Assembly: GCF_000016665.1 (NCBI RefSeq)
Contig: NC_009523.1
Coordinates: 4,463,501 to 4,527,500, forward strand
Source: Roseiflexus sp. RS-1
GTDB lineage: Bacteria > Chloroflexota > Chloroflexia > Chloroflexales > Roseiflexaceae
Direction: 5' to 3'
DNA length: 64,000 bases
Part shown: piece by piece, positions 1-64,000 of the stretch
Position numbering within the stretch: the stretch's first letter is position 1
Layout of the letters: the number at the start of each line of letters is the position of its first letter
Position numbers and translations under genes: made by a program
Notes under the pieces: model-generated
What the model was told of the DNA's origin: nothing
Seen by the model: the letters and a program-made list of their open reading frames with translations, nothing else
Database searches by the model: none

Positions 1-693
1 AGTACATTGATCAGTCTGCTTGCCGGTGATCTCCCTCCGACCGCCGGTCGTGTGCTGCTCGGAGGCATCCCGCTGGAACGGATGCGCGCCGGTGATCAGG
101 CGCTACGGCGATCAGTTCTCCGTCAGCGAATTCATGTGGCGTTGCCCTTTACCACCTTCGAGGTGGTGCTCATGGGGCGCACACCGCACCTTCGCGGACG
201 ATCCGAGGGGCGAGAGGATGTCGTTATTGTTCAGAACGCCCTGAACCGTACCGGGATGGCGCCGTTTGCGGAACGGCTGTTTCCAACCCTCTCCGGGGGT
301 GAACAGACCCGTGCCAGCCTTGCGCGCGTGCTGGCGCAGCAGGCGCCGCTTGTGTTGCTCGATGAACCGACCGCTGCGCTCGATCTGCGTCATCAGCATG
401 CGGCGCTGCGCCTGGCGCGCGCAGTAGCTGCCAGCGGCGGCGCCGCCGTGATCGTCCTGCACGACCTCAACCTGGCAGCCGGGTATGCTGACCGGATCGG
501 CATTCTGCACGAAGGGCGATTGGTTGCGATTGGCGCGCCATGGGATGTGCTGCGCCCGGAATTGTTGAGCGCTGTGTACGGTATTCCGATCGTCGTTCAC
601 CCGCACCCGCACACAGGCGCCCCGCTGTTGCTCACCCTTCCCGATGTTCCTTCGTCAGGACAAGGAGGCGTCTATGAAGTCCTGGAAGCCTGA
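1..693 (+). CDS. hmuV: Heme ABC transporter ATP-binding protein, 5' end cut by window
   Basis: ATPase of a hemin/iron-complex importer. The reading frame is open from base 1 and begins inside the P-loop (S-T-L follows the missing GK), so the start lies upstream. It shows the ABC signature LSGGEQTRASLARVLAQ, Walker B LVLLDEPTAALD and the switch histidine in VLHDLNLAAGYADRI. The signature and the HPHPHTGAP stretch near the C-terminus resemble HmuV-type heme ATPases. The end overlaps the next gene by 20 bases, so translation is probably coupled. Assignment to heme rather than siderophore or cobalamin uptake rests on the signature and on the heme genes downstream. Confidence 0.88.
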   Translation, partial: STLISLLAGDLPPTAGRVLLGGIPLERMRAGDQALRRSVLRQRIHVALPFTTFEVVLMGRTPHLRGRSEGREDVVIVQNALNRTGMAPFAERLFPTLSGGEQTRASLARVLAQQAPLVLLDEPTAALDLRHQHAALRLARAVAASGGAAVIVLHDLNLAAGYADRIGILHEGRLVAIGAPWDVLRPELLSAVYGIPIVVHPHPHTGAPLLLTLPDVPSSGQGGVYEVLEA

Positions 694-1756
694 TCACCGT
701 TCAGTCGCGGCTACTGGTCGTCTGCGTCAGACTCTTCTCCTGTTCAGCCTGGCAGTCGCAGTACTGCTCGCCGCGTGTGGGACAACGTCGTCCTCCGGCG
801 GCGTGTCGTCTCCAACTGCACTCCCTGCGCCAACGTCGCCTTCCGCTGCGCCGGCGAGCCTGGCGAGCGGCGCGGAGATGGCGCCGGGCGAGGCGGAACC
901 GCAACTTCCAGCCACAGTCGTCGATTATCAGGGAGAACAGGTTACGATCACGTCAATCGAACGCATCGTCAGCCTGAATGGTGATATAACCGAAATCATT
1001 TTTGCGCTTGGCATGGGGGAGTATGTGGTCGGCGTCGATAGCAGCGCGACCTATCCCCCTGAGCGCACGAAGATGCTGCCGAACATTGGTTATCAGCGTC
1101 GCCTGAGCGCCGAGGGCATCCTGTCGCTCAATCCAACGCTGGTTATTGGTGATGAAGCAGCTGGACCGCCTGAGACGCTTGCGCAGATCCGCGCTGCTGG
1201 CGTGCCGCTGGCAATCACTGCCGATCCGCCGTCGCTCGATGCGCCGCAACAGAAGATCCGTTTTGTCGCGCAGGCGCTGGGCATCCCACAACGCGGCGAA
1301 CGCCTGGCAGCGCAGGTTGAAGCCGAAATCGCCGCTGCGCGCGATCTGGCGCGGCGGATTACCAACCCGCCCCACGTTTTGTTTCTCTACCTGCGCGGCA
1401 CAGATGTCCAGCAGGTTGCCGGACGCAATACCGCCGTTGACGTGATGATCGCTGCTGCCGGCGGCATCAATGCTGCGGCTGATGCGGGTATCGTGGAGTT
1501 CAAGCCGTTGAGTCCCGAAGTCGTGATCGCGGCGCAACCAGACGTTCTGCTGGTTCTTGACAAGGGGCTGGAATCGGTCGGCGGCGTCGATGGTCTATTG
1601 AAGATACCAGGTCTCGCCGACACGCCTGCCGGCAGGCAGCGCCGGATTATCGCTCTCGACGATCTCTATCTGCTCGGCATGGGTCCTCGCACCGGTCAGG
1701 CGCTCACCGATCTGACCATTGCCTTCTACGATGCTGCTCAGGGGAGTCGTCCATGA
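674..1756 (+). CDS. hmuT: Hemin-binding lipoprotein (ABC transporter substrate-binding protein)
   Basis: Extracytoplasmic heme-binding protein feeding the adjacent permease and ATPase. The ATG at 674 follows AAGGAGG at a good distance; an earlier in-frame ATG at 644 would add residues before the signal. The 360-aa protein has a lipoprotein signal ending LLAAC/G, a Ser/Ala/Pro-rich tether to about residue 70, then a two-lobed periplasmic-binding fold beginning at RIVSLNGDITEIIFALG. The stretch NIGYQRRLSAEGILSLNP matches the HmuT/ShuT region that carries the heme-ligand tyrosine. The end overlaps hmuU by 4 bases. Confidence 0.88.
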   Translation: MKSWKPDHRSVAATGRLRQTLLLFSLAVAVLLAACGTTSSSGGVSSPTALPAPTSPSAAPASLASGAEMAPGEAEPQLPATVVDYQGEQVTITSIERIVSLNGDITEIIFALGMGEYVVGVDSSATYPPERTKMLPNIGYQRRLSAEGILSLNPTLVIGDEAAGPPETLAQIRAAGVPLAITADPPSLDAPQQKIRFVAQALGIPQRGERLAAQVEAEIAAARDLARRITNPPHVLFLYLRGTDVQQVAGRNTAVDVMIAAAGGINAAADAGIVEFKPLSPEVVIAAQPDVLLVLDKGLESVGGVDGLLKIPGLADTPAGRQRRIIALDDLYLLGMGPRTGQALTDLTIAFYDAAQGSRP

Positions 1757-2817
1757 GCGCCGCAATGACGATCACGTTGCAACGGATTGCCGGATGGCGG
1801 CGAACAGGACTGCTCCCTGCGCTGATCCTGGCGCTGGCGGTGGCTGTGGCGCTCGGCGCGGGCATCGGTCCGGTTGTTGTTCCGCCTGACGTTATGCTGG
1901 CTATCCTGTTGCGCAAAACCGGCATCCTGCTCGATGTGCCGGTCAGCATGCAGCAGGAAGCGATTTTCTGGACGATCCGCCTGCCGCGTGTGGCGCTGGG
2001 TGTTCTGGCAGGCGCTGCGCTGGCTGTCAGCGGTGCACTGCTTCAGGGTGTGTTTCGCAATCCGCTGGCTGATCCGGGTTTGATCGGGGTGAGCAGCGGC
2101 GCTGCGCTTGGCGCCGTGGCGGTCATTGTGCTCGGTATCTCGTCGCTCGGGTTGATGACGCTGCCGCTGGCGGCTTTCCTTACCGGAACCGCAACGACAT
2201 TCTTTGTCTACCGCCTGGCGCAGCGTCACGGGCGTACCGACGTGGCAACTCTCCTGCTGGTTGGTCTGGCGCTCAACGCGATGGCTGGCGCTGCAACCGG
2301 ATTGCTGACGTACCTGGCAGACGATGCGCAACTGCGATCAATCGTCTTCTGGACGATGGGCGGGTTGGGCGGCGCGCTCTGGGAAACGGTGCTCGTCGCT
2401 GCGCCCTGGATCGCCGTTTCCCTGGCGCTGGCGCCGCGATTGGGGCGGGCGCTCAACCTGTTTGCGCTTGGCGAAACGGAAGCGCGCCATCTGGGTATCG
2501 AGGTCGAGCAGGTCAAGCGGGCTGCCATTCTGCTATCCGCGCTTGCGACCGGGACTGCCGTGGCGCTTGTCGGTCCTATTGGCTTCATCGGTCTGATCGT
2601 ACCGCACATTGTGCGCCTGATCGCCGGTCCTGACCATCGACTGCTTTTGCCCGCCTGTGCGCTTGGCGGCGCCAGCCTGCTGGTGCTGGCGGATCTCGTT
2701 GCACGCACTATGGCGGCGCCAGCCGAGGTTCCGGTGGGATTGATAACCGCATGTGCCGGTGGACCATTTTTTCTGGCACTGATCCTGCGTGCGAGGCGAC
2801 AGTATGGATGGGGATGA
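1753..2817 (+). CDS. hmuU: Hemin ABC transporter permease, FecCD family
   Basis: Membrane channel of the heme importer, 354 aa with about ten hydrophobic segments. Hallmarks of FecCD/BtuC permeases are present: RLPRVALGVLAGAALAVSGA, then QGVFRNPLADPG and GVSSGAALG, and the cytoplasmic coupling helix GPIGFIGLIVPHIVRL. ATGA overlap with hmuT indicates one transcript. Length and motifs are normal, unlike the diverged paralogue at 4952. Confidence 0.9.
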   Translation: MSAAMTITLQRIAGWRRTGLLPALILALAVAVALGAGIGPVVVPPDVMLAILLRKTGILLDVPVSMQQEAIFWTIRLPRVALGVLAGAALAVSGALLQGVFRNPLADPGLIGVSSGAALGAVAVIVLGISSLGLMTLPLAAFLTGTATTFFVYRLAQRHGRTDVATLLLVGLALNAMAGAATGLLTYLADDAQLRSIVFWTMGGLGGALWETVLVAAPWIAVSLALAPRLGRALNLFALGETEARHLGIEVEQVKRAAILLSALATGTAVALVGPIGFIGLIVPHIVRLIAGPDHRLLLPACALGGASLLVLADLVARTMAAPAEVPVGLITACAGGPFFLALILRARRQYGWG

Positions 2818-2833
2818 TATCCGGGAGCGTCCG

Positions 2834-3217
2834 ATGAATTTTCGTATGGCGCCCTATCGTGTTCTGGCTCAAAATGGGCGGAACTGGTACATTCTGCTCC
2901 TGAGCGATGGACGGTTGCAGCTCGACTTTGGACCGTTTGCGATGGCGCTGCATCAGGATGCCTTCGGTTTGCTGCACGGTCTCGTTGAGGCTGCCACGCA
3001 GCATAGTTCGGCGACTGCCGGTTGTGTGGCGCATGCCGGCGCCGAACGCAGCATCTGGATCGACCCGCAGTACGGCGCGCTGCTCCTGGCGTTCGATAGT
3101 GTGGTTCTCCGTTTTATGCCCCAGGAACTGCTCATATTTGTGCAACTGTGTCGTGAAGCAAGTCAGAAGCTTTCTCTGACACCAATAACTTTGCCACTGG
3201 AAGGCAACTTGAATTAG
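2834..3217 (+). CDS. Hypothetical protein in heme operon
   Basis: I do not recognise the family. The chosen ATG at 2834 follows GGGAG; another ATG at 2804 would overlap hmuU. The 127-aa product has no signal peptide or membrane span. It alternates short hydrophobic strands (WYILLLSDGRLQLDFGPF, GALLLAFDSVVLRF), which suggests a small beta-rich cytosolic fold, and has a His/Ala-rich middle around LVEAATQHSSATAGCVAHAG. It lies between the heme permease and a CcmC-like gene, so a cytosolic heme-related role is plausible but unproven. Confidence 0.7.
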   Translation: MNFRMAPYRVLAQNGRNWYILLLSDGRLQLDFGPFAMALHQDAFGLLHGLVEAATQHSSATAGCVAHAGAERSIWIDPQYGALLLAFDSVVLRFMPQELLIFVQLCREASQKLSLTPITLPLEGNLN

Positions 3218-3241
3218 TCATCACGGAAAGGAACGAGGCTT

Positions 3242-4207
3242 ATGGCTCAGCGACTCGGCTCGATCAGCAGACTGCTCGTTGGGGTATGGCTGGCAGGCGT
3301 CACGATTGCGACGTTTGTCATCATCCCGCCCTACCAGGGGCTTGGCGACGCGGGGCGTATCGTGATCGTTCATGTTCCCACTGCCTGGGTTGCGGTTATT
3401 GCTTTCACCATATCGGCAGTCTACAGTGCACTCTATCTCCGTCGCCGACGACTGACCGATGATGCGAAGGCGACCGCTGCCGCTGAAGGCGGGTTGATCT
3501 TCACCCTGCTGGCAACGCTGACCGGCATGGTCTTCTCGCAGGTCGCCTGGGGAGTATTCTGGAACTGGGATCCGCGACAGGTGACGATCCTGGTGCTGTT
3601 GCTGATCTATGCGGCGCTCTTCGCGTTGCGCAGCGCCATCGACGACCCTGAGCGAAGGCGCCGGATGGCGGCAGTCTACAGTCTGTTTGCGTTCGTCACT
3701 ATGCCGTTTCTGATGTTCGTCGCGCCGCGTATGGCGGAAAGCACACTGCATCCCAACTGCGCCTTCATCAAGGGGAGCGACTGTGAGGGGATTACGTTGA
3801 AGATCGGGCATGTCGGGTTGCTCGGTGATCAGAAGGTGCAGTTGCTGGGTTTGGAACAGCAGGGCGATACTGTTGTTGCGCAGGTCAAAGTCAGCACGCC
3901 TGGTCTGGAGAGCGAAGCGGTTCTGCTGCCCGGTTATGATCTGACCACGCGCAGTTACACCGACCGACCGACCTTCCCCGGTCAACGCTTCACGCTGGCG
4001 CTCGAAGCGGTTGATCTGGAGCGCGGGGAGGCGCGCATCAACATGGAAGCGCCCGGCAGCGGCCTGCTGGAGAACCAGCGCACGCTCTGGGTATTCCTGG
4101 CTGCCAATATCGGCTTCACCCTGCTCTTTATCTGGATGTTCCTGGTTCGTTCGCAGGTGTTGAGTCTCGAAGTGCAGATAGCGCAGCGAAAGGTGGCGCT
4201 GGCATGA
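3242..4207 (+). CDS. ccmC: CcmC/CcsA-family heme-handling membrane protein with extracytoplasmic insertion
   Basis: Member of the heme-handling family used in cytochrome c maturation. It has six predicted membrane segments. The tryptophan-rich motif WGVFWNWDPRQ lies at residues 103-113, flanked by candidate axial histidines H44 (IVHVPTAW) and H170 (STLHPN). Length is 321 aa against roughly 230-250 for usual CcmC. The extra length is a soluble block, about residues 173-285, between the fifth and sixth membrane segments; it starts with C173 and C181 close to H170. RBS GGAAAGGAACGAGG precedes the ATG. The 3' end overlaps the CcmD-like gene by 4 bases. Confidence 0.87.
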   Translation: MAQRLGSISRLLVGVWLAGVTIATFVIIPPYQGLGDAGRIVIVHVPTAWVAVIAFTISAVYSALYLRRRRLTDDAKATAAAEGGLIFTLLATLTGMVFSQVAWGVFWNWDPRQVTILVLLLIYAALFALRSAIDDPERRRRMAAVYSLFAFVTMPFLMFVAPRMAESTLHPNCAFIKGSDCEGITLKIGHVGLLGDQKVQLLGLEQQGDTVVAQVKVSTPGLESEAVLLPGYDLTTRSYTDRPTFPGQRFTLALEAVDLERGEARINMEAPGSGLLENQRTLWVFLAANIGFTLLFIWMFLVRSQVLSLEVQIAQRKVALA

Positions 4208-4551
4208 GTGAGAGTACATCCGCAATCTACATTTCGATGGCAACCGTGCTGCTGGTGTGGGTGACTATCGCCGTCTATCTGATGCAGGTCAGTTCGCGGT
4301 TGCGTTCGTTGAAGCGCGATCTGAATGGAGGCTCACCGGGAAACAGACCTGCATCGGGAACAGCCGATGCAGCACCAGATGTTGCAACCGAACCTCCGTC
4401 CGTCACTGCCGACCAGTGGACCTGGATGGCATGGTATGCTGCGCTGTGGTATGGTTGCATTGACACCCTCAGGCTTTTGGACAGGTCGCGTCGCGCCCCA
4501 AAAGTGGTTGGGCGGCGGCGGAATATCGGCTATCAGGAGAAGTTCGTATGA
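4204..4551 (+). CDS. CcmD-like small membrane protein
   Basis: Probable partner of the upstream CcmC. Residues about 6-28 form one membrane helix followed by a basic stretch (VYLMQVSSRLRSLKRDL), the usual CcmD layout. At 115 aa it is longer than typical CcmD. The tail has a Pro/Ala-rich linker, a tryptophan-rich amphipathic or re-entrant segment (WTWMAWYAALWYG) and a basic end. ATGA overlaps on both sides tie it to ccmC and the monooxygenase. The call rests on topology and position. Confidence 0.65.
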   Translation: MSESTSAIYISMATVLLVWVTIAVYLMQVSSRLRSLKRDLNGGSPGNRPASGTADAAPDVATEPPSVTADQWTWMAWYAALWYGCIDTLRLLDRSRRAPKVVGRRRNIGYQEKFV

Positions 4552-4907
4552 TCACAACTGCCAATCGTATCTTCGTCAACCCCGAATACGCTGATCTGTT
4601 CGAGGAGAACTTCCGCAATCGCGCCGGTCTGGTCGATAGAATGCCTGGTTTCGTCAGCAACCAGTTGCTGCGCCCGGTCAATCCCGGTGACCCATATATC
4701 GTTTTGACCGTCTGGGAGAGTCGGGCGCATTTTGAGAACTGGGTGCGTTCCGACGAGTTCCGCCTGGGGCATGCCCGTTCGAGCAGTCTCCCGCCGGAGA
4801 CGTTCAGCGCTCCCAGTAAACTTGAGTTACACGAAATTATTCTCGACACCAGTCGTCCCGATCTGATACCCGAACCGCGGGGCAAGCCGTTTCGGGCGCA
4901 CGGATAG
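4548..4907 (+). CDS. IsdG/HmoA-type heme-degrading monooxygenase
   Basis: Small ABM-fold protein, 119 aa, predicted to open the heme ring and release iron in the cytosol. The catalytic triad known from IsdG/IsdI/HmoA (Asn-Trp-His) is present at N6, W65 and H75, in a matching context (FENWVRSDEFRLGHA). It is translationally coupled to the CcmD-like gene by ATGA. In a heme uptake operon this gives a route from imported heme to iron, while CcmC would draw on the same pool. The product type (biliverdin, staphylobilin or mycobilin) cannot be read from sequence. Confidence 0.85.
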   Translation: MITTANRIFVNPEYADLFEENFRNRAGLVDRMPGFVSNQLLRPVNPGDPYIVLTVWESRAHFENWVRSDEFRLGHARSSSLPPETFSAPSKLELHEIILDTSRPDLIPEPRGKPFRAHG

Positions 4908-4951
4908 ACATCAGGCGAGGACGATGTGTGAGTGTGGCGCACAGGTGAGGA

Positions 4952-5911
4952 ATGACACGTTTGCTTCGATGGTCGGGCAGTACGCTCTCGTGGCATCTGA
5001 TCGTGAGTCTGGGGGCGCTGCTCGTCATGATGACGATGAGTCTTGCGCTTGGTTCGGTCGCGCTGACGCCAGCCCGCTTCCTTACCGCGCTCACGATGCC
5101 TGACGCCGATCCGGTTGCTGCGGCGATTGTGTTCAACGTTCGCCTGCCCAGGGTGCTGCTGGCATGCTGTGCGGGCGCACTCACGGCGATGGCGGCGCTG
5201 CTGCTTGCACCGCATGAGCAGGGAGCAGCGCCGGATCCGGGATGGAGCGGAATGATGCCGCTGGGTGCGCTCGGCGCTGTCATAGCGCTGACCGTCTCTA
5301 CCGGAAGTCCGTGGTGGAGTGTGATGGGAGCGCTGGTCGGGTGCGGCGCAGGTGTCGCATTGTATGCTGCAACGCAGCGCTGGCGGCAGCGCCGGATCAT
5401 TGGCTTCGTCGTGGCGCTGGTTGCACCGGTATGCGCATTTGGGTTGCTGATCGGCGAGGTGCGGATTGCCACATGGGTGCGCTGGTGTCTTGGCAGCCTG
5501 GAGCAGCGCGACTGGCAGGCCTGGAACACTGCCTGGCCCATTCTACTGACCGGCGTGTTGCTGGTGGTTGCGGCGGAGTATCGTCCATCAGCGCACCGCT
5601 GGCGCCGATACGTGAGTGCAACTGTGGCGACTGCGGCGGCAACCGTTGCTGCCGGTGCGCTCGGATGGATCGGGAGCACGGCGGCGCGCCGGGCGCAGGC
5701 TTCCGACGGATCGCCCGTCCGTCGCATCGTTCTGGCAGGATTGTGGGGTGCGCTGCTGGTCGTCGGGATCGACCTTGCTGCGCGCGGGGTGACGGCGCTG
5801 CTGCCATCCCCCGGTCTGATCGGAGAACTGCCGTTGGGTGCGCTGCTGATCGTGATCAGTGGGGCGGCATACGTGCATGATCGCGTGCGTTCCCGCAGCC
5901 ATCGTGCCTGA
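4952..5911 (+). CDS. Diverged FecCD-type permease paralogue
   Basis: Integral membrane protein of 319 aa with about nine hydrophobic segments. Traces of the FecCD family remain: NVRLPRVLLACCAGALTAMA corresponds to the RLPR-LAG helix of hmuU, and PSPGLIGELPLGALLIVISG resembles the C-terminal P-E-P-G-T-G block. The QGxxRNPLADP and GVSSGA motifs are gone, and the ATPase-coupling helix is reduced to AGALGWIGSTAARRA. The frame is intact with GC-rich codon usage, so it looks like a maintained but repurposed paralogue. RBS GGTGAGGA sits directly before the ATG. It ends the first heme transcription block. Confidence 0.6.
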   Translation: MTRLLRWSGSTLSWHLIVSLGALLVMMTMSLALGSVALTPARFLTALTMPDADPVAAAIVFNVRLPRVLLACCAGALTAMAALLLAPHEQGAAPDPGWSGMMPLGALGAVIALTVSTGSPWWSVMGALVGCGAGVALYAATQRWRQRRIIGFVVALVAPVCAFGLLIGEVRIATWVRWCLGSLEQRDWQAWNTAWPILLTGVLLVVAAEYRPSAHRWRRYVSATVATAAATVAAGALGWIGSTAARRAQASDGSPVRRIVLAGLWGALLVVGIDLAARGVTALLPSPGLIGELPLGALLIVISGAAYVHDRVRSRSHRA

Positions 5912-5932
5912 AGCGTCCTGCGACCGGTGACA

Positions 5933-5941
5933 TGCTATAAT
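5933..5941 (+). promoter_or_regulatory. Extended -10 promoter element
   Basis: TGC followed by TATAAT (5936-5941) forms an extended -10 box about 70 bases before the gene at 6012 and 22 bases after the previous stop. No good -35 is seen, as is common for extended -10 promoters. It would start a separate transcript for the three genes 6012-7636. Confidence 0.55.
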
Positions 5942-6011
5942 CAATCCACGCACACTATGATGTCGTTGTTTACATATTTGCCTGTGCCGGGGCCTGGAGG
6001 AGGAAAACGCA

Positions 6012-6395
6012 ATGGCATTGGCTGATGCTGTCGATCGTGTGATGGCGCGGGTGTTGTTCGTAACGCCGCCGCCCCCAGCCGATGAAGAGGTAATGCCGGA
6101 AGAAGCGAAGGAAGGGCGCACGATCGGTCTGGCGCTCGTCATTTCCGGGGTGCGGTGCACCTTGCAGTATCTCATTCTGCCCGTCGTGCTGCCGCTTATC
6201 GGTCTCGCCAGCGGTTTCTCGCTGATCATTGCGATGGCGCTGGACCTGGTGGCGTTATGGTTGCTGATTTCGGGGTTGCGCTATCTGTGGCAGACACGCC
6301 ACCCGCACCGCTTTGATATGTTGCCGCTTTCAGCGGCCATCCTGGCGATCATTGTCGGCTCTTTTCTCTACGATGTATGGCGTCTGGTCTCATAA
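6012..6395 (+). CDS. Hypothetical membrane protein, three helices
   Basis: No family recognised. The 127-aa protein has a short N-terminal cytosolic stretch with a PPPPADEEVMPEE acidic segment. Three hydrophobic spans follow: IGLALVISGVRCTLQYLILP-type near 38-60, a second near 68-92, and a third near 103-122. RBS GGAGGA lies 7 bases before the ATG. It is first in a small unit with an exported protein and a DtxR-like regulator. Confidence 0.72.
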   Translation: MALADAVDRVMARVLFVTPPPPADEEVMPEEAKEGRTIGLALVISGVRCTLQYLILPVVLPLIGLASGFSLIIAMALDLVALWLLISGLRYLWQTRHPHRFDMLPLSAAILAIIVGSFLYDVWRLVS

Positions 6396-6397
6396 GC

Positions 6398-6913
6398 ATG
6401 ATGCTGCGTATTCTAACGCTGATTGCCGGATGGATGGCGTTGGCGCGGTTGCACCTCGGCATCGCCAATGAAGACGGCGCCCACGATCCTTCCGCTCCCT
6501 TCGTCATCGCCGACCCGACGATAGCGCAGGCAATCTACGGGCGGCTCAGCCCGGCAGCGCCGGTCGCCTATTACACGTTCACCGTTCCCGATGCGATCGG
6601 CGTGCGCGTTATGCTGCTCATTCCATCGCGCGACTGTCAGTCCGGTTTCATGGCGCGTTTTGCGCTTGTCGGTCCGGGTCTGCCATCAGGTCGGCTGTTT
6701 CCAACAACGCATTTCACGCCGCTGACGATTGCCGGGCGCACCTATCGTCTGATCCAGAGTTATGTGCCGCCCCTGCCTTCCGCCGGAACATATTGGATTG
6801 AGGTGCACTGCGATGCAGGGAGCGGTGTGTATTGTCTGTGCATCGGCACGCGTGAAGGCGGGCATGCCGATGCCGCAATGCGCGCGCGGATCGAACGGAT
6901 GCTTGAAGGGTAG
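6398..6913 (+). CDS. Hypothetical exported protein
   Basis: Start ATG 6398 lies 3 bases after the preceding stop; a start at 6377 would overlap it without an RBS. The 171-aa product opens with a signal peptide-like segment (MMLRILTLIAGWMALARLHLGIA). The mature part is a beta-rich domain: an IYGRLSPAAPVAYYTFTVP segment near residue 45, then LLIPSRDCQSG and a Cys-containing GVYCLCIGTREGG end. The pattern is like extracellular carbohydrate- or pre-peptidase-C-type beta sandwiches, but I assign no function. Confidence 0.65.
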   Translation: MMLRILTLIAGWMALARLHLGIANEDGAHDPSAPFVIADPTIAQAIYGRLSPAAPVAYYTFTVPDAIGVRVMLLIPSRDCQSGFMARFALVGPGLPSGRLFPTTHFTPLTIAGRTYRLIQSYVPPLPSAGTYWIEVHCDAGSGVYCLCIGTREGGHADAAMRARIERMLEG

Positions 6914-6916
6914 TGC

Positions 6917-7636
6917 ATGACATCGCGCATCGTGTATCTGACGGGCGCCGACCGGACTGACGGCGATGAAGTAGCCGGGATTGAACGCGCCTGTCTGGAG
7001 GTGATCGCCGGGTTGAGTGAACGGCGCGAGCCGGTGATGACCACGCATGTGATCAACCGGATGCGGAAGCAGTTCGCTCCACCGTCGCTCGTTCTCGCCC
7101 TGCGTCGCCTGGAACAGAAGCGTCTGATCACCTGCGATGACACCGGTATGATCGGTTTGACCGATGAGGGACACGTGGCCGGTATGCGCATCCTTCGCCG
7201 CCGTCGTCTTCTCGAACGCTTTCTCTTCGATACGCTCAAGGTTCCGTGGCACGAGGTGTACCGCGAGGCGAAACACCTCGAACCTCTCCTTTCAGCGGTG
7301 ATGGAGGCGCGGATCGAGGCGCTGACTGCTGATGCGACCACCTGCCCTTACGGTAATCCGGTTCCGGGACGCAGCGACGTATCGCCTGACGAGTGTGTGC
7401 TCGTCACAGCGCCGATCAACGCCTGGTTCGTGGTAACGCGTATCGACGAAGAGGCAGGCGAAGACAGTTGCGCGCTTCAGTTTCTCTGGACGCGCGGACT
7501 GCGCCCCGGCGTCCCGCTCGTGCGTCGTCCCGACGCCTGCGATGGACTGGTGGTGCAGCGCGCCGACCGTCGGATCGTGCTGTCGCGGCGGATGGCGCAC
7601 TTTCTGTGGGGACGCAGCAAACGCTCCGAGGGGTGA
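6917..7636 (+). CDS. DtxR/MntR-family regulator lacking most metal ligands
   Basis: Transcription factor of 239 aa with the DtxR layout. A winged helix occupies about residues 20-86, a dimerisation helix region 87-145 ending in the family motif CPYGNPVPG, and a C-terminal SH3/FeoA-like domain follows. Aligning by eye to DtxR, E83 and E105 remain (E100, E122), but H79 is R96, H98 is Y115, C102 is K119 and H106 is P123. The protein may therefore not respond to Fe(II) or Mn(II) in the usual way. It lies just after the heme locus and is the obvious candidate regulator of it. Confidence 0.82.
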   Translation: MTSRIVYLTGADRTDGDEVAGIERACLEVIAGLSERREPVMTTHVINRMRKQFAPPSLVLALRRLEQKRLITCDDTGMIGLTDEGHVAGMRILRRRRLLERFLFDTLKVPWHEVYREAKHLEPLLSAVMEARIEALTADATTCPYGNPVPGRSDVSPDECVLVTAPINAWFVVTRIDEEAGEDSCALQFLWTRGLRPGVPLVRRPDACDGLVVQRADRRIVLSRRMAHFLWGRSKRSEG

Positions 7637-7637
7637 C

Positions 7638-8827
7638 TCAGACGAGCACCGGCAGGCTTTTCAACCCGCGCAGCCAGGTAACCGGTTTCCATGCCGGCGT
7701 GTCGGTTGCCAGCCGGATCGCTGGCAGGCGCTCAAGGATGTGCGTAAACGCGACGCGCGCTTCGATGCGCGCCAGCGGAGCGCCAAGACAGTAGTGGATG
7801 CCCATCCCGAACCCCAGGTGCGGATTCGGCTGGCGGGTGATATCGAAACGATCCGGATCGGAAAAATGCGCCGGATCGCGGTTAGCCGCGCCGAACATCA
7901 GACTGATCTGCTGCCCGGCTTCGATCTGTTCTCCGCCGATGACGAAGGGTTCCGCTGCAAAACGGGGCGTCGAGCGCTGCACCGGGCTTTCGTAGCGCAG
8001 CATTTCCTCAATTGCTGATGTCAGATACTCTGATTGTCGGCGGAGCAGGTTCAGTTGATCGGGGTGGCGCAGCAGGGTAAGCAGACCGTTGCCGATCAGG
8101 TTGACGGTTGTTTCGTGCCCGGCGATCAGGAGCAGGACGCACATTCCCAGCAGTTCATCTTCGCTCAGGCTATCACCAGCGTCGTGCGCGGCGATCAGCG
8201 CACTGATCAGATCGTCGCGTGGGGAGTGCCGGCGCTGCCGGATCAGCGTCGTAAAATAATCGACCAGCGACGCCATCGCCTGGTGTGATTGACGGGCTGC
8301 TTCTTCACCGCCAAGCACCGAGTCGCTCCCCGCCATAATCTGATCCGACCATGTGCTGAACTGTTCGTGATCCTCGAATGGCACGCCGAGCAGTTCGGCG
8401 ATAACGATGATCGGCAGCGGGCGTAATCGGCGATGAAATCTGCCTCGCCGCGTGCGCCGATGCGTTCGATCAGGTCCAGACTGATCTGCTCGATGCGCGG
8501 CATCAGATCGTGTACCCGACGTGGCGTGAACGCATGGCTTGCCAGTCGCCGCAGGCGCGTGTGATCGGGAGGGTCGCGTTGAAGCATTGCCCGGTCCAGC
8601 GGCGTCAATGTGTCCGGCGGCGCAATGCGGCTGGTGTCTTTGAATATCGGCGCTTCTCTGAGCACAAAAGCGATGTCGTCGTACCGCGCAATGCACCACA
8701 TCCCGCCTGGTGCATTCGCGTGCGGCAACCAGAACACCGGCGTCTGCTCGATCAACTGCCGGTACACAGGATACGGATCGGCGAGAAACTCAGGGCTTGC
8801 CAGTCTGGCGACAATGGTGGGCGTCAT
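7638..8827 (-). pseudogene. Cytochrome P450, split by a frameshift
   Basis: Two overlapping minus-strand frames together make a whole bacterial class I P450. The N-terminal frame runs from ATG 8827 to [10 protein letters not shown]. The C-terminal frame resumes at [20 protein letters not shown] and carries the I-helix AGHETTVN, the ExxR motif EEMLRYESP and the heme-Cys loop FGMGIHYCLG. The frame is lost at about 8415-8429, inside a GC-rich stretch. Family alignments suggest roughly 4 missing bases (or a one-base loss). All key motifs survive, so the change is recent, a sequencing error or a programmed shift. It is convergent with the DtxR-like gene, with 1 base between stops. Confidence 0.8.
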
Positions 8828-8915
8828 ATCGTCTGCTGCTTCAATGCCACAATGTGCATGCTGCATTATACGCCTGTCGGCGACGGTTCGCCAGAGGTGA
8901 GCGCTGCTGCCGGGT

Positions 8916-8943
8916 TTGACACTCCCTGCCAGTGTAGTATAAT
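8916..8943 (+). promoter_or_regulatory. Sigma-70-type promoter of tatA
   Basis: A perfect -35 TTGACA (8916-8921) and a perfect -10 TATAAT (8938-8943) are separated by 16 bases. The start of transcription would fall near 8950, leaving a leader of about 70 bases before tatA. It is the best consensus promoter in the window. Confidence 0.85.
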
Positions 8944-9022
8944 GCTGAAAGCACAGATTTTTTGCGGCAGAATATGGCATCTATCGCGCATACGCGCGAC
9001 ACGTGGACGAAGGAGACTTGTC

Positions 9023-9226
9023 ATGCCACAGCTTGGAATGGGCGAACTGCTTATCATTTTGATCATTGTCCTGTTGCTGTTTGGCGCCTCGCGCATCACC
9101 GGCGTCGCCAGTGCATTGGGAGGCAGCATCAAGGCATTCCGCAAGGCGGTTCGCGACGATGACGTTCCCGCCAGCAAGAGCGAACCGGCTGAGTCGACCG
9201 ATAAAAAAGTCGAAACGAACGTCTAA
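9023..9226 (+). CDS. tatA: Sec-independent translocase subunit TatA
   Basis: Pore-type subunit of the twin-arginine translocon, 67 aa. It has the normal order: short N-terminus with [16 protein letters not shown] membrane helix, hinge FGASRI, amphipathic helix [20 protein letters not shown] and a charged tail. FGA replaces the usual FGP at the hinge. ATG 9023 has GAAGGAGA upstream; longer frames have no support. It stands alone under its own promoter, without tatB or tatC nearby. Confidence 0.9.
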
Positions 9227-9307
9227 AGCGTCGTTGCTGTGATGGTGGCGCTGCGCGATAGATGCGGCCCGCGCGCAGACAGGCCGGCGCCAGCCGCAGT
9301 GTGATGA

Positions 9308-10666
<1,359 letters not shown>

Positions 10667-10729
10667 CCCGGAGTGTCACGAAGCGCCAATTGTGATCGGA
10701 TGAACCGCGTCGTTCACAAGGAGCCGACG

Positions 10730-12238
10730 GTGAACAAATCAACAGAAGCGACGACAACTCCATCCGTCGCTCACCCTCCGCTCCCGATCCGTCGTCGCCG
10801 GATCGCGCCTTCAGGCGTGCTGATGGCAATAGTCGATACCTGCCTTATCTTGCTTGGGTTTGCTCTTGCGTACTGGATGCGCTATGTCATCGACTGGCCC
10901 CCGCCATTCGACCAGCTGGTGCGCGAAGTTCAGGCGCAAAACTTTGTGCCGCTCAGCGCATTCGCTCCCTTCGCCATCCTCCTGACCGCGTTGCTGATCG
11001 TTCAGTTCGCCATGCGGGGGCTGTACCGCATGCCGCGTACCGCCGGAGTGCTCGACCATGCCAGCATCATCGTCGGATCGACGACGACCGGCATTGCGAT
11101 TCTGATTGTAGTTGTCTTTCTCTATAAGCCATCGGAGTTCTACTCGCGCCTGATCTTTGCTTTTGCGCTGGTGTCGATCAGCACACTGCTGGTCGGCGGG
11201 CGCGCAGTGCTGATCGGTCTGCGCCGCTGGCGCTGGGTACGCGGCATCGACCGTGAACGGGTGCTGGTCGTCGGCAACACCGGTCTGGGGCGTGAGGTGA
11301 TGGAAAGCCTGGTGGCGCAACCCGATCTGGGGTATGCGCTCGTGGGCTTTCTCGATGATCGTGAGACACCGCTCAACCGTCGCACGGTTCACTTTCGGCG
11401 CCTTGGTCCGATCAGCGATCTTGACGTATGTCTGCGCGGTGGCGATATCGATCTGGTAATCCTGGCGCTCCCGTTCTGGGAACATCATCGCCTGCCGGAA
11501 CTGGTCGACATATGTCGCTATGCGGGCGTCGAGTTCCGGGTTGTGCCCGATCTGTACCAGTTGAGTTTTGACCGGATCGATATCGGCAACCTGAGCGGCA
11601 TTCCGTTGATCGGCTTGAAAGAAGTCTCGCTGCGTGGCTGGAACCTGGTCGTCAAACGGACGATGGACCTGGCGCTGACATTGCTGGCGTTGCCCATCGT
11701 GTTCCCGCTGGGCGTGATGCTGGCGATCATTGTGCGGCTCGACTCGCCAGGACCGGCGATTTTCCGGCAGCGCCGGATCGGGCGTGATGGGCGCCCCTTC
11801 ATCTGTTACAAGTTCCGCACGATGGTGGTCGATGCAGAGGAACGGAAGGCTGAACTGGCTGCCCTGAACGAAGCCGATGGTCCGCTCTTCAAAATCCGCA
11901 ACGACCCGCGGATGACCCGCGTCGGGCGGTTTTTGCGGCGTTATAGTCTGGACGAACTGCCGCAACTGTGGAACATCCTGCGCGGCGATATGAGTTGGGT
12001 TGGTCCACGTCCGGCAACTCCGGAGGAAGTTGCACAGTACGAAGACTGGCACTATCGCCGCCTGACGGTTGTGCCTGGATTGACCGGTCTGTCGCAGGTG
12101 TTGGGGCGCAGCGATATTTCATTCGACGAAACGGTGCGCCTCGATATTTTCTACACCGAAAACTGGACCCCCGGCATGGATCTGCGTATTCTGCTGCAAA
12201 CGATCCCCGTGGTTATCTCCGGGCGCGGGGCATATTGA
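10730..12238 (+). CDS. Undecaprenyl-phosphate sugar-1-phosphate transferase (WbaP/WcaJ type)
   Basis: Priming enzyme that loads the first sugar phosphate on undecaprenyl phosphate for polysaccharide synthesis. GTG 10730 is preceded by AAGGAG, which decides the start over 10673. The 502-aa protein has a basic N-terminus, about four membrane helices (to residue 165), a Rossmann-like central domain ([18 protein letters not shown]), a fifth membrane segment near 310, and the catalytic bac_transf domain. That domain shows [42 protein letters not shown] and [10 protein letters not shown]. It opens the 10.7-18.7 kb glycan cluster. Confidence 0.92.
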
Positions 12239-12374
12239 GATCAGCGGCGGGAAGGTTGAAGGTCAGGCGTTGCAGGCGCATATATAACGGCTTGTTCACG
12301 GTCAACACCGACCGGATCACGGAAGTTTCACCAGATGGCAGTACCATGCCAGAGATGAATAATGAAGAGGTTGT

Positions 12375-13334
12375 ATGCCCATGCGTATCCTGATCACCGG
12401 CGGTGCAGGTTTTCTCGGATCACATCTGTGCGACCGGTTCCTTGCTGAAGGTCACACTGTCGTTGCAATGGACAACCTGATAACCGGCAGCACCGACAAC
12501 ATCGCCCATCTCGCCGGTCATCCGCGCTTCAGTTTCATCAAGCATGACGTGACGAACTATATTTTCGTCGAAGGTCCGCTCGACGCCATCTTGCACTTTG
12601 CATCGCCAGCATCGCCGGTCGATTATCTGGAATTGCCCATTCAGACGTTGAAGGTCGGCGCGCTGGGAACGCACAAGGCGTTGGGTCTGGCGAAGGATAA
12701 AAAGGCGCGCTTCCTCCTGGCGTCCACATCGGAGGTGTACGGTGACCCGCAGATTCATCCGCAGCCCGAAAGTTACTACGGGCATGTCAATCCCATCGGT
12801 CCGCGCGGCGTCTACGACGAAGCCAAACGGTTCGCCGAAGCGATGACGATGGCATACCATCGCTACCACGGCGTCGAGACGCGCATTGTGCGTATCTTCA
12901 ACACGTATGGTCCGCGTATGCGACTCCGCGACGGGCGGGTGGTGCCGAATTTTATCCAGCAGGCGCTGCGCGGCGAACCGCTGACGATTTATGGCGATGG
13001 TTCACAAACCCGCTCGTTTCAGTATGTCGATGATCTGGTTGAAGGGGTCTATCGCCTGCTCTTCTCCGATGAGGTCGAACCGGTCAATATCGGGAATCCC
13101 GGCGAGTTCACGATCAAGGCGTTTGCCGAACTGGTCAACACACTCACCGGCAACACAGCCGGTGTGGTGTACAAAGATCTGCGCACCCAGGATGATCCGC
13201 AGGTGCGCCAACCGGATATCTCCAAGGCGCGCAGGATTCTCGGTTGGGAGCCGCAGATCAGCCTCGAAGAAGGATTGCGCCGCACTATTCCCTGGTTTCG
13301 GGAAGAGTTGCGCAAACGTGGGGAAATACCCTGA
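12375..13334 (+). CDS. UDP-glucuronate decarboxylase-type NAD-dependent epimerase/dehydratase
   Basis: Extended short-chain dehydrogenase of 319 aa, probably converting UDP-glucuronate to UDP-xylose. Rossmann motif [10 protein letters not shown] is at the N-terminus; the catalytic Ser region [10 protein letters not shown], the YDEAK dyad and the [10 protein letters not shown] and [16 protein letters not shown] blocks are typical of UXS enzymes. The start could be ATG 12375 or ATG 12381, both behind GAGG. The 136-base gap before it contains no clear terminator, so it may share the upstream transcript. Confidence 0.88.
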
Positions 13335-13378
13335 AACGATGCGTGCGATGGTCACATCGATGATCACCGGGTGATGCT

Positions 13379-14893
13379 TTGACGGGTGACGTACTGATTT
13401 TGTTCAGGAAGGTTCGCGTTCCACCGCGAACTGCCGTTCTCTGGCTCGTTGCCGCAGCGCTGGGGATAGCGCTGGCGCTCGTTCCTTTCGATGATCTTGC
13501 GCTGGTGGCAGGAACGGGACTGGTCGTCGTTCTGGCGCTGGTGCATCCCGTTCTGGCTGTTGGCATGGCGGTGCTGTCGGTGCCGGTGCAGGACCTGGTG
13601 GCGCTGCCGGGTGGTCTTTCGGTCACCCAGGCAGCGGTGCTGCTGATGATCGGAAGTGGGCTGGTTCACACACTGGCGCAGGCTGAGCAGGGAGCGTTGC
13701 CGTTTGGGATGGTGGCAGCATGGGGAGCGCTATTCTGTGCTCTGCTGCTGTCCGCCGGAGCAACGCCGTATTCGCGCACAGAAGCCCTGCGCGAGACGCT
13801 GCGCTGGGTGGTTGCGGCGAGTGTCTGGATGGTGGCGGCAAGTACGATAACACGACGCTGGCACATCATCTACCTGCTGGTCTGCCTGGTTACGGCGCCT
13901 GCCGTATGCGCCGGTATTGGACTGGTTCAGTTTGTCACAGGCGATGGTCCGCCGACCTTTCGTATCGCGCCTGATCTGCCGTATGTGCGTGCATATGGCA
14001 CAATCGGGCAACCGAACTCGTTTGCGGGATACCTGAACATGGCGTGGCCCCTGGCGCTTGCGCTGGCGGTTGCTGGTGTTGCACACGCCTGGCGGATGCG
14101 CGCGTTGCAGCGTCTGACTGCCGCCGGGGTCTGGTTGCCGACGGTTGCGTTATGGGGGGCGAGTGGTGTCGTGCTGGCGGCGCTGATTGCATCGTTCTCG
14201 CGCGGCGCCTGGATCGGTGCGGCAATCGGAGCGCTGGCGATGGCGTTGAGCCTGGGAAGGCGCGCGGTACCGGCGGTCTTGGGGTTGATAACGGCGGGCG
14301 TGGCGGCAGTGGCGACGGGCGCTCTTCCCGAAGCATTGACCGCGCGTCTGGTCAGCATCTGGCAGAGCCTGGCATGGTTCGACGCTGCAACTGTCGCCGT
14401 TACCCCGGCGAACTTCGCCGTCGTCGAGCGCATGGCGCATCTTCAGGCGGGTTGGGAAATGGTGCGCGCTGCGCCGCTGCTGGGTGTGGGACCGGGCAAT
14501 TACGCCGTTGCCTATCCGTCGTTTGCAGTTGGTGCATGGTATGCCGGGCGTGGGCATGCCCACAACTACTACCTGCACATGGCGGCGGAAGCCGGGATGA
14601 TCGGTCTGCTGGCGTATCTGTTACTCATCGGCGTGGTGGTGCAGCAGACAGTCTGCGCGCTTCGACGCGTAACCGATCCTGTTTTGCGTAGCACAGCGGT
14701 AGGTGGATGTGGTATCATCGCAGCAGTCGCAGGGCATAACCTGTTTGAGAATCTGCACGTGCTCAATTTTGGCATTCAACTGGCGGTGATGTGGGCGATC
14801 ATGGGCGCGATTGCGCAACGTCCAGCACGCTTTCAACCATCGATATGCGATACCTCATTACAGGCGGCGCCGGCTTCATCGGCAGCCATCTGA
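13379..14893 (+). CDS. O-antigen ligase/polymerase family membrane protein
   Basis: Polytopic protein of about 504 aa with 10-12 hydrophobic helices. A periplasmic loop region contains VGPGNYAVAYP and GRGHAHNYYLHMAAEAGMIG, the histidine-containing Wzy_C/WaaL signature. It would polymerise or transfer the glycan outside the membrane. The start is uncertain: no ATG fits and TTG 13379 is the earliest candidate. The 3' end overlaps the next gene by 49 bases. Confidence 0.82.
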   Translation: MTGDVLILFRKVRVPPRTAVLWLVAAALGIALALVPFDDLALVAGTGLVVVLALVHPVLAVGMAVLSVPVQDLVALPGGLSVTQAAVLLMIGSGLVHTLAQAEQGALPFGMVAAWGALFCALLLSAGATPYSRTEALRETLRWVVAASVWMVAASTITRRWHIIYLLVCLVTAPAVCAGIGLVQFVTGDGPPTFRIAPDLPYVRAYGTIGQPNSFAGYLNMAWPLALALAVAGVAHAWRMRALQRLTAAGVWLPTVALWGASGVVLAALIASFSRGAWIGAAIGALAMALSLGRRAVPAVLGLITAGVAAVATGALPEALTARLVSIWQSLAWFDAATVAVTPANFAVVERMAHLQAGWEMVRAAPLLGVGPGNYAVAYPSFAVGAWYAGRGHAHNYYLHMAAEAGMIGLLAYLLLIGVVVQQTVCALRRVTDPVLRSTAVGGCGIIAAVAGHNLFENLHVLNFGIQLAVMWAIMGAIAQRPARFQPSICDTSLQAAPASSAAI

Positions 14894-15798
14894 GCGATGC
14901 GCTGCTGGCGCGTGGCGATCAGGTGGTGTGCATCGACAACTTTAACGACTATTACGATCCGGCGCGAAAGCGGCGCAATATCGCCCGCGCGCTGACGAAC
15001 CCCGGCTATACGCTGGTCGAAGCGGATTTCCGCGATGCAGACGCGATGGATCGTATCTTTGCGCACTACCGACCGCAACGTGTGGCGCATATTGGCGCGA
15101 TGGCGGGTCCGCGCCCCTCGATGCAGAATCCTGCGCTCTACGAAGATGTCAATGTGCGTGGGACGCTGATCGTGCTGGAGACGGCAGCGCGCTATCAGGT
15201 TGATGGTCTGGTGCTGGCATCGACATCCTCGGTCTACGGTCTATCGCCGACGCCATGGTCGGAAGAGTCGCCGACCGACCGCCCGTTGTCGTTCTATGCC
15301 GCCACCAAGAAGGCGGCGGAAGTGCTGGCATACACAGCGCACCGGCGCCACGGCATTCCGATCCGCATCGTGCGGTTCTTCACCGTCTACGGTCCGCGCG
15401 GGCGCCCGGATATGACGCCGCACCTGTTTGTCGATGCGATGGTTGCCGGGAAGGCGATCACCCTCTTCAACGGCGGCATCGGGGTCTATCGCGATTGGAC
15501 CTACATTGCCGACATTGTGGCAGGGGTCATTGCAGCGCTCGATATGGACGCTGCATTCGAGATATTCAATCTGGGGCATTCGAGTCCGGTGCAGTTGATC
15601 GATTTCGTGCGCACCCTGGAAGAGGTCACCGGATTGCGCGCCGGGATTGTTGCACAACCACTGCCGGCGGCAGATCCGCCGGTGACGTTTGCACGGATCG
15701 ACAAAGCGACGCAGATGCTCGGTTTTCAGCCACGCACGTCGCTTGAGGAAGGGCTGGCGCGGTTTTGGGAGTGGTACCGGGGTGAATATGGCGTATGA
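14845..15798 (+). CDS. Nucleotide-sugar 4-epimerase, GalE/UDP-glucuronate epimerase type
   Basis: Extended SDR of 317 aa. ATG 14845 begins [20 protein letters not shown], the family start, although it lies inside the end of the previous gene. The coenzyme motif is GGAGFIGSH, the substrate-specific IDNFNDYYDP loop resembles UDP-glucuronate 4-epimerases, and SSVYG plus YAATKKAAE supply the Ser/Tyr/Lys triad. RFFTVYGPRGRPDM and YRDWTYIADI are also typical. It probably supplies UDP-galacturonate or a related sugar to the cluster. Confidence 0.87.
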   Translation: MRYLITGGAGFIGSHLSDALLARGDQVVCIDNFNDYYDPARKRRNIARALTNPGYTLVEADFRDADAMDRIFAHYRPQRVAHIGAMAGPRPSMQNPALYEDVNVRGTLIVLETAARYQVDGLVLASTSSVYGLSPTPWSEESPTDRPLSFYAATKKAAEVLAYTAHRRHGIPIRIVRFFTVYGPRGRPDMTPHLFVDAMVAGKAITLFNGGIGVYRDWTYIADIVAGVIAALDMDAAFEIFNLGHSSPVQLIDFVRTLEEVTGLRAGIVAQPLPAADPPVTFARIDKATQMLGFQPRTSLEEGLARFWEWYRGEYGV

Positions 15799-16924
15799 GC
15801 GCCCGGAATATATGAGCATCTCACGAGATCCGCGAGAGGATGGTTCACCGATGATCAACGAACGAATCGGCGATGCAGGCGCCGAGCATCCTGCTGTGTT
15901 GCCGGAAACGCCGGAGATTCAGGAAGTCGAGCGCCAGGGGTTCTCTCTGGCGAAGGCGTTGCGCAGCCCGCGCACGCTGATTTCATTTGCGCTTGCGATT
16001 GCCATTGTTGTCTTTGCGGTGCGCGGCTTTGACATCGATGTGCAACAGACCTGGCAGTACATCCGCGGCGCGAATGGATGGCTGCTCCTGGCTGGCTTCG
16101 GTATCTTTTATCTGACGTTTCCACTTCGCGCGCTGCGCTGGCGCATGTTGCTGGAAAATGCACATGTGCCGGTGAATGAGGGACGGAAGAGTTGGGCGTC
16201 ACTGCCGGCGCTGATGGAATATATCTACCTCTCGTGGTTTGCCAACTGCGTGGTGCCTGCCAAACTTGGCGACGCCTACCGCGGCTATCTGCTCAAGCAG
16301 AATGGACGGGTGTCCTTCTCTGCGACATTCGGCACCATTTTCGCCGAGCGTCTGCTGGATATGCTGGGTCTGTTCGGCTTGCTGGTGCTGTCGGCGTGGT
16401 TCACGTTCGGCGCACAGATGCCGGAAAGCACGCGCATTGTCTTCGGGTTCGGCGCGCTGCTCGTGGTGGCGATCGTCAGCGGTCTGGCTGGCATGCGCTG
16501 GTTGAGTCCGGTCATCCGGCGATTCATTCCCAAACGCCTGATCGGGGTCTACGGCAACTTTGAGCATGCCGCGCTGCGCTCATTCCGTCCGGGCATTCTG
16601 CCGCGGTTGATTGTGCTGACCTCCGCTGTCTGGCTGCTGGAAGGGATGCGACTCTATTTCGTGATTCAGGCGCTCAGCCACGAGGGGCTGGCGTTGCCGT
16701 TGTCGGCGATCATCTTCGTCGCGCTGGCATCGTCGCTGTTGACCGCCATTCCATTTACTCCGGCTGGTCTGGGCGTGGTCGAAACGGTGATCACCGGCGT
16801 GCTGACGTTCTTCAAGGTTGGGACGAGTCTGGGCGGTGCGGTGACCATCCTCGACCGGGTCATCAATTTCTGGAGTATTGTGGTGATCGGGTTTGTCCTG
16901 TACGTGGTCAGCAAGCGTCGGTAA
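15788..16924 (+). CDS. YbhN/UPF0104-family membrane protein (flippase-like)
   Basis: Integral membrane protein of about 378 aa with seven to eight helices, of the lysylphosphatidylglycerol synthase TM/YbhN family. Family blocks are NCVVPAKLGDAYRGYLLK, RLLDMLGLFGLLVLSAW and the C-terminal TPAGLGVVETVITG. ATG 15788 overlaps the epimerase by 11 bases; ATG 15851 after GAGAGG is a good alternative and would remove a poorly conserved N-terminus. In glycan clusters such proteins are thought to act in lipid-linked glycan or lipid handling. Confidence 0.82.
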   Translation: MAYERPEYMSISRDPREDGSPMINERIGDAGAEHPAVLPETPEIQEVERQGFSLAKALRSPRTLISFALAIAIVVFAVRGFDIDVQQTWQYIRGANGWLLLAGFGIFYLTFPLRALRWRMLLENAHVPVNEGRKSWASLPALMEYIYLSWFANCVVPAKLGDAYRGYLLKQNGRVSFSATFGTIFAERLLDMLGLFGLLVLSAWFTFGAQMPESTRIVFGFGALLVVAIVSGLAGMRWLSPVIRRFIPKRLIGVYGNFEHAALRSFRPGILPRLIVLTSAVWLLEGMRLYFVIQALSHEGLALPLSAIIFVALASSLLTAIPFTPAGLGVVETVITGVLTFFKVGTSLGGAVTILDRVINFWSIVVIGFVLYVVSKRR

Positions 16925-16941
16925 CAGCGAGCCAGTAGTTC

Positions 16942-18168
16942 ATGCATGTCGGTATCGATTTTACGGCTGGCGTCTGGCAGGGGGCCGGCATTGGGCGGTA
17001 CACACGCGAACTGATCGGCGCCGTTCTTGCTCAGAGTCCTGATCTTCGCTTCACGCTGTTCTACGCCGCTGGCTTTCCAGGCGCTGATTCTCCGCCCTAT
17101 CTGCCTGAGGTGCATCGCCTCTGCGCCTCACATCCGCATACCCGCGCCGTCCCGATCCCGCTGCCGCCGCGTCGCCTGACGCAGATCTGGCATCGGTTGC
17201 GCATTCCGCTGCCGATCGAATGGCTGACCGGTCCGCTCGATATTCTGCACGCGCCTGATTTCGTGCCGCCGCCAACCCGCGCTCGCACCCTCGTCACCAT
17301 CCACGATCTCTCGTACATGGTGCATCCCGAGTGCGCAGTTCCGGGAGTCGCCGCTTATCTGCGCGATGCCGTGCCGCGCGCCTTGAAGCAAGCCAGTATC
17401 ATTATTGCCGATTCGGAGTCGACCAGGCGCGATCTGCATCGACTGTTGAACATCGCCCTCGACCGTGTGACGGTGGTCTATCCAGGGGTCGATGCGCGTT
17501 TCCGCCCGTTGCCGCCGGACGTATGCGAACCGGTGCGGTGTCGGTTGAACCTGCCACGCCGTTTCATTCTGTTTGTAGGCACCATCGAACCGCGGAAGAA
17601 CCTCGTGCGGTTGCTGGAAGCGTTTGCCCGCATCGACCCGACGACGGGCGGGGAGGACCTCTTCCTGGTACTCGCCGGTCGCCGTGGATGGATGTATCAA
17701 CCGGTGTTCGCGGCCATTGACCGGTTGAATTTACATGATCGTGTCCAACTGCTCGATTTTGTGGCGGATTCTGACCTGCCGGTAGTGTATAATCTTGCAC
17801 AGGTATTCGTGTATCCCTCACTGTACGAGGGGTTCGGCTTACCACCGCTCGAAGCGCTGGCGTGCGGTACGCCGGTGGTGACATCTGACAATTCGAGTCT
17901 CCCGGAGGTGGTGGGCAATGCCGCTCTCCTGGCGCGCGCCGATGATGTGGAGGCGCTTTCGGAGGGGATGATCCGCCTGTTGAAAGACGTGGCGCTGCGG
18001 GATCGGTTGCGTCAGGCGGGTCTGGAACAGGTGCGACGGTTTCGTTGGGAAGCGTCTGCCCGACAGATTATCGAACACTATCATACGTTGTCAACGGGAG
18101 CATCGCATGAGGCAACAACCGGAGCTCTCCGGCGAAGCGCTCGACTCCGACGAGATGGAGAGCCGTAG
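16942..18168 (+). CDS. Glycosyltransferase family 4
   Basis: GT-B glycosyltransferase of 408 aa, predicted cytosolic or membrane-associated. The N-terminal acceptor lobe starts MHVGIDFTAGVWQGAGIGRY. The C-terminal donor lobe has FVGTIEPRKNLVRLLEAFAR, and the E-x7-E region SLYEGFGLPPLEALACGTPV followed by SNSSLPEV-like SDNSSLPEVVGNAALL. It is likely to extend the glycan started by the gene at 10730. The 3' end overlaps the PAP2-like gene by 62 bases. Confidence 0.9.
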   Translation: MHVGIDFTAGVWQGAGIGRYTRELIGAVLAQSPDLRFTLFYAAGFPGADSPPYLPEVHRLCASHPHTRAVPIPLPPRRLTQIWHRLRIPLPIEWLTGPLDILHAPDFVPPPTRARTLVTIHDLSYMVHPECAVPGVAAYLRDAVPRALKQASIIIADSESTRRDLHRLLNIALDRVTVVYPGVDARFRPLPPDVCEPVRCRLNLPRRFILFVGTIEPRKNLVRLLEAFARIDPTTGGEDLFLVLAGRRGWMYQPVFAAIDRLNLHDRVQLLDFVADSDLPVVYNLAQVFVYPSLYEGFGLPPLEALACGTPVVTSDNSSLPEVVGNAALLARADDVEALSEGMIRLLKDVALRDRLRQAGLEQVRRFRWEASARQIIEHYHTLSTGASHEATTGALRRSARLRRDGEP

Positions 18169-18736
18169 TCTCACACTTGCCAGATTGTTGTCGCAGATCT
18201 TCAATCCGGTCTTCGTCACGATTGCCGCCTACGTTCTGGTCGGTTTTCATATCCTGCACGAGTCTGGTCTGGCATGGGCTGGCGGTATTATCGCTGTCCA
18301 GACGGTACCATCATTGCTGTACTACCTGGTGCGTTTGCGCCAGGGCGGGTTCAGCGATGCCGATGTGTCGGTGCGACACGAGCGCAACGAATTGTACCTT
18401 TTCGGCATCGTATCCGTGCTGCTGACGATCGGGCTGCTGTTGACGTTTGGCGCGCCGCGTCCTTTTCTGGCGCTGACGGTTGGCATGCTTGGCATCGGCG
18501 TCATCTGCGGTCTGATCAATCTGACGTGGAAGATCAGTATGCACGGGGCGGCAATCGGCGCACTCGCCACCCTGGCGCTCATGTACTCGAACATTTTGGG
18601 AATCGTGTGCTGGGTGTGCGCCGCGGCTGTCGCCTGGGCGCGGGTGCGCACCCGCAACCACACGCCGGGTCAGGTTATCGCCGGTCTGGCAGTTGCCGCA
18701 CTGGTGATCGCTCTCGCGTTCCTGACGCTGGGGTGA
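18107..18736 (+). CDS. PAP2-like membrane phosphatase
   Basis: Membrane protein of 209 aa with five or six helices. The C-terminal half keeps two PAP2 motifs: ISMHGAAIGA (Ser-x-His) and RVRTRNHTPGQVIAG (Arg-x5-His-x3-Gln type). The first motif, K-x6-RP, is only loosely represented (RHERNELYLFG or APRPFLAL). It could dephosphorylate undecaprenyl or phosphatidyl pyrophosphate to recycle carrier lipid for the glycan cluster. ATG follows GGGAGC and overlaps the glycosyltransferase. Confidence 0.72.
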   Translation: MRQQPELSGEALDSDEMESRSLTLARLLSQIFNPVFVTIAAYVLVGFHILHESGLAWAGGIIAVQTVPSLLYYLVRLRQGGFSDADVSVRHERNELYLFGIVSVLLTIGLLLTFGAPRPFLALTVGMLGIGVICGLINLTWKISMHGAAIGALATLALMYSNILGIVCWVCAAAVAWARVRTRNHTPGQVIAGLAVAALVIALAFLTLG

Positions 18737-18759
18737 GTTATCTCGCAACCGTTGTGCTT

Positions 18760-20244
18760 ATGACATCGAAAGACGCTGCGCTACCGTTCGTTCTCTCGCT
18801 CGATATTGGCACCTCTTCGGTGCGCGCATTCGTGTTTGATGCGCGGGGAAGGCGAATAAGCGGCATTGGTGCGCGCGAACCGCTGGCAGTGCGCGTGTCG
18901 TCCGATGGCGCTGCGGAGATCGATGCGGCGGAACTGTTCGATGCCGTGGCGCGGTGCCTCGATGGTGCGCTTGCGCAGTCGGTCGATCTTCTTCCGCCGA
19001 ATGCCATCGCTGGCGTTGCCGTGACAACCCTGGCGCCCACCCTCGTGGCGCTCGACCGTGACGGCGTTCCACTGACACCGGTCTTTACCTATGCCGAGAC
19101 GCGCTGCGCGCAGGACGCAGCCGCACTGCAAGCGCGTCTCGACGAACGCGAGATCCATCAGCGCACCGGGTGCCTCCTGCGCACCAGTTACTGGCCTGCG
19201 CAACTTGCCTGGCTGCGACGCACACGCCCGGCGGTCTTCCGCCAGGCTGCATTCTGGGCGACATTTGGCGACTACCTGGAGTTGCGCCTCTTCGGACGAC
19301 GGCGTATCAGTTATTCCGTCGCTTCCTGGACCGGGCTGCTCGACCGGATGCTCCTGTCGTGGGATCTGCGATTGCTTGGCGAACTGGGGCTTCGCCCCGG
19401 ACAGCTGGCGTCACTCGTGGATCGGGATGTTCCTATCCAGGGGCTGCTCCCTGAACATACGGCGCGCTGGGCGGAACTGGCAGACGTGCCGTGGTTTCCC
19501 GCCATTGGTGATGGCGCGGCCGCCAGTATCGGCAGCGGATGCAGCGGACCAACCCGCGCTGCGCTGACGGTTGGCACCACCGGAGCATTGCGCATCACGC
19601 TGCCAACTGTAGCGCATGTGCCCGCCGGTCTCTGGTGCTATCGCATTGATCGTCACCGCGCACTGCTTGGCGGCGCGACGAGTGAGGGCGGCAATGTCGT
19701 TGCCTGGCTGCGGGATACCCTGCGGATCGATGAAGACCCGGATGTGCTTGATCGGGCGCTGTCCGCGCTTCCGCCCGATGGTCACGGGTTGACCATCCTG
19801 CCGTTTTGGGCGGGCGAACGCAGCCCTGGCTGGAGTGGCGATGTTCGAGCTGCGATCACCGGTCTGTCGTTGGGAGTAACGGCGCTCGAAATCCTGCGCG
19901 CTGGCATGGAATCTGTCGCGTACCGGTTTGCACTGATTCTGGAGCAGATCGAGCAGGCTGGCGTCACCCCTTCGGCTTTTATCGCCGGAGGTGGCGCACT
20001 GCTGGCGTCGCCCGCCTGGATGCAGATCATTGCCGACGTACTTGGGCGACCGCTCATCATCGCCGCAGAACCCGAAGTCAGCGCCAGAGGCGCGGCAATC
20101 CTGGCGCTCGATGCGCTCGGAGTGGCAGTGGATGAGCGCGACACTGCAACAGGCGCTGTTGGTTTTGTCCCCAACCCCGACAATTACAGCCGCTATCGCG
20201 CCGCAATCGCTCGCCAGCAGGCGCTGTACCGGCGGATGATCTAA
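18760..20244 (+). CDS. FGGY-family carbohydrate kinase
   Basis: ATP-dependent sugar kinase of 494 aa. The N-terminal phosphate-1 motif LSLDIGTSSVRAFVFD, mid-protein GDGAAASIGSG and the C-terminal adenosine-loop region IAGGGALLASPAWMQIIADV give the two-domain actin-like fold. The sequence resembles gluconokinases and xylulokinases, but substrate is not readable. A much longer open frame upstream (from 18274) is a shadow of the PAP2-like gene; ATG 18760 begins the conserved domain. It ends 6 bases before a repeat element. Confidence 0.87.
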   Translation: MTSKDAALPFVLSLDIGTSSVRAFVFDARGRRISGIGAREPLAVRVSSDGAAEIDAAELFDAVARCLDGALAQSVDLLPPNAIAGVAVTTLAPTLVALDRDGVPLTPVFTYAETRCAQDAAALQARLDEREIHQRTGCLLRTSYWPAQLAWLRRTRPAVFRQAAFWATFGDYLELRLFGRRRISYSVASWTGLLDRMLLSWDLRLLGELGLRPGQLASLVDRDVPIQGLLPEHTARWAELADVPWFPAIGDGAAASIGSGCSGPTRAALTVGTTGALRITLPTVAHVPAGLWCYRIDRHRALLGGATSEGGNVVAWLRDTLRIDEDPDVLDRALSALPPDGHGLTILPFWAGERSPGWSGDVRAAITGLSLGVTALEILRAGMESVAYRFALILEQIEQAGVTPSAFIAGGGALLASPAWMQIIADVLGRPLIIAAEPEVSARGAAILALDALGVAVDERDTATGAVGFVPNPDNYSRYRAAIARQQALYRRMI

Positions 20245-20248
20245 CAGA

Positions 20249-20532
20249 TAGAGATTGAGAATTATAGCGGTTCTCAGATACGTTGACCCCTGTCCGGGTC
20301 TGCCGTGCCGTGCGAGGCGCCCGTTTCCGGCAGAGCGTAGACCGAAATTCATTTCGGTCACCGTGTTGGTCGCGCGATTCTGGGAGTGTTCAACCCTGTC
20401 CAATTGGTTCAACCTCTGTGGGAACTGCTATAAATCCGGTATGCGCCTCTTGCCGTCGGGCTAAAGCCCTCGGCTATCCAGGGCGAAGCCCGCCTGCGCG
20501 GGCTATAGCGGATTATTTCTATAAAGACCATA
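20249..20532. repeat. Compound repeat: family 1 element interrupted by family 2 element
   Basis: Fills the convergent gap after the sugar kinase. The outer family 1 copy (reverse orientation) starts with AGAGATTGAGAAT near 20250 and resumes at 20432 with AATCCGG, two GC-rich hairpins (GGGCTAAAGCCC type and GCCCGCCTGCGCGGGC) and an end at AAAGACCAT (20524-20532). Between lies a family 2 element at 20263-20432, bounded by TATA on both sides and by imperfect inverted ends (AGCGGTTCTCAG / GGGAACTGCT). Family 2 carries an intact palindrome GACCGAAAT-TC-ATTTCGGTC at 20340-20359. No coding potential is seen. Confidence 0.8.
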
Positions 20533-20616
20533 TCAGGCATCCCCTGGGAGCGCGGGCGTCTCGCCCGCCAACGTCCAGATCAGACCGACGGTTATGCAGG
20601 CTTCCCCTATACCCCA

Positions 20617-20960
20617 TCATGGCCAGCACTGCGCTGTCTCGATGATAGCAGCGAACAGCGCCGCCCACAATGCAGGCTGACGGCGCTCAGCCAGCGCCGT
20701 CAGCCACGGCATCAGCGCTACAAGATCGCGGAGCAGTGCCGGGCGCCCGTTTTGTGCCAGGACACGCAGGGTCGGCGGGAATTGATCATCGAGCACGAGA
20801 CAGTCAGCCAGATGGGGACCCAGTGCCGCCAGCGCCTTCGCCCGCGCCTCTGCATCCGCGATGTCCCGTGCTGCCGCCAGCGCCTCGCCCAGCAACTCCG
20901 GCGGCAGGTAGGGGGGCAGCGCCGCCAGCGCCTCTGCCCGTACATCCGAGCGCCATTTCA
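20617..20960 (-). pseudogene. C-terminal relic of an alanine-rich helical-repeat protein
   Basis: An open frame without its own start encodes helical repeat units such as EALAALPPYLPPELLGEALA and ARAKALAALGPHL, followed by a Leu/Ala-rich end. The units look like the ALAAL-PHLP repeats of large HEAT/TPR-like proteins. It lies in a different frame from the TPR gene at 20804-21580, which runs across its beginning. I read it as the 3' remainder of a repeat protein joined out of frame to the TPR gene. Confidence 0.5.
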
Positions 20961-21580
20961 AACCTCCGAACTTCTTCCGCTGCAACCTGATCACCGGCAT
21001 GCTCGAACGCCTGTCCACTCAATGAGAAGCAGGTTCTGGCTCGATCATGCTCATCCAGAGCGGCATAAATTTCTCCCAGACCACGATAAGCGCATCCCAG
21101 ACACATGGCGTCGTTTGCCTGCTGTGCCATATCCAGCGAACGGTGCATTATGGTGAGAGCCTGTGCTGTATCTCCCAATTTCAGAAGAATATGTCCCTGT
21201 TCATAGAGATTCGCCGCAAAGCCAGCGAAGTCGTCAGGAAGGTGCGATACACGAAAATCATATTCTTTCTGAAACATGGTCTGAGCTTCGCAGAAGTTGC
21301 CCGCCATTCGCTCGACAACGCCCTGTTGATGCAGAACGATAGCCTGCCATTGGAGATCGTGCGCATCTTGCACGACACGATACAGATTCGTATATATCTC
21401 GCGCGCCTGATCGAATTTGTTCTGGAAGCAGCAGGTGAACGCCAGTCCGTGGGCTGCCTGTTTGTATTGCTCATACCGGGAGACCGGATATTTCGCTAAA
21501 GCCAGTGCGTAGAAGCGCCCGGCTTCATCGTACCTGCCGCTATCGAAGGCGAGAAACGCCTGGTAAAACAAGGGGTCCAT
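20804..21580 (-). CDS. TPR-repeat protein with frameshifted C-terminus
   Basis: Start ATG 21580 (MDPLFYQAFLAFDSGRYDEA) opens a TPR-type solenoid of at least five helical hairpins, including HGLAFTCCFQNKFDQAREIY, VLHQQGVVERMAGNFCEAQT, NLYEQGHILLKLGDTAQALT and CAYRGLGEIYAALDEHDRAR. After EEVRRFEMALG (near 20955) the frame becomes Gly/Ala/Arg-rich low-complexity sequence. A different frame there encodes sensible helical repeats, so the last ~50 codons are probably read-through of a frameshift. The first ~210 residues are credible; the function is unknown, probably protein-protein contact. Confidence 0.65.
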   Translation of the reverse strand: MDPLFYQAFLAFDSGRYDEAGRFYALALAKYPVSRYEQYKQAAHGLAFTCCFQNKFDQAREIYTNLYRVVQDAHDLQWQAIVLHQQGVVERMAGNFCEAQTMFQKEYDFRVSHLPDDFAGFAANLYEQGHILLKLGDTAQALTIMHRSLDMAQQANDAMCLGCAYRGLGEIYAALDEHDRARTCFSLSGQAFEHAGDQVAAEEVRRFEMALGCTGRGAGGAAPLPAAGVAGRGAGGSTGHRGCRGAGEGAGGTGSPSG

Positions 21581-21608
21581 TGGAAGAACAACTCCAGTGT
21601 CTATGTGT

Positions 21609-22664
21609 CTATCGCGCTGCCCGACGTTCCGGCATCGACAGCAGCACGCCTTCAAGCGCGAGTTGTGGGTTGACATTATCGCGCAAACGCTGCGCCGCCA
21701 GGTTGATGCTCGCAACAAAGGCATGCAGGTCGGGAAGGGCATACTGAGTCGCCACTGCTGCCAGATCATCACGGCGGTCAATATGGACGACCGCCTGTGG
21801 ACAACCGGCAGCCGTCAACAACACATCACGCCACCAGCTCTGCCACAAGTCGAGCATCTCGAACACTGCCGCCTGCTCACCGGCACGGTATGCTTTTGCG
21901 CGCTCTTCCGCCCAGCGCAGCCTGGCTGCCAGCGGTTGGTCGGTAAGGGCAAGGAGTTCGCTGAACTGTTCCTGGCGCGCTGCCAGTTGGTTGGGGTCTG
22001 CAACCATGCGGAGCGCCCATCCGATCCGTCCGCCGCTCCACGCCGCCAGGAGTTCGGCATCTTCGGCGGCAAGATTGCACTGTTGGCGCAGCGCGGCAGC
22101 CACCTGCGCCCGCGGCAACGGACGCAACCGCAGCAACTGGCAGCGTGAAACCACCGTCGGCAGCAGGCTGCCCGCCGTATGCGCTACCAGAATGAGCGTC
22201 GCATACGGCGGCGGCTCTTCCAGCGTCTTCAGCATCGCATTCGACGCCGCCTCGCTCAACTTTTCGGCATCGTGCAGAATAAAAACGCGCCGCCGTCCTT
22301 CATAGGGCTTCAGCATCATATCGCGCTGCCATTCGCGCACCGTGTCGATCTTGACCTCTTTCTGGCGGGCAGCTTCGTCGGCTTTGGCGCCCGCAGCCTG
22401 CATCGCCATCCCGGTCAGGCGTACATCCGGGTGATTGCCACGTTCGATCCGCTGGCAAGAGCGGCAACGCAGGCAGGGATCGGGCGTCCCCTGTTCGCAG
22501 TTAAGCGCCTGCGCCAGGCGTAACGCCAGCAACGCTTTCCCCACTCCCTCCGGACCGCCAATCAGATACGCATGCGCAATGCGGTTTCCGGCTATCGAGC
22601 GTCGCAGGAATTCGACTGCCCATTCGTGCCCGATGATGCCCCAGTTTTCCGGCTGTGCATTCAT
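21609..22664 (-). CDS. holB: DNA polymerase III delta-prime subunit
   Basis: Clamp-loader AAA+ subunit of 351 aa. The P-loop region is GGPEGVGKALLALRLAQAL (Ala replaces the usual Ser/Thr after GK). The zinc module is four cysteines in CEQGTPDPCLRCRSC. VFILHDAEKLSEAASNAML and KTLEEPPPYATLILVA correspond to Walker B/sensor 1, and SRCQLLRLRPL (SRC) is the clamp-loader arginine-finger motif. The weakened P-loop fits delta-prime, which does not hydrolyse ATP in the well-studied systems. It is divergent from the receiver gene at 22745. Confidence 0.9.
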   Translation of the reverse strand: MNAQPENWGIIGHEWAVEFLRRSIAGNRIAHAYLIGGPEGVGKALLALRLAQALNCEQGTPDPCLRCRSCQRIERGNHPDVRLTGMAMQAAGAKADEAARQKEVKIDTVREWQRDMMLKPYEGRRRVFILHDAEKLSEAASNAMLKTLEEPPPYATLILVAHTAGSLLPTVVSRCQLLRLRPLPRAQVAAALRQQCNLAAEDAELLAAWSGGRIGWALRMVADPNQLAARQEQFSELLALTDQPLAARLRWAEERAKAYRAGEQAAVFEMLDLWQSWWRDVLLTAAGCPQAVVHIDRRDDLAAVATQYALPDLHAFVASINLAAQRLRDNVNPQLALEGVLLSMPERRAAR

Positions 22665-22701
22665 GGTGTGACAATCCGTATCTTTTTGTTGTTCGAGCCG
22701 A

Positions 22702-22707
22702 TTATAA
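22702..22707 (-). promoter_or_regulatory. Possible -10 box for holB
   Basis: TATAAT reads on the minus strand 38 bases before the holB ATG. No convincing -35 is present at the right distance, so the call is weak. The same region must also serve the divergent receiver gene. Confidence 0.3.
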
Positions 22708-22744
22708 CTCTGTAGAAACGTTGTGATCTGCGAGGATGTAGATA

Positions 22745-23125
22745 GTGCGCTCCACCATTCTGATCATCGACAATGAACCGGAGCACCGTGATATTCTGGC
22801 TCGATTGCTTCGATCATACGGGTACGCGGTCATCGAAGCGACCCCTTCCAGCGCATTCGACCAGGCTTCCGTCAGACGACCCGATCTGATTCTCTGTTCG
22901 CTCTCTCTTCCAGGTCAACTCCTTTGGGAAACGGCACGACAACTACGCACCCTTCCTGAACTTACGACGGTTCCCGTGCTCGGTTCGACCGTCTATACCA
23001 CACTCATCAAGCGTTCGTCAGCACAGGCGATTGGTTGCATCGATTATGTTGAAAAACCGTTCGATCTGGACAGGCTGGTTGAGCGTGTGACAGCTCTGTT
23101 GTCGGCTGCGCCGATGTCGGCATAG
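22745..23125 (+). CDS. Single-domain receiver lacking the phosphoacceptor Asp
   Basis: CheY-like protein of 126 aa starting at GTG 22745. The fold markers are present: ILIIDNEPEHRDILARLLRS (acidic pocket D9, with N10), a Ser/Thr switch site (S81/T82) and the conserved lysine K104 in YVEKPFD. At the phosphorylation site the expected D-L-S-L-P-G reads S-L-S-L-P-G, with S52 replacing Asp, so ordinary phosphotransfer is not possible. It stands alone, divergent from holB and without a kinase next to it. It may act as a phosphorylation-independent scaffold or be on the way to loss. Confidence 0.82.
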   Translation: MRSTILIIDNEPEHRDILARLLRSYGYAVIEATPSSAFDQASVRRPDLILCSLSLPGQLLWETARQLRTLPELTTVPVLGSTVYTTLIKRSSAQAIGCIDYVEKPFDLDRLVERVTALLSAAPMSA

Positions 23126-23138
23126 CACGCATGAATTA

Positions 23139-23433
23139 CAGCATTTCTCAGATACGTTGACATCGTTCCTATCTGCGGCGTCGCACGAGGCGCCCGCTTC
23201 CGGCAGAGTGTAGACCGAAATTATGGTCTTTGAATAAATAATCCGGTGTAGCCCGCGCAGGCGGGCTTCGCCTTGCATAGCCGAGGGCTTCAGCCCCACG
23301 GCTCGTTCGGTATAGCGGATTAAATTCTCAATCTCCATCATTTCGGTCGCCGCGTGGGGCGCGATGGTAATTGTGGTCGTCCGAGGCGTGTTCAACCCTG
23401 TCCAACAGGTTTAACCTCTGTGAGAACTGCTAA
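23139..23433. repeat. Family 2 element carrying a family 1 insertion
   Basis: The outer copy is family 2 (left end GCATTTCTCAGATACGTTGA, right end TGAGAACTGCTA). Its central palindrome is split: GACCGAAAT (23213-23221) lies left and ATTTCGGTC (23340-23348) right of a ~118-bp family 1 element (23222-23340). Compared with the intact palindrome at 20340-20359, the insertion sits exactly at the dyad centre. Family 1 begins TATGGTCTTTGAATAAATAA and ends AATCTCCATC, with two GC-rich hairpins inside. The element separates the convergent receiver and fabF genes. Confidence 0.82.
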
Positions 23434-23475
23434 ATGGCGCAACGGCGCTGTTCTCTATGCGCTGATCCTGAAGAC

Positions 23476-24915
23476 TCACTGGATATAATCCGCTCGCTGC
23501 AACACCAGGACGCTGTTGATCCCGCCAAAGCCAAACGAATTCGACATTGCGATTCGGATGGCGGCGGGCCGCCCGTGCTGCGGAACGTAATCAAGGTCGC
23601 ACTGCGGGTCAGGATTCGTCAGGTTGATTGTTGGCGGGATGAACTGATGCTGCATCGCAAGGAGGGTTGCCGCCGCCTCCACCACGCCAGCGGCGCTCGT
23701 CAGGTGCCCGATCATCGACTTGGTGGCGCTGATAGGTACGCTGGAGGCATACTCGCCAAAGGCGGTCTTGATCGCCAGCGTTTCGGCAACGTCGCCGGTC
23801 GGCGTACCGGTGGCATGAGCATTGATGTAATCAACCTGCTGCGGTGTGATCCGCGCTCGCGCCATGGCGCGCACGATTGCGCGCGCTGCGCCATCGCCGT
23901 TTGGATGTGGCGCAGTTACGTGGTGCGCATCACAGGTTGACGCATAGCCGATGATCTCGGCATAGATGCGGGCGCCGCGTCGTCGCGCATGGGCAAGCGA
24001 CTCAAGCACCAGCACGCCCGCCCCCTCGCCGAGCACGAAGCCATCACGTTCGGCATCGAACGGGCGAGATGCCCCCGCCGGGTCGTGGTTGCGCGTCGAG
24101 AGCGCACGGATCGCACCAAAACTGGCGAGGGTCAGGCGGCAGATCGGCGCTTCGGTTCCGCCTGCCAGCATCACCGTGGCATCGCCGCGCCGGATGACTT
24201 CGGCAGCTTCGCCGATGGCCTGCGCACTCGCAGCACAGGCGGTGGCGATGGTCGTGTTGTACCCCATCAATCCGAGGTGGATGGCAACCTGGCACGACGG
24301 CATGTTGGGCAGGGCGCTGGTGATGTAGAACGGGCTGATCCGTGACGCGCCACGCTCGAAGAGAATCTTCGCCGCCGCTTCGGTGTCAGGCGGCGACGTG
24401 CTGCCACAGGCGATCAACGCGCCGGTATCGTACCGGTTGCTGTCATCGATCGTGAACCGGGCGTCATCGAGCGCCATGCGCGCCGCAGCAATGGCGAACT
24501 GTGTTCCGCGTGAGACGCGCCGCGCCTCTTTTGCGTCCATGTAATCGCGCGCGTCGAAATTGCGCACCTCAGCAGCAATCGTGGTGGTGGCATCACCCGG
24601 ATCGCACAGTGTGATCGGACCGACGCCGCTGCGTCCTTCCGCCAGCCCCTGCCAGAACGTCTCCAGATCGTTGCCGAGTGGCGTGACCACCCCGATACCG
24701 GTGACAACCACGCGACTGTCTTCATTTCCCTGATCGATCAGGGCAGGTTGCGGTTGCAGCGCTGGCTCGTCCTCGAACACCTCCGCCAGCAGTTGATCGA
24801 TACGCAGCGCAAGCGTCTCGTGATCGGCGAGCGTTGCGCTTTCGGTCAATGCTGCAAGAATGCGTTCACGCACCTGCACGCGCCGTGACGGCGTGTTGTG
24901 AGAGACAGGCGACAT
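23476..24915 (-). CDS. fabF: Beta-ketoacyl-ACP synthase II with N-terminal extension
   Basis: Condensing enzyme of fatty acid synthesis, 479 aa. ATG 24915 follows AGAGGAG; an upstream ATG at 24954 lacks an RBS. The thiolase-fold core starts near residue 68 with VVVTGIGVVTPLGND. Catalytic residues are Cys in TACAASAQAIGEA, His in NAHATGTPTGD and His in KSMIGHLTSAAG; the C-terminal loop is NSFGFGGIN. The first ~66 residues are a charged helical extension not seen in standard FabF (about 410 aa). No ACP-type DSL motif is in it. Confidence 0.9.
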   Translation of the reverse strand: MSPVSHNTPSRRVQVRERILAALTESATLADHETLALRIDQLLAEVFEDEPALQPQPALIDQGNEDSRVVVTGIGVVTPLGNDLETFWQGLAEGRSGVGPITLCDPGDATTTIAAEVRNFDARDYMDAKEARRVSRGTQFAIAAARMALDDARFTIDDSNRYDTGALIACGSTSPPDTEAAAKILFERGASRISPFYITSALPNMPSCQVAIHLGLMGYNTTIATACAASAQAIGEAAEVIRRGDATVMLAGGTEAPICRLTLASFGAIRALSTRNHDPAGASRPFDAERDGFVLGEGAGVLVLESLAHARRRGARIYAEIIGYASTCDAHHVTAPHPNGDGAARAIVRAMARARITPQQVDYINAHATGTPTGDVAETLAIKTAFGEYASSVPISATKSMIGHLTSAAGVVEAAATLLAMQHQFIPPTINLTNPDPQCDLDYVPQHGRPAAIRIAMSNSFGFGGINSVLVLQRADYIQ

Positions 24916-24956
24916 TGCGCTCGCTCCTCTCTGTACAATACTGGAACAAAACACTA

Positions 24957-25877
24957 TTATAATCGTCCTGCAGCGACAAGCGCCAGTACAATCGATCCGG
25001 CCATAATACGATAGATGCCAAACGCCACAAAACTGTGATTGGCGACATAGCGCAGCAACCAGTCAATGCTCAGCCACGCCACAATCAGTGAGACCACCAG
25101 CCCCAGGAAGAGCCGTCCCACGTCTCCCGGAGTCACCTGTTCCAGGCTGGTCAGCAGATCGACGACCGTTGCCGCGCCGAGCGTCGGAATCGCCAGGTAG
25201 AACGAAAACGTCGTCGCTGCCCGTCGGTCGAGACCGACGACCATTCCGCCGATGATTGACGCCGCCGAACGCGAGACCCCCGGCGTCAGCGCCAGGACCT
25301 GGGCGATACCGATGCCAAGCGCCTGGCGGAGTGATAATCGGGTGGCATCGTGGACAGTCGCAGTGCGCCGGGGCAATCGCTCGACGATGATCAGGACGAT
25401 GCCGCCGACGATCAGGGCTGTGCCGATGACCACCGGCGAAAAGAGCACTGCCTTGATCCATCCGTGCAGCGCAAGTCCGATGATCGCTGCCGGAAGGAAT
25501 GCGACACCGATTGCGATCCAGAATCGTCGCGTGTGCGGATCGCGCGGCGCCATACGCGCCTGGCGGAGCAGGTCGGACGCATAGTACCCCACGACAGCAA
25601 GAACCGCGCCGAGCTGAATGAAAATCTCGAAGGTTCCTCCGATGCTCCCCTCGAAACTCAGCAGGTTCGACACAATCAGCAGATGACCTGTCGATGAGAT
25701 CGGGAGAAACTCGGTCAATCCCTCAACGATGCCCAGCACCGCGGCTTTCCACCAGTCGCTGGCGGTCGGAACCGCGATCAATAGCGCGATTCCGAGCAAT
25801 GCCAGGGCAACCAGCATCAGCACGAAAGTTTTGCGCGAACGCGCTTGATCGACCGGTGCAAGTTCAGAAGAGTGCAT
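24957..25877 (-). CDS. uppP: Undecaprenyl-diphosphatase UppP/BacA
   Basis: Membrane phosphatase that recycles undecaprenyl pyrophosphate for cell-wall and glycan synthesis. The 306-aa protein has about eight helices. Family motifs are LGIVEGLTEFLPISSTGHL (catalytic Glu-rich motif) and TPGVSRSAASI (Arg-containing second motif). The start is taken at ATG 25877; the N-terminal ~25 residues are polar and not conserved, so a later start is possible. Confidence 0.92.
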   Translation of the reverse strand: MHSSELAPVDQARSRKTFVLMLVALALLGIALLIAVPTASDWWKAAVLGIVEGLTEFLPISSTGHLLIVSNLLSFEGSIGGTFEIFIQLGAVLAVVGYYASDLLRQARMAPRDPHTRRFWIAIGVAFLPAAIIGLALHGWIKAVLFSPVVIGTALIVGGIVLIIVERLPRRTATVHDATRLSLRQALGIGIAQVLALTPGVSRSAASIIGGMVVGLDRRAATTFSFYLAIPTLGAATVVDLLTSLEQVTPGDVGRLFLGLVVSLIVAWLSIDWLLRYVANHSFVAFGIYRIMAGSIVLALVAAGRL

Positions 25878-26310
25878 GCAGCTTTCGCTTTCCAAATGAT
25901 TCGAAGTGGTGTTTGACCCTGCGATCAACCAGTATTAGCGCAACCGGGCGTATCAGTGTGTACCGGTGCATTATACCAGACGTAGTGGAACGTTCGAGAT
26001 TGGCGGGGTCGCGGTAGCGCATTTGGGTGACACAGCATTGATCTCCACATGCGCGTTATGGGGCAATTCGACCGCGTAATGACATTTGACACTCGTCTTG
26101 CGCCATCCTGGAAGCAAGAGATCGCGCGGAACGAGGTGAAAGATATGCTATTTGAGTGGACAGAGCCGAAAATCCGCTTGCGTAGAATAAAGAAGTGGTA
26201 TACAATAGTTGAAGGAGTAATCAGATCTCAATCCTCTCCTTGATTGCTTATCATTTGCCCGTCAGGGATTTTCATTCAGTGTCTGGCAGAACTATAGAAA
26301 GGATGCCGCT
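25878..26310. other. Intergenic gap, no convincing gene
   Basis: 433 bases between divergent uppP and the AT-hook protein gene. One 64-codon frame (26049-26243) exists, but it lacks a good RBS, uses many codons untypical of neighbours (ATA, AGA, CTA) and resembles nothing I know. The right half is lower in GC than the surroundings and probably holds the promoter of the 26311 gene (TATACAAT at about 26199 is a possible -10). Confidence 0.4.
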
Positions 26311-26697
26311 ATGCCCAAGGTTCGCAAACTCACAAAGGAAGAGGTACTCGTCCTCGAAAACAAAGGTAAAGGCATGAGAGCGCTGATCGCGGCAGAGTAC
26401 GATCAATTTCTGGAAGACTATACCATCGGCGATTATGGTGAGGTGGAGCTTGAACCGGACGAAAGGCGCACAACCGTCCGTAATCGCCTGCGTGCTGCCG
26501 CAAGACGCCGGGGGTTCGACATTCTGTTCTTCCGCACGCGCGGATCGACAATTCCATTCAAAATCGTTGAACTGATTCCAGAGGCGCTCGAACCGTCGGC
26601 TTCTGTTGCATCTTCTACAAACCTGGCATCGGAAGGACTTCCTCGTAGAAGACCGGGGCGACCGCGCAAGTACCCGATTAGTGTATCAAACACCTAG
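26311..26697 (+). CDS. Small basic protein with C-terminal AT-hook motif
   Basis: 128-aa protein of unknown family. Residues 1-45 are helical and charged (MPKVRKLTKEEVLVLENKGK). Residues 50-88 form a basic helix and strand unit (RNRLRAAARRRGFDILFFRT, then PFKIVELIP) that could be a DNA-binding fold. After a flexible Ser/Ala linker the end is RRRPGRPRKYP, a textbook AT-hook core (GRP flanked by basic residues). A nucleoid-associated or regulatory DNA-binding role is likely. Its stop codon overlaps that of the convergent PLD gene. Confidence 0.75.
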   Translation: MPKVRKLTKEEVLVLENKGKGMRALIAAEYDQFLEDYTIGDYGEVELEPDERRTTVRNRLRAAARRRGFDILFFRTRGSTIPFKIVELIPEALEPSASVASSTNLASEGLPRRRPGRPRKYPISVSNT

Positions 26698-27875
26698 TTG
26701 CAGCGCATCGGCTCTGCGGCCTGATGTTCAATACGTGCGTATTCTTCGAGAAAAAGCCTGGCAATCGCTGCACTGCGGATGATTGCCAGGTTTTCATCAT
26801 TCGTGTTTTCTGCGTTGTCGGTGAAGTTGTATGAACCGGTGATGACGGTGTGGTTGTCGATGATCATCACCTTGTGGTGCATGATGTAGCAGTTGCCGTC
26901 TTCTCGAACGTCAATCCCCCGCTCACGCAAAAGTGCGAATACTGACCCTGTTCCTCCGGCGTTGCGTTTTTCGATGACTCCCTCGACATGTACTCCGCGT
27001 GCTGCTGCATCGATCAATGCGTCTGCGATCGGCGCCGAGGTGAACGAAAATGCCATGAAGATGAGGGTGCTGCGGGTCTGTTCGATCTGTTCGAGAATAA
27101 AGGGGAGCGCTTTGTCTTGTGGCGAGAAGTAGATTTCGATCATCCCATTGTCGATGCGTGTTGCGGAACGCAGCACATCGCTGCGTTTAGCGGTTCCGAA
27201 GGCGCCTGCGTGCATCTGATCGAATTCACGCCGGTAAGCGGCAGCGATTTGCCGACTTTTGATGCGTATCGCGTTGTTGTTGTTGCGAAATGTGCAGTTT
27301 TCGGTCAGATTCCACGAACCAGTCCATACAATAGCATCGTCGATCACAACAAACTTATTGTGCATAAATGGCGCCCGCCGGTCGAATGTGATCGGAACCT
27401 GTCGGTCTTGCAGGCGCCCGGTGAGCATGGCAACCGCCGGGTCGACCAGGTTTTCGCTGTCGATGACGGCGCGCACGGCAACGCCGCGACGCCTGGCCTG
27501 GATCAGTGCATCGATCAGTTGCGGCAGGTCGAGGTCGAAGGCAGCCACGTCAACCGAAGTGCGGGCATAGGCGATGTCGTCGATCAGTCCGTGCAGCACC
27601 GGCGATGCGGCGCGTCGGTTGGGGGCGTCCGGGTAGCGTAACGTCGGTGTGGTGAAAAATACGCGCACCTGATCGGTGGCGGTGCGGTCGTCAGATCGGG
27701 GCGGTTCGACGGAACCGGGCGTTGTCAGTACGTAGCATACACCCAGGATCAGCAACGCCAGAAGGACCTGCCATACCTCAAAACGTCGCCTGCAGCGGCG
27801 CCCATCCCCGCAGAATTGGGCGTTGGCGTGTTTTGCCCCACGCTTGTTCCGTGTTTCGCTTTGATCGCAGAACAT
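26694..27875 (-). CDS. Membrane-anchored phospholipase D-family protein
   Basis: Predicted phosphodiesterase of 393 aa. A basic N-terminus is followed by one membrane span (VWQVLLALLILGVCYVL, about residues 34-50), placing the rest outside the cytoplasm. Two complete HKD motifs mark the PLD fold: HNKFVVIDDAIVWTGSWN near 175 and HHKVMIIDNHTVITGSYN near 335, each HxK-x4-D. Domain arrangement fits cardiolipin synthase-like or Nuc-type enzymes; substrate (lipid or nucleic acid) is not determined. Confidence 0.87.
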   Translation of the reverse strand: MFCDQSETRNKRGAKHANAQFCGDGRRCRRRFEVWQVLLALLILGVCYVLTTPGSVEPPRSDDRTATDQVRVFFTTPTLRYPDAPNRRAASPVLHGLIDDIAYARTSVDVAAFDLDLPQLIDALIQARRRGVAVRAVIDSENLVDPAVAMLTGRLQDRQVPITFDRRAPFMHNKFVVIDDAIVWTGSWNLTENCTFRNNNNAIRIKSRQIAAAYRREFDQMHAGAFGTAKRSDVLRSATRIDNGMIEIYFSPQDKALPFILEQIEQTRSTLIFMAFSFTSAPIADALIDAAARGVHVEGVIEKRNAGGTGSVFALLRERGIDVREDGNCYIMHHKVMIIDNHTVITGSYNFTDNAENTNDENLAIIRSAAIARLFLEEYARIEHQAAEPMRCN

Positions 27876-28049
27876 AGAGTCCCCGGTGCAGGAGGTTGCG
27901 CGCTGCGTTGCGATAATAGTTTATGACCAACCCGCATCGCAGGCATCTGTGGGTGTGGTCCATAACGTTTCTTAAACCGCGCACGTCCTCGCCGCGATAC
28001 GCCTGTGACACTCCGCTGAGCGCGCATTTGCCAGGCAATGTTCAACGCC

Positions 28050-28095
28050 CAACCTTCAACCTTCAACCTTCAACCTTCAACCTTCAACCTTCAAC
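28050..28095. repeat. Heptanucleotide tandem array CAACCTT x6.6
   Basis: Six perfect head-to-tail copies of CAACCTT plus four bases. The stop codon of the glycosyltransferase gene (minus strand, 28091-28093) lies inside the last unit. The rest of the 215-base gap to the PLD gene shows no gene. Confidence 0.95.
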
Positions 28096-29356
28096 GCTGA
28101 TAGACCGCTTCCAGGCGGGGAATGATCGCTTTCCAGTCGTACTCCGCACGTGCCAGTCGCCGTCCGGCAGCGCCGAGTATTCGCCTTAACGCCGGATCAT
28201 CCAGCAGACGCACGACAGCATCGGCGAACTGCTGCGGCGTGTCTGCCAGCAGGCAGTGGACGCCGTCGCGCAACCCGGCGATCCCTTCAACTCCCAGGGT
28301 TGTGCTGACAACCGGCGCTTCGAGTGCGAATGCTTCGAGCACTTTCAGGCGTATGCCGCCGCCAATCCTCATGGGCACGATGTAGACCGCAGCGCCAGCC
28401 AGGAATGGGCGCACATCGCTGACTTCACCGGTCAGAATGAGCCGTCCCTGTTCGGCGAGGCGGCGCAGGATCGGCGCGGGGCGCCGCCCGACGACGAGCA
28501 GTTGGACGTCGGGGCGTCGGGCGTGAATGCGGGGCAGGACTGCTTCGATGAACCAGACGATCGCGTCGATATTGGGACGAAAATCGAGCGTTCCGCTGAA
28601 TACCATCACCGGTGCTGCATACGACAGCGGCGTCCGATGATCGCCGGTGAGCGTCTCCCGGCTGAAGAATGTGGTGTCCACGCCGTTCGGCACGACTGCA
28701 CGACACGTTCCGCCGAGACGTTCCAGCGCTTTACGATCCTCTTCTGAAACGACAATGACGGCATCGCATATCTGCAGGATGCGGCGTTCGTAGTGCGCCA
28801 GTTTGATCCACTGGATCAACGAATAGACGCCGCCTGCGCCGCGACGCACCGGGTCGGCGAGCGTGAATGCAGCGCGCAGATCGGTGATTGCTGCGCGCTT
28901 CTGAAGCACATATTCGGCGTTGAACTGATCGAGCGCCAGCAACGGTCGCTGGACGATCGACGATGACGCCCCGGCGTTGCGCGCCAGTTCGATGAGATAC
29001 GACGCCATCTCGATACTTTCTGCCTGGACGATGTCAACGTGCTCGCGTGCAACCAGGTCGCAGAGGAGGGCGCGGAAGGCAGGTGATGCGTTCCGTAGCG
29101 CCATATCGGGGAACGGCGATGCCAGGGTCGTCCACGCGCGCCGGAGCAACGAGCGTGGCGCAGGACCGCGCACTGTGATCAACCGGCACAGGTCGCGCAA
29201 TGGCGCGAGCGCCTGTTCTGCCGCAGCATCGGGCACGAAGGTGAGGCACGTCAGGGAATGGCGCTGCGCCAGACCGCGGATGATCTGGTATATGCGCATT
29301 GCACCGCCACCGCGCGGCGGGTATGGCGGATACGGGGAGAGCAGCAGAATCTTCAT
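28091..29356 (-). CDS. Glycosyltransferase family 4
   Basis: GT-B enzyme of 421 aa. ATG 29356 starts the typical MKILLLSPYPPYPPRGGGAM, a Gly-rich nucleotide-sugar glycosyltransferase N-terminus. The donor lobe contains VMVFSGTLDFRPNIDAIVWF and the late IVPMRIGGGIRLKVLEAFAL and APVVSTTLGVEGI blocks, the pattern of the PEP-CTERM/TuaC-like GT4 group. It starts 8 bases after the dgkA stop, so it is in the ybeY-dgkA unit. Acceptor unknown. Confidence 0.88.
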   Translation of the reverse strand: MKILLLSPYPPYPPRGGGAMRIYQIIRGLAQRHSLTCLTFVPDAAAEQALAPLRDLCRLITVRGPAPRSLLRRAWTTLASPFPDMALRNASPAFRALLCDLVAREHVDIVQAESIEMASYLIELARNAGASSSIVQRPLLALDQFNAEYVLQKRAAITDLRAAFTLADPVRRGAGGVYSLIQWIKLAHYERRILQICDAVIVVSEEDRKALERLGGTCRAVVPNGVDTTFFSRETLTGDHRTPLSYAAPVMVFSGTLDFRPNIDAIVWFIEAVLPRIHARRPDVQLLVVGRRPAPILRRLAEQGRLILTGEVSDVRPFLAGAAVYIVPMRIGGGIRLKVLEAFALEAPVVSTTLGVEGIAGLRDGVHCLLADTPQQFADAVVRLLDDPALRRILGAAGRRLARAEYDWKAIIPRLEAVYQR

Positions 29357-29364
29357 GCATCCGC

Positions 29365-29850
29365 TCAGAGCGCGCCGATCACCCATGGCGCGGCGAGCGT
29401 CCAGAGACGCGGCAGGAAGATGATCACCCCGACCACGACGGCGCCAATGGCGGTCAGCAGCACGGTACCGGCAGCCACATCCTTGGCGATTTTAGCAAGC
29501 GGATGAAAGCCGGGCGTCACCAGATCGACAACCGCCTCGACGGCAGTATTCACCCCCTCGGCAGCCAGCACCAGCGTGATGGTCAGCGCCAGCGCCAGCC
29601 ATTCGCCGCGTTCGATGTTGAACAGAAAACCGAGGATGATCGCTACACTTCCGACTGCCACGTGGATCTGCGCATTCCCCTGGGTGCGCAACAGATGTCC
29701 AAGCCCTGCGAAAGCGAATGGAAAGGATCGCAGGCGCTTGCGCACCCAGCCAACCGTCTGATTGCGCCGCATCGCCTCGACGTGCAGACGATGGGAGCGA
29801 TAATCAACGACAACCGGGCGATCAGTCGAAGGTTGGTGATTGGTCGCCAT
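29365..29850 (-). CDS. dgkA: Diacylglycerol/undecaprenol kinase
   Basis: Small membrane kinase of 161 aa. ATG 29850 follows GAGGAG, better than the upstream frame start at 29856. The N-terminal ~30 residues are polar; three membrane helices follow. The family motif AAEGVNTAVEAVVDL and the second conserved block AKIAKDVAAGTVLLTAIGA are intact. Gram-positive-type members phosphorylate undecaprenol, which fits the nearby glycan and uppP functions. It overlaps the end of ybeY. Confidence 0.9.
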   Translation of the reverse strand: MATNHQPSTDRPVVVDYRSHRLHVEAMRRNQTVGWVRKRLRSFPFAFAGLGHLLRTQGNAQIHVAVGSVAIILGFLFNIERGEWLALALTITLVLAAEGVNTAVEAVVDLVTPGFHPLAKIAKDVAAGTVLLTAIGAVVVGVIIFLPRLWTLAAPWVIGAL

Positions 29851-29852
29851 GA

Positions 29853-30335
29853 TCACTCCTCACGGCTCAATCCAAGCGCACGCAGGATCTCCTCCTCGCG
29901 TGCGCGCATATCGGCTTCGTCGGCTGGACTTCGTTCGTGATCGTAGCCCAAGAGGTGGAGCATGCCGTGTACTACCAGAAACGCAAGTTCTCGTTCGCGC
30001 GAATGACCATACTCTGCTGCCTGGGCAACGACCCGCTCCCACGAGATCGCAATATCTCCCAGATAGCGCGGCGCATCGGGAGGACGGACAAATGCGCTGT
30101 CGTCGTCCGCTTCGGCGAAGGAAAGCACATCGGTCGGCGCATCGACGCCGCGGTATGCCTGATTCAATCGCTGCAACCCGGCGTCATCGGTGATCAGGAT
30201 GCCGACTTCCACCGGTCCTGCAACCTGTTCCATCTGCAACGTGCATTCGACAGCCTGTTCGATCAGTGCGCTATCGACATACGCCGCATACGGAGGAACA
30301 ACCTGGATATCGACGGTTCTCTCAGAATCGCTCAT
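29853..30335 (-). CDS. ybeY: Endoribonuclease YbeY
   Basis: Single-strand endoribonuclease needed for 16S rRNA 3' maturation and ribosome quality control, 160 aa. The zinc site HGMLHLLGYDH (H-x3-H-x5-H) is perfect, and APTDVLSFAEAD and YLGDIAIS are the other conserved blocks. A promoter lies directly upstream (30374-30401). In many bacteria phoH-pgpH-ybeY-dgkA form one operon; here pgpH is next door but separated by a 223-base gap, and phoH is absent. Confidence 0.94.
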   Translation of the reverse strand: MSDSERTVDIQVVPPYAAYVDSALIEQAVECTLQMEQVAGPVEVGILITDDAGLQRLNQAYRGVDAPTDVLSFAEADDDSAFVRPPDAPRYLGDIAISWERVVAQAAEYGHSRERELAFLVVHGMLHLLGYDHERSPADEADMRAREEEILRALGLSREE

Positions 30336-30373
30336 ACGAACACGACACCTGGCTCGACGACAAAAACAATGCT

Positions 30374-30401
30374 ATTGTAGCGCAGAGTCGCCGGTGTGCA
30401 A
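30374..30401 (-). promoter_or_regulatory. Promoter of ybeY-dgkA-glycosyltransferase unit
   Basis: On the minus strand TTGCAC (-35, 30396-30401) and TACAAT (-10, 30374-30379) are 16 bases apart. Transcription would start about 30 bases before the ybeY ATG. Confidence 0.65.
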
Positions 30402-30454
30402 CTGTCAGATTCTTTCGTATATGCGCACGTTCCGGGCGACACAATGCTCTTCTC

Positions 30455-30505
30455 TATCGACTCCACCGCAAAAACGCATCGCCGAGACGCCGGGCGCGCA
30501 GAGGT
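30455..30505. repeat. Family 3 repeat, partial copy
   Basis: GACTCCACCGCAAAAACGCA and the following GAGACGCCGGGCGCGCAGAG match the ends of the element at 36375-36552. Only one end is present, in the gap between pgpH and ybeY. It has no coding potential. Confidence 0.6.
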
Positions 30506-30558
30506 TTCCATCAATCGCTCGCGCGTCCGCTTGTACGTGACTCACGATGTGCAATCGC

Positions 30559-32760
30559 TCACGACTGCCAGTCGGATGACGCAACAGTTTTCGGCGTATA
30601 GTCGACTCGCGGATGATAAATGCCCTGGAGCGTGGTGATAAATGCCTGGCGAATACGCGCCAGATCGCTCAGCGTCAGCGGGCATTCATCGAGTTGACCG
30701 CTCCGTACCCGTTCATCGATAATCGCGGTCACCAGTTCCTCAAGGGTCTTCCCCTGTTCACGCGATCGGGCATCGCCATTGTTCCCTTCGCGGTTGGAAA
30801 TCACGCTGCCAGCCTGAAATTTTGAGCGCACCGTCGCTTCGACGGTATCGGCGAGCATCATGATCCCCTGTTCACGGGTGCGCGGACGTGGACCGGGGTA
30901 ACGATAATCCTCAATGTTGACCGTATCGTGCTGCTGGAGCGCGCGCTGGTAGAAATATTTGATCACGCTGGTGCCGTGGTGGGTGCTGATAAAATCGACA
31001 ATCTGCGATGGCAGACCGGCGGCGATAGCCATTTTTCGCCCCTCACGCACATGGTCAGCAATGATCTGGGCGCTGGTCAGCGGATCGAGTTCATCGTGGA
31101 CATTCTCGCGATCGCTCTGATTGTCGGTAAAGAAAAATGGGCGGATTGTTTTTCCGATATCGTGGTAGTACGATGCGACCCGCAGCAGAAGGGCATCGGC
31201 GCCGATCGCTTCGGCAGCGCTTTCTGCCAGATTGCCAACCGCGACGCTGTGATAGTACGTTCCAGGCGCTTCGCGGATCAGGCGGCGCAGCAGTGGTTGC
31301 GCCGGATGCGCCAGTTCCATCAGACGGAGCGGAGTCACGATGCCAGCGATCTGTCCGGTCAGGTTATACAGCCCCAGCGCCAGAATTGCCGAGAGTGCGC
31401 CGTTGATTCCGCTGACTGCCAGGATTGCCATCGCCTGATCCAGAACTGGCAACGCACCGCCAATCAGATGAAAGGCGAACTGAGCCAGGGCGGTGACGAA
31501 AAAAATAGTCACGCCGCTGATAAAGAACAGCAGCGAGCGTTCACCGCGTCCAATCAGGAATGCTCCAGTAATGCTTCCCAGAAAGAGGATCAGAGCAGTC
31601 GCCAGTTGCTTATCGCTCAAACTGGCGATAATGACACTCAGTATTCCCACGCTCATAAGCGATAGCCCGACGTTGAACAGGGCTGCCAGCAGCAACGCGA
31701 TCAACGCCAGCGGGAATGCATAGGTCCACTGAATGCCAAATGGGATGACCAGTCGCGCAGCAATGACCGTCAATGCCATCAGGCTGAACACGAGCAGCAA
31801 TGGTCGAGTTTCTTTGAGCGTCTCGTGTTGAGCGACTGCCACATATGCGCCAAAGATGCCAGCGATCAGCAACGCCAGTAGCGCCTTGCCCCCCAGCGCC
31901 ATCCAGTTGGTTTTGGTTCGCAGCGCGCCCAGCGCTTCGAGTTTCTCCAGAACATCAGGGGTCACCACATCACCCTGGCGCACAATGCTCTCACCCTCCA
32001 GAATCCGGACAGTCACCGGACGCACTGCCTCACGTACTTCCTGTTTGCGGCGCTGAGTTGCTTCTTCGTCGATAAACTGGTTGGTTTTCAGGAACGAACC
32101 GCTGAACAGTGCGATCAACTCTGCCTGTGCTTCCGTCTCTGCCTGGAGGGAAGCCCAGTATGGCAGCGAGAACGAGCGCAGTTCGGCGATCTTCTGATCG
32201 TTGAGCATGTACCTGTTTTCGCTCAGCGCCCGGTCGTACAGTTCAAGCGAGAGGGAGCTGATCAACGCCCATGACTCGTCGGTCTGACCGGCAATGGCGC
32301 TTGCCAGTTCGGGTGAGATGATCAGCGTACTGTTCGGCAGGCTGGTCAGGCGCTCGCGTTCCTGCGCCTTGGTCAGCGTCGGATCGTCACGGATCTGGGT
32401 GATGGTCTGCAACAGGTTCTTGAGTTCGGCGCGTTGCTGAATAGGGATGCTCATATCGCGCGAGTAAACGACCGTGTCGGCGGAACTCTCGGCGCGCGCG
32501 CGTTCCTGCTCGGTGCGCCACTCGCTCTCATAGGTGACGGTGCGATCCGCCTGAATATCGCGCGGACTCGGTCGCCCAAGTTGCAAGTCTGGGGCAATAA
32601 CCGGTTGCCATGCCAGCGCTGACCAGATAACCAGCGCAAGCCCCAGGCTCAACCCGACAGTCAGGCGTCGCCAGGTGCGCTCCGGCGATCGCTGCGCCGA
32701 TCCATCCCCAGAGGATGCTGGCTGATCGGTCGATCGTTGAAACCAGCGTACCATGTTCAT
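30559..32760 (-). CDS. pgpH: 7TM-HD phosphohydrolase PgpH (c-di-AMP phosphodiesterase family)
   Basis: Membrane protein of 733 aa. An N-terminal helix (residues ~32-50) precedes a large extracytoplasmic 7TMR-HDED region (to about 290). Seven membrane helices follow (about 300-500), then a cytosolic HD domain with LLRVASYYHDIGKTIRPFFF and STHHGTSVIKYFY. Homologues degrade c-di-AMP. The downstream gap holds a partial family 3 repeat; upstream lie yqeY and gmk in the same direction. Confidence 0.92.
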   Translation of the reverse strand: MNMVRWFQRSTDQPASSGDGSAQRSPERTWRRLTVGLSLGLALVIWSALAWQPVIAPDLQLGRPSPRDIQADRTVTYESEWRTEQERARAESSADTVVYSRDMSIPIQQRAELKNLLQTITQIRDDPTLTKAQERERLTSLPNSTLIISPELASAIAGQTDESWALISSLSLELYDRALSENRYMLNDQKIAELRSFSLPYWASLQAETEAQAELIALFSGSFLKTNQFIDEEATQRRKQEVREAVRPVTVRILEGESIVRQGDVVTPDVLEKLEALGALRTKTNWMALGGKALLALLIAGIFGAYVAVAQHETLKETRPLLLVFSLMALTVIAARLVIPFGIQWTYAFPLALIALLLAALFNVGLSLMSVGILSVIIASLSDKQLATALILFLGSITGAFLIGRGERSLLFFISGVTIFFVTALAQFAFHLIGGALPVLDQAMAILAVSGINGALSAILALGLYNLTGQIAGIVTPLRLMELAHPAQPLLRRLIREAPGTYYHSVAVGNLAESAAEAIGADALLLRVASYYHDIGKTIRPFFFTDNQSDRENVHDELDPLTSAQIIADHVREGRKMAIAAGLPSQIVDFISTHHGTSVIKYFYQRALQQHDTVNIEDYRYPGPRPRTREQGIMMLADTVEATVRSKFQAGSVISNREGNNGDARSREQGKTLEELVTAIIDERVRSGQLDECPLTLSDLARIRQAFITTLQGIYHPRVDYTPKTVASSDWQS

Positions 32761-32793
32761 GCTGAAGGTGAGCCTTCGCGTTGGAGCGCCCGG

Positions 32794-33315
32794 TTACTGC
32801 GCCTGGCTCAAAAGTTCACGCGCAACCTGGTTGATCAGGCGACCATCGGCGCGACCTTTGAGACGTTGCATTAACACCGGCATCACTTTGCTCATATCGG
32901 CAGGACCGGTTGCGCCAATCTCATGGATGATCGCCTGGACCATGGGACGCAACTCTTCCGCCGAAAGTTGCTGTGGCAGGTACGACTGAAGGATAGCCGC
33001 TTCCGCTTCCTCTTTTTCTGCCAGATCGATACGCCCGCCTTTGCGGTAGAGTTCGGCGGCTTCGCGCCGGCGCTTGACCTCTTTCGCCAGCGTTTCCTGC
33101 TCCGCCGCCTCGGTCAGAGTCTGGTCGCGGTCGATAGCTGCCAGCGCAGCAGCATCAGCCGACTCGCCCCCGGCTGCATCAAAGGCAGCCTTCACCTGCG
33201 CCATTTGCGCCTTCTTCAATGCATCGATTGCCATCCGGATCGTATCCACGCGCAACCGGTCGCCGCTCTTCATGGCTGTTTTGAGATCGTTTTGCAATTG
33301 TTCGAGCAATGCCAT
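32794..33315 (-). CDS. yqeY: GatB/YqeY-domain protein
   Basis: 173-aa helical protein related to the tail domain of the GatB amidotransferase subunit. Typical features are LLEQLQNDLKTAMKSGDRLR at the N-terminus, AELYRKGGRIDLAEKEEAEA in the middle and SKVMPVLMQRLKGRADGRLI at the end. ATG 33315 has GGAG at good spacing; the ATG six bases upstream is too close to it. It lies between gmk and pgpH. The role is not firmly known; a link to tRNA-dependent amidation is inferred for the family. Confidence 0.9.
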   Translation of the reverse strand: MALLEQLQNDLKTAMKSGDRLRVDTIRMAIDALKKAQMAQVKAAFDAAGGESADAAALAAIDRDQTLTEAAEQETLAKEVKRRREAAELYRKGGRIDLAEKEEAEAAILQSYLPQQLSAEELRPMVQAIIHEIGATGPADMSKVMPVLMQRLKGRADGRLINQVARELLSQAQ

Positions 33316-33346
33316 AGCCATTCTCCGCAGGATTGGCGCGTTCAAC

Positions 33347-33979
33347 CTACAGCGCGACGCGCCGTGGATGCACACGCAACTTCTCCGCCGTGACAATCGC
33401 CTGGATCTGCGCCACTGCTTCATCCAGGCGGTCGGCGCGATTGATCACAATATAATCGAACGCTTCAAGCGCCTCCATTTCGCGTTGCGCCACGCTCAGG
33501 CGGCGGTCGATCTCCGCACTGCTCTCCGTGCGGCGCTGCTCGAGGCGTGTACGGAGTTCGTCCATACTTCCCGGCGCCACAAAGATCAGCACCGAATCGG
33601 GCGCCAGGCGGCGCACCGTTGCGGCGCCCTGGACATCGAGCCGCAGCACCACATCACGCCCTGAAGCCAGCGCATCGCGCACCTCGAATGCTGGAATTCC
33701 TTTGTAGTGCCCGTAGACCCGCGCCCACTCGATCAACTCGCCCTGACTGATCATCTCGCGGAAGCGCTCGGTTGTGACGAAATGATAATCGTACCCATTC
33801 CGTTCCCCCTCGCGCATCGGGCGGTCGGTGGCGGTGACCACAAAATGGAACGGTACCTTCAGTTCACGCATCCGGTTCAGGATGGAGTCTTTGCCAACGC
33901 CAGACGGACCGGAGATGACGATCAGGAGCGGGTACGCTGGCAGACCGTCGAGTAACGGGTTGCGATCAACGACGGGCAT
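33347..33979 (-). CDS. gmk: Guanylate kinase
   Basis: Phosphorylates GMP to GDP, 210 aa. The P-loop GPSGVGKDSILNRM, the GMP-binding TDRPMREGERNGYDYHFV and the LIEWARVYGHYKGIP and LRLDVQGA blocks are all standard. AAAGGAGGAAT provides a strong RBS. The start region is shared with the divergent rqcH promoter, with 42 bases between start codons. Confidence 0.95.
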   Translation of the reverse strand: MPVVDRNPLLDGLPAYPLLIVISGPSGVGKDSILNRMRELKVPFHFVVTATDRPMREGERNGYDYHFVTTERFREMISQGELIEWARVYGHYKGIPAFEVRDALASGRDVVLRLDVQGAATVRRLAPDSVLIFVAPGSMDELRTRLEQRRTESSAEIDRRLSVAQREMEALEAFDYIVINRADRLDEAVAQIQAIVTAEKLRVHPRRVAL

Positions 33980-34002
33980 ATTCCTCCTTTGGCGTTGCTG
34001 CG

Positions 34003-34011
34003 TGCTATAAT
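34003..34011 (+). promoter_or_regulatory. Extended -10 promoter giving a probably leaderless rqcH mRNA
   Basis: TG-C-TATAAT (TATAAT at 34006-34011) sits only 10 bases before the rqcH ATG. With the usual 6-7 base distance to the transcription start, the mRNA would begin within about 0-5 bases of the ATG. No ribosome binding site precedes the ATG. Confidence 0.6.
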
Positions 34012-34021
34012 CGTGTGTGCG

Positions 34022-35773
34022 ATGTATTTCGATGCGTTGACGCTTGCCGCCGTTGTCGATGAGTTACGCGCCACTCTTGTCGGTGGTCGTGTCCAGCATG
34101 TCCTGTTGCCGGGAGAGTTGAGCGTCGCTCTCGAAATCTACGCCGGTCGGCGCTATTATCTCGTACTTTCCGCCCATCCGCAATTCGCGCGCGTTCACCT
34201 CAGCCCGGTGCGCATCTCGCGTGGCACGGATGCGACGCCGCCACTGCTGCTGTTGCTGCGCAAGTATGTCAATCGTGGTCGGATCACCGCTATCGAGCAA
34301 CCGGATCTGGAGCGTGTGTTGCTGCTAAGTATAGCCAAACGGCCGCTCCTGCGCAACTCTGATGACGAACCTGAACTCGATAGCGATGATGAGGATCGAC
34401 CAGACACCACATCACCGGAGAATGAAACACTCCGGTGCGAATTGATTGTTGAAATCATGGAACGCCGCAGTAATATCGTGCTGGTGGGCGACGATAACGT
34501 GATTCTGGCGGCAGCACGGCATGTGACGCCACGTATGAGCCGGCGTCCGGTGTTGCCGCGTGAACCATACGAACTGCCGCCGCCCCAGTCCAGGCACGAT
34601 CCGCGCCAGACGACAGCAGTCGAGATGCGCGCTGCCGTGCCGGATGGTCAACCCGATCTGGCGCGCGCGCTGGTGAGCGCCTACCGTGGGCTGTCGCCGC
34701 TTGCTGCGCGTGAGGTGGTCTATCGTGTGATGGGGCGCACCATTGTGCCAACCGGCGCCGATCTGCCATGGGAAGCGCTTGCCGGTGCGTTGCGGCAGTT
34801 GTGTCAGCCTCCCTGGACGCCGCATATTGTGATTGATGATGGCGAACCGGTCGCATTCGCGCCATACGAACTGACCCATCTGCCGGGGGCGCGTCCCTGT
34901 CCATCGATGAGCGCTGCGCTGGACGCATACTATGCAACGCGCGAGCGCCTTACCGCCCATCATCAACGGCGCGACGCTCTGCGTGAGCGGTTGAACGCCA
35001 TGCGTGAGCGTCTGGAGCGGCAACGTTCCGCCCTCCGCGCCGAACTGGAGCGCGCTTCCGATCTTGAGCGGTTGCGCTGGGAAGGAGAAATGATCTTTGC
35101 GTTCCTTCACGAACTGGCGCCAGGACAGGATCATCTGGAGGTGGACGGGCGACGTATCGCGCTCGATCCGCGCAAGTCGCCGGTCGAGTGTGCGCAGGAT
35201 CGTTTCCGCGCCTATGAGAAAGCCAAAGGTGCGCTTGCTGGCGTTCCCGAACGATTGCGCGCCGTCGAGTTGCGTCTGGCAGGTCTGGATGAAACGCTGG
35301 CGCTACTGGAACTGGCGGAAGGATACGACGCTATCGAGGCAATTGCACGTGAGGCAGAGGCGGAAGGCTATCTCGGACCTGAAACAGGTCGCACCCGCAA
35401 GCGTCCTGATCGCCCTGCGCCGCCGTTACGCCTCGAATCAAGCGACGGCTTGACCATCTATGTTGGACGCACTGCACAGCAGAACGAACATGTCACCTTT
35501 CGCCTCGGCGCACCTGATGATCTCTGGCTGCACGTGCGCGGCGCACCTGGTGCGCACGTGATTATCAAAGCCGGTCAGCGTGACGTCCCGGAGCGCACCA
35601 TCGAAGAAGCAGCAGCGCTGGCAGCGTACTACAGCAGTCAGCGCGCCTCTGCCAGCGTCGAGGTTGAAATTGCACGGCGACGCCACGTGCGGAAAGTGCG
35701 TGGCGGACCGCAGGGCCTGGTGACCTATCAGGCCGAGCGGGCAGTGCGTGTGACGCCACGCCCGCCGTGGTAG
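34022..35773 (+). CDS. rqcH: NFACT-family protein RqcH (FbpA-like)
   Basis: Ribosome-associated quality-control factor that binds stalled 50S-nascent chain complexes and adds alanine tails. It has 583 aa. The NFACT-N domain begins MYFDALTLAAVVDELRATLV; a coiled-coil region (about 310-440, rich in RERLNAMRERLERQRSALRA) follows; the NFACT-R domain has DDLWLHVRGAPGAHVIIKAG and HVRKVRGGPQGLVTY. An acidic insert near residue 120 (DDEPELDSDDEDRPD) is unusual. ATG 34022 is preferred because it starts the conserved domain; no RBS precedes it. Confidence 0.92.
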   Translation: MYFDALTLAAVVDELRATLVGGRVQHVLLPGELSVALEIYAGRRYYLVLSAHPQFARVHLSPVRISRGTDATPPLLLLLRKYVNRGRITAIEQPDLERVLLLSIAKRPLLRNSDDEPELDSDDEDRPDTTSPENETLRCELIVEIMERRSNIVLVGDDNVILAAARHVTPRMSRRPVLPREPYELPPPQSRHDPRQTTAVEMRAAVPDGQPDLARALVSAYRGLSPLAAREVVYRVMGRTIVPTGADLPWEALAGALRQLCQPPWTPHIVIDDGEPVAFAPYELTHLPGARPCPSMSAALDAYYATRERLTAHHQRRDALRERLNAMRERLERQRSALRAELERASDLERLRWEGEMIFAFLHELAPGQDHLEVDGRRIALDPRKSPVECAQDRFRAYEKAKGALAGVPERLRAVELRLAGLDETLALLELAEGYDAIEAIAREAEAEGYLGPETGRTRKRPDRPAPPLRLESSDGLTIYVGRTAQQNEHVTFRLGAPDDLWLHVRGAPGAHVIIKAGQRDVPERTIEEAAALAAYYSSQRASASVEVEIARRRHVRKVRGGPQGLVTYQAERAVRVTPRPPW

Positions 35774-35856
35774 GGCGCGAGAAACAAGAAAGCGTCCGCG
35801 ATACTGCGGACGCCAGAGAACAAAAGAAACAATTGCGCGACGACAACCACACCTGC

Positions 35857-36087
35857 TTACGAGGTGGGCCAGCGATCAAGAATACGTTGATACCACAGAC
35901 CGCTTACAGTTTGCCCCATCACAGCCACAATACCGATCACGACCAGCGCAATGAGTGCCAGCAAGAGCGAGTATTCTACCAATCCCTGTCCTTCGTTGTA
36001 CAGAAGACGCCATGTGTGTACGCGCGCCACAAGTCGGCAGAGCGCATCATCGATGGCAGCGTACCATGACGAGTGCTGCCGTTCCAT
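35857..36087 (-). CDS. Flp/Fap-type pilin
   Basis: Type IVb pilin subunit of 76 aa. A 32-residue basic leader ends at the class motif NEGQGLVEYSLLLALIALVV: cleavage after Gly, a +5 Glu, then one hydrophobic helix. The mature pilin would be about 40 aa. The RBS AAAGGAGGTGAG is near-perfect. No tad/cpa assembly genes or prepilin peptidase are next to it, so assembly must rely on genes elsewhere. Confidence 0.85.
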   Translation of the reverse strand: MERQHSSWYAAIDDALCRLVARVHTWRLLYNEGQGLVEYSLLLALIALVVIGIVAVMGQTVSGLWYQRILDRWPTS

Positions 36088-36576
36088 ACGTTCTCACCTC
36101 CTTTACGGTCATGTAGAGTCTGATGTTCGAGGTAGTGACAGCGGGTGGTCACGAATGAGCAAGAACTTGCGCCGCTGACCCGAGAACTGCGAACGCCGCC
36201 ACCGACGGCACACCCTGTCGTTAAGATTATATCAACCCCTGCAATAGCCCGACAGTACCTGTAACACCGGTACCATCGTTCGTGGTATGCAGATGGATCA
36301 TTGTTCTGCGATGTCTGTTTCGAGCTTACAGAAATATCACCTGTAACCGTTCTCCGTATAATAGAGCCGTTTCTTATAGTTATGACTCCACTGCAAAAAG
36401 GGCATGTCACCGCAGAGACGCAGCGTTCGCAGCGGTGGCTTCCGTATCACGTCACGCACCCGTATGCTTCGCTGTGCATCCATCATAGTTCTTTTTTACT
36501 CTCTGTGCGCCTGGCGTCTCAGCGGTGCGTTTTTGCAGCGAAGTCATAGTATCAAACTTCGGAAATACGTATCGCT
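36088..36576. other. Intergenic gap with pilin leader and a family 3 element
   Basis: 489 bases. The left part is the leader region of the pilin gene; TATAAT on the minus strand at 36226-36231 is a possible -10. A plus-strand TATAAT lies at 36357-36362. The right part is the family 3 repeat. No gene is seen. Confidence 0.45.
36375..36552. repeat. Family 3 inverted-repeat element (MITE-like)
   Basis: The left end TATGACTCCACTGCAAAAAG (36381-36400) pairs with the right end GTTTTTGCAGCGAAGTCATA (36530-36549) with few mismatches, giving ~20-bp terminal inverted repeats around a ~130-bp core. Inner parts (CGCAGAGACGC / GGCGTCTCAGCGG) are also inverted. No open frame of note is enclosed. Related sequence occurs at 30455-30505. 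Confidence 0.65.
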
Positions 36577-36843
36577 ATGACCAATCTTCCTTCAGTACGC
36601 CCGCTTCGCATTGATGATGATCTCGTGGCTGCGGCGCTCGCCGCCGTTTGCCTGTATCTGGAAGCGGAGCAGGCGGACGCTATCGAAGAGGCGCCATCGC
36701 GCAGTTCATGGCAAACGGCGGCGCTGATCGCAGCGCAGGGAGGGACGCCCGCGCGCAGCGGCATCGCCGCTGCCTGGAGAACCGCCGACCGTGTCGGTCG
36801 CGCAGCGCACTGGAGCGCTGGCATTTTGGGGATGTTCGATTGA
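36577..36843 (+). CDS. Small helical protein upstream of biotin carboxylase
   Basis: 88 aa, family not recognised. Two predicted amphipathic helices (DDDLVAAALAAVCLYLEAEQ and SWQTAALIAAQGG) are followed by a Trp/Arg-containing segment IAAAWRTADRVGRAAHWSAG and the end GILGMFD. It ends 21 bases before the carboxylase start, so it may be a small subunit or assembly partner of the biotin-dependent enzyme. This is inference from position and size. Confidence 0.6.
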   Translation: MTNLPSVRPLRIDDDLVAAALAAVCLYLEAEQADAIEEAPSRSSWQTAALIAAQGGTPARSGIAAAWRTADRVGRAAHWSAGILGMFD

Positions 36844-36864
36844 TTGTGCGCAGTGAGGGGCACT

Positions 36865-38637
36865 ATGTTTGATACTGTTCTGGTCGCCAACCGTGGCGAG
36901 ATTGCACTACGAGTGATGCGCGCCTGCAAGGAACTGGGGCTGCGCACGGTCGCAATTTACAGCGAAGCTGATCGGCATGCGCCACATGTGGCGTATGCGG
37001 ATGCCGCCTACCTGGTAGGCCCGGCGTCTGCAGCGCAGAGTTATTTGAACATCGAGCGGATCATCGAAGTCGCGCGCGAGTCAGGCGCTGGCGCTGTGCA
37101 TCCAGGGTACGGCTTTCTGGCGGAAAACCCATCGTTTGCGCGTGCAGTCACCCTTGCCGGTCTGGTGTTCATCGGTCCGCCGGCTGAGGTGATGGAACGT
37201 ATGGGCGGGAAGGTGGCGGCGCGGCGTGAAGCCAGGGCGGCAGGGGTGCCGGTTGTCCCCGGAACGATGTACCCCGTTGGCACGCTCGAAGAGTTGCGCG
37301 CGTGCGCCCTTGAATACGGCTATCCGATCGCTATCAAAGCGGTTGCCGGCGGCGGCGGACGCGGGTTTCGCGTGGTGTTCGAGGAGAGCGAGTTGCGTCA
37401 TGCGTTCGAGAGCGCACGCCGCGAGGCGGAGATCGGTTTCGGCAATGCGGATGTGTACGTCGAGAAGTATCTGACCGATCCGCGCCATATCGAAATCCAG
37501 GTGCTGGCGGATACATATGGAAACGTACTCCACCTTGGGGAGCGCGAATGCTCAATCCAGCGTCGCCATCAGAAACTGATCGAAGAAAGCCCTTCACCGG
37601 TGATCACGCCCGATGTGCGTCAACGCATGGGTGAATCGGCGGTGCGTCTTGCAAAACAGGTAGGCTACGTGAGCGCCGGCACGCTTGAGTTTATTTATCA
37701 GGACGGGGAGTTCTACTTCCTCGAAATGAACACCCGCATCCAGGTTGAGCACACGGTGACCGAGATGGTCACCGGCGTCGATCTGGTCAAGGCGCAGATC
37801 CGGATCGCCCGTGGCGAGCGGCTCTGGTTGACCCAGGATGATATTATGATCCGCGGGCACGCGATCGAATGCCGGATCAACGCGGAAGACCCCGCCAACA
37901 ACTTTCGTCCGTCGCTTGGCACGCTCGTTGAGTACAGTGAACCCTACGGCTTTGGTGTGCGTGTCGACAGTGGCGTGCACAAAGGGTATACTATTCCGCA
38001 GCATTACGATTCATTGATCGCCAAGTTGATCTGCTGGGGAGATGACCGCGCTGAAGCCATTGCGCGTATGCGGCGTGCGCTGGCGGATTATCGCATCGTC
38101 GGCGTGGCGCATACTATTCCGTTCCATCTGGCGACCATGGCGCATCCGGTCTTTCAGGAGGGGAGAGCGACGATCAATTTCATTCCGCATCATCTCGCCG
38201 ATCATCTCAGTACGCTGTCGCAGGGTCCGATCAGCACGGTATCAGTCGGCAGTGTGGTGAGCGGACCGGCGCGTATCTTCGAGGTGGAAGTCAACGGTCG
38301 GCTCTTTACCGTGCGAGTGGCGGAAGCTGAGACCCGGTCGGAACGGACTGAACGGCGTATCAGGCAGGATCGTGCGGCACACCGCGCCCTCCATCCCGTT
38401 GCTGATGGAGTTGCCAGTTCGTTGCAGGGCATTGTTTCGGCAGTGGTGGTATCCCCCGGTCAGGAGGTTGAGGCAGGTCAGGTCGTCTTTGTTATTGAGG
38501 CGATGAAAATGGAGAACGAAATTACTGCACCGCGCAAGGGGGTCATCGGCGAAGTGCGGGTGCAGGTCGGGCAGACGGTCGAACCCGGAACGGTTTTGGC
38601 AACGTACCGTGCCGCCGGGGAACTTGCAGCATCGTGA
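36865..38637 (+). CDS. Acyl-CoA/acetyl-CoA carboxylase alpha chain (biotin carboxylase-BCCP fusion)
   Basis: ATP-dependent carboxylation of a covalently bound biotin. Residues 1-450 are biotin carboxylase (FDTVLVANRGEIALRVMRAC, ATP-grasp loop AVAGGGGRGFRVV, active site FLEMNTRIQVEHTVTEMVTG). Residues ~510-590 are a biotinyl domain with EAMKMENE and biotin-Lys near 548. The linker is short, so it lacks the large middle domains of propionyl-CoA carboxylase alpha. No carboxyltransferase gene is adjacent. ATG 36865 follows GAGGGG; Chloroflexota carbon fixation needs such carboxylases, but the substrate is not determined. Confidence 0.88.
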   Translation: MFDTVLVANRGEIALRVMRACKELGLRTVAIYSEADRHAPHVAYADAAYLVGPASAAQSYLNIERIIEVARESGAGAVHPGYGFLAENPSFARAVTLAGLVFIGPPAEVMERMGGKVAARREARAAGVPVVPGTMYPVGTLEELRACALEYGYPIAIKAVAGGGGRGFRVVFEESELRHAFESARREAEIGFGNADVYVEKYLTDPRHIEIQVLADTYGNVLHLGERECSIQRRHQKLIEESPSPVITPDVRQRMGESAVRLAKQVGYVSAGTLEFIYQDGEFYFLEMNTRIQVEHTVTEMVTGVDLVKAQIRIARGERLWLTQDDIMIRGHAIECRINAEDPANNFRPSLGTLVEYSEPYGFGVRVDSGVHKGYTIPQHYDSLIAKLICWGDDRAEAIARMRRALADYRIVGVAHTIPFHLATMAHPVFQEGRATINFIPHHLADHLSTLSQGPISTVSVGSVVSGPARIFEVEVNGRLFTVRVAEAETRSERTERRIRQDRAAHRALHPVADGVASSLQGIVSAVVVSPGQEVEAGQVVFVIEAMKMENEITAPRKGVIGEVRVQVGQTVEPGTVLATYRAAGELAAS

Positions 38638-38644
38638 GAGACGT

Positions 38645-39523
38645 ATGAACACGCCAGAACTCTTCGTCGCCAGCGTCACACCGTTTACCGCACCAGCGGG
38701 CGCTGTGGATCATGGGTGGATCGTCAGGCATCTGCGCTGGCTGGAAGCGCAGGGTGTCGATGGTGTCGTGCCCTGCGGCACCACCGGCGAGGGGCAATCG
38801 TTGAGCGTTGCCGAACGGATGGCAATCTTCGATACAGTGCTGCACCATCGCGGGCAGTTGCGGGTGTTTGCGGGGACGGGATGCGCCGCGTTGAGCGACA
38901 CGATTGCGCTGACGCGCTATGCGATCGAGCGTGGCGCCGACGCAGCACTGGTGCTGCCGCCCTTCTATTTCAAGAACCTGAGCGATGATGGTTTGCTCGG
39001 CTACTATCGCGCTCTGTGCGATGCGTTGCCCTCAAGCGCGCGGTTAATCCTCTATCATATCCCGCCGATGAGCCAGATTCCAATCACGCCAGCGGTGATT
39101 GCAGGACTCTATCAAAGTCATCCGCACATGGTGTATGGTTTGAAGGATAGTGGCGGCGATCTCGCCTATCTATCGATGCTCCGGCAGCGCTTCCCGGAGT
39201 TGCGCGTGTATGTCGGCAGTGCGGCACTGCTGGCGCAGGCGCTCCGCGAGGGTGCAACCGGCGGCATCTTTGCGCTGAGCAACGTCTTTCCTCGCGAGAT
39301 GCGCGCGGTGATGACAGCGCACCTCAGCGGAGGCGATGTCGAAACCGCTCAGCAACGGGTGACGGCGTTGAGCGCGGTGCTGAAACCATACGGGAATCCG
39401 CCAGCGCTCAAGGCGTTGCTGGCGTGTATGGCAGATTTCCCGCGCACATCGTCTCGTTTTCCGCTCGTTGATCTCACCGACGAACAGGCAGATGCACTCT
39501 GGGCGGCAGTCCGGTCGTTGTGA
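38645..39523 (+). CDS. DapA/N-acetylneuraminate lyase-family aldolase
   Basis: Class I Schiff-base lyase, TIM barrel of 292 aa. GTTGEGQSLSVAERM is the phosphate/carboxylate-binding motif. The catalytic Tyr and Lys lie in LILYHIPPMSQIP and VYGLKDSGGDLAYL. YHIP instead of YNVP and GEGQSL instead of GESPTL argue against a housekeeping dihydrodipicolinate synthase; a sugar-acid aldolase is as likely. It starts 7 bases after the carboxylase stop, so they share a transcript. Confidence 0.85.
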   Translation: MNTPELFVASVTPFTAPAGAVDHGWIVRHLRWLEAQGVDGVVPCGTTGEGQSLSVAERMAIFDTVLHHRGQLRVFAGTGCAALSDTIALTRYAIERGADAALVLPPFYFKNLSDDGLLGYYRALCDALPSSARLILYHIPPMSQIPITPAVIAGLYQSHPHMVYGLKDSGGDLAYLSMLRQRFPELRVYVGSAALLAQALREGATGGIFALSNVFPREMRAVMTAHLSGGDVETAQQRVTALSAVLKPYGNPPALKALLACMADFPRTSSRFPLVDLTDEQADALWAAVRSL

Positions 39524-39539
39524 GCGTCTGTCTGGGGAG

Positions 39540-40135
39540 GCGGCGATTCTCACAGAGGTTGAACCCAACGGACGAAGTTGAACACTCCCAGAATTGCGCG
39601 CCTCACGCGGCTACCGAAATGAATGTCGGTCTACGGGAGAAATACGCCGAAATTTATTTCGGCATAGCGTCGTTCTCACAGAAGAGTGGATAATGCGATG
39701 CGCCCGGCGTCCAGGTGGCGCGTTTGTGATCTCCGAGAGAAATACGCCGAAATGTAGAGCAGTTCTCACAAAGGTTGAATCTATTGGACGAGGTTGAACA
39801 CTCCTGGAAATGGCGCGACCCACGCGATGACCGAAATACATTTCGGTCTACACTCTGCTGGACGCGGGCGCCTCGCGCGACACGGCAGGCCCAGACCGGG
39901 GTCAACGTATCTGAGAACTGCTATAATCCGGTATTCGCTCTTGCCGTGGGGCTAAAGCCCTCGGCTATGGAATGCGAAGCCCGCCCGCGCGGGCTGGATT
40001 GACAGGCCGCGTCAGCGGCCTTCGTCCTGGTAGCCGAGCCCTTCAGGGCGACGGCTCAACCGTCGGGGTCAACCCCTCGGCTCTGCGGTGCGAAGCCCAT
40101 CTGCACGGGCTATGCCGGATCAATTCTAAAAACTC
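39540..40135. repeat. Compound repeat island (families 1 and 2)
   Basis: Fills most of the 708-base convergent gap. In order: a partial family 2 end (39546-39625), two copies of GAGAAATACGCCGAAAT (39637-39652 and 39737-39753), a complete reverse family 2 element (39755-39924) with intact palindrome GACCGAAAT-AC-ATTTCGGTC at 39829-39848, then a reverse family 1 element from 39921. Family 1 is extended to ~40131 by extra hairpins (GCCGCGTCAGCGGC, GAAGCCCATCTGCACGGGC). The last ~95 bases before the glycosyltransferase stop show nothing. No coding potential. Confidence 0.75.
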
Positions 40136-40231
40136 ATGAGCGGCGCTCAGCGTGAACTTCTTCCACACATGGCGAAGGGGAATTGGGCGAACTGCTGCCT
40201 GCGACGGAAGACAGAACACCATACCCTGATC

Positions 40232-41449
40232 TCACAAGCGGGATGACCGGCACTGCCGGTTGACGACCGTGTGGTAGATCTCCTCGATCTGGTGTGCTGC
40301 TCGCTCCCACGAGAGGTCACGCACCGCGCGTTCGCGCAGGCGTCGTCCCAGTTCCTGCGCCCATTCCGGTCTGTCGAGCGCGAGTTCGATACCAGCAGCC
40401 AGGTCCTCGACGCTGCCATAGGCGGCATAGATGCCGCAGTCCCCCAAAAACTCGCGCGCGACTGGCGTATCGAAGGCGACCACCGGCAACCCCATCGCCA
40501 TATAATTGCCGATCTTCCCGTTTCCTTCGGTGCGGCTCATCTTTGGCGCCACCGCCACGTCGCCAAGCGCCAGATAGGCGTGCAGGTCACGGTAAAAGAT
40601 GCGTCCTGGCAGCGTGACATGATCGCCGACGCCGAGCGACTCCGCATAAGCGCGATAACTGGCAGGATCAGGATGCCCCATGATCAGGAAATGCACATCT
40701 GCGCGATGTGAGGTCACAATCCGTGCTGCCTGGATAAGATGGTGGGTACCCTGGTATGGCGCCAGCAACCCGATATACACCACGATGCGGCGGTCTGCCG
40801 GAATGCCGAGTTGTCGCCGTAACTCGCAACGTTGCGCCTCCCACTCCGGCGACCCGTCGAACGGGCGGAAACGGTGAGTGTTGACGCTATCGATGACAGT
40901 GTAGAGCCTGTCGGGGTGAACAGAACCATCGCGGCGCAGCAGATTCGCTGCATTGGTCGTCGAGGTGATCACCGCATCAGCATTGCGGTTGATCCAGCGC
41001 TCCAATCGCGTCAACAGCGGAAACAGCGGGTTGGTGCGCTTGATGAACCCGTGATCGAGCATTTCGCTGGTCATGCTGCCCTGATAATCCAGGATGAGCG
41101 GAATGCCGATCAAGCGTTTCAGCGCCAGACCGATAAAGGCTGCCTCGTGGGTGTGGGCATGAATGATCGTTGGACGGATCTCCAGCGCGACGCGCAGGCT
41201 GCGCCATGCCAGACCGACATCCAGGTACAGTTTATGGCGCGACGAACCGACAACGGCGCGTCGGATCCAGGGAACGTCCCACGAGCGACGAATGTCGAGA
41301 CCGGGCATATCGTCGCCGTTGTGGTACGTTGCCAGTACCAGGCGATGACCGAGTTGTTGAACGGCTTTCGCTTCCTCCCAGATGCGAACGTGGTTGCCGT
41401 AATCCGAAAAAAAACTGGTCGAAGCCAGCATCAGTATCGTGTAAGGCAC
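40232..41449 (-). CDS. Glycosyltransferase family 4
   Basis: GT-B enzyme of about 405 aa. The N-terminus is ILMLASTSFFSDYGNHVRIW, and the donor lobe includes RIVVYIGLLAPYQGTHHLIQ, KMSRTEGNGKIGNYMAMGLP (nucleotide-sugar loop) and VVAFDTPVAREFLGDCGIYA. GTG 41449 with AGGA upstream is chosen; ATG 41431 is an alternative. It starts 21 bases after the HAD gene stop on the same strand. Acceptor unknown. Confidence 0.87.
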   Translation of the reverse strand: MPYTILMLASTSFFSDYGNHVRIWEEAKAVQQLGHRLVLATYHNGDDMPGLDIRRSWDVPWIRRAVVGSSRHKLYLDVGLAWRSLRVALEIRPTIIHAHTHEAAFIGLALKRLIGIPLILDYQGSMTSEMLDHGFIKRTNPLFPLLTRLERWINRNADAVITSTTNAANLLRRDGSVHPDRLYTVIDSVNTHRFRPFDGSPEWEAQRCELRRQLGIPADRRIVVYIGLLAPYQGTHHLIQAARIVTSHRADVHFLIMGHPDPASYRAYAESLGVGDHVTLPGRIFYRDLHAYLALGDVAVAPKMSRTEGNGKIGNYMAMGLPVVAFDTPVAREFLGDCGIYAAYGSVEDLAAGIELALDRPEWAQELGRRLRERAVRDLSWERAAHQIEEIYHTVVNRQCRSSRL

Positions 41450-41469
41450 AGATGATCCTGCTGATGTGC

Positions 41470-42186
41470 TCAGTGCGACAACGGCGCCGCGCATATGGAG
41501 TTGCGCAGATAGCCCGGCAGTTCGCCAATATGCGACAACTGCACATACCCGTCGGTTGCCGCCTCGTCGTCGGTCACCTTTTCGTGATCCCAGGTCAGGT
41601 GATACGGAATATAGACCGCTCGCCCGCCTGCTGCGATAACCGGTAGAATATCAGATTTCAGCGAATTGCCAACCATTAAGAACTCGTCTGGTCGGATGCC
41701 GAAGCGTGTCATAAGTGCTGTATACGTCGCTGGCGTCTTATCGCTCACGATCTCGATATGCTGAAAATACTCGGCGATGCCGGAGCGCGCAATTTTACTC
41801 TCCTGATCGAACAGGTCTCCCTTGGTAATGATCATCAATCGGTAGGTTTCGCGCAGCGACGCAATCGTTTCGCGCACGCCGGGCAGCAGTTCGACCGGTG
41901 CGCGCAGCATATCGCGCGCAAAGTCGATGATCTGATGAATCTCCTGTGCGCCAATTCGACCATCGGTCACCTCGATTGCGGTCTCGATCATGGAGAGGGT
42001 GAACCCTTTGATGCCATACCCGAAGAACTTCAGATTCCGCATCTCGGTTTCGTAGAGTCGACGGTCGATCGTTGCGACGTCCTGAAAGGGGGCAAGCAGG
42101 CGTTTGAACTTCTCCTGGGTTATGGAGTAGAGCGTCTCATTGTGCCACAATGTATCGTCGGCATCGAATGCGATGGTGGTGATCAT
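41470..42186 (-). CDS. HAD-family hydrolase
   Basis: Phosphatase-type haloacid dehalogenase superfamily protein of 238 aa. Motif I is AFDADDTLWHNE with both aspartates; motif II Thr/Lys lie in LMIITKGD; motif IV is MVGNSLKSDILP. A helical cap lies between residues ~20 and 100. The ATG at 42186 is the conserved start; an open frame continues upstream only because a heptanucleotide array lies there. Substrate unknown. Confidence 0.87.
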   Translation of the reverse strand: MITTIAFDADDTLWHNETLYSITQEKFKRLLAPFQDVATIDRRLYETEMRNLKFFGYGIKGFTLSMIETAIEVTDGRIGAQEIHQIIDFARDMLRAPVELLPGVRETIASLRETYRLMIITKGDLFDQESKIARSGIAEYFQHIEIVSDKTPATYTALMTRFGIRPDEFLMVGNSLKSDILPVIAAGGRAVYIPYHLTWDHEKVTDDEAATDGYVQLSHIGELPGYLRNSICAAPLSH

Positions 42187-42187
42187 A

Positions 42188-42243
42188 GGAACCAAGAACT
42201 GAGAACTGAGAACCGAGAAACGTTCAACCTTCAACCTTCAACC
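42188..42243. repeat. Heptanucleotide array with changing unit
   Basis: Eight in-register 7-base units run GGAACCA, AGAACTG x2, AGAACCG, AGAAACG, TTCAACC x3. The array fills the gap between the HAD start and the glcF-like stop; that stop (42238-42240) lies in the last unit. Units match those at 28050 and, on the other strand, 44920. Confidence 0.9.
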
Positions 42244-43575
42244 TCTTCCCTGCTCATATGCCTCTGCCAGCACCTCGACGACGTGGCGCACCCGCATCTT
42301 CGAGCCGCGTCGGCGCAGCCCGCTTTCGAGTTGCAGATGACAGCCGGGGTTGGCGGTCACGATGATGTCTGCACCGGTGGCTTCCGCGTGGTTCAATTTT
42401 CGTTCGCCGAGGCGGGTTGCCATTGCAGGTTGAGTCACGTTGTAGATACCTGCGGAGCCGCAGCAGAGTGACGACTCCTGCATTTCGCGCAGGGTCACGC
42501 CGGGAATGGCGCGGAGAAGCTTGCGCGGTTGGGCGCTGATGCGCTGCGCGTGCGCCAGATGGCAGGGTTCCTGGTAGGTCACCGTCAGGTTGAGCGGTCG
42601 CATATCGGCGGTATTCAGGTCGAGCACGGCGAGGAACTCGGTCACGTCCTTCACTTTTGCCGAAAAGCGATGAGCGCGTTCCGCCCAGTGTGGATCGTCG
42701 TGGAGCAGGTGACCGTACTCTTTGAGCGTCGAGCCGCACCCGGCGGCATTGACAATGATCGCATCGAGACCCAACCCCTCGAATGCCGTGATATTGCGTC
42801 GCGCCAGATCACGCGCGCCTGCCAGGTCGCCGCCGTGGGCGTGGAGCGCGCCGCAACATCCCTGCTCAGGCGGCAGGAAAACCGTGCAACCATTCTTGCG
42901 CAGTACCCTGATCGTGGCATCGTGCACATCGGCGAATGCCGTCGCCATAATGCAACCGGTCAGCAGTGCAACAACGAACCGTTCCTCTCCTTCCGCCGGG
43001 AGAACCTGTCCTTCCGGCACGGTGAAGCGATCGCTGATGGGTGGCAGGAGCGCCTCGGTCTCATCGAGTTTCAGCGCGCGGAGCAATCCGCTGCGCCGCG
43101 CCAGCATTTGCGCACCGCTCTTCTGATAGAGCCACATCAGGCGTGAGAAGAGGCGAAACAGCGGCGGACGACGGAAGAGCAGACCAAATGCGCCAAAGCG
43201 CAGCAGGCGCACAAGCCACGGATGCGGTGGAAGCCGTCCATCGCCCTTTGCCTGTTCAATCTGCGTCCGTGACGCCTCGAGGATCTGCCCGTACAGCACA
43301 CCGCTCGGGCAGACAGCTTCGCATGCGCGGCAATTGAGACAGGCGCTCATCTGCTCCTGGAAGACCTCACTCTCCATACCGATGCGCCCGTCGGCGACGG
43401 CTTTCATCAGGTAGATGCGTCCACGCGGTGAAAACTGTTCAAGTCCGGTTTCGCGATAGGTCGGGCATGCCGGGAGACACAACCCGCAATGGACGCAAGA
43501 GTTGATAACTGTATCACTGGGAATGTCGGGACCGGCAAACGGCACTCTGGCAGTTATCTCGTGTTCGGCGATCAT
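42238..43575 (-). CDS. glcF: Glycolate oxidase Fe-S subunit-like protein (GlcF)
   Basis: Electron-transfer subunit of a 2-hydroxyacid dehydrogenase, 445 aa. Two 4Fe-4S ferredoxin motifs near the N-terminus, CVHCGLCLPACP and CLNCRACEAVCPSG, are followed by two CCG domains (GCCGALHAHGGD, LCCGSAGIYNVTQP) that bind a further cluster. The catalytic flavoprotein subunit (GlcD) is not in the adjoining sequence. 3-Hydroxypropionate cycle bacteria must handle glycolate/glyoxylate, which would suit it, but the substrate is inferred. Confidence 0.87.
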   Translation of the reverse strand: MIAEHEITARVPFAGPDIPSDTVINSCVHCGLCLPACPTYRETGLEQFSPRGRIYLMKAVADGRIGMESEVFQEQMSACLNCRACEAVCPSGVLYGQILEASRTQIEQAKGDGRLPPHPWLVRLLRFGAFGLLFRRPPLFRLFSRLMWLYQKSGAQMLARRSGLLRALKLDETEALLPPISDRFTVPEGQVLPAEGEERFVVALLTGCIMATAFADVHDATIRVLRKNGCTVFLPPEQGCCGALHAHGGDLAGARDLARRNITAFEGLGLDAIIVNAAGCGSTLKEYGHLLHDDPHWAERAHRFSAKVKDVTEFLAVLDLNTADMRPLNLTVTYQEPCHLAHAQRISAQPRKLLRAIPGVTLREMQESSLCCGSAGIYNVTQPAMATRLGERKLNHAEATGADIIVTANPGCHLQLESGLRRRGSKMRVRHVVEVLAEAYEQGRG

Positions 43576-43927
43576 GGCGAGTCCGGATCAAGGCTTCAAA
43601 TCTCTGGACGATACTGGAGCGACATCACTTCATCACTGGACGCCGCTCCTGGGGGGCAAACGCCCGTATGATACAACCGTCTTGCATCATGTGCAAACGG
43701 AGCGGGTGAGAAGATGAGGTTGTGCAGCAACGTCTCAATGGAGATTGAGCATTATTATTTCTTCAAAAACCATCAGGTTGTTCCGGCAGTTGGGGCAGAG
43801 GGATGTCCTGCGACGACCATTCGAAGCGTCGTCAATACTTCCGCGAGGTCAGCGAGACGTGACCTGAAATTATCCGAAGAGGGGACAGGAGGGAACGTCC
43901 TGAAACCCTATCCCCCTTCGTGCCGTC
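43576..43927. other. Intergenic gap with a short family 1 derivative
   Basis: 352 bases between the glcF-like start and the end of the response regulator gene. Apart from the mini repeat at 43737-43776 I see no gene; a 121-codon plus-strand frame is mostly antisense to the regulator gene and has no RBS. Confidence 0.5.
43737..43776. repeat. Internally deleted family 1 element
   Basis: ATGGAGATTGAG, the start of family 1 in reverse orientation, is followed at once by CATTATTATTTCTTCAAAAA and CCATCAG, close to its other end (GGATTATTTATTCAAAGACCAT). Both GC-rich hairpins are missing. About 40 bases remain, as expected for end-to-end deletion. Confidence 0.55.
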
Positions 43928-44611
43928 TCAGGGAACGAACGTATACCCGATGTTGCGCACGGTCAGAATATGTCGTGGTTGATCGGCGTCGCGTTCGAGT
44001 TTGGCGCGCAGCCGCCAGACCGAGGTCGCAACAATGCTGCGCGACTGACGGGTCGTATAGCCCCAGATATGCTGGATGATCTGGCTGGTTGTGCAGACCT
44101 GCCCGCTACGTTTCATCAAGAACGATAGCAGGTGCACCTCGCGCGGGGTCAATTCGACCGCCGGGCGGTCAGATGCCACGCAGATCTGTCCTGCCGGATC
44201 AAGGACCCATCCACCGCAACTCAATCGCTCCATGGGTGGGCGACGAGCCTGCTGGCAGCGGCGCAGCACAGCGCCGACGCGGGCGATGAATTCGGATGAA
44301 GGGGTGTACTTGGCGATATAATCATCGGCGCCGAGGCGCAACCCCATGATGCGGTCTTCGGCGCGCGCCCGATGACTGTAGAAGACGACCGGCGTATCCA
44401 GGCTGCGTCGAATGCGGCGCAACACCTCGAACCCGTCGTAGTCGTTCAGTTCTGCCTCGAGGATCACCATATCAGGCATACCGCCGAAGACGGCGCGCAG
44501 CGCATCGCGACCGCCGCTTGAAGAACTGACGTGGTAGTGCGCGCGCTCAAAAAGTGCAGCAGTGACGGCTAATGATGTGCTGTCGCTATCCACCAGATGA
44601 ATGTGAGGCAT
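43928..44611 (-). CDS. OmpR-type response regulator with Glu at the phosphosite
   Basis: 227-aa two-domain regulator. The receiver (1-118) keeps the lysine in DDYIAKYTP, but the phosphoacceptor Asp is replaced: MVILEAELNDYDG has E52 where Asp belongs, and the acidic pair is reduced to D8-S9. The DNA-binding winged helix (about 128-226) has ELTPREVHLLSFLMKRSGQV and SVWRLRAKLERD and ends ILTVRNIGYTFVP. The Glu may mimic the phosphorylated state. The RBS is AGGAGG. A perfect 14-bp palindrome lies 45 bases upstream. Confidence 0.87.
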   Translation of the reverse strand: MPHIHLVDSDSTSLAVTAALFERAHYHVSSSSGGRDALRAVFGGMPDMVILEAELNDYDGFEVLRRIRRSLDTPVVFYSHRARAEDRIMGLRLGADDYIAKYTPSSEFIARVGAVLRRCQQARRPPMERLSCGGWVLDPAGQICVASDRPAVELTPREVHLLSFLMKRSGQVCTTSQIIQHIWGYTTRQSRSIVATSVWRLRAKLERDADQPRHILTVRNIGYTFVP

Positions 44612-44655
44612 AGAGCCAGAACTCCTCCTGAACGTGTAGCGCGAATAGCGTGAAT

Positions 44656-44669
44656 ATCGTGCGCACGAT
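44656..44669. promoter_or_regulatory. Candidate operator: perfect 14-bp palindrome
   Basis: ATCGTGC-GCACGAT is a perfect dyad 45 bases upstream of the response regulator start. It is preceded by two GCG(T)GAATA direct repeats. Position fits autoregulation, but this is not shown. Confidence 0.4.
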
Positions 44670-44919
44670 GTACAACCGCGTTTTTACCATATCTGGTTCG
44701 GTAGCGTCTATGGTATGCTGCTCATCTTCTGCTCATATCGCTCGACATGTTGCGTTCAGGGCTTATCGGTGCAGCACTCCCGATACGGTACAGGATCGTA
44801 TTGCTGACTTCTTTTGTGTTTTTGTCTCACGTTTTTGTGTTCTCAAATTTGATTGGAATCTTATCTCATCTTTTTGTGCAATACCATGCTCGTTGTTCGT
44901 CATCCGTCTGGGAGAAGTC

Positions 44920-44996
44920 AGTTCTCAGTTCCTGGTTCTCAGTTCCTGGTTCTCGGTTCTCGGTTCCTGGTTCCTGGTTCCTGGTTCCTGGTTCTC
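44920..44996. repeat. Heptanucleotide array, 11 units
   Basis: Eleven in-register 7-base units of (A/G)GTTC(C/T)(T/C): AGTTCTC, AGTTCCT, GGTTCTC, AGTTCCT, GGTTCTC x2, GGTTCCT x4, GGTTCTC. It ends about 100 bases before the antiporter start codon, so it may lie in that gene's leader. Confidence 0.93.
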
Positions 44997-45097
44997 AGCC
45001 AGCGCACGATGCAGTCGAGCATGCCACTCCTGGTACAATAGCGCATCGAGCGCATGGAACGTCCAAATGCGCATTTTGAGTACGGAGAGGCTTCGCA

Positions 45098-46108
45098 ATG
45101 CTGCTGACGTGGTCCCTCTTCATTCTGTGTGCGGCAGTGATCCTGGTTGCTGGAACACAACTCTCGCGGTATGGCGATGTTATCGCCGATATGACCGGTC
45201 TGGGGCGCACCTGGATCGGCGTCGTGCTGCTGGCGTCGGTCACGTCGCTGCCGGAACTGATCACGGGGTTCAGTTCAACCGCAATCTTCCGTGTGCCGGA
45301 TATTGCCATGGGGGATATCGCCGGGAGTTGCATGTTCAACCTGTTGATCATCGCCATGCTCGATGCACTGCACAGTCCTGCGCCAATTTCGGCACGGGTG
45401 CATCAGGGGCAGGTGCTGTCCGCTTCCTTTGGCATCCTCTTGCTGGGGCTGGTCAGTCTGAGCCTCATCCTGGACGAGATGCTTCCCGTGATCGGATGGG
45501 TGAGCGTGTCGAGCGTGTTCTTCGTGGGAATCTACCTGCTGGCAATGCGCATCATCTTTACCTACGAACAGCGTCGTCTTGTCGAAGAGTTTGTTGCCGA
45601 GATGGCCACCGAAGCGGAAGTGCGTCATCCATCGCCTGTGCGCGTTTATGGCTTGTTTGCGCTCAACGCGGTGCTGATCGTCGGTGCGGCGCTCTATCTG
45701 CCCGGCCTGGCTGAAACGCTGGCGGAGACGACGGGTCTGGGGCAGACGTTTTTCGGAACGATCTTTGTGGCGCTTTCGACATCGCTGCCCGAGGTGGTTG
45801 TTTCGATTGCGGCGCTGCGCATCGGCGCCATCGATATGGCAGTGGGCAATATCTTTGGCAGCAATCTGTTCAATGTCGGCATTCTGGCGCTCGATGATCT
45901 GTTCTACACGCCAGGACCGCTGCTGGCGTCGGTCGAACTATCGCATATCGTGGCTGTGCTTGGGGCGATGGTGATGACAGCAATTGCCGTGGTTGGGTTG
46001 ACCTATCGGAGTGGGAGCAAGCGCCTGTTCATCGCCTGGGATGCGCTGGGCATCGTGGTCGTCTATGCCCTGGCGAGCGCAGCGCTCTATCTGATGGGAA
46101 GCGCATGA
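45098..46108 (+). CDS. Ca2+/cation antiporter, CaCA family
   Basis: Sodium/calcium exchanger-type membrane protein of 336 aa with about ten helices in two inverted halves. The two alpha repeats are SVTSLPELITGFSSTAIF with GDIAGSCMFNLL, and ALSTSLPEVVVSIAALRIG with GNIFGSNLFNVG; both keep the ion-binding Ser/Glu and Asn. The first repeat has GSCMFN instead of GSNLFN. RBS GGAGAGG. Transported ion not determined. Confidence 0.9.
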   Translation: MLLTWSLFILCAAVILVAGTQLSRYGDVIADMTGLGRTWIGVVLLASVTSLPELITGFSSTAIFRVPDIAMGDIAGSCMFNLLIIAMLDALHSPAPISARVHQGQVLSASFGILLLGLVSLSLILDEMLPVIGWVSVSSVFFVGIYLLAMRIIFTYEQRRLVEEFVAEMATEAEVRHPSPVRVYGLFALNAVLIVGAALYLPGLAETLAETTGLGQTFFGTIFVALSTSLPEVVVSIAALRIGAIDMAVGNIFGSNLFNVGILALDDLFYTPGPLLASVELSHIVAVLGAMVMTAIAVVGLTYRSGSKRLFIAWDALGIVVVYALASAALYLMGSA

Positions 46109-46182
46109 TGCTGGCACTGATCGTCGTGAATGGTCGTGTCGGGTTCGCAGATACGGTATGATGGGCTGTCGTACCATCGAAC

Positions 46183-46202
46183 GTTCTTAAACCAGTTCTT
46201 AA
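46183..46202 (+). promoter_or_regulatory. Direct repeat upstream of pstS-like gene (possible Pho-type box)
   Basis: GTTCTTAA occurs twice with a 12-base period (46183-46190 and 46195-46202) in an AT-rich stretch about 200 bases before the pstS-like start. Spaced direct repeats of this kind are bound by PhoB/PhoP-type regulators in other phyla. The unit itself is not a known Pho box. Confidence 0.35.
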
Positions 46203-46399
46203 TATCAGTGATACCTGGAATTAATACAAATCTGATACATTACATTATCGGGCACATGCCCTCTATGTCACCAATCGCACAGCGCTGTGCATAGCGATGC
46301 AAACCCTTTCGGGGACTGTCTCTTCCGGTTCGCCTGACCATATCCCGGCGCAAAAATTTGACCGTCGCGCGTTCGTATCCAGCGTTGCAGGAGGGGATT

Positions 46400-47530
46400 G
46401 TGTTTATCAGGCTTCTTCGCGGCAGTGTGGTCGTCATCACTCTGCTTGCTTCAGCATGTGCTGGCGTTGCTTCTCCCCCTTCAGTCGGTTCGCCGTCCCC
46501 TGTGCCAGCCTCGACGCCAGACGTCACACCGTCTGTCGTGGATGTCACGCCGTCTGTTGTGGTTGTGCAACCAACAAGCACGCCTGTTGCCAAACCGACA
46601 GTGCGTCCCGATCTTAGTGGTGATATCGTGATCGACGGTTCGAGCACGGTCTATCCGATTACCGAACTTGCTATGCAGCAGTTTGCCGAAATTGCACCCA
46701 ATGTACGCATTCAATTGGGGGTCAGCGGTACGGGAGGCGGGTTCAAAAAGTTCTGCGCCGGCATCACCGACATTTCGGATGCATCACGACCGATCAAGCC
46801 GGACGAAAGCGAGATCTGTCGTGCCAACGGCATCGAGTTTGTCGAGATACCGGTAGCGTTCGACGGTATCTCGGTGATTGTCAATCCGGAAAATCGGTGG
46901 GTGCAGTGTATGACCGTCGATGAACTGAAGCAGATGTGGGCGCCGGATTCGGAAGGGAAGGTTGTCACCTGGAAGCAGATACGCGCGGAGTGGCCCGATC
47001 AACCGTTCAAACTCTACGCACCCGGCATCGACTCCGGTACGCACGATTATTTTACTGCTGCGATTGTTGGCAAAGAAGACGCCAGCCGCAACGACTATAT
47101 TGGCAGTGAGGACGACTATATTCTGATGCAACGGGTGATCGAGGAAAAGAACGGTATCGCGTATGTAGGTTTTGCCTACTATCAGGAGTATACCGACAAA
47201 GTAGGCGTCGTCGCTATTGATGCAGGAAATGGATGCGTCTCGCCCTCCATTGAAACAATTACAAATGGAACATACACTCCGCTTGCGCGCCCGCTCTTTA
47301 TTTATGTACGCAATGATCGGCTCGACCGACCGGAAGTGGAGGCGTTTGTGACGTTTTATCTCGAAAATGCCGCCGATCTGGTTCAAGCGGCGCGGTATAT
47401 TCCATTACCGCCACGCGTCTATGAACTGGTTGGGCAGCGAGTCGCCAAACGAACAACCGGTTCGGTCTTTAGCGAAGGAATTCAGGTAGGCGTTTCGATT
47501 GAAACATTGCTGATGCTGGAGGACAAGTGA
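46400..47530 (+). CDS. PstS-like phosphate-binding lipoprotein
   Basis: Extracytoplasmic binding protein of 376 aa. GTG 46400 follows GGAGGGG and begins a lipoprotein signal ending LLASAC/AG. A Ser/Thr/Pro/Val-rich tether (to ~70) leads to the PstS fold: VIDGSSTVYPITELAMQQFA, GVSGTGGGFKKFCAG and PGIDSGTHDYF, the three phosphate-contacting loops. No pstC, pstA or pstB follows. Instead the gene is fused by a 4-base overlap to a sensor kinase, suggesting use as a sensory ligand-binding protein. Confidence 0.87.
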   Translation: MFIRLLRGSVVVITLLASACAGVASPPSVGSPSPVPASTPDVTPSVVDVTPSVVVVQPTSTPVAKPTVRPDLSGDIVIDGSSTVYPITELAMQQFAEIAPNVRIQLGVSGTGGGFKKFCAGITDISDASRPIKPDESEICRANGIEFVEIPVAFDGISVIVNPENRWVQCMTVDELKQMWAPDSEGKVVTWKQIRAEWPDQPFKLYAPGIDSGTHDYFTAAIVGKEDASRNDYIGSEDDYILMQRVIEEKNGIAYVGFAYYQEYTDKVGVVAIDAGNGCVSPSIETITNGTYTPLARPLFIYVRNDRLDRPEVEAFVTFYLENAADLVQAARYIPLPPRVYELVGQRVAKRTTGSVFSEGIQVGVSIETLLMLEDK

Positions 47531-49260
47531 AACTATCGATTCGTACCAAGCTTCTGGCGGCTCTGGGCGTCGACCTGCTCCTGATGCTGGTTCTGGGAAG
47601 TTTTGCTCTGCATCAGATGAGCACTATGAACCAGAAAGCGGATTTCGTCGTTAATCAGACAATCCTGTCGATCGATCTGGTCAACGCGATGAACGACATT
47701 ATCCTGAATTATCGCACGCGCCAGATGGAGTATATCCTCAATGCCGCTCCAGCTGACAAGCAGCGGATCGAAAAAGAGTTGCTGGACCTTGAACAGCGCA
47801 TGGACGATATGTTTCGGCGGTACAACGCCAGTTACCAGCCGGATCAGACGGAACGTGCGGTGTTTGAGCAGGTGCAAAAGGATTGGGAGCGGTATGTGCA
47901 TCTGACGCATACCCAGTTTATTCCCGCGAACCGTAACAGTAACACCGGTAATGTCCATCCCTCATTCGGTCGCCTGTCGCCGTTGTACGGCAGCCTGCAA
48001 ACCAATATTCAGAAGGTGCGGGAACAGAGTCAGGCGCGTGCTGAGGCGGCGCGCGTCAGCGTCGAAACGGCATATGCCACGTCGCGTTTCGTAATCGTCA
48101 GTGAGACCTTCCTGACGCTGGTGGTTTCTGCCGTGATCGGGTTGACCCTTTCGGGCAACATTGCGCGCCGCATTCGCACCTTGCGCGATGCGACCGTTGC
48201 GGTTGCGCAGGGAGACCTGGATCAACGGGTGGCACTGCGCGGCAGTGACGAACTGGTCTTGCTGGCGAACAACTTCAACCTGATGGTTGCCAGTTTGCGT
48301 CAGCAGCGCGTTCTGCTGGAGGAGCGCAACGCCGAACTTTCGGCGAGCCTGGAGGCGCAGCGCAAACTGATGGACGATCTGGTACAGCGGAAGCAGGCGG
48401 AAGAAGCGGCACATCGCGCGCAGGCGGCGGCAGAGGCGGCCAGTCACGCGAAAAGTATGTTCCTGGCAACCATGAGCCACGAACTGCGCACACCGCTCAA
48501 CGCCATCCTGGGGTATGTGCAATTATTGCATCTTGAAGCTCACATGCGCGGTCGATCTGAGATGCTTCCCGATCTAGAACGCATCCGCTCAGCCGGGAAG
48601 CACTTGCTGACGATTATCAGCAACATTCTGGATTTCTCCAAGATCGAGCAGGGGAAGATGAATGTCGAGATCAACCCCTTCAGTGTGGATACGGTTGCCC
48701 GTGAAGTGATCGGGATCATCGATCCGCTGGCGCGCAATCGAAAGAATACGCTGAACCTCGTTTGTCCGCCGGATGCCGGTATGATGCAGTCCGACGCTGG
48801 CAAAGTGCGTCAGATTCTCTTCAACCTGCTGAGCAATGCAGTCAAATTCACCGAAGAAGGAACGGTCACACTGACCGTGGAACGTGAGCGCCACCCGGAT
48901 GGCGATTGGGTGCAATTCAGTGTTGCCGATACCGGAATCGGCATTGCGCCGGAACAGATGGCGCATCTCTTTCAGCCGTTTTATCAGGTTCACCAGAACA
49001 GATCGCGCAATTATGGCGGTACCGGTCTGGGGTTGGCGCTGAGCCGGCAGTTATGTCGGTTGCTTGGCGGAGATATTCGTGTGACGAGTGAAGTTGGGAG
49101 AGGATCGGTCTTTACCGTGCGTCTGCCGGCATGCATCGATGCAGCGCACACGGCTGATGTGCGCCTCGATTTTGCGCACAGTGCGCACTATGGCATCCCT
49201 GATGAATACCGGATCACTACGACGTCATCGTTGCATACGACCACGTCAATAAGCGCGTAG
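47527..49260 (+). CDS. Sensor histidine kinase with 4-helix-bundle sensor and HAMP
   Basis: Membrane kinase of 577 aa starting at GTG 47527, overlapping the pstS-like stop. Layout: membrane helix 8-28, extracytoplasmic four-helix-bundle domain (30-185, MCP-type), second helix about 190-212, HAMP (213-265), coiled coil, HisKA with phospho-His in MSHELRTPLNAILGYVQLL, and HATPase (N box FNLLSNAVKFTEEG, DTGIGIAPEQ, GGTGLGLAL). A Thr/Ser-rich tail ends it. Likely partners are the binding protein before it and the receiver after it. Confidence 0.92.
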   Translation: MKLSIRTKLLAALGVDLLLMLVLGSFALHQMSTMNQKADFVVNQTILSIDLVNAMNDIILNYRTRQMEYILNAAPADKQRIEKELLDLEQRMDDMFRRYNASYQPDQTERAVFEQVQKDWERYVHLTHTQFIPANRNSNTGNVHPSFGRLSPLYGSLQTNIQKVREQSQARAEAARVSVETAYATSRFVIVSETFLTLVVSAVIGLTLSGNIARRIRTLRDATVAVAQGDLDQRVALRGSDELVLLANNFNLMVASLRQQRVLLEERNAELSASLEAQRKLMDDLVQRKQAEEAAHRAQAAAEAASHAKSMFLATMSHELRTPLNAILGYVQLLHLEAHMRGRSEMLPDLERIRSAGKHLLTIISNILDFSKIEQGKMNVEINPFSVDTVAREVIGIIDPLARNRKNTLNLVCPPDAGMMQSDAGKVRQILFNLLSNAVKFTEEGTVTLTVERERHPDGDWVQFSVADTGIGIAPEQMAHLFQPFYQVHQNRSRNYGGTGLGLALSRQLCRLLGGDIRVTSEVGRGSVFTVRLPACIDAAHTADVRLDFAHSAHYGIPDEYRITTTSSLHTTTSISA

Positions 49261-49273
49261 TGTGGAGGAATAC

Positions 49274-49660
49274 ATGGCTACTGTGCTGGTCGCGGATGAC
49301 TTTCTCGAGAATCGCGATATTTTGTGTCGGATGCTGCAACTGATCGGGTATCGGACGGTCAGCGCCGCGAATGGCGAGGAAGCAATTCAGATGGCGCTGG
49401 CTCATCGCCCCGATATTATTCTGATGGATCTGTCGATGCCGGTGATGGATGGCTGGGAAGCGACATCCCGGATCAAGGCGCTCGATGAATTGCGCCACGT
49501 GCCGGTGCTGGCGGTCACGGGTCATGTGACTCCGCACGAGATTCAGCGTGCAATCGACGCAGGATGCGTCGATTATGTGGCAAAGCCGATCGATTTCGAG
49601 ATGCTGGTCGGAAAAGTGACCGCGCTCCTGCAGAATGGTCGTGACGGGCAGGTTTCATAA
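49274..49660 (+). CDS. Single-domain response regulator
   Basis: CheY-like receiver of 128 aa. All key residues are present: acidic pair in LVADDFLENR, phosphoacceptor in PDIILMDLSMPVMDGWE, switch Thr in VLAVTGH and Lys in DYVAKPID. ATG 49274 follows GGAGGAA. It has no output domain. It is the natural phosphate acceptor of the kinase 13 bases upstream. Confidence 0.92.
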   Translation: MATVLVADDFLENRDILCRMLQLIGYRTVSAANGEEAIQMALAHRPDIILMDLSMPVMDGWEATSRIKALDELRHVPVLAVTGHVTPHEIQRAIDAGCVDYVAKPIDFEMLVGKVTALLQNGRDGQVS

Positions 49661-49661
49661 G

Positions 49662-49758
49662 ATAGCGCTGCATCCTCATCCAGAGTGTCAAACCACGTCA
49701 CCGCAGGAGGATACTGGCGCAGGAGGTCAATCATCACGTCGGTATCCAGCAAGATCAT
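49662..49758 (-). pseudogene. Truncated PIN-domain toxin (VapC) relic
   Basis: The frame starts at ATG 49758, overlapping the antitoxin stop by ATGA, and reads MILLDTDVMIDLLRQYPPAV, then TWFDTLDEDAAL: the N-terminus of a VapC ribonuclease with the first catalytic Asp. At about 49662 similarity ends and the frame runs antisense into the response regulator gene. About 32 of ~130 residues remain, so the other acidic residues are missing and the toxin cannot be active. Confidence 0.7.
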
Positions 49759-50018
49759 TGGACCTCCCCGCGTTGTTGAGCCTGCTCGCGTAAGCGCCGG
49801 GCATAGGCGCTGCTATCTTCAATGTCACTCCGGTCTCTCCACAGGCCGATCAGCCCGGATTGACGCAACTGACGCACGGTGAGACGGATGTGCGTTCTAG
49901 TCTTGTCAGCCTGGGGCAGGACGATGATTTCAACCCTATCGCCGCGCCTGTAAGGTAAACCGGTGAGATGGATCTGTCCATCCTTGACAATCACTTCCTC
50001 GCGTCTGATTGCCTCCAT
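49755..50018 (-). CDS. Antitoxin of a VapBC-type pair
   Basis: 87-aa protein starting at ATG 50018 after GAGGAGAGG. The N-terminal half (MEAIRREEVIVKDGQIHLTG, GDRVEIIVLP) looks like a swapped-hairpin/AbrB-like DNA-binding strand unit. The C-terminal half is helical (LRQSGLIGLWRDRSDIEDSS, YARRLREQ) and would wrap the toxin. Complete in length, although its toxin is truncated. Family call from layout and neighbour. Confidence 0.75.
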   Translation of the reverse strand: MEAIRREEVIVKDGQIHLTGLPYRRGDRVEIIVLPQADKTRTHIRLTVRQLRQSGLIGLWRDRSDIEDSSAYARRLREQAQQRGEVQ

Positions 50019-50437
50019 CTTGACCTCTCCTCGTATCCTATGTGCTTGCAGGGGGTCTGCGACCCGGACTGCCGTTCATAGCGTCAGCAATCTGGTTTTG
50101 GTCTCCTGGATCAACTGCTCCAGCGATAAGGACAGGTGCAGCAAGGCTTTAGAGCCGCTGTCCTGGCGTACCGCCGGAACATCGAAGCAGTTTAGGATCG
50201 ATCAATTCATGGCGAGTCTGGACTTCGCTGCGGCTCATATACACCTGCGCACATTGTATGGTTTAGTGTCCAGTATACCACTAAACCTCGCACGATGAAC
50301 CGGTACACGCTCAAGGAGAGAGGAATGTATCCTGATGCGAATCAATAATACGCCCAAAGCATAAGACAAAACGCATTCCGGTTTAGCACTTGATGGCGCA
50401 CCTTCTCGTCGTGTCGCCGGGCGTCTGTGGTTTACCG
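50019..50437. other. Intergenic gap with gene relics
   Basis: 419 bases between the antitoxin and the GH1 gene, probably the leftover of an accessory insertion. Besides the relic at 50152-50238, a minus-strand stretch around 50085-50145 reads LLHLSLSLEQLIQETKTRLL before a stop, which looks coding but has no start. A plus-strand frame across this region has no support. Confidence 0.4.
50152..50238 (-). pseudogene. Short relic resembling the start of a type I restriction subunit
   Basis: From ATG 50238 the minus strand reads MSRSEVQTRHELIDPKLL and stops after 28 residues. T-R-x-x-x-I-D-x-x-L is the usual N-terminal pattern of HsdR-type and related DEAD/DEAH restriction proteins. The match is short, so this is a tentative reading. 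Confidence 0.3.
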
Positions 50438-51784
50438 TCACCCTTCCTCGACGGCATTCGCAGCGATCACCTGGCGCATGAATAGCGCCGAGTCCTTCAA
50501 AATACGGCGCTGCGTTGCGTAATCGACGTAGATAATGCCGAACCTGCGGCTGTACCCGAATGCCCACTCGAAGTTGTCCATCAACGACCAGACGAAGTAT
50601 CCGCGCAGCGGGACCCCGGCGGTGATCGCGTCGTGACAGGCGACGAGATGGCGTGCAATGTAGCGGATGCGATCCGGGTCGTGAACACCGCCGTCGGGGG
50701 CGATTTCATCGGGGTATGCGGCGCCGTTTTCGGTGATGTACAGAACGCCGGGGGCGTATTCCGCATGGAGTCGTTCGAGCAGACGGCGCAGCGAGTCGGG
50801 GTGGACTTCCCAGTCCATGTGGGTGTACTCGCCTTCGGGTCGTTCATGGGCGTACCGGAGACCGCCAGCCTGCGGGTCGTCACGAATGACGGCGCGTGAG
50901 TAGTAGTTCACCCCCAGAAAGTCCATCGGCACTGCGATAATCCGCATATCGTCCGGTTGCACCGGTGGCGTTTGCCCCAGACGGGCGTAAAGTTGCAGCA
51001 TATCTTCAGGGTACGTACCCCGATAGAGCGGGTCGAGGTACCAGCGGTTGAAGAAGCCGTCGTACCGCCATGCGGCTGCGCGATCCGCGTCGCTATCGCT
51101 CGCCGGGTCGGCGGGTGAGAAGTTGAGGGTGATGCCTGCCTGAACGTCGGGATATGCAGCACGAAGAGCGGCGAGTGCCAGTCCGTGCCCCAGCAGCAGA
51201 TGATGCGCTGCTGCGAGTACCGGTCCTTCCCTGACCCCCGGCGCGTGATCGCCGGTCCAGTATCCGAGAAACGCGGAGCACCACGGTTCGTTGAGCGTGA
51301 TCCAGTGTTTGACGCGATCCCCCAGGCGGCGCACGACGACATCGGCGTAGTCGGCGAATGCAGAAGCGGTGTCGCGTGCGGGCCATCCGCCAGCGTCTTC
51401 GAGCGCCTGCGGCAGATCCCAGTGGTACAGTGTCACAAATGGACGAATGCCAGCGTCCAGCAAACCATCAACAAGGCGATCGTAAAAATCGAGACCGGCG
51501 GGATTGACCTGCCCCCTGCCCTGGGGAATGATGCGGGGCCAGGCGATTGAAAAGCGGTACGCCTGCAAGCCGAGCGACTTCATCAGGGTGATGTCGTCGC
51601 GCCAGCGGTGGTAATGGTCGCATGCCGGATCGCCGGTGTCGCCATTGAGCACTTTGCCCGGCGTTGCGCAGAACCGATCCCAGATCGATTCGCCGCGTCC
51701 ATCTTCACGTGTCGCGCCTTCGATCTGAAAAGCAGCCGTCGCAGAACCCCACAGAAATCCTTGCGGAAAGCGTCGCGTTGTCAT
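50438..51784 (-). CDS. Beta-glucosidase, glycoside hydrolase family 1
   Basis: Retaining beta-glycosidase of 448 aa, TIM barrel, cytosolic (no signal). N-terminal signature FPQGFLWGSATAAFQIEGA; acid/base Glu in HWITLNEPWCSAFLGY; nucleophile Glu in GVLYITENGAAYPDE; substrate loop SLMDNFEWAFGYSRRFG. RBS AAAGGAACG. It is the last gene of the GH20/Gfo unit and would cleave imported or released disaccharides. Confidence 0.94.
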   Translation of the reverse strand: MTTRRFPQGFLWGSATAAFQIEGATREDGRGESIWDRFCATPGKVLNGDTGDPACDHYHRWRDDITLMKSLGLQAYRFSIAWPRIIPQGRGQVNPAGLDFYDRLVDGLLDAGIRPFVTLYHWDLPQALEDAGGWPARDTASAFADYADVVVRRLGDRVKHWITLNEPWCSAFLGYWTGDHAPGVREGPVLAAAHHLLLGHGLALAALRAAYPDVQAGITLNFSPADPASDSDADRAAAWRYDGFFNRWYLDPLYRGTYPEDMLQLYARLGQTPPVQPDDMRIIAVPMDFLGVNYYSRAVIRDDPQAGGLRYAHERPEGEYTHMDWEVHPDSLRRLLERLHAEYAPGVLYITENGAAYPDEIAPDGGVHDPDRIRYIARHLVACHDAITAGVPLRGYFVWSLMDNFEWAFGYSRRFGIIYVDYATQRRILKDSALFMRQVIAANAVEEG

Positions 51785-51834
51785 GATGCGTTCCTTTGCG
51801 GGTCTGAAGCGTTACACCTCCAGACGGCGCGCTG

Positions 51835-53088
51835 TCAGGGAAGAAGTCCATAATACTCGTCGATGTCGCGCTGATAGGTATCGACCGCACCATCGAGCGC
51901 CTCGTGCAGTGTCACAGCACGCCCCAGAACCGACGATTCGAGGATGGCGAAGGCGCATGCCAGGTCGCGCAGTCCTTCCGCGCCGCTGGTCTCCGGGTCT
52001 GCGCCGCGCTCAATGGCGCGCAGCCAGTCGAGGTTCTGGATGGCGCACGGGTCGGTCAGTCCGAGTGGAAAGAACTGCTCGCGTTCGGATGGCGTCATCT
52101 GCTGTTCAAAGGTGTCTTCCAGCGGCAGGCGCTCGCCGTTTGCCGTGATAATCTGTCCATCGCGGATAACCCCGTGGCTGCCGATAATCGCCGGTGCGCC
52201 ACTGATTGTCAGTTCTTCTGGCGACCCGGCCCAACTCCACCACAACTGCCCGATGGCGCCGCGCTCGAACTGGAGCGTTGCCATATAGGTGTCATCAACA
52301 TCCGCCTGCACCTGATCAACGACATTGCCCTGCGTATCGCGCAGATAACGCACCGGTGCGAACGTGCGCGCAACGGCGCTGATGGCGGCGATCTCACCGA
52401 TGACATAGCGCTGGACGTGCATCTGGTGCACACCGATATCAATACTGCCACCCCCGCCGCCGAGCAATTTCTGGTGACGCCACGGCGTTTCGGCAACGAC
52501 ACGATCCGGCGACCAGAGACCGCCGAGGAACCCCATGACCGAGATCTGCGGTTCTCCGATCAACCCCTGCCGCACAGCCCACGCCATGGCGCGCACGCTG
52601 CGCGCCTGACGCACATTCTCGAAGACGCCGAATGTGATCCCGCGCGCTCTGGCGGCAGCCACCATGCGCTTCGCAGCGCGAACCGAGATCGCCAGCGGCT
52701 TCTGCGTCAACAGGTGCAACCCGGCGTCGATGGCGGCAAGCCCCACCTGATGGTGCATCGCCAGCGTCGTCAGGTCGTTGATGGCATCCACCCTGCCCGA
52801 AGCGATCAGGTCGCGGTAGTCGGTGTAGATAGCGACTTCGACATCATCGTGGATGTCGGAGACATAAGTGTGCGGTGCGGCAAGCGGATCACCCGTGGAT
52901 GGGTCGAGCACCGGCGCACGGGGCGGCGGTCCTTCGCCGCGTTTGCGGAACATGAGCGCATCGTCAACCTTGCGCGCGCAGAGCGCCGTGATGCGAAAGG
53001 TGTCGATCCCCAACCGACGGAGTTGCAGGTACCCTTGCAGATGGGCATTCAAAATGCGACCGCAACCAACGATACCGATACGGATCAT
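51835..53088 (-). CDS. Gfo/Idh/MocA-family oxidoreductase
   Basis: NAD(P)-dependent sugar oxidoreductase of 417 aa. Rossmann domain starts IRIGIVGCGRILNAHLQGYL; the nicotinamide-binding EKP motif appears as TQKPLAISVRAAKRM (Gln for Glu); the alpha/beta C-terminal domain includes GGGGSIDIGVHQMHVQRYVI with the likely catalytic Asp/His. The ATG overlaps the GH20 stop by 4 bases. The family also includes GH109-like NAD-dependent glycosidases; substrate is open. Confidence 0.87.
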   Translation of the reverse strand: MIRIGIVGCGRILNAHLQGYLQLRRLGIDTFRITALCARKVDDALMFRKRGEGPPPRAPVLDPSTGDPLAAPHTYVSDIHDDVEVAIYTDYRDLIASGRVDAINDLTTLAMHHQVGLAAIDAGLHLLTQKPLAISVRAAKRMVAAARARGITFGVFENVRQARSVRAMAWAVRQGLIGEPQISVMGFLGGLWSPDRVVAETPWRHQKLLGGGGGSIDIGVHQMHVQRYVIGEIAAISAVARTFAPVRYLRDTQGNVVDQVQADVDDTYMATLQFERGAIGQLWWSWAGSPEELTISGAPAIIGSHGVIRDGQIITANGERLPLEDTFEQQMTPSEREQFFPLGLTDPCAIQNLDWLRAIERGADPETSGAEGLRDLACAFAILESSVLGRAVTLHEALDGAVDTYQRDIDEYYGLLP

Positions 53089-54944
53089 GCGTGCTGCTCC
53101 TGAGAAGTATAGCGGGCGCGCACACGCTCCAACCGGGCGACGCTGTCGGACAGCCCGCCGAGGCGGTTGCGCGCCAGCCAGAGACGTTCGTACTCGCGAA
53201 TGATCTCGCGCATGTCGTTGTTCAGCAACCGGCGCCGCGGCAACGCGCCGGGTCCATCGGGTTGAACCAGCAACTGTCCCAGACGGCAGGCGTGGCGCAG
53301 TAATCGCACCGTGTTATCGAACTCTTGCAGGATGAGCGGGGCATCGGCGCGCGTCATGCGTTCTGTGGCAATCGGCTGGATTGCAGCATCGATCGCATCG
53401 AGCGCGCGGTCGAAGTCGAGCGGCGGCAGGTTGCGCGCATCGGTGTCCGGCGCCTGCAACACCCAGAACAGCACCGACGAGTTGGGCGGCTCGTAGCCGA
53501 CGGCGCGATACACATTCCCCAGGTCGTATGCAACCTGTCCCATCGCGCCAGTCGGGTCGGTGAACGCATGGCGGCTGACCGCTGCCGGAACATTGATGGT
53601 GCGGTTTGCAGCGTATGCCCAGGCAAACGCCGCGCCGACCGCGAATCCCGGAAAACTGATCGGCAGCGCCTGCCAGTGCCCCATGTCGCCCCAATCGGTG
53701 ATCAGATAGCCGATAGCGCCGTGCTTCAACCCGTGCTCGGCTGCATTGTGCAGATTGCCCAGCGCATTGTCGGTGCGCCCGGCGATGCTTTGCCACGACG
53801 ACGTGCCGGGGCAGACATAGAAGGGGATCCCTGCTTCGGCATAGCGCGCGCAATTGCGATCAAAGGGGTGATCGGCTTCATATCCCCATTCGAGCGCAAT
53901 TACATCGCGTGGCAGTTCGCCGATCAATTCCGGGTGATTGTTGACAATATCGCCCCAGAACATCATCGTGCGCCCGTGCTGCTTCACAGCATCGTAGAGT
54001 TTGAGCAGAAAATCGAGGTAGACCCGACCGACGCCACGCTGTGCACAGATGTCTTTACTGCGTCCCTGTCCAAGATCGACCGTCTCATCGCAGCCGACGT
54101 TGAACAACCGGCTCGAAAAGTGCGGCAGCAGTTCATCATACAGGCTGCGCACCAGTTCCAGGCTGCCGGGATCGTCCGGCGCCAGGCTGAACGGTCCCTG
54201 CATCACTCCCCAGGGCGCCTGGAATGCGTCGTGGGTCTCGGCGAGCGCGGCATAGCGCGGATGGATCAACCAGCGGTGCATATGCCCAAACGAGTTCTGG
54301 TTGGGAACCAGGTCGATATGGCGTTCTTTGCAGTACGCATCGAGCGTCAGGATTTCCTCGCCGGTCATCGGCGATGCGCGCGCCCACACATCGGGGTGAT
54401 TGCGATACGCGAAGGTATGCTCGGTGTAGAGTTGCACCTGGTTGATCTTCCACCCTGCCAGCATATCGACCAGCATGAACAGGGTTTCCATTGTTGGGAC
54501 TTTATCGCGGCTGATATCGATCATCACTCCGCGTGCGGCAAAATCGGGATAGTCGCTGATGTGCAGGCAGGGAAGGGTGCGACCGGTCTGCTCGACGATC
54601 TGGATCAGCGTGCAGACGCCATAGAAGATGCCAGCGGGGGCTGACGCTTCGATAATGATGCCGCCGTCCTTGATCGTAAGCACGTACCCCTGCGGATGGC
54701 TGGCGCTATCAGCGATCACCCGCAGCGTGGCGCCGATTTCGCCCGGCGGTCCTTCGGGTGTGGCGGTCAGTTCCCACTCGACGCCAGCGTGGGCGCGTAA
54801 TGCGCTCTGCAAACGCCGCGCTGCGAAGAGGAGCGCTCCCGGCGCTGTTCCCTGCAACAGGATGCGGCGCGCCGAACTGGCAACATAGGCGCCCGGCAAG
54901 AACGTCAGCGACTGCGGCATCGGGAGAAGCGAGAGATGATCCAT
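53085..54944 (-). CDS. Beta-N-acetylhexosaminidase, glycoside hydrolase family 20
   Basis: 619-aa enzyme removing terminal GlcNAc/GalNAc. An N-terminal beta domain (1-125) precedes the TIM barrel: RGVMIDISRDKVPTMETLFM, IDLVPNQNSFGHMHRWL and the catalytic Asp-Glu pair in FNVGCDETVDLGQGR; MMFWGDIVNNHPELI is the substrate-Trp region. A helical C-terminal ~150 residues follows. No signal peptide is visible, so it probably acts in the cytosol on imported oligosaccharides. Overlaps the next gene by 4 bases. Confidence 0.9.
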   Translation of the reverse strand: MDHLSLLPMPQSLTFLPGAYVASSARRILLQGTAPGALLFAARRLQSALRAHAGVEWELTATPEGPPGEIGATLRVIADSASHPQGYVLTIKDGGIIIEASAPAGIFYGVCTLIQIVEQTGRTLPCLHISDYPDFAARGVMIDISRDKVPTMETLFMLVDMLAGWKINQVQLYTEHTFAYRNHPDVWARASPMTGEEILTLDAYCKERHIDLVPNQNSFGHMHRWLIHPRYAALAETHDAFQAPWGVMQGPFSLAPDDPGSLELVRSLYDELLPHFSSRLFNVGCDETVDLGQGRSKDICAQRGVGRVYLDFLLKLYDAVKQHGRTMMFWGDIVNNHPELIGELPRDVIALEWGYEADHPFDRNCARYAEAGIPFYVCPGTSSWQSIAGRTDNALGNLHNAAEHGLKHGAIGYLITDWGDMGHWQALPISFPGFAVGAAFAWAYAANRTINVPAAVSRHAFTDPTGAMGQVAYDLGNVYRAVGYEPPNSSVLFWVLQAPDTDARNLPPLDFDRALDAIDAAIQPIATERMTRADAPLILQEFDNTVRLLRHACRLGQLLVQPDGPGALPRRRLLNNDMREIIREYERLWLARNRLGGLSDSVARLERVRARYTSQEQHA

Positions 54945-54968
54945 GCACGAGGCTCCTGTGGATATTGC

Positions 54969-55006
54969 GCCTCGCTCCTCAATCCATCGGGTTGGTGGAG
55001 CGAGGC
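54969..55006 (-). terminator. Perfect 10-bp hairpin between oxidoreductase and GH20 genes
   Basis: GCCTCGCTCC and GGAGCGAGGC form a perfect 10-bp stem with an 18-base loop, 10 bases after the upstream oxidoreductase stop. There is no T-run, so it may act as a partial terminator or mRNA-stabilising hairpin rather than a strong terminator. Confidence 0.5.
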
Positions 55007-55016
55007 ATACGGGATG

Positions 55017-56057
55017 TCAGGCGATCAGTGTCATCGGTAGCGGCAACGATACGACACGTCCCTCAGCGGCTGAGATGATAGCAGCCTCCAGCACCTCCTG
55101 CGCCATCACGCCAACCTCGGCGCTACACAGTCCGGTGATCGGTTCGCCGGAGCGAATATGCCCGAGAAAATACTCAGCGCTGTTACGCATCCCGACTGGC
55201 GGCTCAGGAACGTCGAGACGAATGCCGTCGCGGTGTTCACGATCGGCAAGCCACAGTTCCCTGCCATGTTCACGAATATGAATAGTTCCTTCGCTGCCGT
55301 AGATCATCGGCTCATAACTGGTCATATCGCCGATCTGCGTCCACGATGCGGTAGCAGTGCTGATGGCGCGCGCATGCTGCATGACGATCACAGCGTTGTC
55401 TTCCGCCAGCAGGTCGGGCTTCCACAGGCGTCCCGTCAGCGCTGTAACGCGGGAAGGCAACCCCAGAAGCGCACAGGTCAGCGCCGCGCCGTAGCAGCAG
55501 TAATCCATCAACGCGCCAGCGCCGTTGCGCCGTGGGTCGTACAGCCATTCGCAGAAGAAGGGCGAACAGCCGAGTTCGCGCGGTCCGGCGTGCGCCGCGC
55601 GATAGTTGACCTGCCAGACCGAACCGATGCGCCCGGCTGCGATCAGGTTCAGGGCGTGCTGCACCGTGGGCCACCACATGATGGGCCAGTTGATCATCAA
55701 CTGCACTCCTGCGGTGTATGCAGCGCCACGCATCCGCACCGCGTCGGCATAGGTCGCCGCCATTGGCTTTTCGACCATGACGTGCAAACCGCGCGCCGCA
55801 GCCATTTCGGTCAACTCCGCGCCGCGCAGGTTATCGCTGAACACATATACTGCGTCGAGTTCAACTGCGTCCAGCATATCGCTGTAGTCATCGAAGACCT
55901 GCTCGCATCCGAATGATCGGATGTGTTCCCGCAGGGCGGGGTTGGGGTCTGCTGCGGCAACCAGCACACCTGCGTCGCAGGTTGCCAGATCGCGCAGTTC
56001 CTTCCACACGTGGTCGTGCGTCAACCCCAATACGCCGACCCGCACTTTGTCCGCCAT
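55017..56057 (-). CDS. Gfo/Idh/MocA-family oxidoreductase
   Basis: 346-aa paralogue of the enzyme at 51835. ATG 56057 after GGAGCACC begins MADKVRVGVLGLTHDHVWKE. The nicotinamide motif is canonical here (MVEKPMAATYADAVRM). C-terminal domain includes GAGALMDYCCYGAALTCALL. G-L-T-H-D-H replaces the usual GxGxxG, seen in a subset of the family. It leads the four-gene unit down to GH1. Confidence 0.87.
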   Translation of the reverse strand: MADKVRVGVLGLTHDHVWKELRDLATCDAGVLVAAADPNPALREHIRSFGCEQVFDDYSDMLDAVELDAVYVFSDNLRGAELTEMAAARGLHVMVEKPMAATYADAVRMRGAAYTAGVQLMINWPIMWWPTVQHALNLIAAGRIGSVWQVNYRAAHAGPRELGCSPFFCEWLYDPRRNGAGALMDYCCYGAALTCALLGLPSRVTALTGRLWKPDLLAEDNAVIVMQHARAISTATASWTQIGDMTSYEPMIYGSEGTIHIREHGRELWLADREHRDGIRLDVPEPPVGMRNSAEYFLGHIRSGEPITGLCSAEVGVMAQEVLEAAIISAAEGRVVSLPLPMTLIA

Positions 56058-56125
56058 GGAATGGTGCTCCTTCCGTTGCAAGCCTGTCTCTATCTGCTGT
56101 CACGCCGTGAGAACGCCGCCTCTCA

Positions 56126-56281
56126 CGCGGGGAGTGTAGCACAGGATGATGGTCTTTGAATAAATAATCCGGTATAGCCCGCGCAGGCGGGCTTCGCCTT
56201 GCCTGGCCGAGGGCTTTAGCCCCACGGCTAGTCCGGTATACCGGATTAAATTCTCAATCTCCATCATCCTGTGTCCCCGCG
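56126..56281. repeat. Family 1 element inside a large palindrome
   Basis: The element (about 56147-56267) runs ATGGTCTTTGAATAAATAAT, hairpins AGCCCGCGCAGGCGGGCT and GGGCTTTAGCCC, and AATTCTCAATCTCCAT. It is flanked by perfect 13-base inverted arms CACAGGATGATGG (56140-56152) and CCATCATCCTGTG (56261-56273), extended by CGCGGGGA (56126-56133) / TCCCCGCG (56274-56281). A separate hairpin CGTGAGA-N8-TCTCACG lies at 56106-56127. The region is the gap between the oxidoreductase and the synthase-like gene. Confidence 0.82.
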
Positions 56282-56332
56282 CCCATGCAAGCAGCGAAGG
56301 ACCCATCGTAGTACGGGAGTGCCTGCGCTCCG

Positions 56333-58840
56333 CTACGATCCCCCTGCTTCGCGTGCAGCCGCCCGTGCATACGGTTCCAGCGCCGCAAGAATGCGATCAC
56401 GGTCCATTGCCGGAATGAAGAACGCGCGGTCGTCGTGCACGATCCGTCCATGTGCAGCGAATGCGGCAACCTCATCCGCGTGCATAATCAGGTCTGCTGC
56501 CAGCAACCGGCTGTCGCCGAGATCCGCACCGGCTGCCGATCCCCGTAGTTGTGCATCGAGCGCCAGGATCTGATCGCGCGTTAACGGATAGGGTGTGGCG
56601 ACCAGAAAACTATGCGTGGCGCCGGTGTACCAGAGCGTCGTATGTGGAAAAACGCTCTGGAAGGTATGAATAATATCGCGGTAATCGCGCTCCGACAGAT
56701 CGTGAAACGGCAACCACTGGATAAACACACCATTATCGGCAAGATGATCTCGAACCATCGTGTAGAACTCTTGAGTGAACAACGCCCAACTGCTGCTGTT
56801 GATCGGATGAGTGGCGTCAGCAGTGATGATGTCGTAGCGTTCTGTGCTGCGGAGCAGGTAATTGCGCCCATCTTCGATGGTGATCTGGAAGCCAGAGCGA
56901 TCCAGCACTCCACGATTTTCGACTTCATAGAGACGTGCTGCCTCGACCTGTTCGGCGACCAGTTCAACCGCATGGATGCGCGGGATCGGATGGGTTGCCA
57001 TTGCGCCAGAAGCGATTCCATTGCCAAAACTGATCATCAGCGCATTGTGCGCGTCTGGTCGGATCAGCGCTGGCAGATGCCCAAGCAGATGGAACGCACG
57101 CATACTATGTTTGTCGGTTGGCACCTCGCTGCGCCCATTGACGAACGACATTTTGAGCGGCGGATACTTAACCTTGAATACCGCAACGGTCGCATCCACC
57201 CCTTCACGGTAGTACACCAGTTCCGGGATGACACCTTCGCGGAAACCCAGGTAGACGCCAGGGGGTAGCAATGCCACTGCCAGCATCGTCGCCCCTGCCA
57301 CCCCCGCCAGACGCAGCCGTTCCCCTGATGCTGGCGAAGCCATCAGCACTGCCACTGCGCCAATGATCAGGTTAAGCGCCACAAGCAGGAGAGAGGAGCG
57401 TTGCAGCCCGATCAGCGGAATGAAGACAAAGCCTGCCATACATGCGCCAAGCGTCGCGCCAACCGTATTGAGCGCATAGAGCCGTCCGATGCGTGACCCC
57501 ACTCCTTTCTGATCCGGTACAGTCGCCACGGAGGCGTCCGTTGGAGAGGGTGCGGTATACAGTCGCGCTACAACCGGAAAGACCGCACCCATGAGGATAG
57601 TCGGGACAATCATGATCACGGCGGCAGCGAAGAATTCCGCCCACAAACTGGCAAGGAAACTGGTGCGGGCAGTGAACATATCCAGCAGGGTCGGCATACG
57701 CGCAAAGGCATAGAGCGCAATCACGGCGCACATCCCGATCCCGATCTGCAACCAGCCAAAGAGCGCGAGCGGTTGCGGATGGCGATCGATCCTGCGCCCC
57801 ATCCAGGCGCTGCCTGCCGCCAGACCGATCAGGAACGTCACCAGCATGATGGTGAACGAATACACCGCATTCAGACTGAAAATTGCCAGGGTGCGCGTCC
57901 ACACCACCTGGTAACCGAGCGCTGCGAATCCAGACAGCGCATACCCGATCAGTGCCAGTTGCGTCGGTTTCAGGATGGAGGCGGAGCGATTCACAGCAGA
58001 TTGAATCTGAAGTCCAGGAACGGCGCCATTATGTGCAAGGCGCATGCTGATATTCGTCGTCACGATGGTTCGCCCTCCCGATGCACGCGCCGACGCCGTG
58101 CGCGTCGTCCGACGCGACTGCGGCGCAGGTTGCGATGGAGCGGGAGGCGCTACCGGTGCAGGAACATCACGTTCCGTCTGCCAGTGACGCGCCAGCCAGA
58201 ACGATAGACCGGCAATCGCCAGATCCAGCGCACCGCCAAGGTAGAGCGACCCGTTCACGCCAAGTGATGGGATCAGGAGCAGACCGGCGGTAAGGGCGCC
58301 CAGCACGCCGCCGAACGTATTGATGGCATAGAGCAGACCGAGCCGTTGACCGCGATCCTGTTCTTGCGCCGCCAGGAGATGCGCCAGCACCGGCAATGTG
58401 CCGCCCATCAGAAAGGTTGGCGGCACAAGCGCCAGTGTTGCCAGTGCGGTACGCACAGCGTTGTAAACAAATGGGTCAGGACGCGCCTCACGTGCGATCC
58501 AGACATAGAGGCTGGTCAATCCGGCGAAAAGAGGCGGTGTAGCGAACGCGAAGAGCGCAACACCAATCTCGATCAGCGCAAAGAGACGCAGAAGTGATGC
58601 CGCAGTCGAGCGTCGTTTAGAGGGATCGTTCTGCTGCCAGTGCGCTGTGATCTTCCCAAACACCCAACTCCCCAGTGCCAGCCCGCCCATGAACGCGGTC
58701 AACACTGCACTGGCGGCGTAGACGCTGACGCCGAAACTGAGGCTGAGCAGGCGGAACCAGGCAACTTCGTAGATCAGACCGCTCGCGCCACTCACAAAAA
58801 AGATAGCAAGTACCAGCCCTGTCTGCTGCGCCTGCTTCAC
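56333..58840 (-). CDS. Membrane protein fused to spermidine synthase-like domain
   Basis: 835 aa. The first ~225 residues hold about seven membrane helices (GASGLIYEVAWFRLLSLSFG at the start), then a cytosolic Pro/Arg/Thr-rich linker (~228-280), a second set of seven helices repeating the SG-L-Y-VVWTR motif (~288-560) and a C-terminal class I methyltransferase-fold domain. That domain has MISFGNGIASGAMA, HAVELVAEQVEAAR and YDIITADATHP, as in aminopropyltransferases. Such MFS-like/SpeE fusions are known but uncharacterised. It is not necessarily a polyamine enzyme. Confidence 0.85.
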   Translation of the reverse strand: MKQAQQTGLVLAIFFVSGASGLIYEVAWFRLLSLSFGVSVYAASAVLTAFMGGLALGSWVFGKITAHWQQNDPSKRRSTAASLLRLFALIEIGVALFAFATPPLFAGLTSLYVWIAREARPDPFVYNAVRTALATLALVPPTFLMGGTLPVLAHLLAAQEQDRGQRLGLLYAINTFGGVLGALTAGLLLIPSLGVNGSLYLGGALDLAIAGLSFWLARHWQTERDVPAPVAPPAPSQPAPQSRRTTRTASARASGGRTIVTTNISMRLAHNGAVPGLQIQSAVNRSASILKPTQLALIGYALSGFAALGYQVVWTRTLAIFSLNAVYSFTIMLVTFLIGLAAGSAWMGRRIDRHPQPLALFGWLQIGIGMCAVIALYAFARMPTLLDMFTARTSFLASLWAEFFAAAVIMIVPTILMGAVFPVVARLYTAPSPTDASVATVPDQKGVGSRIGRLYALNTVGATLGACMAGFVFIPLIGLQRSSLLLVALNLIIGAVAVLMASPASGERLRLAGVAGATMLAVALLPPGVYLGFREGVIPELVYYREGVDATVAVFKVKYPPLKMSFVNGRSEVPTDKHSMRAFHLLGHLPALIRPDAHNALMISFGNGIASGAMATHPIPRIHAVELVAEQVEAARLYEVENRGVLDRSGFQITIEDGRNYLLRSTERYDIITADATHPINSSSWALFTQEFYTMVRDHLADNGVFIQWLPFHDLSERDYRDIIHTFQSVFPHTTLWYTGATHSFLVATPYPLTRDQILALDAQLRGSAAGADLGDSRLLAADLIMHADEVAAFAAHGRIVHDDRAFFIPAMDRDRILAALEPYARAAAREAGGS

Positions 58841-58883
58841 ATATCACCCCTGACACAACATAATGAAGGTCTGCGCCGTGAAT

Positions 58884-58925
58884 AGGGCGCTTCGCGCAAC
58901 GCACAGGCGTCACACGAAGCGCCCT
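58884..58925 (-). terminator. Perfect 11-bp hairpin after the sugar ABC genes
   Basis: AGGGCGCTTCG and CGAAGCGCCCT form an 11-bp perfect stem with a 20-base loop, 62 bases past the binding-protein stop and before the synthase-like start. No T-run follows, so intrinsic termination is uncertain. Confidence 0.5.
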
Positions 58926-58987
58926 GTCCGACCTCCTGCGCTATTGCGCACCGGAACGGGCAAACCCACACCGGCGCACAATCCGAA

Positions 58988-60454
58988 TTACCTGCCTGCT
59001 TCTTTGCGGATGCGCTCCAACGCGGCATTCACATCCGCTTCAAGGATCGGCATGAGGTCGGTCGCCTTTGCATTTGGATCATTCCAGAACGGACTCAGCA
59101 GGTTATCCCACGTCTGGCTGAGTTCATCAAACTTGACCAGCAGGTGGTTCGATGACTCGCGCCCGTGAGAGAAGGCGCCCTGGAAGGACTCTTTGGTTTT
59201 TTCCGCCGGGACACACTTCTCATACTGCTTGTAGTAGTCGTTGAGCAGGCTCTGACGCACAGGCGGGGTGCCGGTTGCCAGCGTGTAGGCGCGCTGCTGT
59301 TCCGCCGACGCCAGGAACTTCACGAAGTTCCAGGCAAGATCGGTATTTTCAGCGTCCATTCCAGCAGTGATGACCCATGGGTCGGTGAAGATCGTTGCGC
59401 GGATGTTCGCATCAGGGGAGCCCCAGGGAATTGGCGCTGCGCCCCAGCAGAACCCATTCGGATCATCGATAATTTCCTTGTAGTTCCAGTGTCCCCAACC
59501 GCCGGTCATGAACATGGCCACGCGACCGGAGAGGAACGCGCCGCCAAGTTGATCAAGCGCCTGGGAAGCTGCCTGGTCGGGAGCGACCTTATGGACGTAG
59601 ACCAGGTCGTGGATTGCCTGGAAGGCTGCCGCTGTCTGTTCATCGAGTTTGATCGGATCGGAGAACCCGCTCTCCAGCGCTTCCTTCGTGAACGGATCCT
59701 TCCCCCAGATCATGGGAATGCTATCGAATGGCGGCCACAGCCCGTTGACGCCGCCATACACAGCCGTGCTCGGATCATCCGGGTTCTTTGTCAGTTTTTT
59801 GGCGGTTTCGAGGAACGCATCCCATGTCCACGACTTGTCGTTCCAGTCGCTCGGAGGATAGGGCACGCCAGCCTCGTCGAACAGTTTCATGTTGTAGTAC
59901 ACATAACTGCCAGTCGTGAGGAACGGAATGCCGTACTGCTTGCCCTCGACATTGTAGATGGCGAACACTTCAGGAATGAAGTCGCTGGTGTCCCACTTAT
60001 CACGTTCGATCAAGGGGGTCAGATCTGCCAGCAGCCCGCGGAAACGGTCGCTGGCGAAGCCATCACCGCCCCAGTTGGACGACCAGACGTGCAGCGGCTC
60101 CTTCGCGGCGATCATTGCCTCACGCTTGACCGCAATATCGTCCTGGTTGATATTGAGCACCTTTACGAATACATCCGGGGCGACCTGCTGGTAGGCAGGA
60201 AGGACGACATCGCGCTCCCAGCGGTTCTCGGTGGCGTTGATGCGCACCATCCATACCAGCACCTTCTGACCGGGTTGAGGTTGCTGCGCAAACTCAAGAA
60301 CCGGCGTGGGAGTCGGCAGGTCGGTAACTGGCGCAGTGGTTGGCGCCTGCCCCGGCGCGGCGGTCGGTGAAGCTGTCTGTTGTCCGCCACAGGCAGCCAG
60401 CACCAGCATCAACGCACCGAGCAAGAGAATCCAGGGGTATTGTCTCAGTCTCAT
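58988..60454 (-). CDS. Sugar ABC transporter substrate-binding lipoprotein
   Basis: 488-aa family 1 solute-binding protein. ATG 60454 after GAAGGAGAC starts a lipoprotein signal ending LVLAAC/GGQQ; a Thr/Pro-rich tether follows. The fold shows PGQKVLVWMVRINATENRWE, FLTTGSYVYYNMKLFDEAGV with YPPSDWNDKSWTWDAFLETA (a typical sugar-binding pattern), and GRVAMFMTGGWGHWNY. It is downstream of both permeases, the reverse of the usual order. Substrate is probably an oligosaccharide. Confidence 0.9.
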   Translation of the reverse strand: MRLRQYPWILLLGALMLVLAACGGQQTASPTAAPGQAPTTAPVTDLPTPTPVLEFAQQPQPGQKVLVWMVRINATENRWERDVVLPAYQQVAPDVFVKVLNINQDDIAVKREAMIAAKEPLHVWSSNWGGDGFASDRFRGLLADLTPLIERDKWDTSDFIPEVFAIYNVEGKQYGIPFLTTGSYVYYNMKLFDEAGVPYPPSDWNDKSWTWDAFLETAKKLTKNPDDPSTAVYGGVNGLWPPFDSIPMIWGKDPFTKEALESGFSDPIKLDEQTAAAFQAIHDLVYVHKVAPDQAASQALDQLGGAFLSGRVAMFMTGGWGHWNYKEIIDDPNGFCWGAAPIPWGSPDANIRATIFTDPWVITAGMDAENTDLAWNFVKFLASAEQQRAYTLATGTPPVRQSLLNDYYKQYEKCVPAEKTKESFQGAFSHGRESSNHLLVKFDELSQTWDNLLSPFWNDPNAKATDLMPILEADVNAALERIRKEAGR

Positions 60455-60756
60455 AGTTGCGTCTCCTTCATCGTTGCAAGGGTATGCCGTGCGAAAGAGT
60501 CTCTGGTTCTGCGTCACCTCCTTTCCAGGATATGGGACGGGAGTGAAGCCGGGTGTCTCTGCATCCAGACAGGAAGCGCACGTCGTGGTGCGCGTCGCCT
60601 CGGAACGAGCGCCTCTGGAGGGCGCACGGACTCCAGATCCCCTGCCGCAAGGACACAGTCCGACAGTTCACCCCGCCAGGTCACATCTCACTCAGCGCTG
60701 CCAGCAGTGCAGACGTGGCAGCGAGGAAAGCATTCCACGTTGCGGATGAGTTCGGT
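60455..60756. other. Intergenic gap before binding-protein gene
   Basis: 302 bases. It contains a near-perfect ribosome-binding sequence AAAGGAGGTGA (minus strand, about 60524-60534) not followed by a start codon at the normal distance. No gene or repeat is recognised. It probably holds the leader and promoter of the highly expressed binding protein. Confidence 0.4.
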
Positions 60757-61665
60757 TTACCCCTTCACACCGGTCACCACAATGCCCTGAATGAAGTAGC
60801 GTTGCGCCAGGAAGAAAAGCACCATCGGCGGGATCAACGTTACCAGCGACGCCGCCATCAACAGATGGAACGCAGTGCCGCCAAACGGTGCACGGAACTG
60901 CTGCAAGCCAATCGACACCGGATAGTTGTACTGCGAATTGATATAGAGCAGCGGACCCATGAAATCCTGGTAGTGAAACATAAAACTCATAATCGCAACC
61001 GCGCCGACCGCCGGGAGCGACAGCGGCACGATAATGCGCCACCAGATGCCAAAGTATCCGGCGCCATCGATCAGTGCGGCTTCCTCATAATCTTTCGGCA
61101 GCGTCTTGTAGAACTGGCGGAGCAGGAAGATCAGATAGGCGCTGCCGAAGAATTTTGGCACGAGGAGGGGAAGATAGGTGTCGATCCATCCCAGGCGGGC
61201 AAAAATGATGTACTGTGGAATCAACGTCACCCAGAAGGGCAACATCATTGTCGCAAGCACAAGCACAAACAGCGCATTCTTGCCCGGAGCGCGCAGGCGC
61301 GCAAAGCCATACGCCACCAGCGCGCACGACAGTGTCTCGCCGAGCGCTGCGCCGCCAGCGTAGATCATCGTGTTCTTGAAGTAGATATCGAAACGGTTTT
61401 CGCCGGTCAGAGCCGCGCGATAATTATCCCACTGCGGAATCGCCGGGATCCAGACCGGCGGGAATTTCGCCACTTCCGCGCGGGTTTTCAACGATGTGGA
61501 AAACATCCACACCAGCGGGAACAGAATAACGATCAACCCCAGCGCCACAATGGTCGTTGAAAGGAACGTAATGAACTGTTCGCGTCGTCGCTTGCTCGCC
61601 CAGAGACCGCGCCGGATCAGCGGAGTTGCCGGGCGCACGTTGGGTGATGTCGTTTGTGTTGCCAT
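60757..61665 (-). CDS. Sugar ABC transporter permease, MalG type
   Basis: Inner-membrane permease of 302 aa with six helices. The ATPase-contact EAA loop is EEAALIDGAGYFGIWWRIIV followed by PLSLPAVGAVA. It ends with RYFIQGIVVTGVKG, the typical CUT1 MalG end (Q-GIV-GAVKG). It starts 39 bases after the MalF-type gene. No ATPase gene is in the window; CUT1 transporters often share an ATPase encoded elsewhere. Confidence 0.92.
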   Translation of the reverse strand: MATQTTSPNVRPATPLIRRGLWASKRRREQFITFLSTTIVALGLIVILFPLVWMFSTSLKTRAEVAKFPPVWIPAIPQWDNYRAALTGENRFDIYFKNTMIYAGGAALGETLSCALVAYGFARLRAPGKNALFVLVLATMMLPFWVTLIPQYIIFARLGWIDTYLPLLVPKFFGSAYLIFLLRQFYKTLPKDYEEAALIDGAGYFGIWWRIIVPLSLPAVGAVAIMSFMFHYQDFMGPLLYINSQYNYPVSIGLQQFRAPFGGTAFHLLMAASLVTLIPPMVLFFLAQRYFIQGIVVTGVKG

Positions 61666-61704
61666 CGCTCATTCCTCCTGTTCATTCACGACCGTGCAGC
61701 CCGG

Positions 61705-62712
61705 TCAGATCGCTCCTTCTTCGTCCGACTCATAGTGAACATAGCGGCGCGACGCCCAGAACATCGCCAGCGTCAGCAACAGGATGACGATCAGCAAGAT
61801 CCACGCCTGCGCCGATGCCAGCCCCATTCGATAGCGACGGAACGCATTCAAGAAGAGATACAGGTTGTAGAACATCGACGAATAGGCGGGCGCACCGAGG
61901 TTCATACCGCCCGAAATGACATATGCTGCGGTAAACTGCTGCATTGCGCCGATAACGCCGGTAATGAACGTAAACAGAATGACCGGCGAAATCATCGGAA
62001 CGGTGACGTGGAAGAACTGCTGAATGCGGTTGGCGCCGTCGATTTCAGCGGCTTCGTACAGCGCCGTAGGCACGCCTTGAAGCGCCGAGAGATAGATCAG
62101 CATGGTGCCGCCGAAGCCCCAGAGCGACATGAGCGTGAATGAAGGAATGACCCAGTTCGGGTCCTGCAACCAGCGCGGTCCGGTGATGCCCAGCGGGATC
62201 AGACCATTGGGTCCGACCAGAGTGCGGATGATCAGGTTGATAGCGCCAAACTGCGGGTTGAGCAACCAGGAGAAGAGCAATGCAACGGCGACGCTGCCGC
62301 CCAGGAGTGCGGGCAGGTAGTAGAGCGTGCGGAAGACGCCGAGCGCCGGGACACGTTGATTGAGCAGCACTGCCAGCATCAAGCCGAAGAAGATGCCCAG
62401 CGGCACACTCAACAACGTGTAGTAACTGGTGACCTGGAGCGATTTCCAGTACACCCGATCATTGAACAGATTGATGTAATTGTCGAAGCCTACCCAGACC
62501 GGCGGACTTGCCACATTGAACACCGTCATGCTGTAGTAGGCGGACATAACAATCGGGTAGAAGGTAAACGCCAGAAACCCGATGACCCATGGAGAAATGA
62601 AGATCCAGAACCAGAGCGCTTCACGCCGCTCGATTTTTCCAGCCGGGATCAAGCCAAACAATGCTGGCTTTCGTTTGTGCCGGGCTGGAACTTGCGCCGT
62701 TTGCACCGCCAT
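61705..62712 (-). CDS. Sugar ABC transporter permease, MalF type
   Basis: 335-aa permease with six helices plus an N-terminal cytosolic ~35 residues. Family features: WFWIFISPWVIGFLAFTFYP, YTLLSVPLGIFFGLMLAVLL and EAA loop YEAAEIDGANRIQQFFHVTV followed by PMISPVILF. RBS AGAGGGGG. Pairs with the MalG-type permease to form the channel. Confidence 0.92.
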   Translation of the reverse strand: MAVQTAQVPARHKRKPALFGLIPAGKIERREALWFWIFISPWVIGFLAFTFYPIVMSAYYSMTVFNVASPPVWVGFDNYINLFNDRVYWKSLQVTSYYTLLSVPLGIFFGLMLAVLLNQRVPALGVFRTLYYLPALLGGSVAVALLFSWLLNPQFGAINLIIRTLVGPNGLIPLGITGPRWLQDPNWVIPSFTLMSLWGFGGTMLIYLSALQGVPTALYEAAEIDGANRIQQFFHVTVPMISPVILFTFITGVIGAMQQFTAAYVISGGMNLGAPAYSSMFYNLYLFLNAFRRYRMGLASAQAWILLIVILLLTLAMFWASRRYVHYESDEEGAI

Positions 62713-62776
62713 ACTGCACCCCCTCTGTTCTTGTGCACCATCACACCATTGTGTTTTGGGCGTTCCTGATGTCCGA

Positions 62777-64000
62777 TCAACTCAGCAGTTCGATGACTCT
62801 GCCATCGGTGGTGCGCACATAGATCGCGCGCCCCGCAATGACCGGCGCCGTCGTCGCCAGTCGTGGCACCGGCTGCGACCAGACGCTGGCGCCGGTAGCG
62901 ATGTCAATTGCCTCAACGGTTGCGCTGGCGCCCATGCCGTTGACAACAAAGACGTACTGCTGTGTCAGCGCAGGGAGAGAGACATAGTTGACATCCCGGA
63001 ACGACCATAACTCCCGTCCGTTGGAGCGATCCAGCGCAAACAGTTCATTCGTCGTTTTGACAAATACGATGTCGCCCTGTGCACCAGCCGGGATGAGCGC
63101 CTTGCCAGGAATATTCTTCTCCCAGCGTTTTGCGCCATCACCTGCATCGAGCGCAATCATGCTCTGACCACTGCTGATCAACACCATATCGCCCGTCGCC
63201 ACCGACGAGAAATAGACAGCGGAGTATGCCGGGTAAGACCAGATCAGAGCGCCAGTGTGTTGATCAATCGCGTAGAAATAGGAAAAATCGGAGACGAATA
63301 CGCGCCCGTCAGCTACGGCAGCCGATGAGGTGACGAAATCCTGCGCGCTGAACTCCCAGCGTACTTTGCCGGTTACCGCATCCAGCGCATAGAGTTCTTT
63401 GCCAGCGCCAACGTATACGACGCCATCGACGACGACCGGTGACGTCAGGTGTCCACCGAAATAATTATTGGTGGAAGAACTCAATCGTTTGGGGGTGAAT
63501 GTCCAGCGCTGCCGACCGCTGCTCAACTCCAGCGCTACCAGTTGCCCCTGATTTGCCTGTTCCGCGCGAAAGTACACCGTATCGCCAGCGACGGCGGGCG
63601 AGATATAGGCGCCTTTCTGCCGGTACGCCCAGCGTTGTCGCCCGGTGCGCAGATCGATGGCGCTCAGGGCGTCTTTCGTCTCCAGCAGTATCAAGCCACG
63701 GGCAATGACTGGCGGGGAGACTCCCTCTTCAAACGAGGCGGCGACGACCACTCGTTGCTGATCGAGCGGTGGCGCGATGGGTGTTTCAACGGCGCGGGTG
63801 CGTGCCGGGTTCAACCCTTCCATCGCCCAATCACCTGCTCCGTCAGGGGTGATGCGTGCAGGATTGGAGGGAGCGAAAGGATTATCAGGAACCACGGGGA
63901 CGTTCACATTCGATACGGCGGTTGGAGCATATGGCGTGGACGCAGGGGAAGGTTGCGACGGCGGGCGCAATGCCACATAGCCAATCGCTCCGAGGAGAGC
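62777..64000 (-). CDS. PQQ-like beta-propeller protein, start beyond window end
   Basis: The frame stays open to the end of the window. The last bases read ALLGAIGYVALRP, so a membrane or signal segment precedes the visible part. A Pro/Ala-rich linker is followed by seven or eight PQQ/YWTD-type blades with repeated A-x-D-x-x-T/S-G-x-x-x-W (SAIDLRTGRQRWAYR, YALDAVTGKVRWEFS, YAIDQHTGALIWSYP, FALDRSNGRELWSFR). It resembles BamB-like/outer-surface propellers. It is upstream of the sugar permeases and may belong to the same transcript. Confidence 0.85.
   Translation of the reverse strand, partial: ALLGAIGYVALRPPSQPSPASTPYAPTAVSNVNVPVVPDNPFAPSNPARITPDGAGDWAMEGLNPARTRAVETPIAPPLDQQRVVVAASFEEGVSPPVIARGLILLETKDALSAIDLRTGRQRWAYRQKGAYISPAVAGDTVYFRAEQANQGQLVALELSSGRQRWTFTPKRLSSSTNNYFGGHLTSPVVVDGVVYVGAGKELYALDAVTGKVRWEFSAQDFVTSSAAVADGRVFVSDFSYFYAIDQHTGALIWSYPAYSAVYFSSVATGDMVLISSGQSMIALDAGDGAKRWEKNIPGKALIPAGAQGDIVFVKTTNELFALDRSNGRELWSFRDVNYVSLPALTQQYVFVVNGMGASATVEAIDIATGASVWSQPVPRLATTAPVIAGRAIYVRTTDGRVIELLS

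Follow-up and report, generated by a model that had tools for sequence, protein, structure and literature searches.

Insertion of a 116-bp MITE at palindrome centres in Roseiflexus sp. RS-1 and its relation to an IS630-family element

How does a small hairpin-forming repeat come to lie exactly in the middle of a palindrome that belongs to another repeat? The question is raised by positions 23213-23348 of a 64,000-bp stretch of the Roseiflexus sp. RS-1 chromosome (the window), where a sequence-only reading had seen a family-1 repeat splitting a family-2 palindrome at its dyad, had noted the same palindrome intact at two other places, and had suggested mobilisation in trans by a system directed at hairpins or cruciforms. 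The split and the intact copies are both borne out by the sequence. The site reads GACCGAAAT T, 116 bp, C ATTTCGGTC, the left half of the palindromic target (GACCGAAAT and the central T) occupying 23213-23222 and the right half (the central C and ATTTCGGTC) 23339-23348; with their central bases the halves are GACCGAAATT and CATTTCGGTC, respectively. The family-1 element between them is a MITE on the plus strand (23223-23338, ATGGTCTTTG...CAATCTCCAT) of exactly 116 bp, with two internal hairpins, imperfect terminal inverted repeats and a strong fold (z -4.67). Its host is a family-2 MITE with the ends TACAGCATTTCTCA...TGAGAACTGCTA (23137-23433, limits approximate), which is split at its central palindrome. 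That palindrome is found empty at 20340-20359 (GACCGAAATTCATTTCGGTC) and at 39829-39848 (GACCGAAATACATTTCGGTC). Family-2 palindromes are imperfect in that their two central bases are unpaired, and it is precisely between these two that the family-1 insertion falls.

A second family-1 element (56149-56264, plus strand) is likewise exactly 116 bp long and is framed by CACAGGATG at 56140-56148 and CATCCTGTG at 56265-56273. The perfect inverted arms of 13 bases that had been described for 56147-56267 are thus correct as inverted flanks but not in their extent, since only nine bases belong to the target and the other four are the terminal repeat of the element (ATGG/CCAT). Three congeners, which are too far diverged here, lack both the element and the palindrome at this place, so that the comparison with related strains yielded no orthologous intact palindrome for this copy. 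A third copy (20248-20531, minus strand) has its right arm broken by a family-2 MITE (approximately 20263-20432) that is flanked by TA. The two families are therefore nested reciprocally, family 2 inside family 1 at 20248-20531 and family 1 inside family 2 at 23223. Family 2 itself resembles a classical TA-flanked MITE with the ends TATAGCAGTTCTCA and is found at 20263-20432, at 39752-39927 and in more than 50 places of the genome.

Palindromic flanks throughout the genome

Pattern searches of the chromosome (5,801,598 bp in a single contig) gave approximately 330 family-1 left ends (165 + 169 matches), as compared to none with a reversed control pattern. When the copies are aligned, the ends come out as ATGGTCTTTG...CAATCTCCAT, and the length is nearly always 115-117 bp. 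Of a first set of 63 distinct full copies, 47 were flanked, around a two-base centre, by perfect arms of 5 bp or more; with the breakpoint shifted by 1-8 bp none was. As the first query carried the arms of one target, a second set of 51 intact copies was picked mostly on left-end matches alone, with the flanks disregarded; 32 of these are framed at the exact dyad by perfect arms of 5 bp or more, as opposed to none at 20 breakpoints shifted by 1-10 bp and to a chance expectation of about 4^-5 per copy. Arms of at least 4 bp flank 78 of 109 distinct copies of this genome. Outside the strain, arms of 5 bp or more flank 9 of 20 family-1 copies of a congener (at least 4 bp in 12 of the 20) and three of four copies in another genus of the family. 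In this genome dyad symmetry is a property of most copies, and no target-site duplication was seen among the copies examined. These averages are dominated by a few repeat targets, and the independent evidence comes from unique targets and from homologues.

Perfect arms are missing in about a quarter to a third of the copies, some of which have arms of only 3-4 bp. The armless copies often lie between halves of two different target families or between arms with point differences. Flanks of such mixed origin occur at loci L012, L016, L018, L019, L055 and L263 and probably result from recombination between dispersed copies.

As the arms prolong the inverted repeat of the element into one long hairpin, they might be regarded as its own variable outer stem, in which case nothing would have been inserted into palindromes at all. 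This we consider hardly credible and have rejected, because the arms derive from other repeats that are found empty, at 20340 and 39829 in the window and as 45 intact family-2 palindromes in the examined loci. In addition, some arms derive from the second hairpin of the element itself, and the ends remain constant at 116 bp while the arms vary among copies.

A related IS630-family element with the same target rule

The sequence-only reading had placed the transposase outside the window and had asked for one with matching ends. We looked for left ends that are not followed by the interior of the MITE and found 13 in the genome. One of them (L118) is a MITE variant; the other 12 are the right end of an IS of 1256 or 1258 bp, which brings the gene into the same genome. 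The right end of the IS equals the left end of the MITE over 23 of 23 bases, and the other (right) MITE end matches its IS end in 16 of 23. All 12 IS copies are inserted at GGGCT N^N AGCCC inside MITE hairpins, with both arms retained and no target-site duplication, and thus follow the rule found for the MITE.

The IS contains two frames, of which orfA stops at CCCCCTGA and is followed by orfB in the +1 frame in every copy (12 IS copies, L109-L123); a full-length transposase would therefore need a +1 frameshift at the stop codon. The product of orfB matches the profile NF033545 (transpos_IS630) at 1.5e-37, above the cut-off, and that of orfA at 2.1e-05, below it. A sequence search of the PDB gave no match. 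The AlphaFold model of orfB (pLDDT 82) has Mos1 mariner transposase as its best structure matches in the PDB. The catalytic Asp/Asp/Glu motifs are present as D101-E102, D183-N184 and N244-P245-(I/V)-E247 and are invariant or nearly so in 12 homologues. Some of the IS copies carry stops or altered catalytic motifs, so not all of them will be active. By its sequence and predicted fold the transposase belongs to the IS630 family, yet it departs from the insertion into TA with duplication of TA that is a feature of IS630/Tc1/mariner elements: none of the 12 IS copies is duplicated at its flanks, and the centres are T^C, G^A, A^A and G^C, a T^A centre being one at which insertion without duplication would be indistinguishable from TA duplication. 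We therefore take it to be no standard member of its family. At a T^A centre ATG...CAT without duplication is the same as TG...CA with a duplicated TA, which suggests that the palindrome mode may have arisen from the canonical one.

Homologues of the transposase were found at 21 loci in Chloroflexota, Cyanobacteria, Proteobacteria, Saprospirales and others. Fifteen autonomous ISs could be compared, namely those of the 13 loci with recognisable ends, one from the Chloroflexales (L145) and the Roseiflexus IS, 14 thus being from other genomes; the boundaries of L160 and L170 were placed manually. All 15 carry T at -2 and A at +2. Ten of them (nine of the 14 from other genomes) are flanked by perfect arms of 5 bp or more, which run for as much as 14 bp until a mismatch is met; the remaining ISs mostly lie in imperfect palindromes, with almost none at L145. 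The pairing of the arms over the 15 ISs was reached in 0 of 10,000 partner shuffles. The target rule is thus conserved across phyla, and judging from their mutual similarity and a common signature (DNWPVHFHPDVL) the palindrome-targeting transposases appear to form one clade. Some of these genomes also encode further IS630 transposases (L192, L197, L204, L207, L209 and L216); their elements apparently have TA or CTAG on either side, lack a palindrome and look canonical by their flanks, with TA duplication. Searches of plasmid and viral collections gave no confirmed relatives, and among sampled cyanobacterial genomes from the order of the Nostoc locus the transposase was present in only two, both among the loci already found.

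Could another enzyme move the MITE, with the ends that it shares with the IS being secondary? The genome contains two genes for IS200-like Y1 transposases, one of them among REP-like hairpins that also carry an insertion, and such an enzyme beside a REP array would be a candidate. We regard this as very improbable, since MITE and IS have not only the 23 end bases but also the target rule in common, and no family-1 ends were recognised by eye around the one Y1 gene inspected. The Y1 transposase is an unlikely mobiliser; although a family-1 insertion is close to its gene, the hairpins around it are those of another REP family. This array, at L107:889-2040 (chromosome 907.4-908.5 kb), is a long series of REP-like hairpins with the Y1 gene within it and a family-1 insertion in one hairpin, and may represent a REP-associated transposase system.

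Target choice and a proposed mechanism

The palindromes that receive the element are of several kinds: the central palindrome of the family-2 MITE, and the second hairpin of the element itself (AGCCGAGGGCT T^C AGCCCCACGGCT), which yields nested head-to-tail arrays. Others are repeats of the REP-like GGGCTNNAGCCC type, a repeat GCGGTTNNAACCGC and palindromes that occur singly, for instance CACAGGATG^CATCCTGTG in the window or CGCGGGTA^TACCCGCG at L281. Common to these targets of differing sequence is a core T-N^N-A, position -2 being T in 117 and position +2 being A in 115 of the 124 distinct copies compared. Out of 214 distinct left ends, 132 lie at the apex of hairpin 2 and 26 at that of family 2, but none in the loop of hairpin 1, despite the presence of 217 intact hairpin-1 copies in the same sequences. 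Hairpin 1 has a four-base loop and lacks the T/A core; its avoidance therefore indicates that symmetry alone is insufficient. This goes beyond the sequence-only reading, in that a T-N^N-A centre is required, or at least strongly preferred, in addition to symmetry. Moreover, of 45 copies nested in hairpin 2, 44 are oriented with the ATGGTC end towards the T of TC. This bias of 44 to 1 suggests that the enzyme reads the centre or the stem asymmetrically, and the nearly fixed direction would make nested arrays grow head-to-tail.

Does the transposase then recognise a folded palindrome, or does it read duplex DNA, a symmetric dimer preferring a short symmetric sequence (e.g. GCT-N-N-AGC) that palindromic repeats happen to offer, with no hairpin being extruded? 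The near-constancy of T at -2 and A at +2 is what such a preference would produce; the weak minority sites, which are often GCTNNAGC with arms of only 3-4 bp, and the strong direction bias at hairpin 2 also agree with it, and as a few repeats dominate the palindromic targets there is room for it. The avoidance of hairpin 1 would be expected of either kind of target, given that the T/A core is missing there. On the other hand, arms as unrelated as GAAAT, GGGCT, GGAT, GGTT, GGGT and GGCAT are used by one enzyme and still are complementary to their partners. For 18 targets outside the main known repeats (one L318 site being entered in two registers), left and right flanks are complementary at 76 of 126 positions; shuffling the partners lowers this to 48 on average, and in 20,000 such shuffles the value of 76 was never attained. 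Duplex reading thus appears unlikely to us, if by some distance the strongest competitor, and because the arm sequences vary and yet stay complementary the target is most likely the folded palindrome.

We therefore think it very probable that the 116-bp element is a non-autonomous MITE of the 1.26-kb IS630-family IS in the same chromosome, and that it joins the centre of palindromes at T-N^N-A without a stagger, the target likely being folded. The IS transposase, a DDE enzyme of predicted Mos1-like fold that is encoded by two successive frames, would bind the shared ends ATGGTCTTTGAATAAATAATCCG and move IS and MITE by cut-and-paste, excising either as ATGG...CCAT. The excised element would then be inserted, with no stagger, between the central two bases of a palindromic target whose core is T-N^N-A, leaving one arm of the target on either side and producing no duplication. 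If hairpins or a cruciform are extruded, the cut in each strand would fall on the tip of the hairpin formed by that strand, and the usual 2-bp stagger would thereby disappear. The second hairpin of the element (GGGCTTCAGCCC) serves as a target too; copies accordingly nest head-to-tail, and each of the 12 IS copies lies inside a MITE hairpin. The suggestion of a system directed at hairpins or cruciforms hence gains support from the palindromic flanks and the transposase. What the sequences show are the ends of the element, its place at the dyad, the lack of duplication, and a transposase gene with a rule shared across phyla, whereas movement of the MITE by this transposase and recognition of a folded target are inferred.

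Relation to known elements

Known members of the IS630/Tc1/mariner superfamily insert differently. For ISY100, TA is almost the only target and becomes duplicated on insertion (PMC2170065), and in work on Mos1 the superfamily is characterised as strictly TA-specific, with a stagger of 2 bp (PMC5481204). The Roseiflexus elements agree with them in profile, predicted fold, DDE motif, terminal inverted repeats and the existence of MITE derivatives, but use any N^N within T-N-N-A between palindromic arms and duplicate nothing. We see in this a mode of targeting that is apparently new to an otherwise known superfamily. In the open literature we found no IS630-family element that targets palindromes; an earlier description may exist in subscription papers or in ISfinder. 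Since mariner-type transposases are model enzymes for strict TA specificity and the 2-bp stagger (PMC5481204), a natural clade with the same fold and stagger-free insertion at palindrome centres would, if confirmed, provide a contrast for studying what determines target choice and stagger. It might also report the extrusion of hairpins or cruciforms in vivo, and it would be a candidate mechanism for the piling up of small hairpin repeats inside one another in microbial genomes.

Insertion into repetitive palindromes is also known of ISs that target REP sequences, each of which is directed to particular REP families. The families listed for them are IS3, IS110, IS4, IS256 and IS5, with IS621 and IS1397 as examples, and do not include IS630 (PMC1525189); the enzyme described here thus lies outside the families so far named as REP-targeting. 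IS1272 of the IS1182 family undergoes stem-loop-replacing transposition, in which inverted repeats are targeted and removed (PMC5678879). As in our case it is structure rather than sequence that is targeted and no target duplication arises, and one could imagine that the family-1 element similarly takes the place of a target hairpin. Such a replacement has next to nothing in its favour beyond this likeness and was rejected: both target arms are retained around the element, and the same arms occur in the empty sites, which contradicts removal of the stem-loop, and the transposase belongs to a different family.

The closest described phenomenon is SMR-A (HqIRS42, HqIRS43 and HqIRS55) of Haloquadratum walsbyi, whose mobilisation is called enigmatic, with no transposase known (PMC3119063). 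SMR-A elements are described there as approximately 110 bp long, with inverted terminal repeats and no target duplication, lying inside near-terminal palindromes of IS605-type elements and PATEs. Going by this description, the 116-bp element resembles them in size, inverted ends, lack of duplication and insertion into palindromes; they differ in being archaeal, and the description gives no dyad position to the single base. We are inclined to believe, with less assurance than for the Roseiflexus elements themselves, that a clade of IS630/Tc1/mariner transposases in Chloroflexota, Cyanobacteria, Proteobacteria and Bacteroidota gave up TA targeting for zero-stagger integration at the tips of extruded hairpins or cruciforms with a T-N^N-A apex, that the hairpins of its own MITEs act as recurrent landing pads, and that this may also explain the haloarchaeal SMR-A. 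PATEs themselves are a different kind of element, having no terminal inverted repeats and IS605-type ends, whereas the 116-bp element has terminal inverted repeats and shares them with the IS630-family IS.
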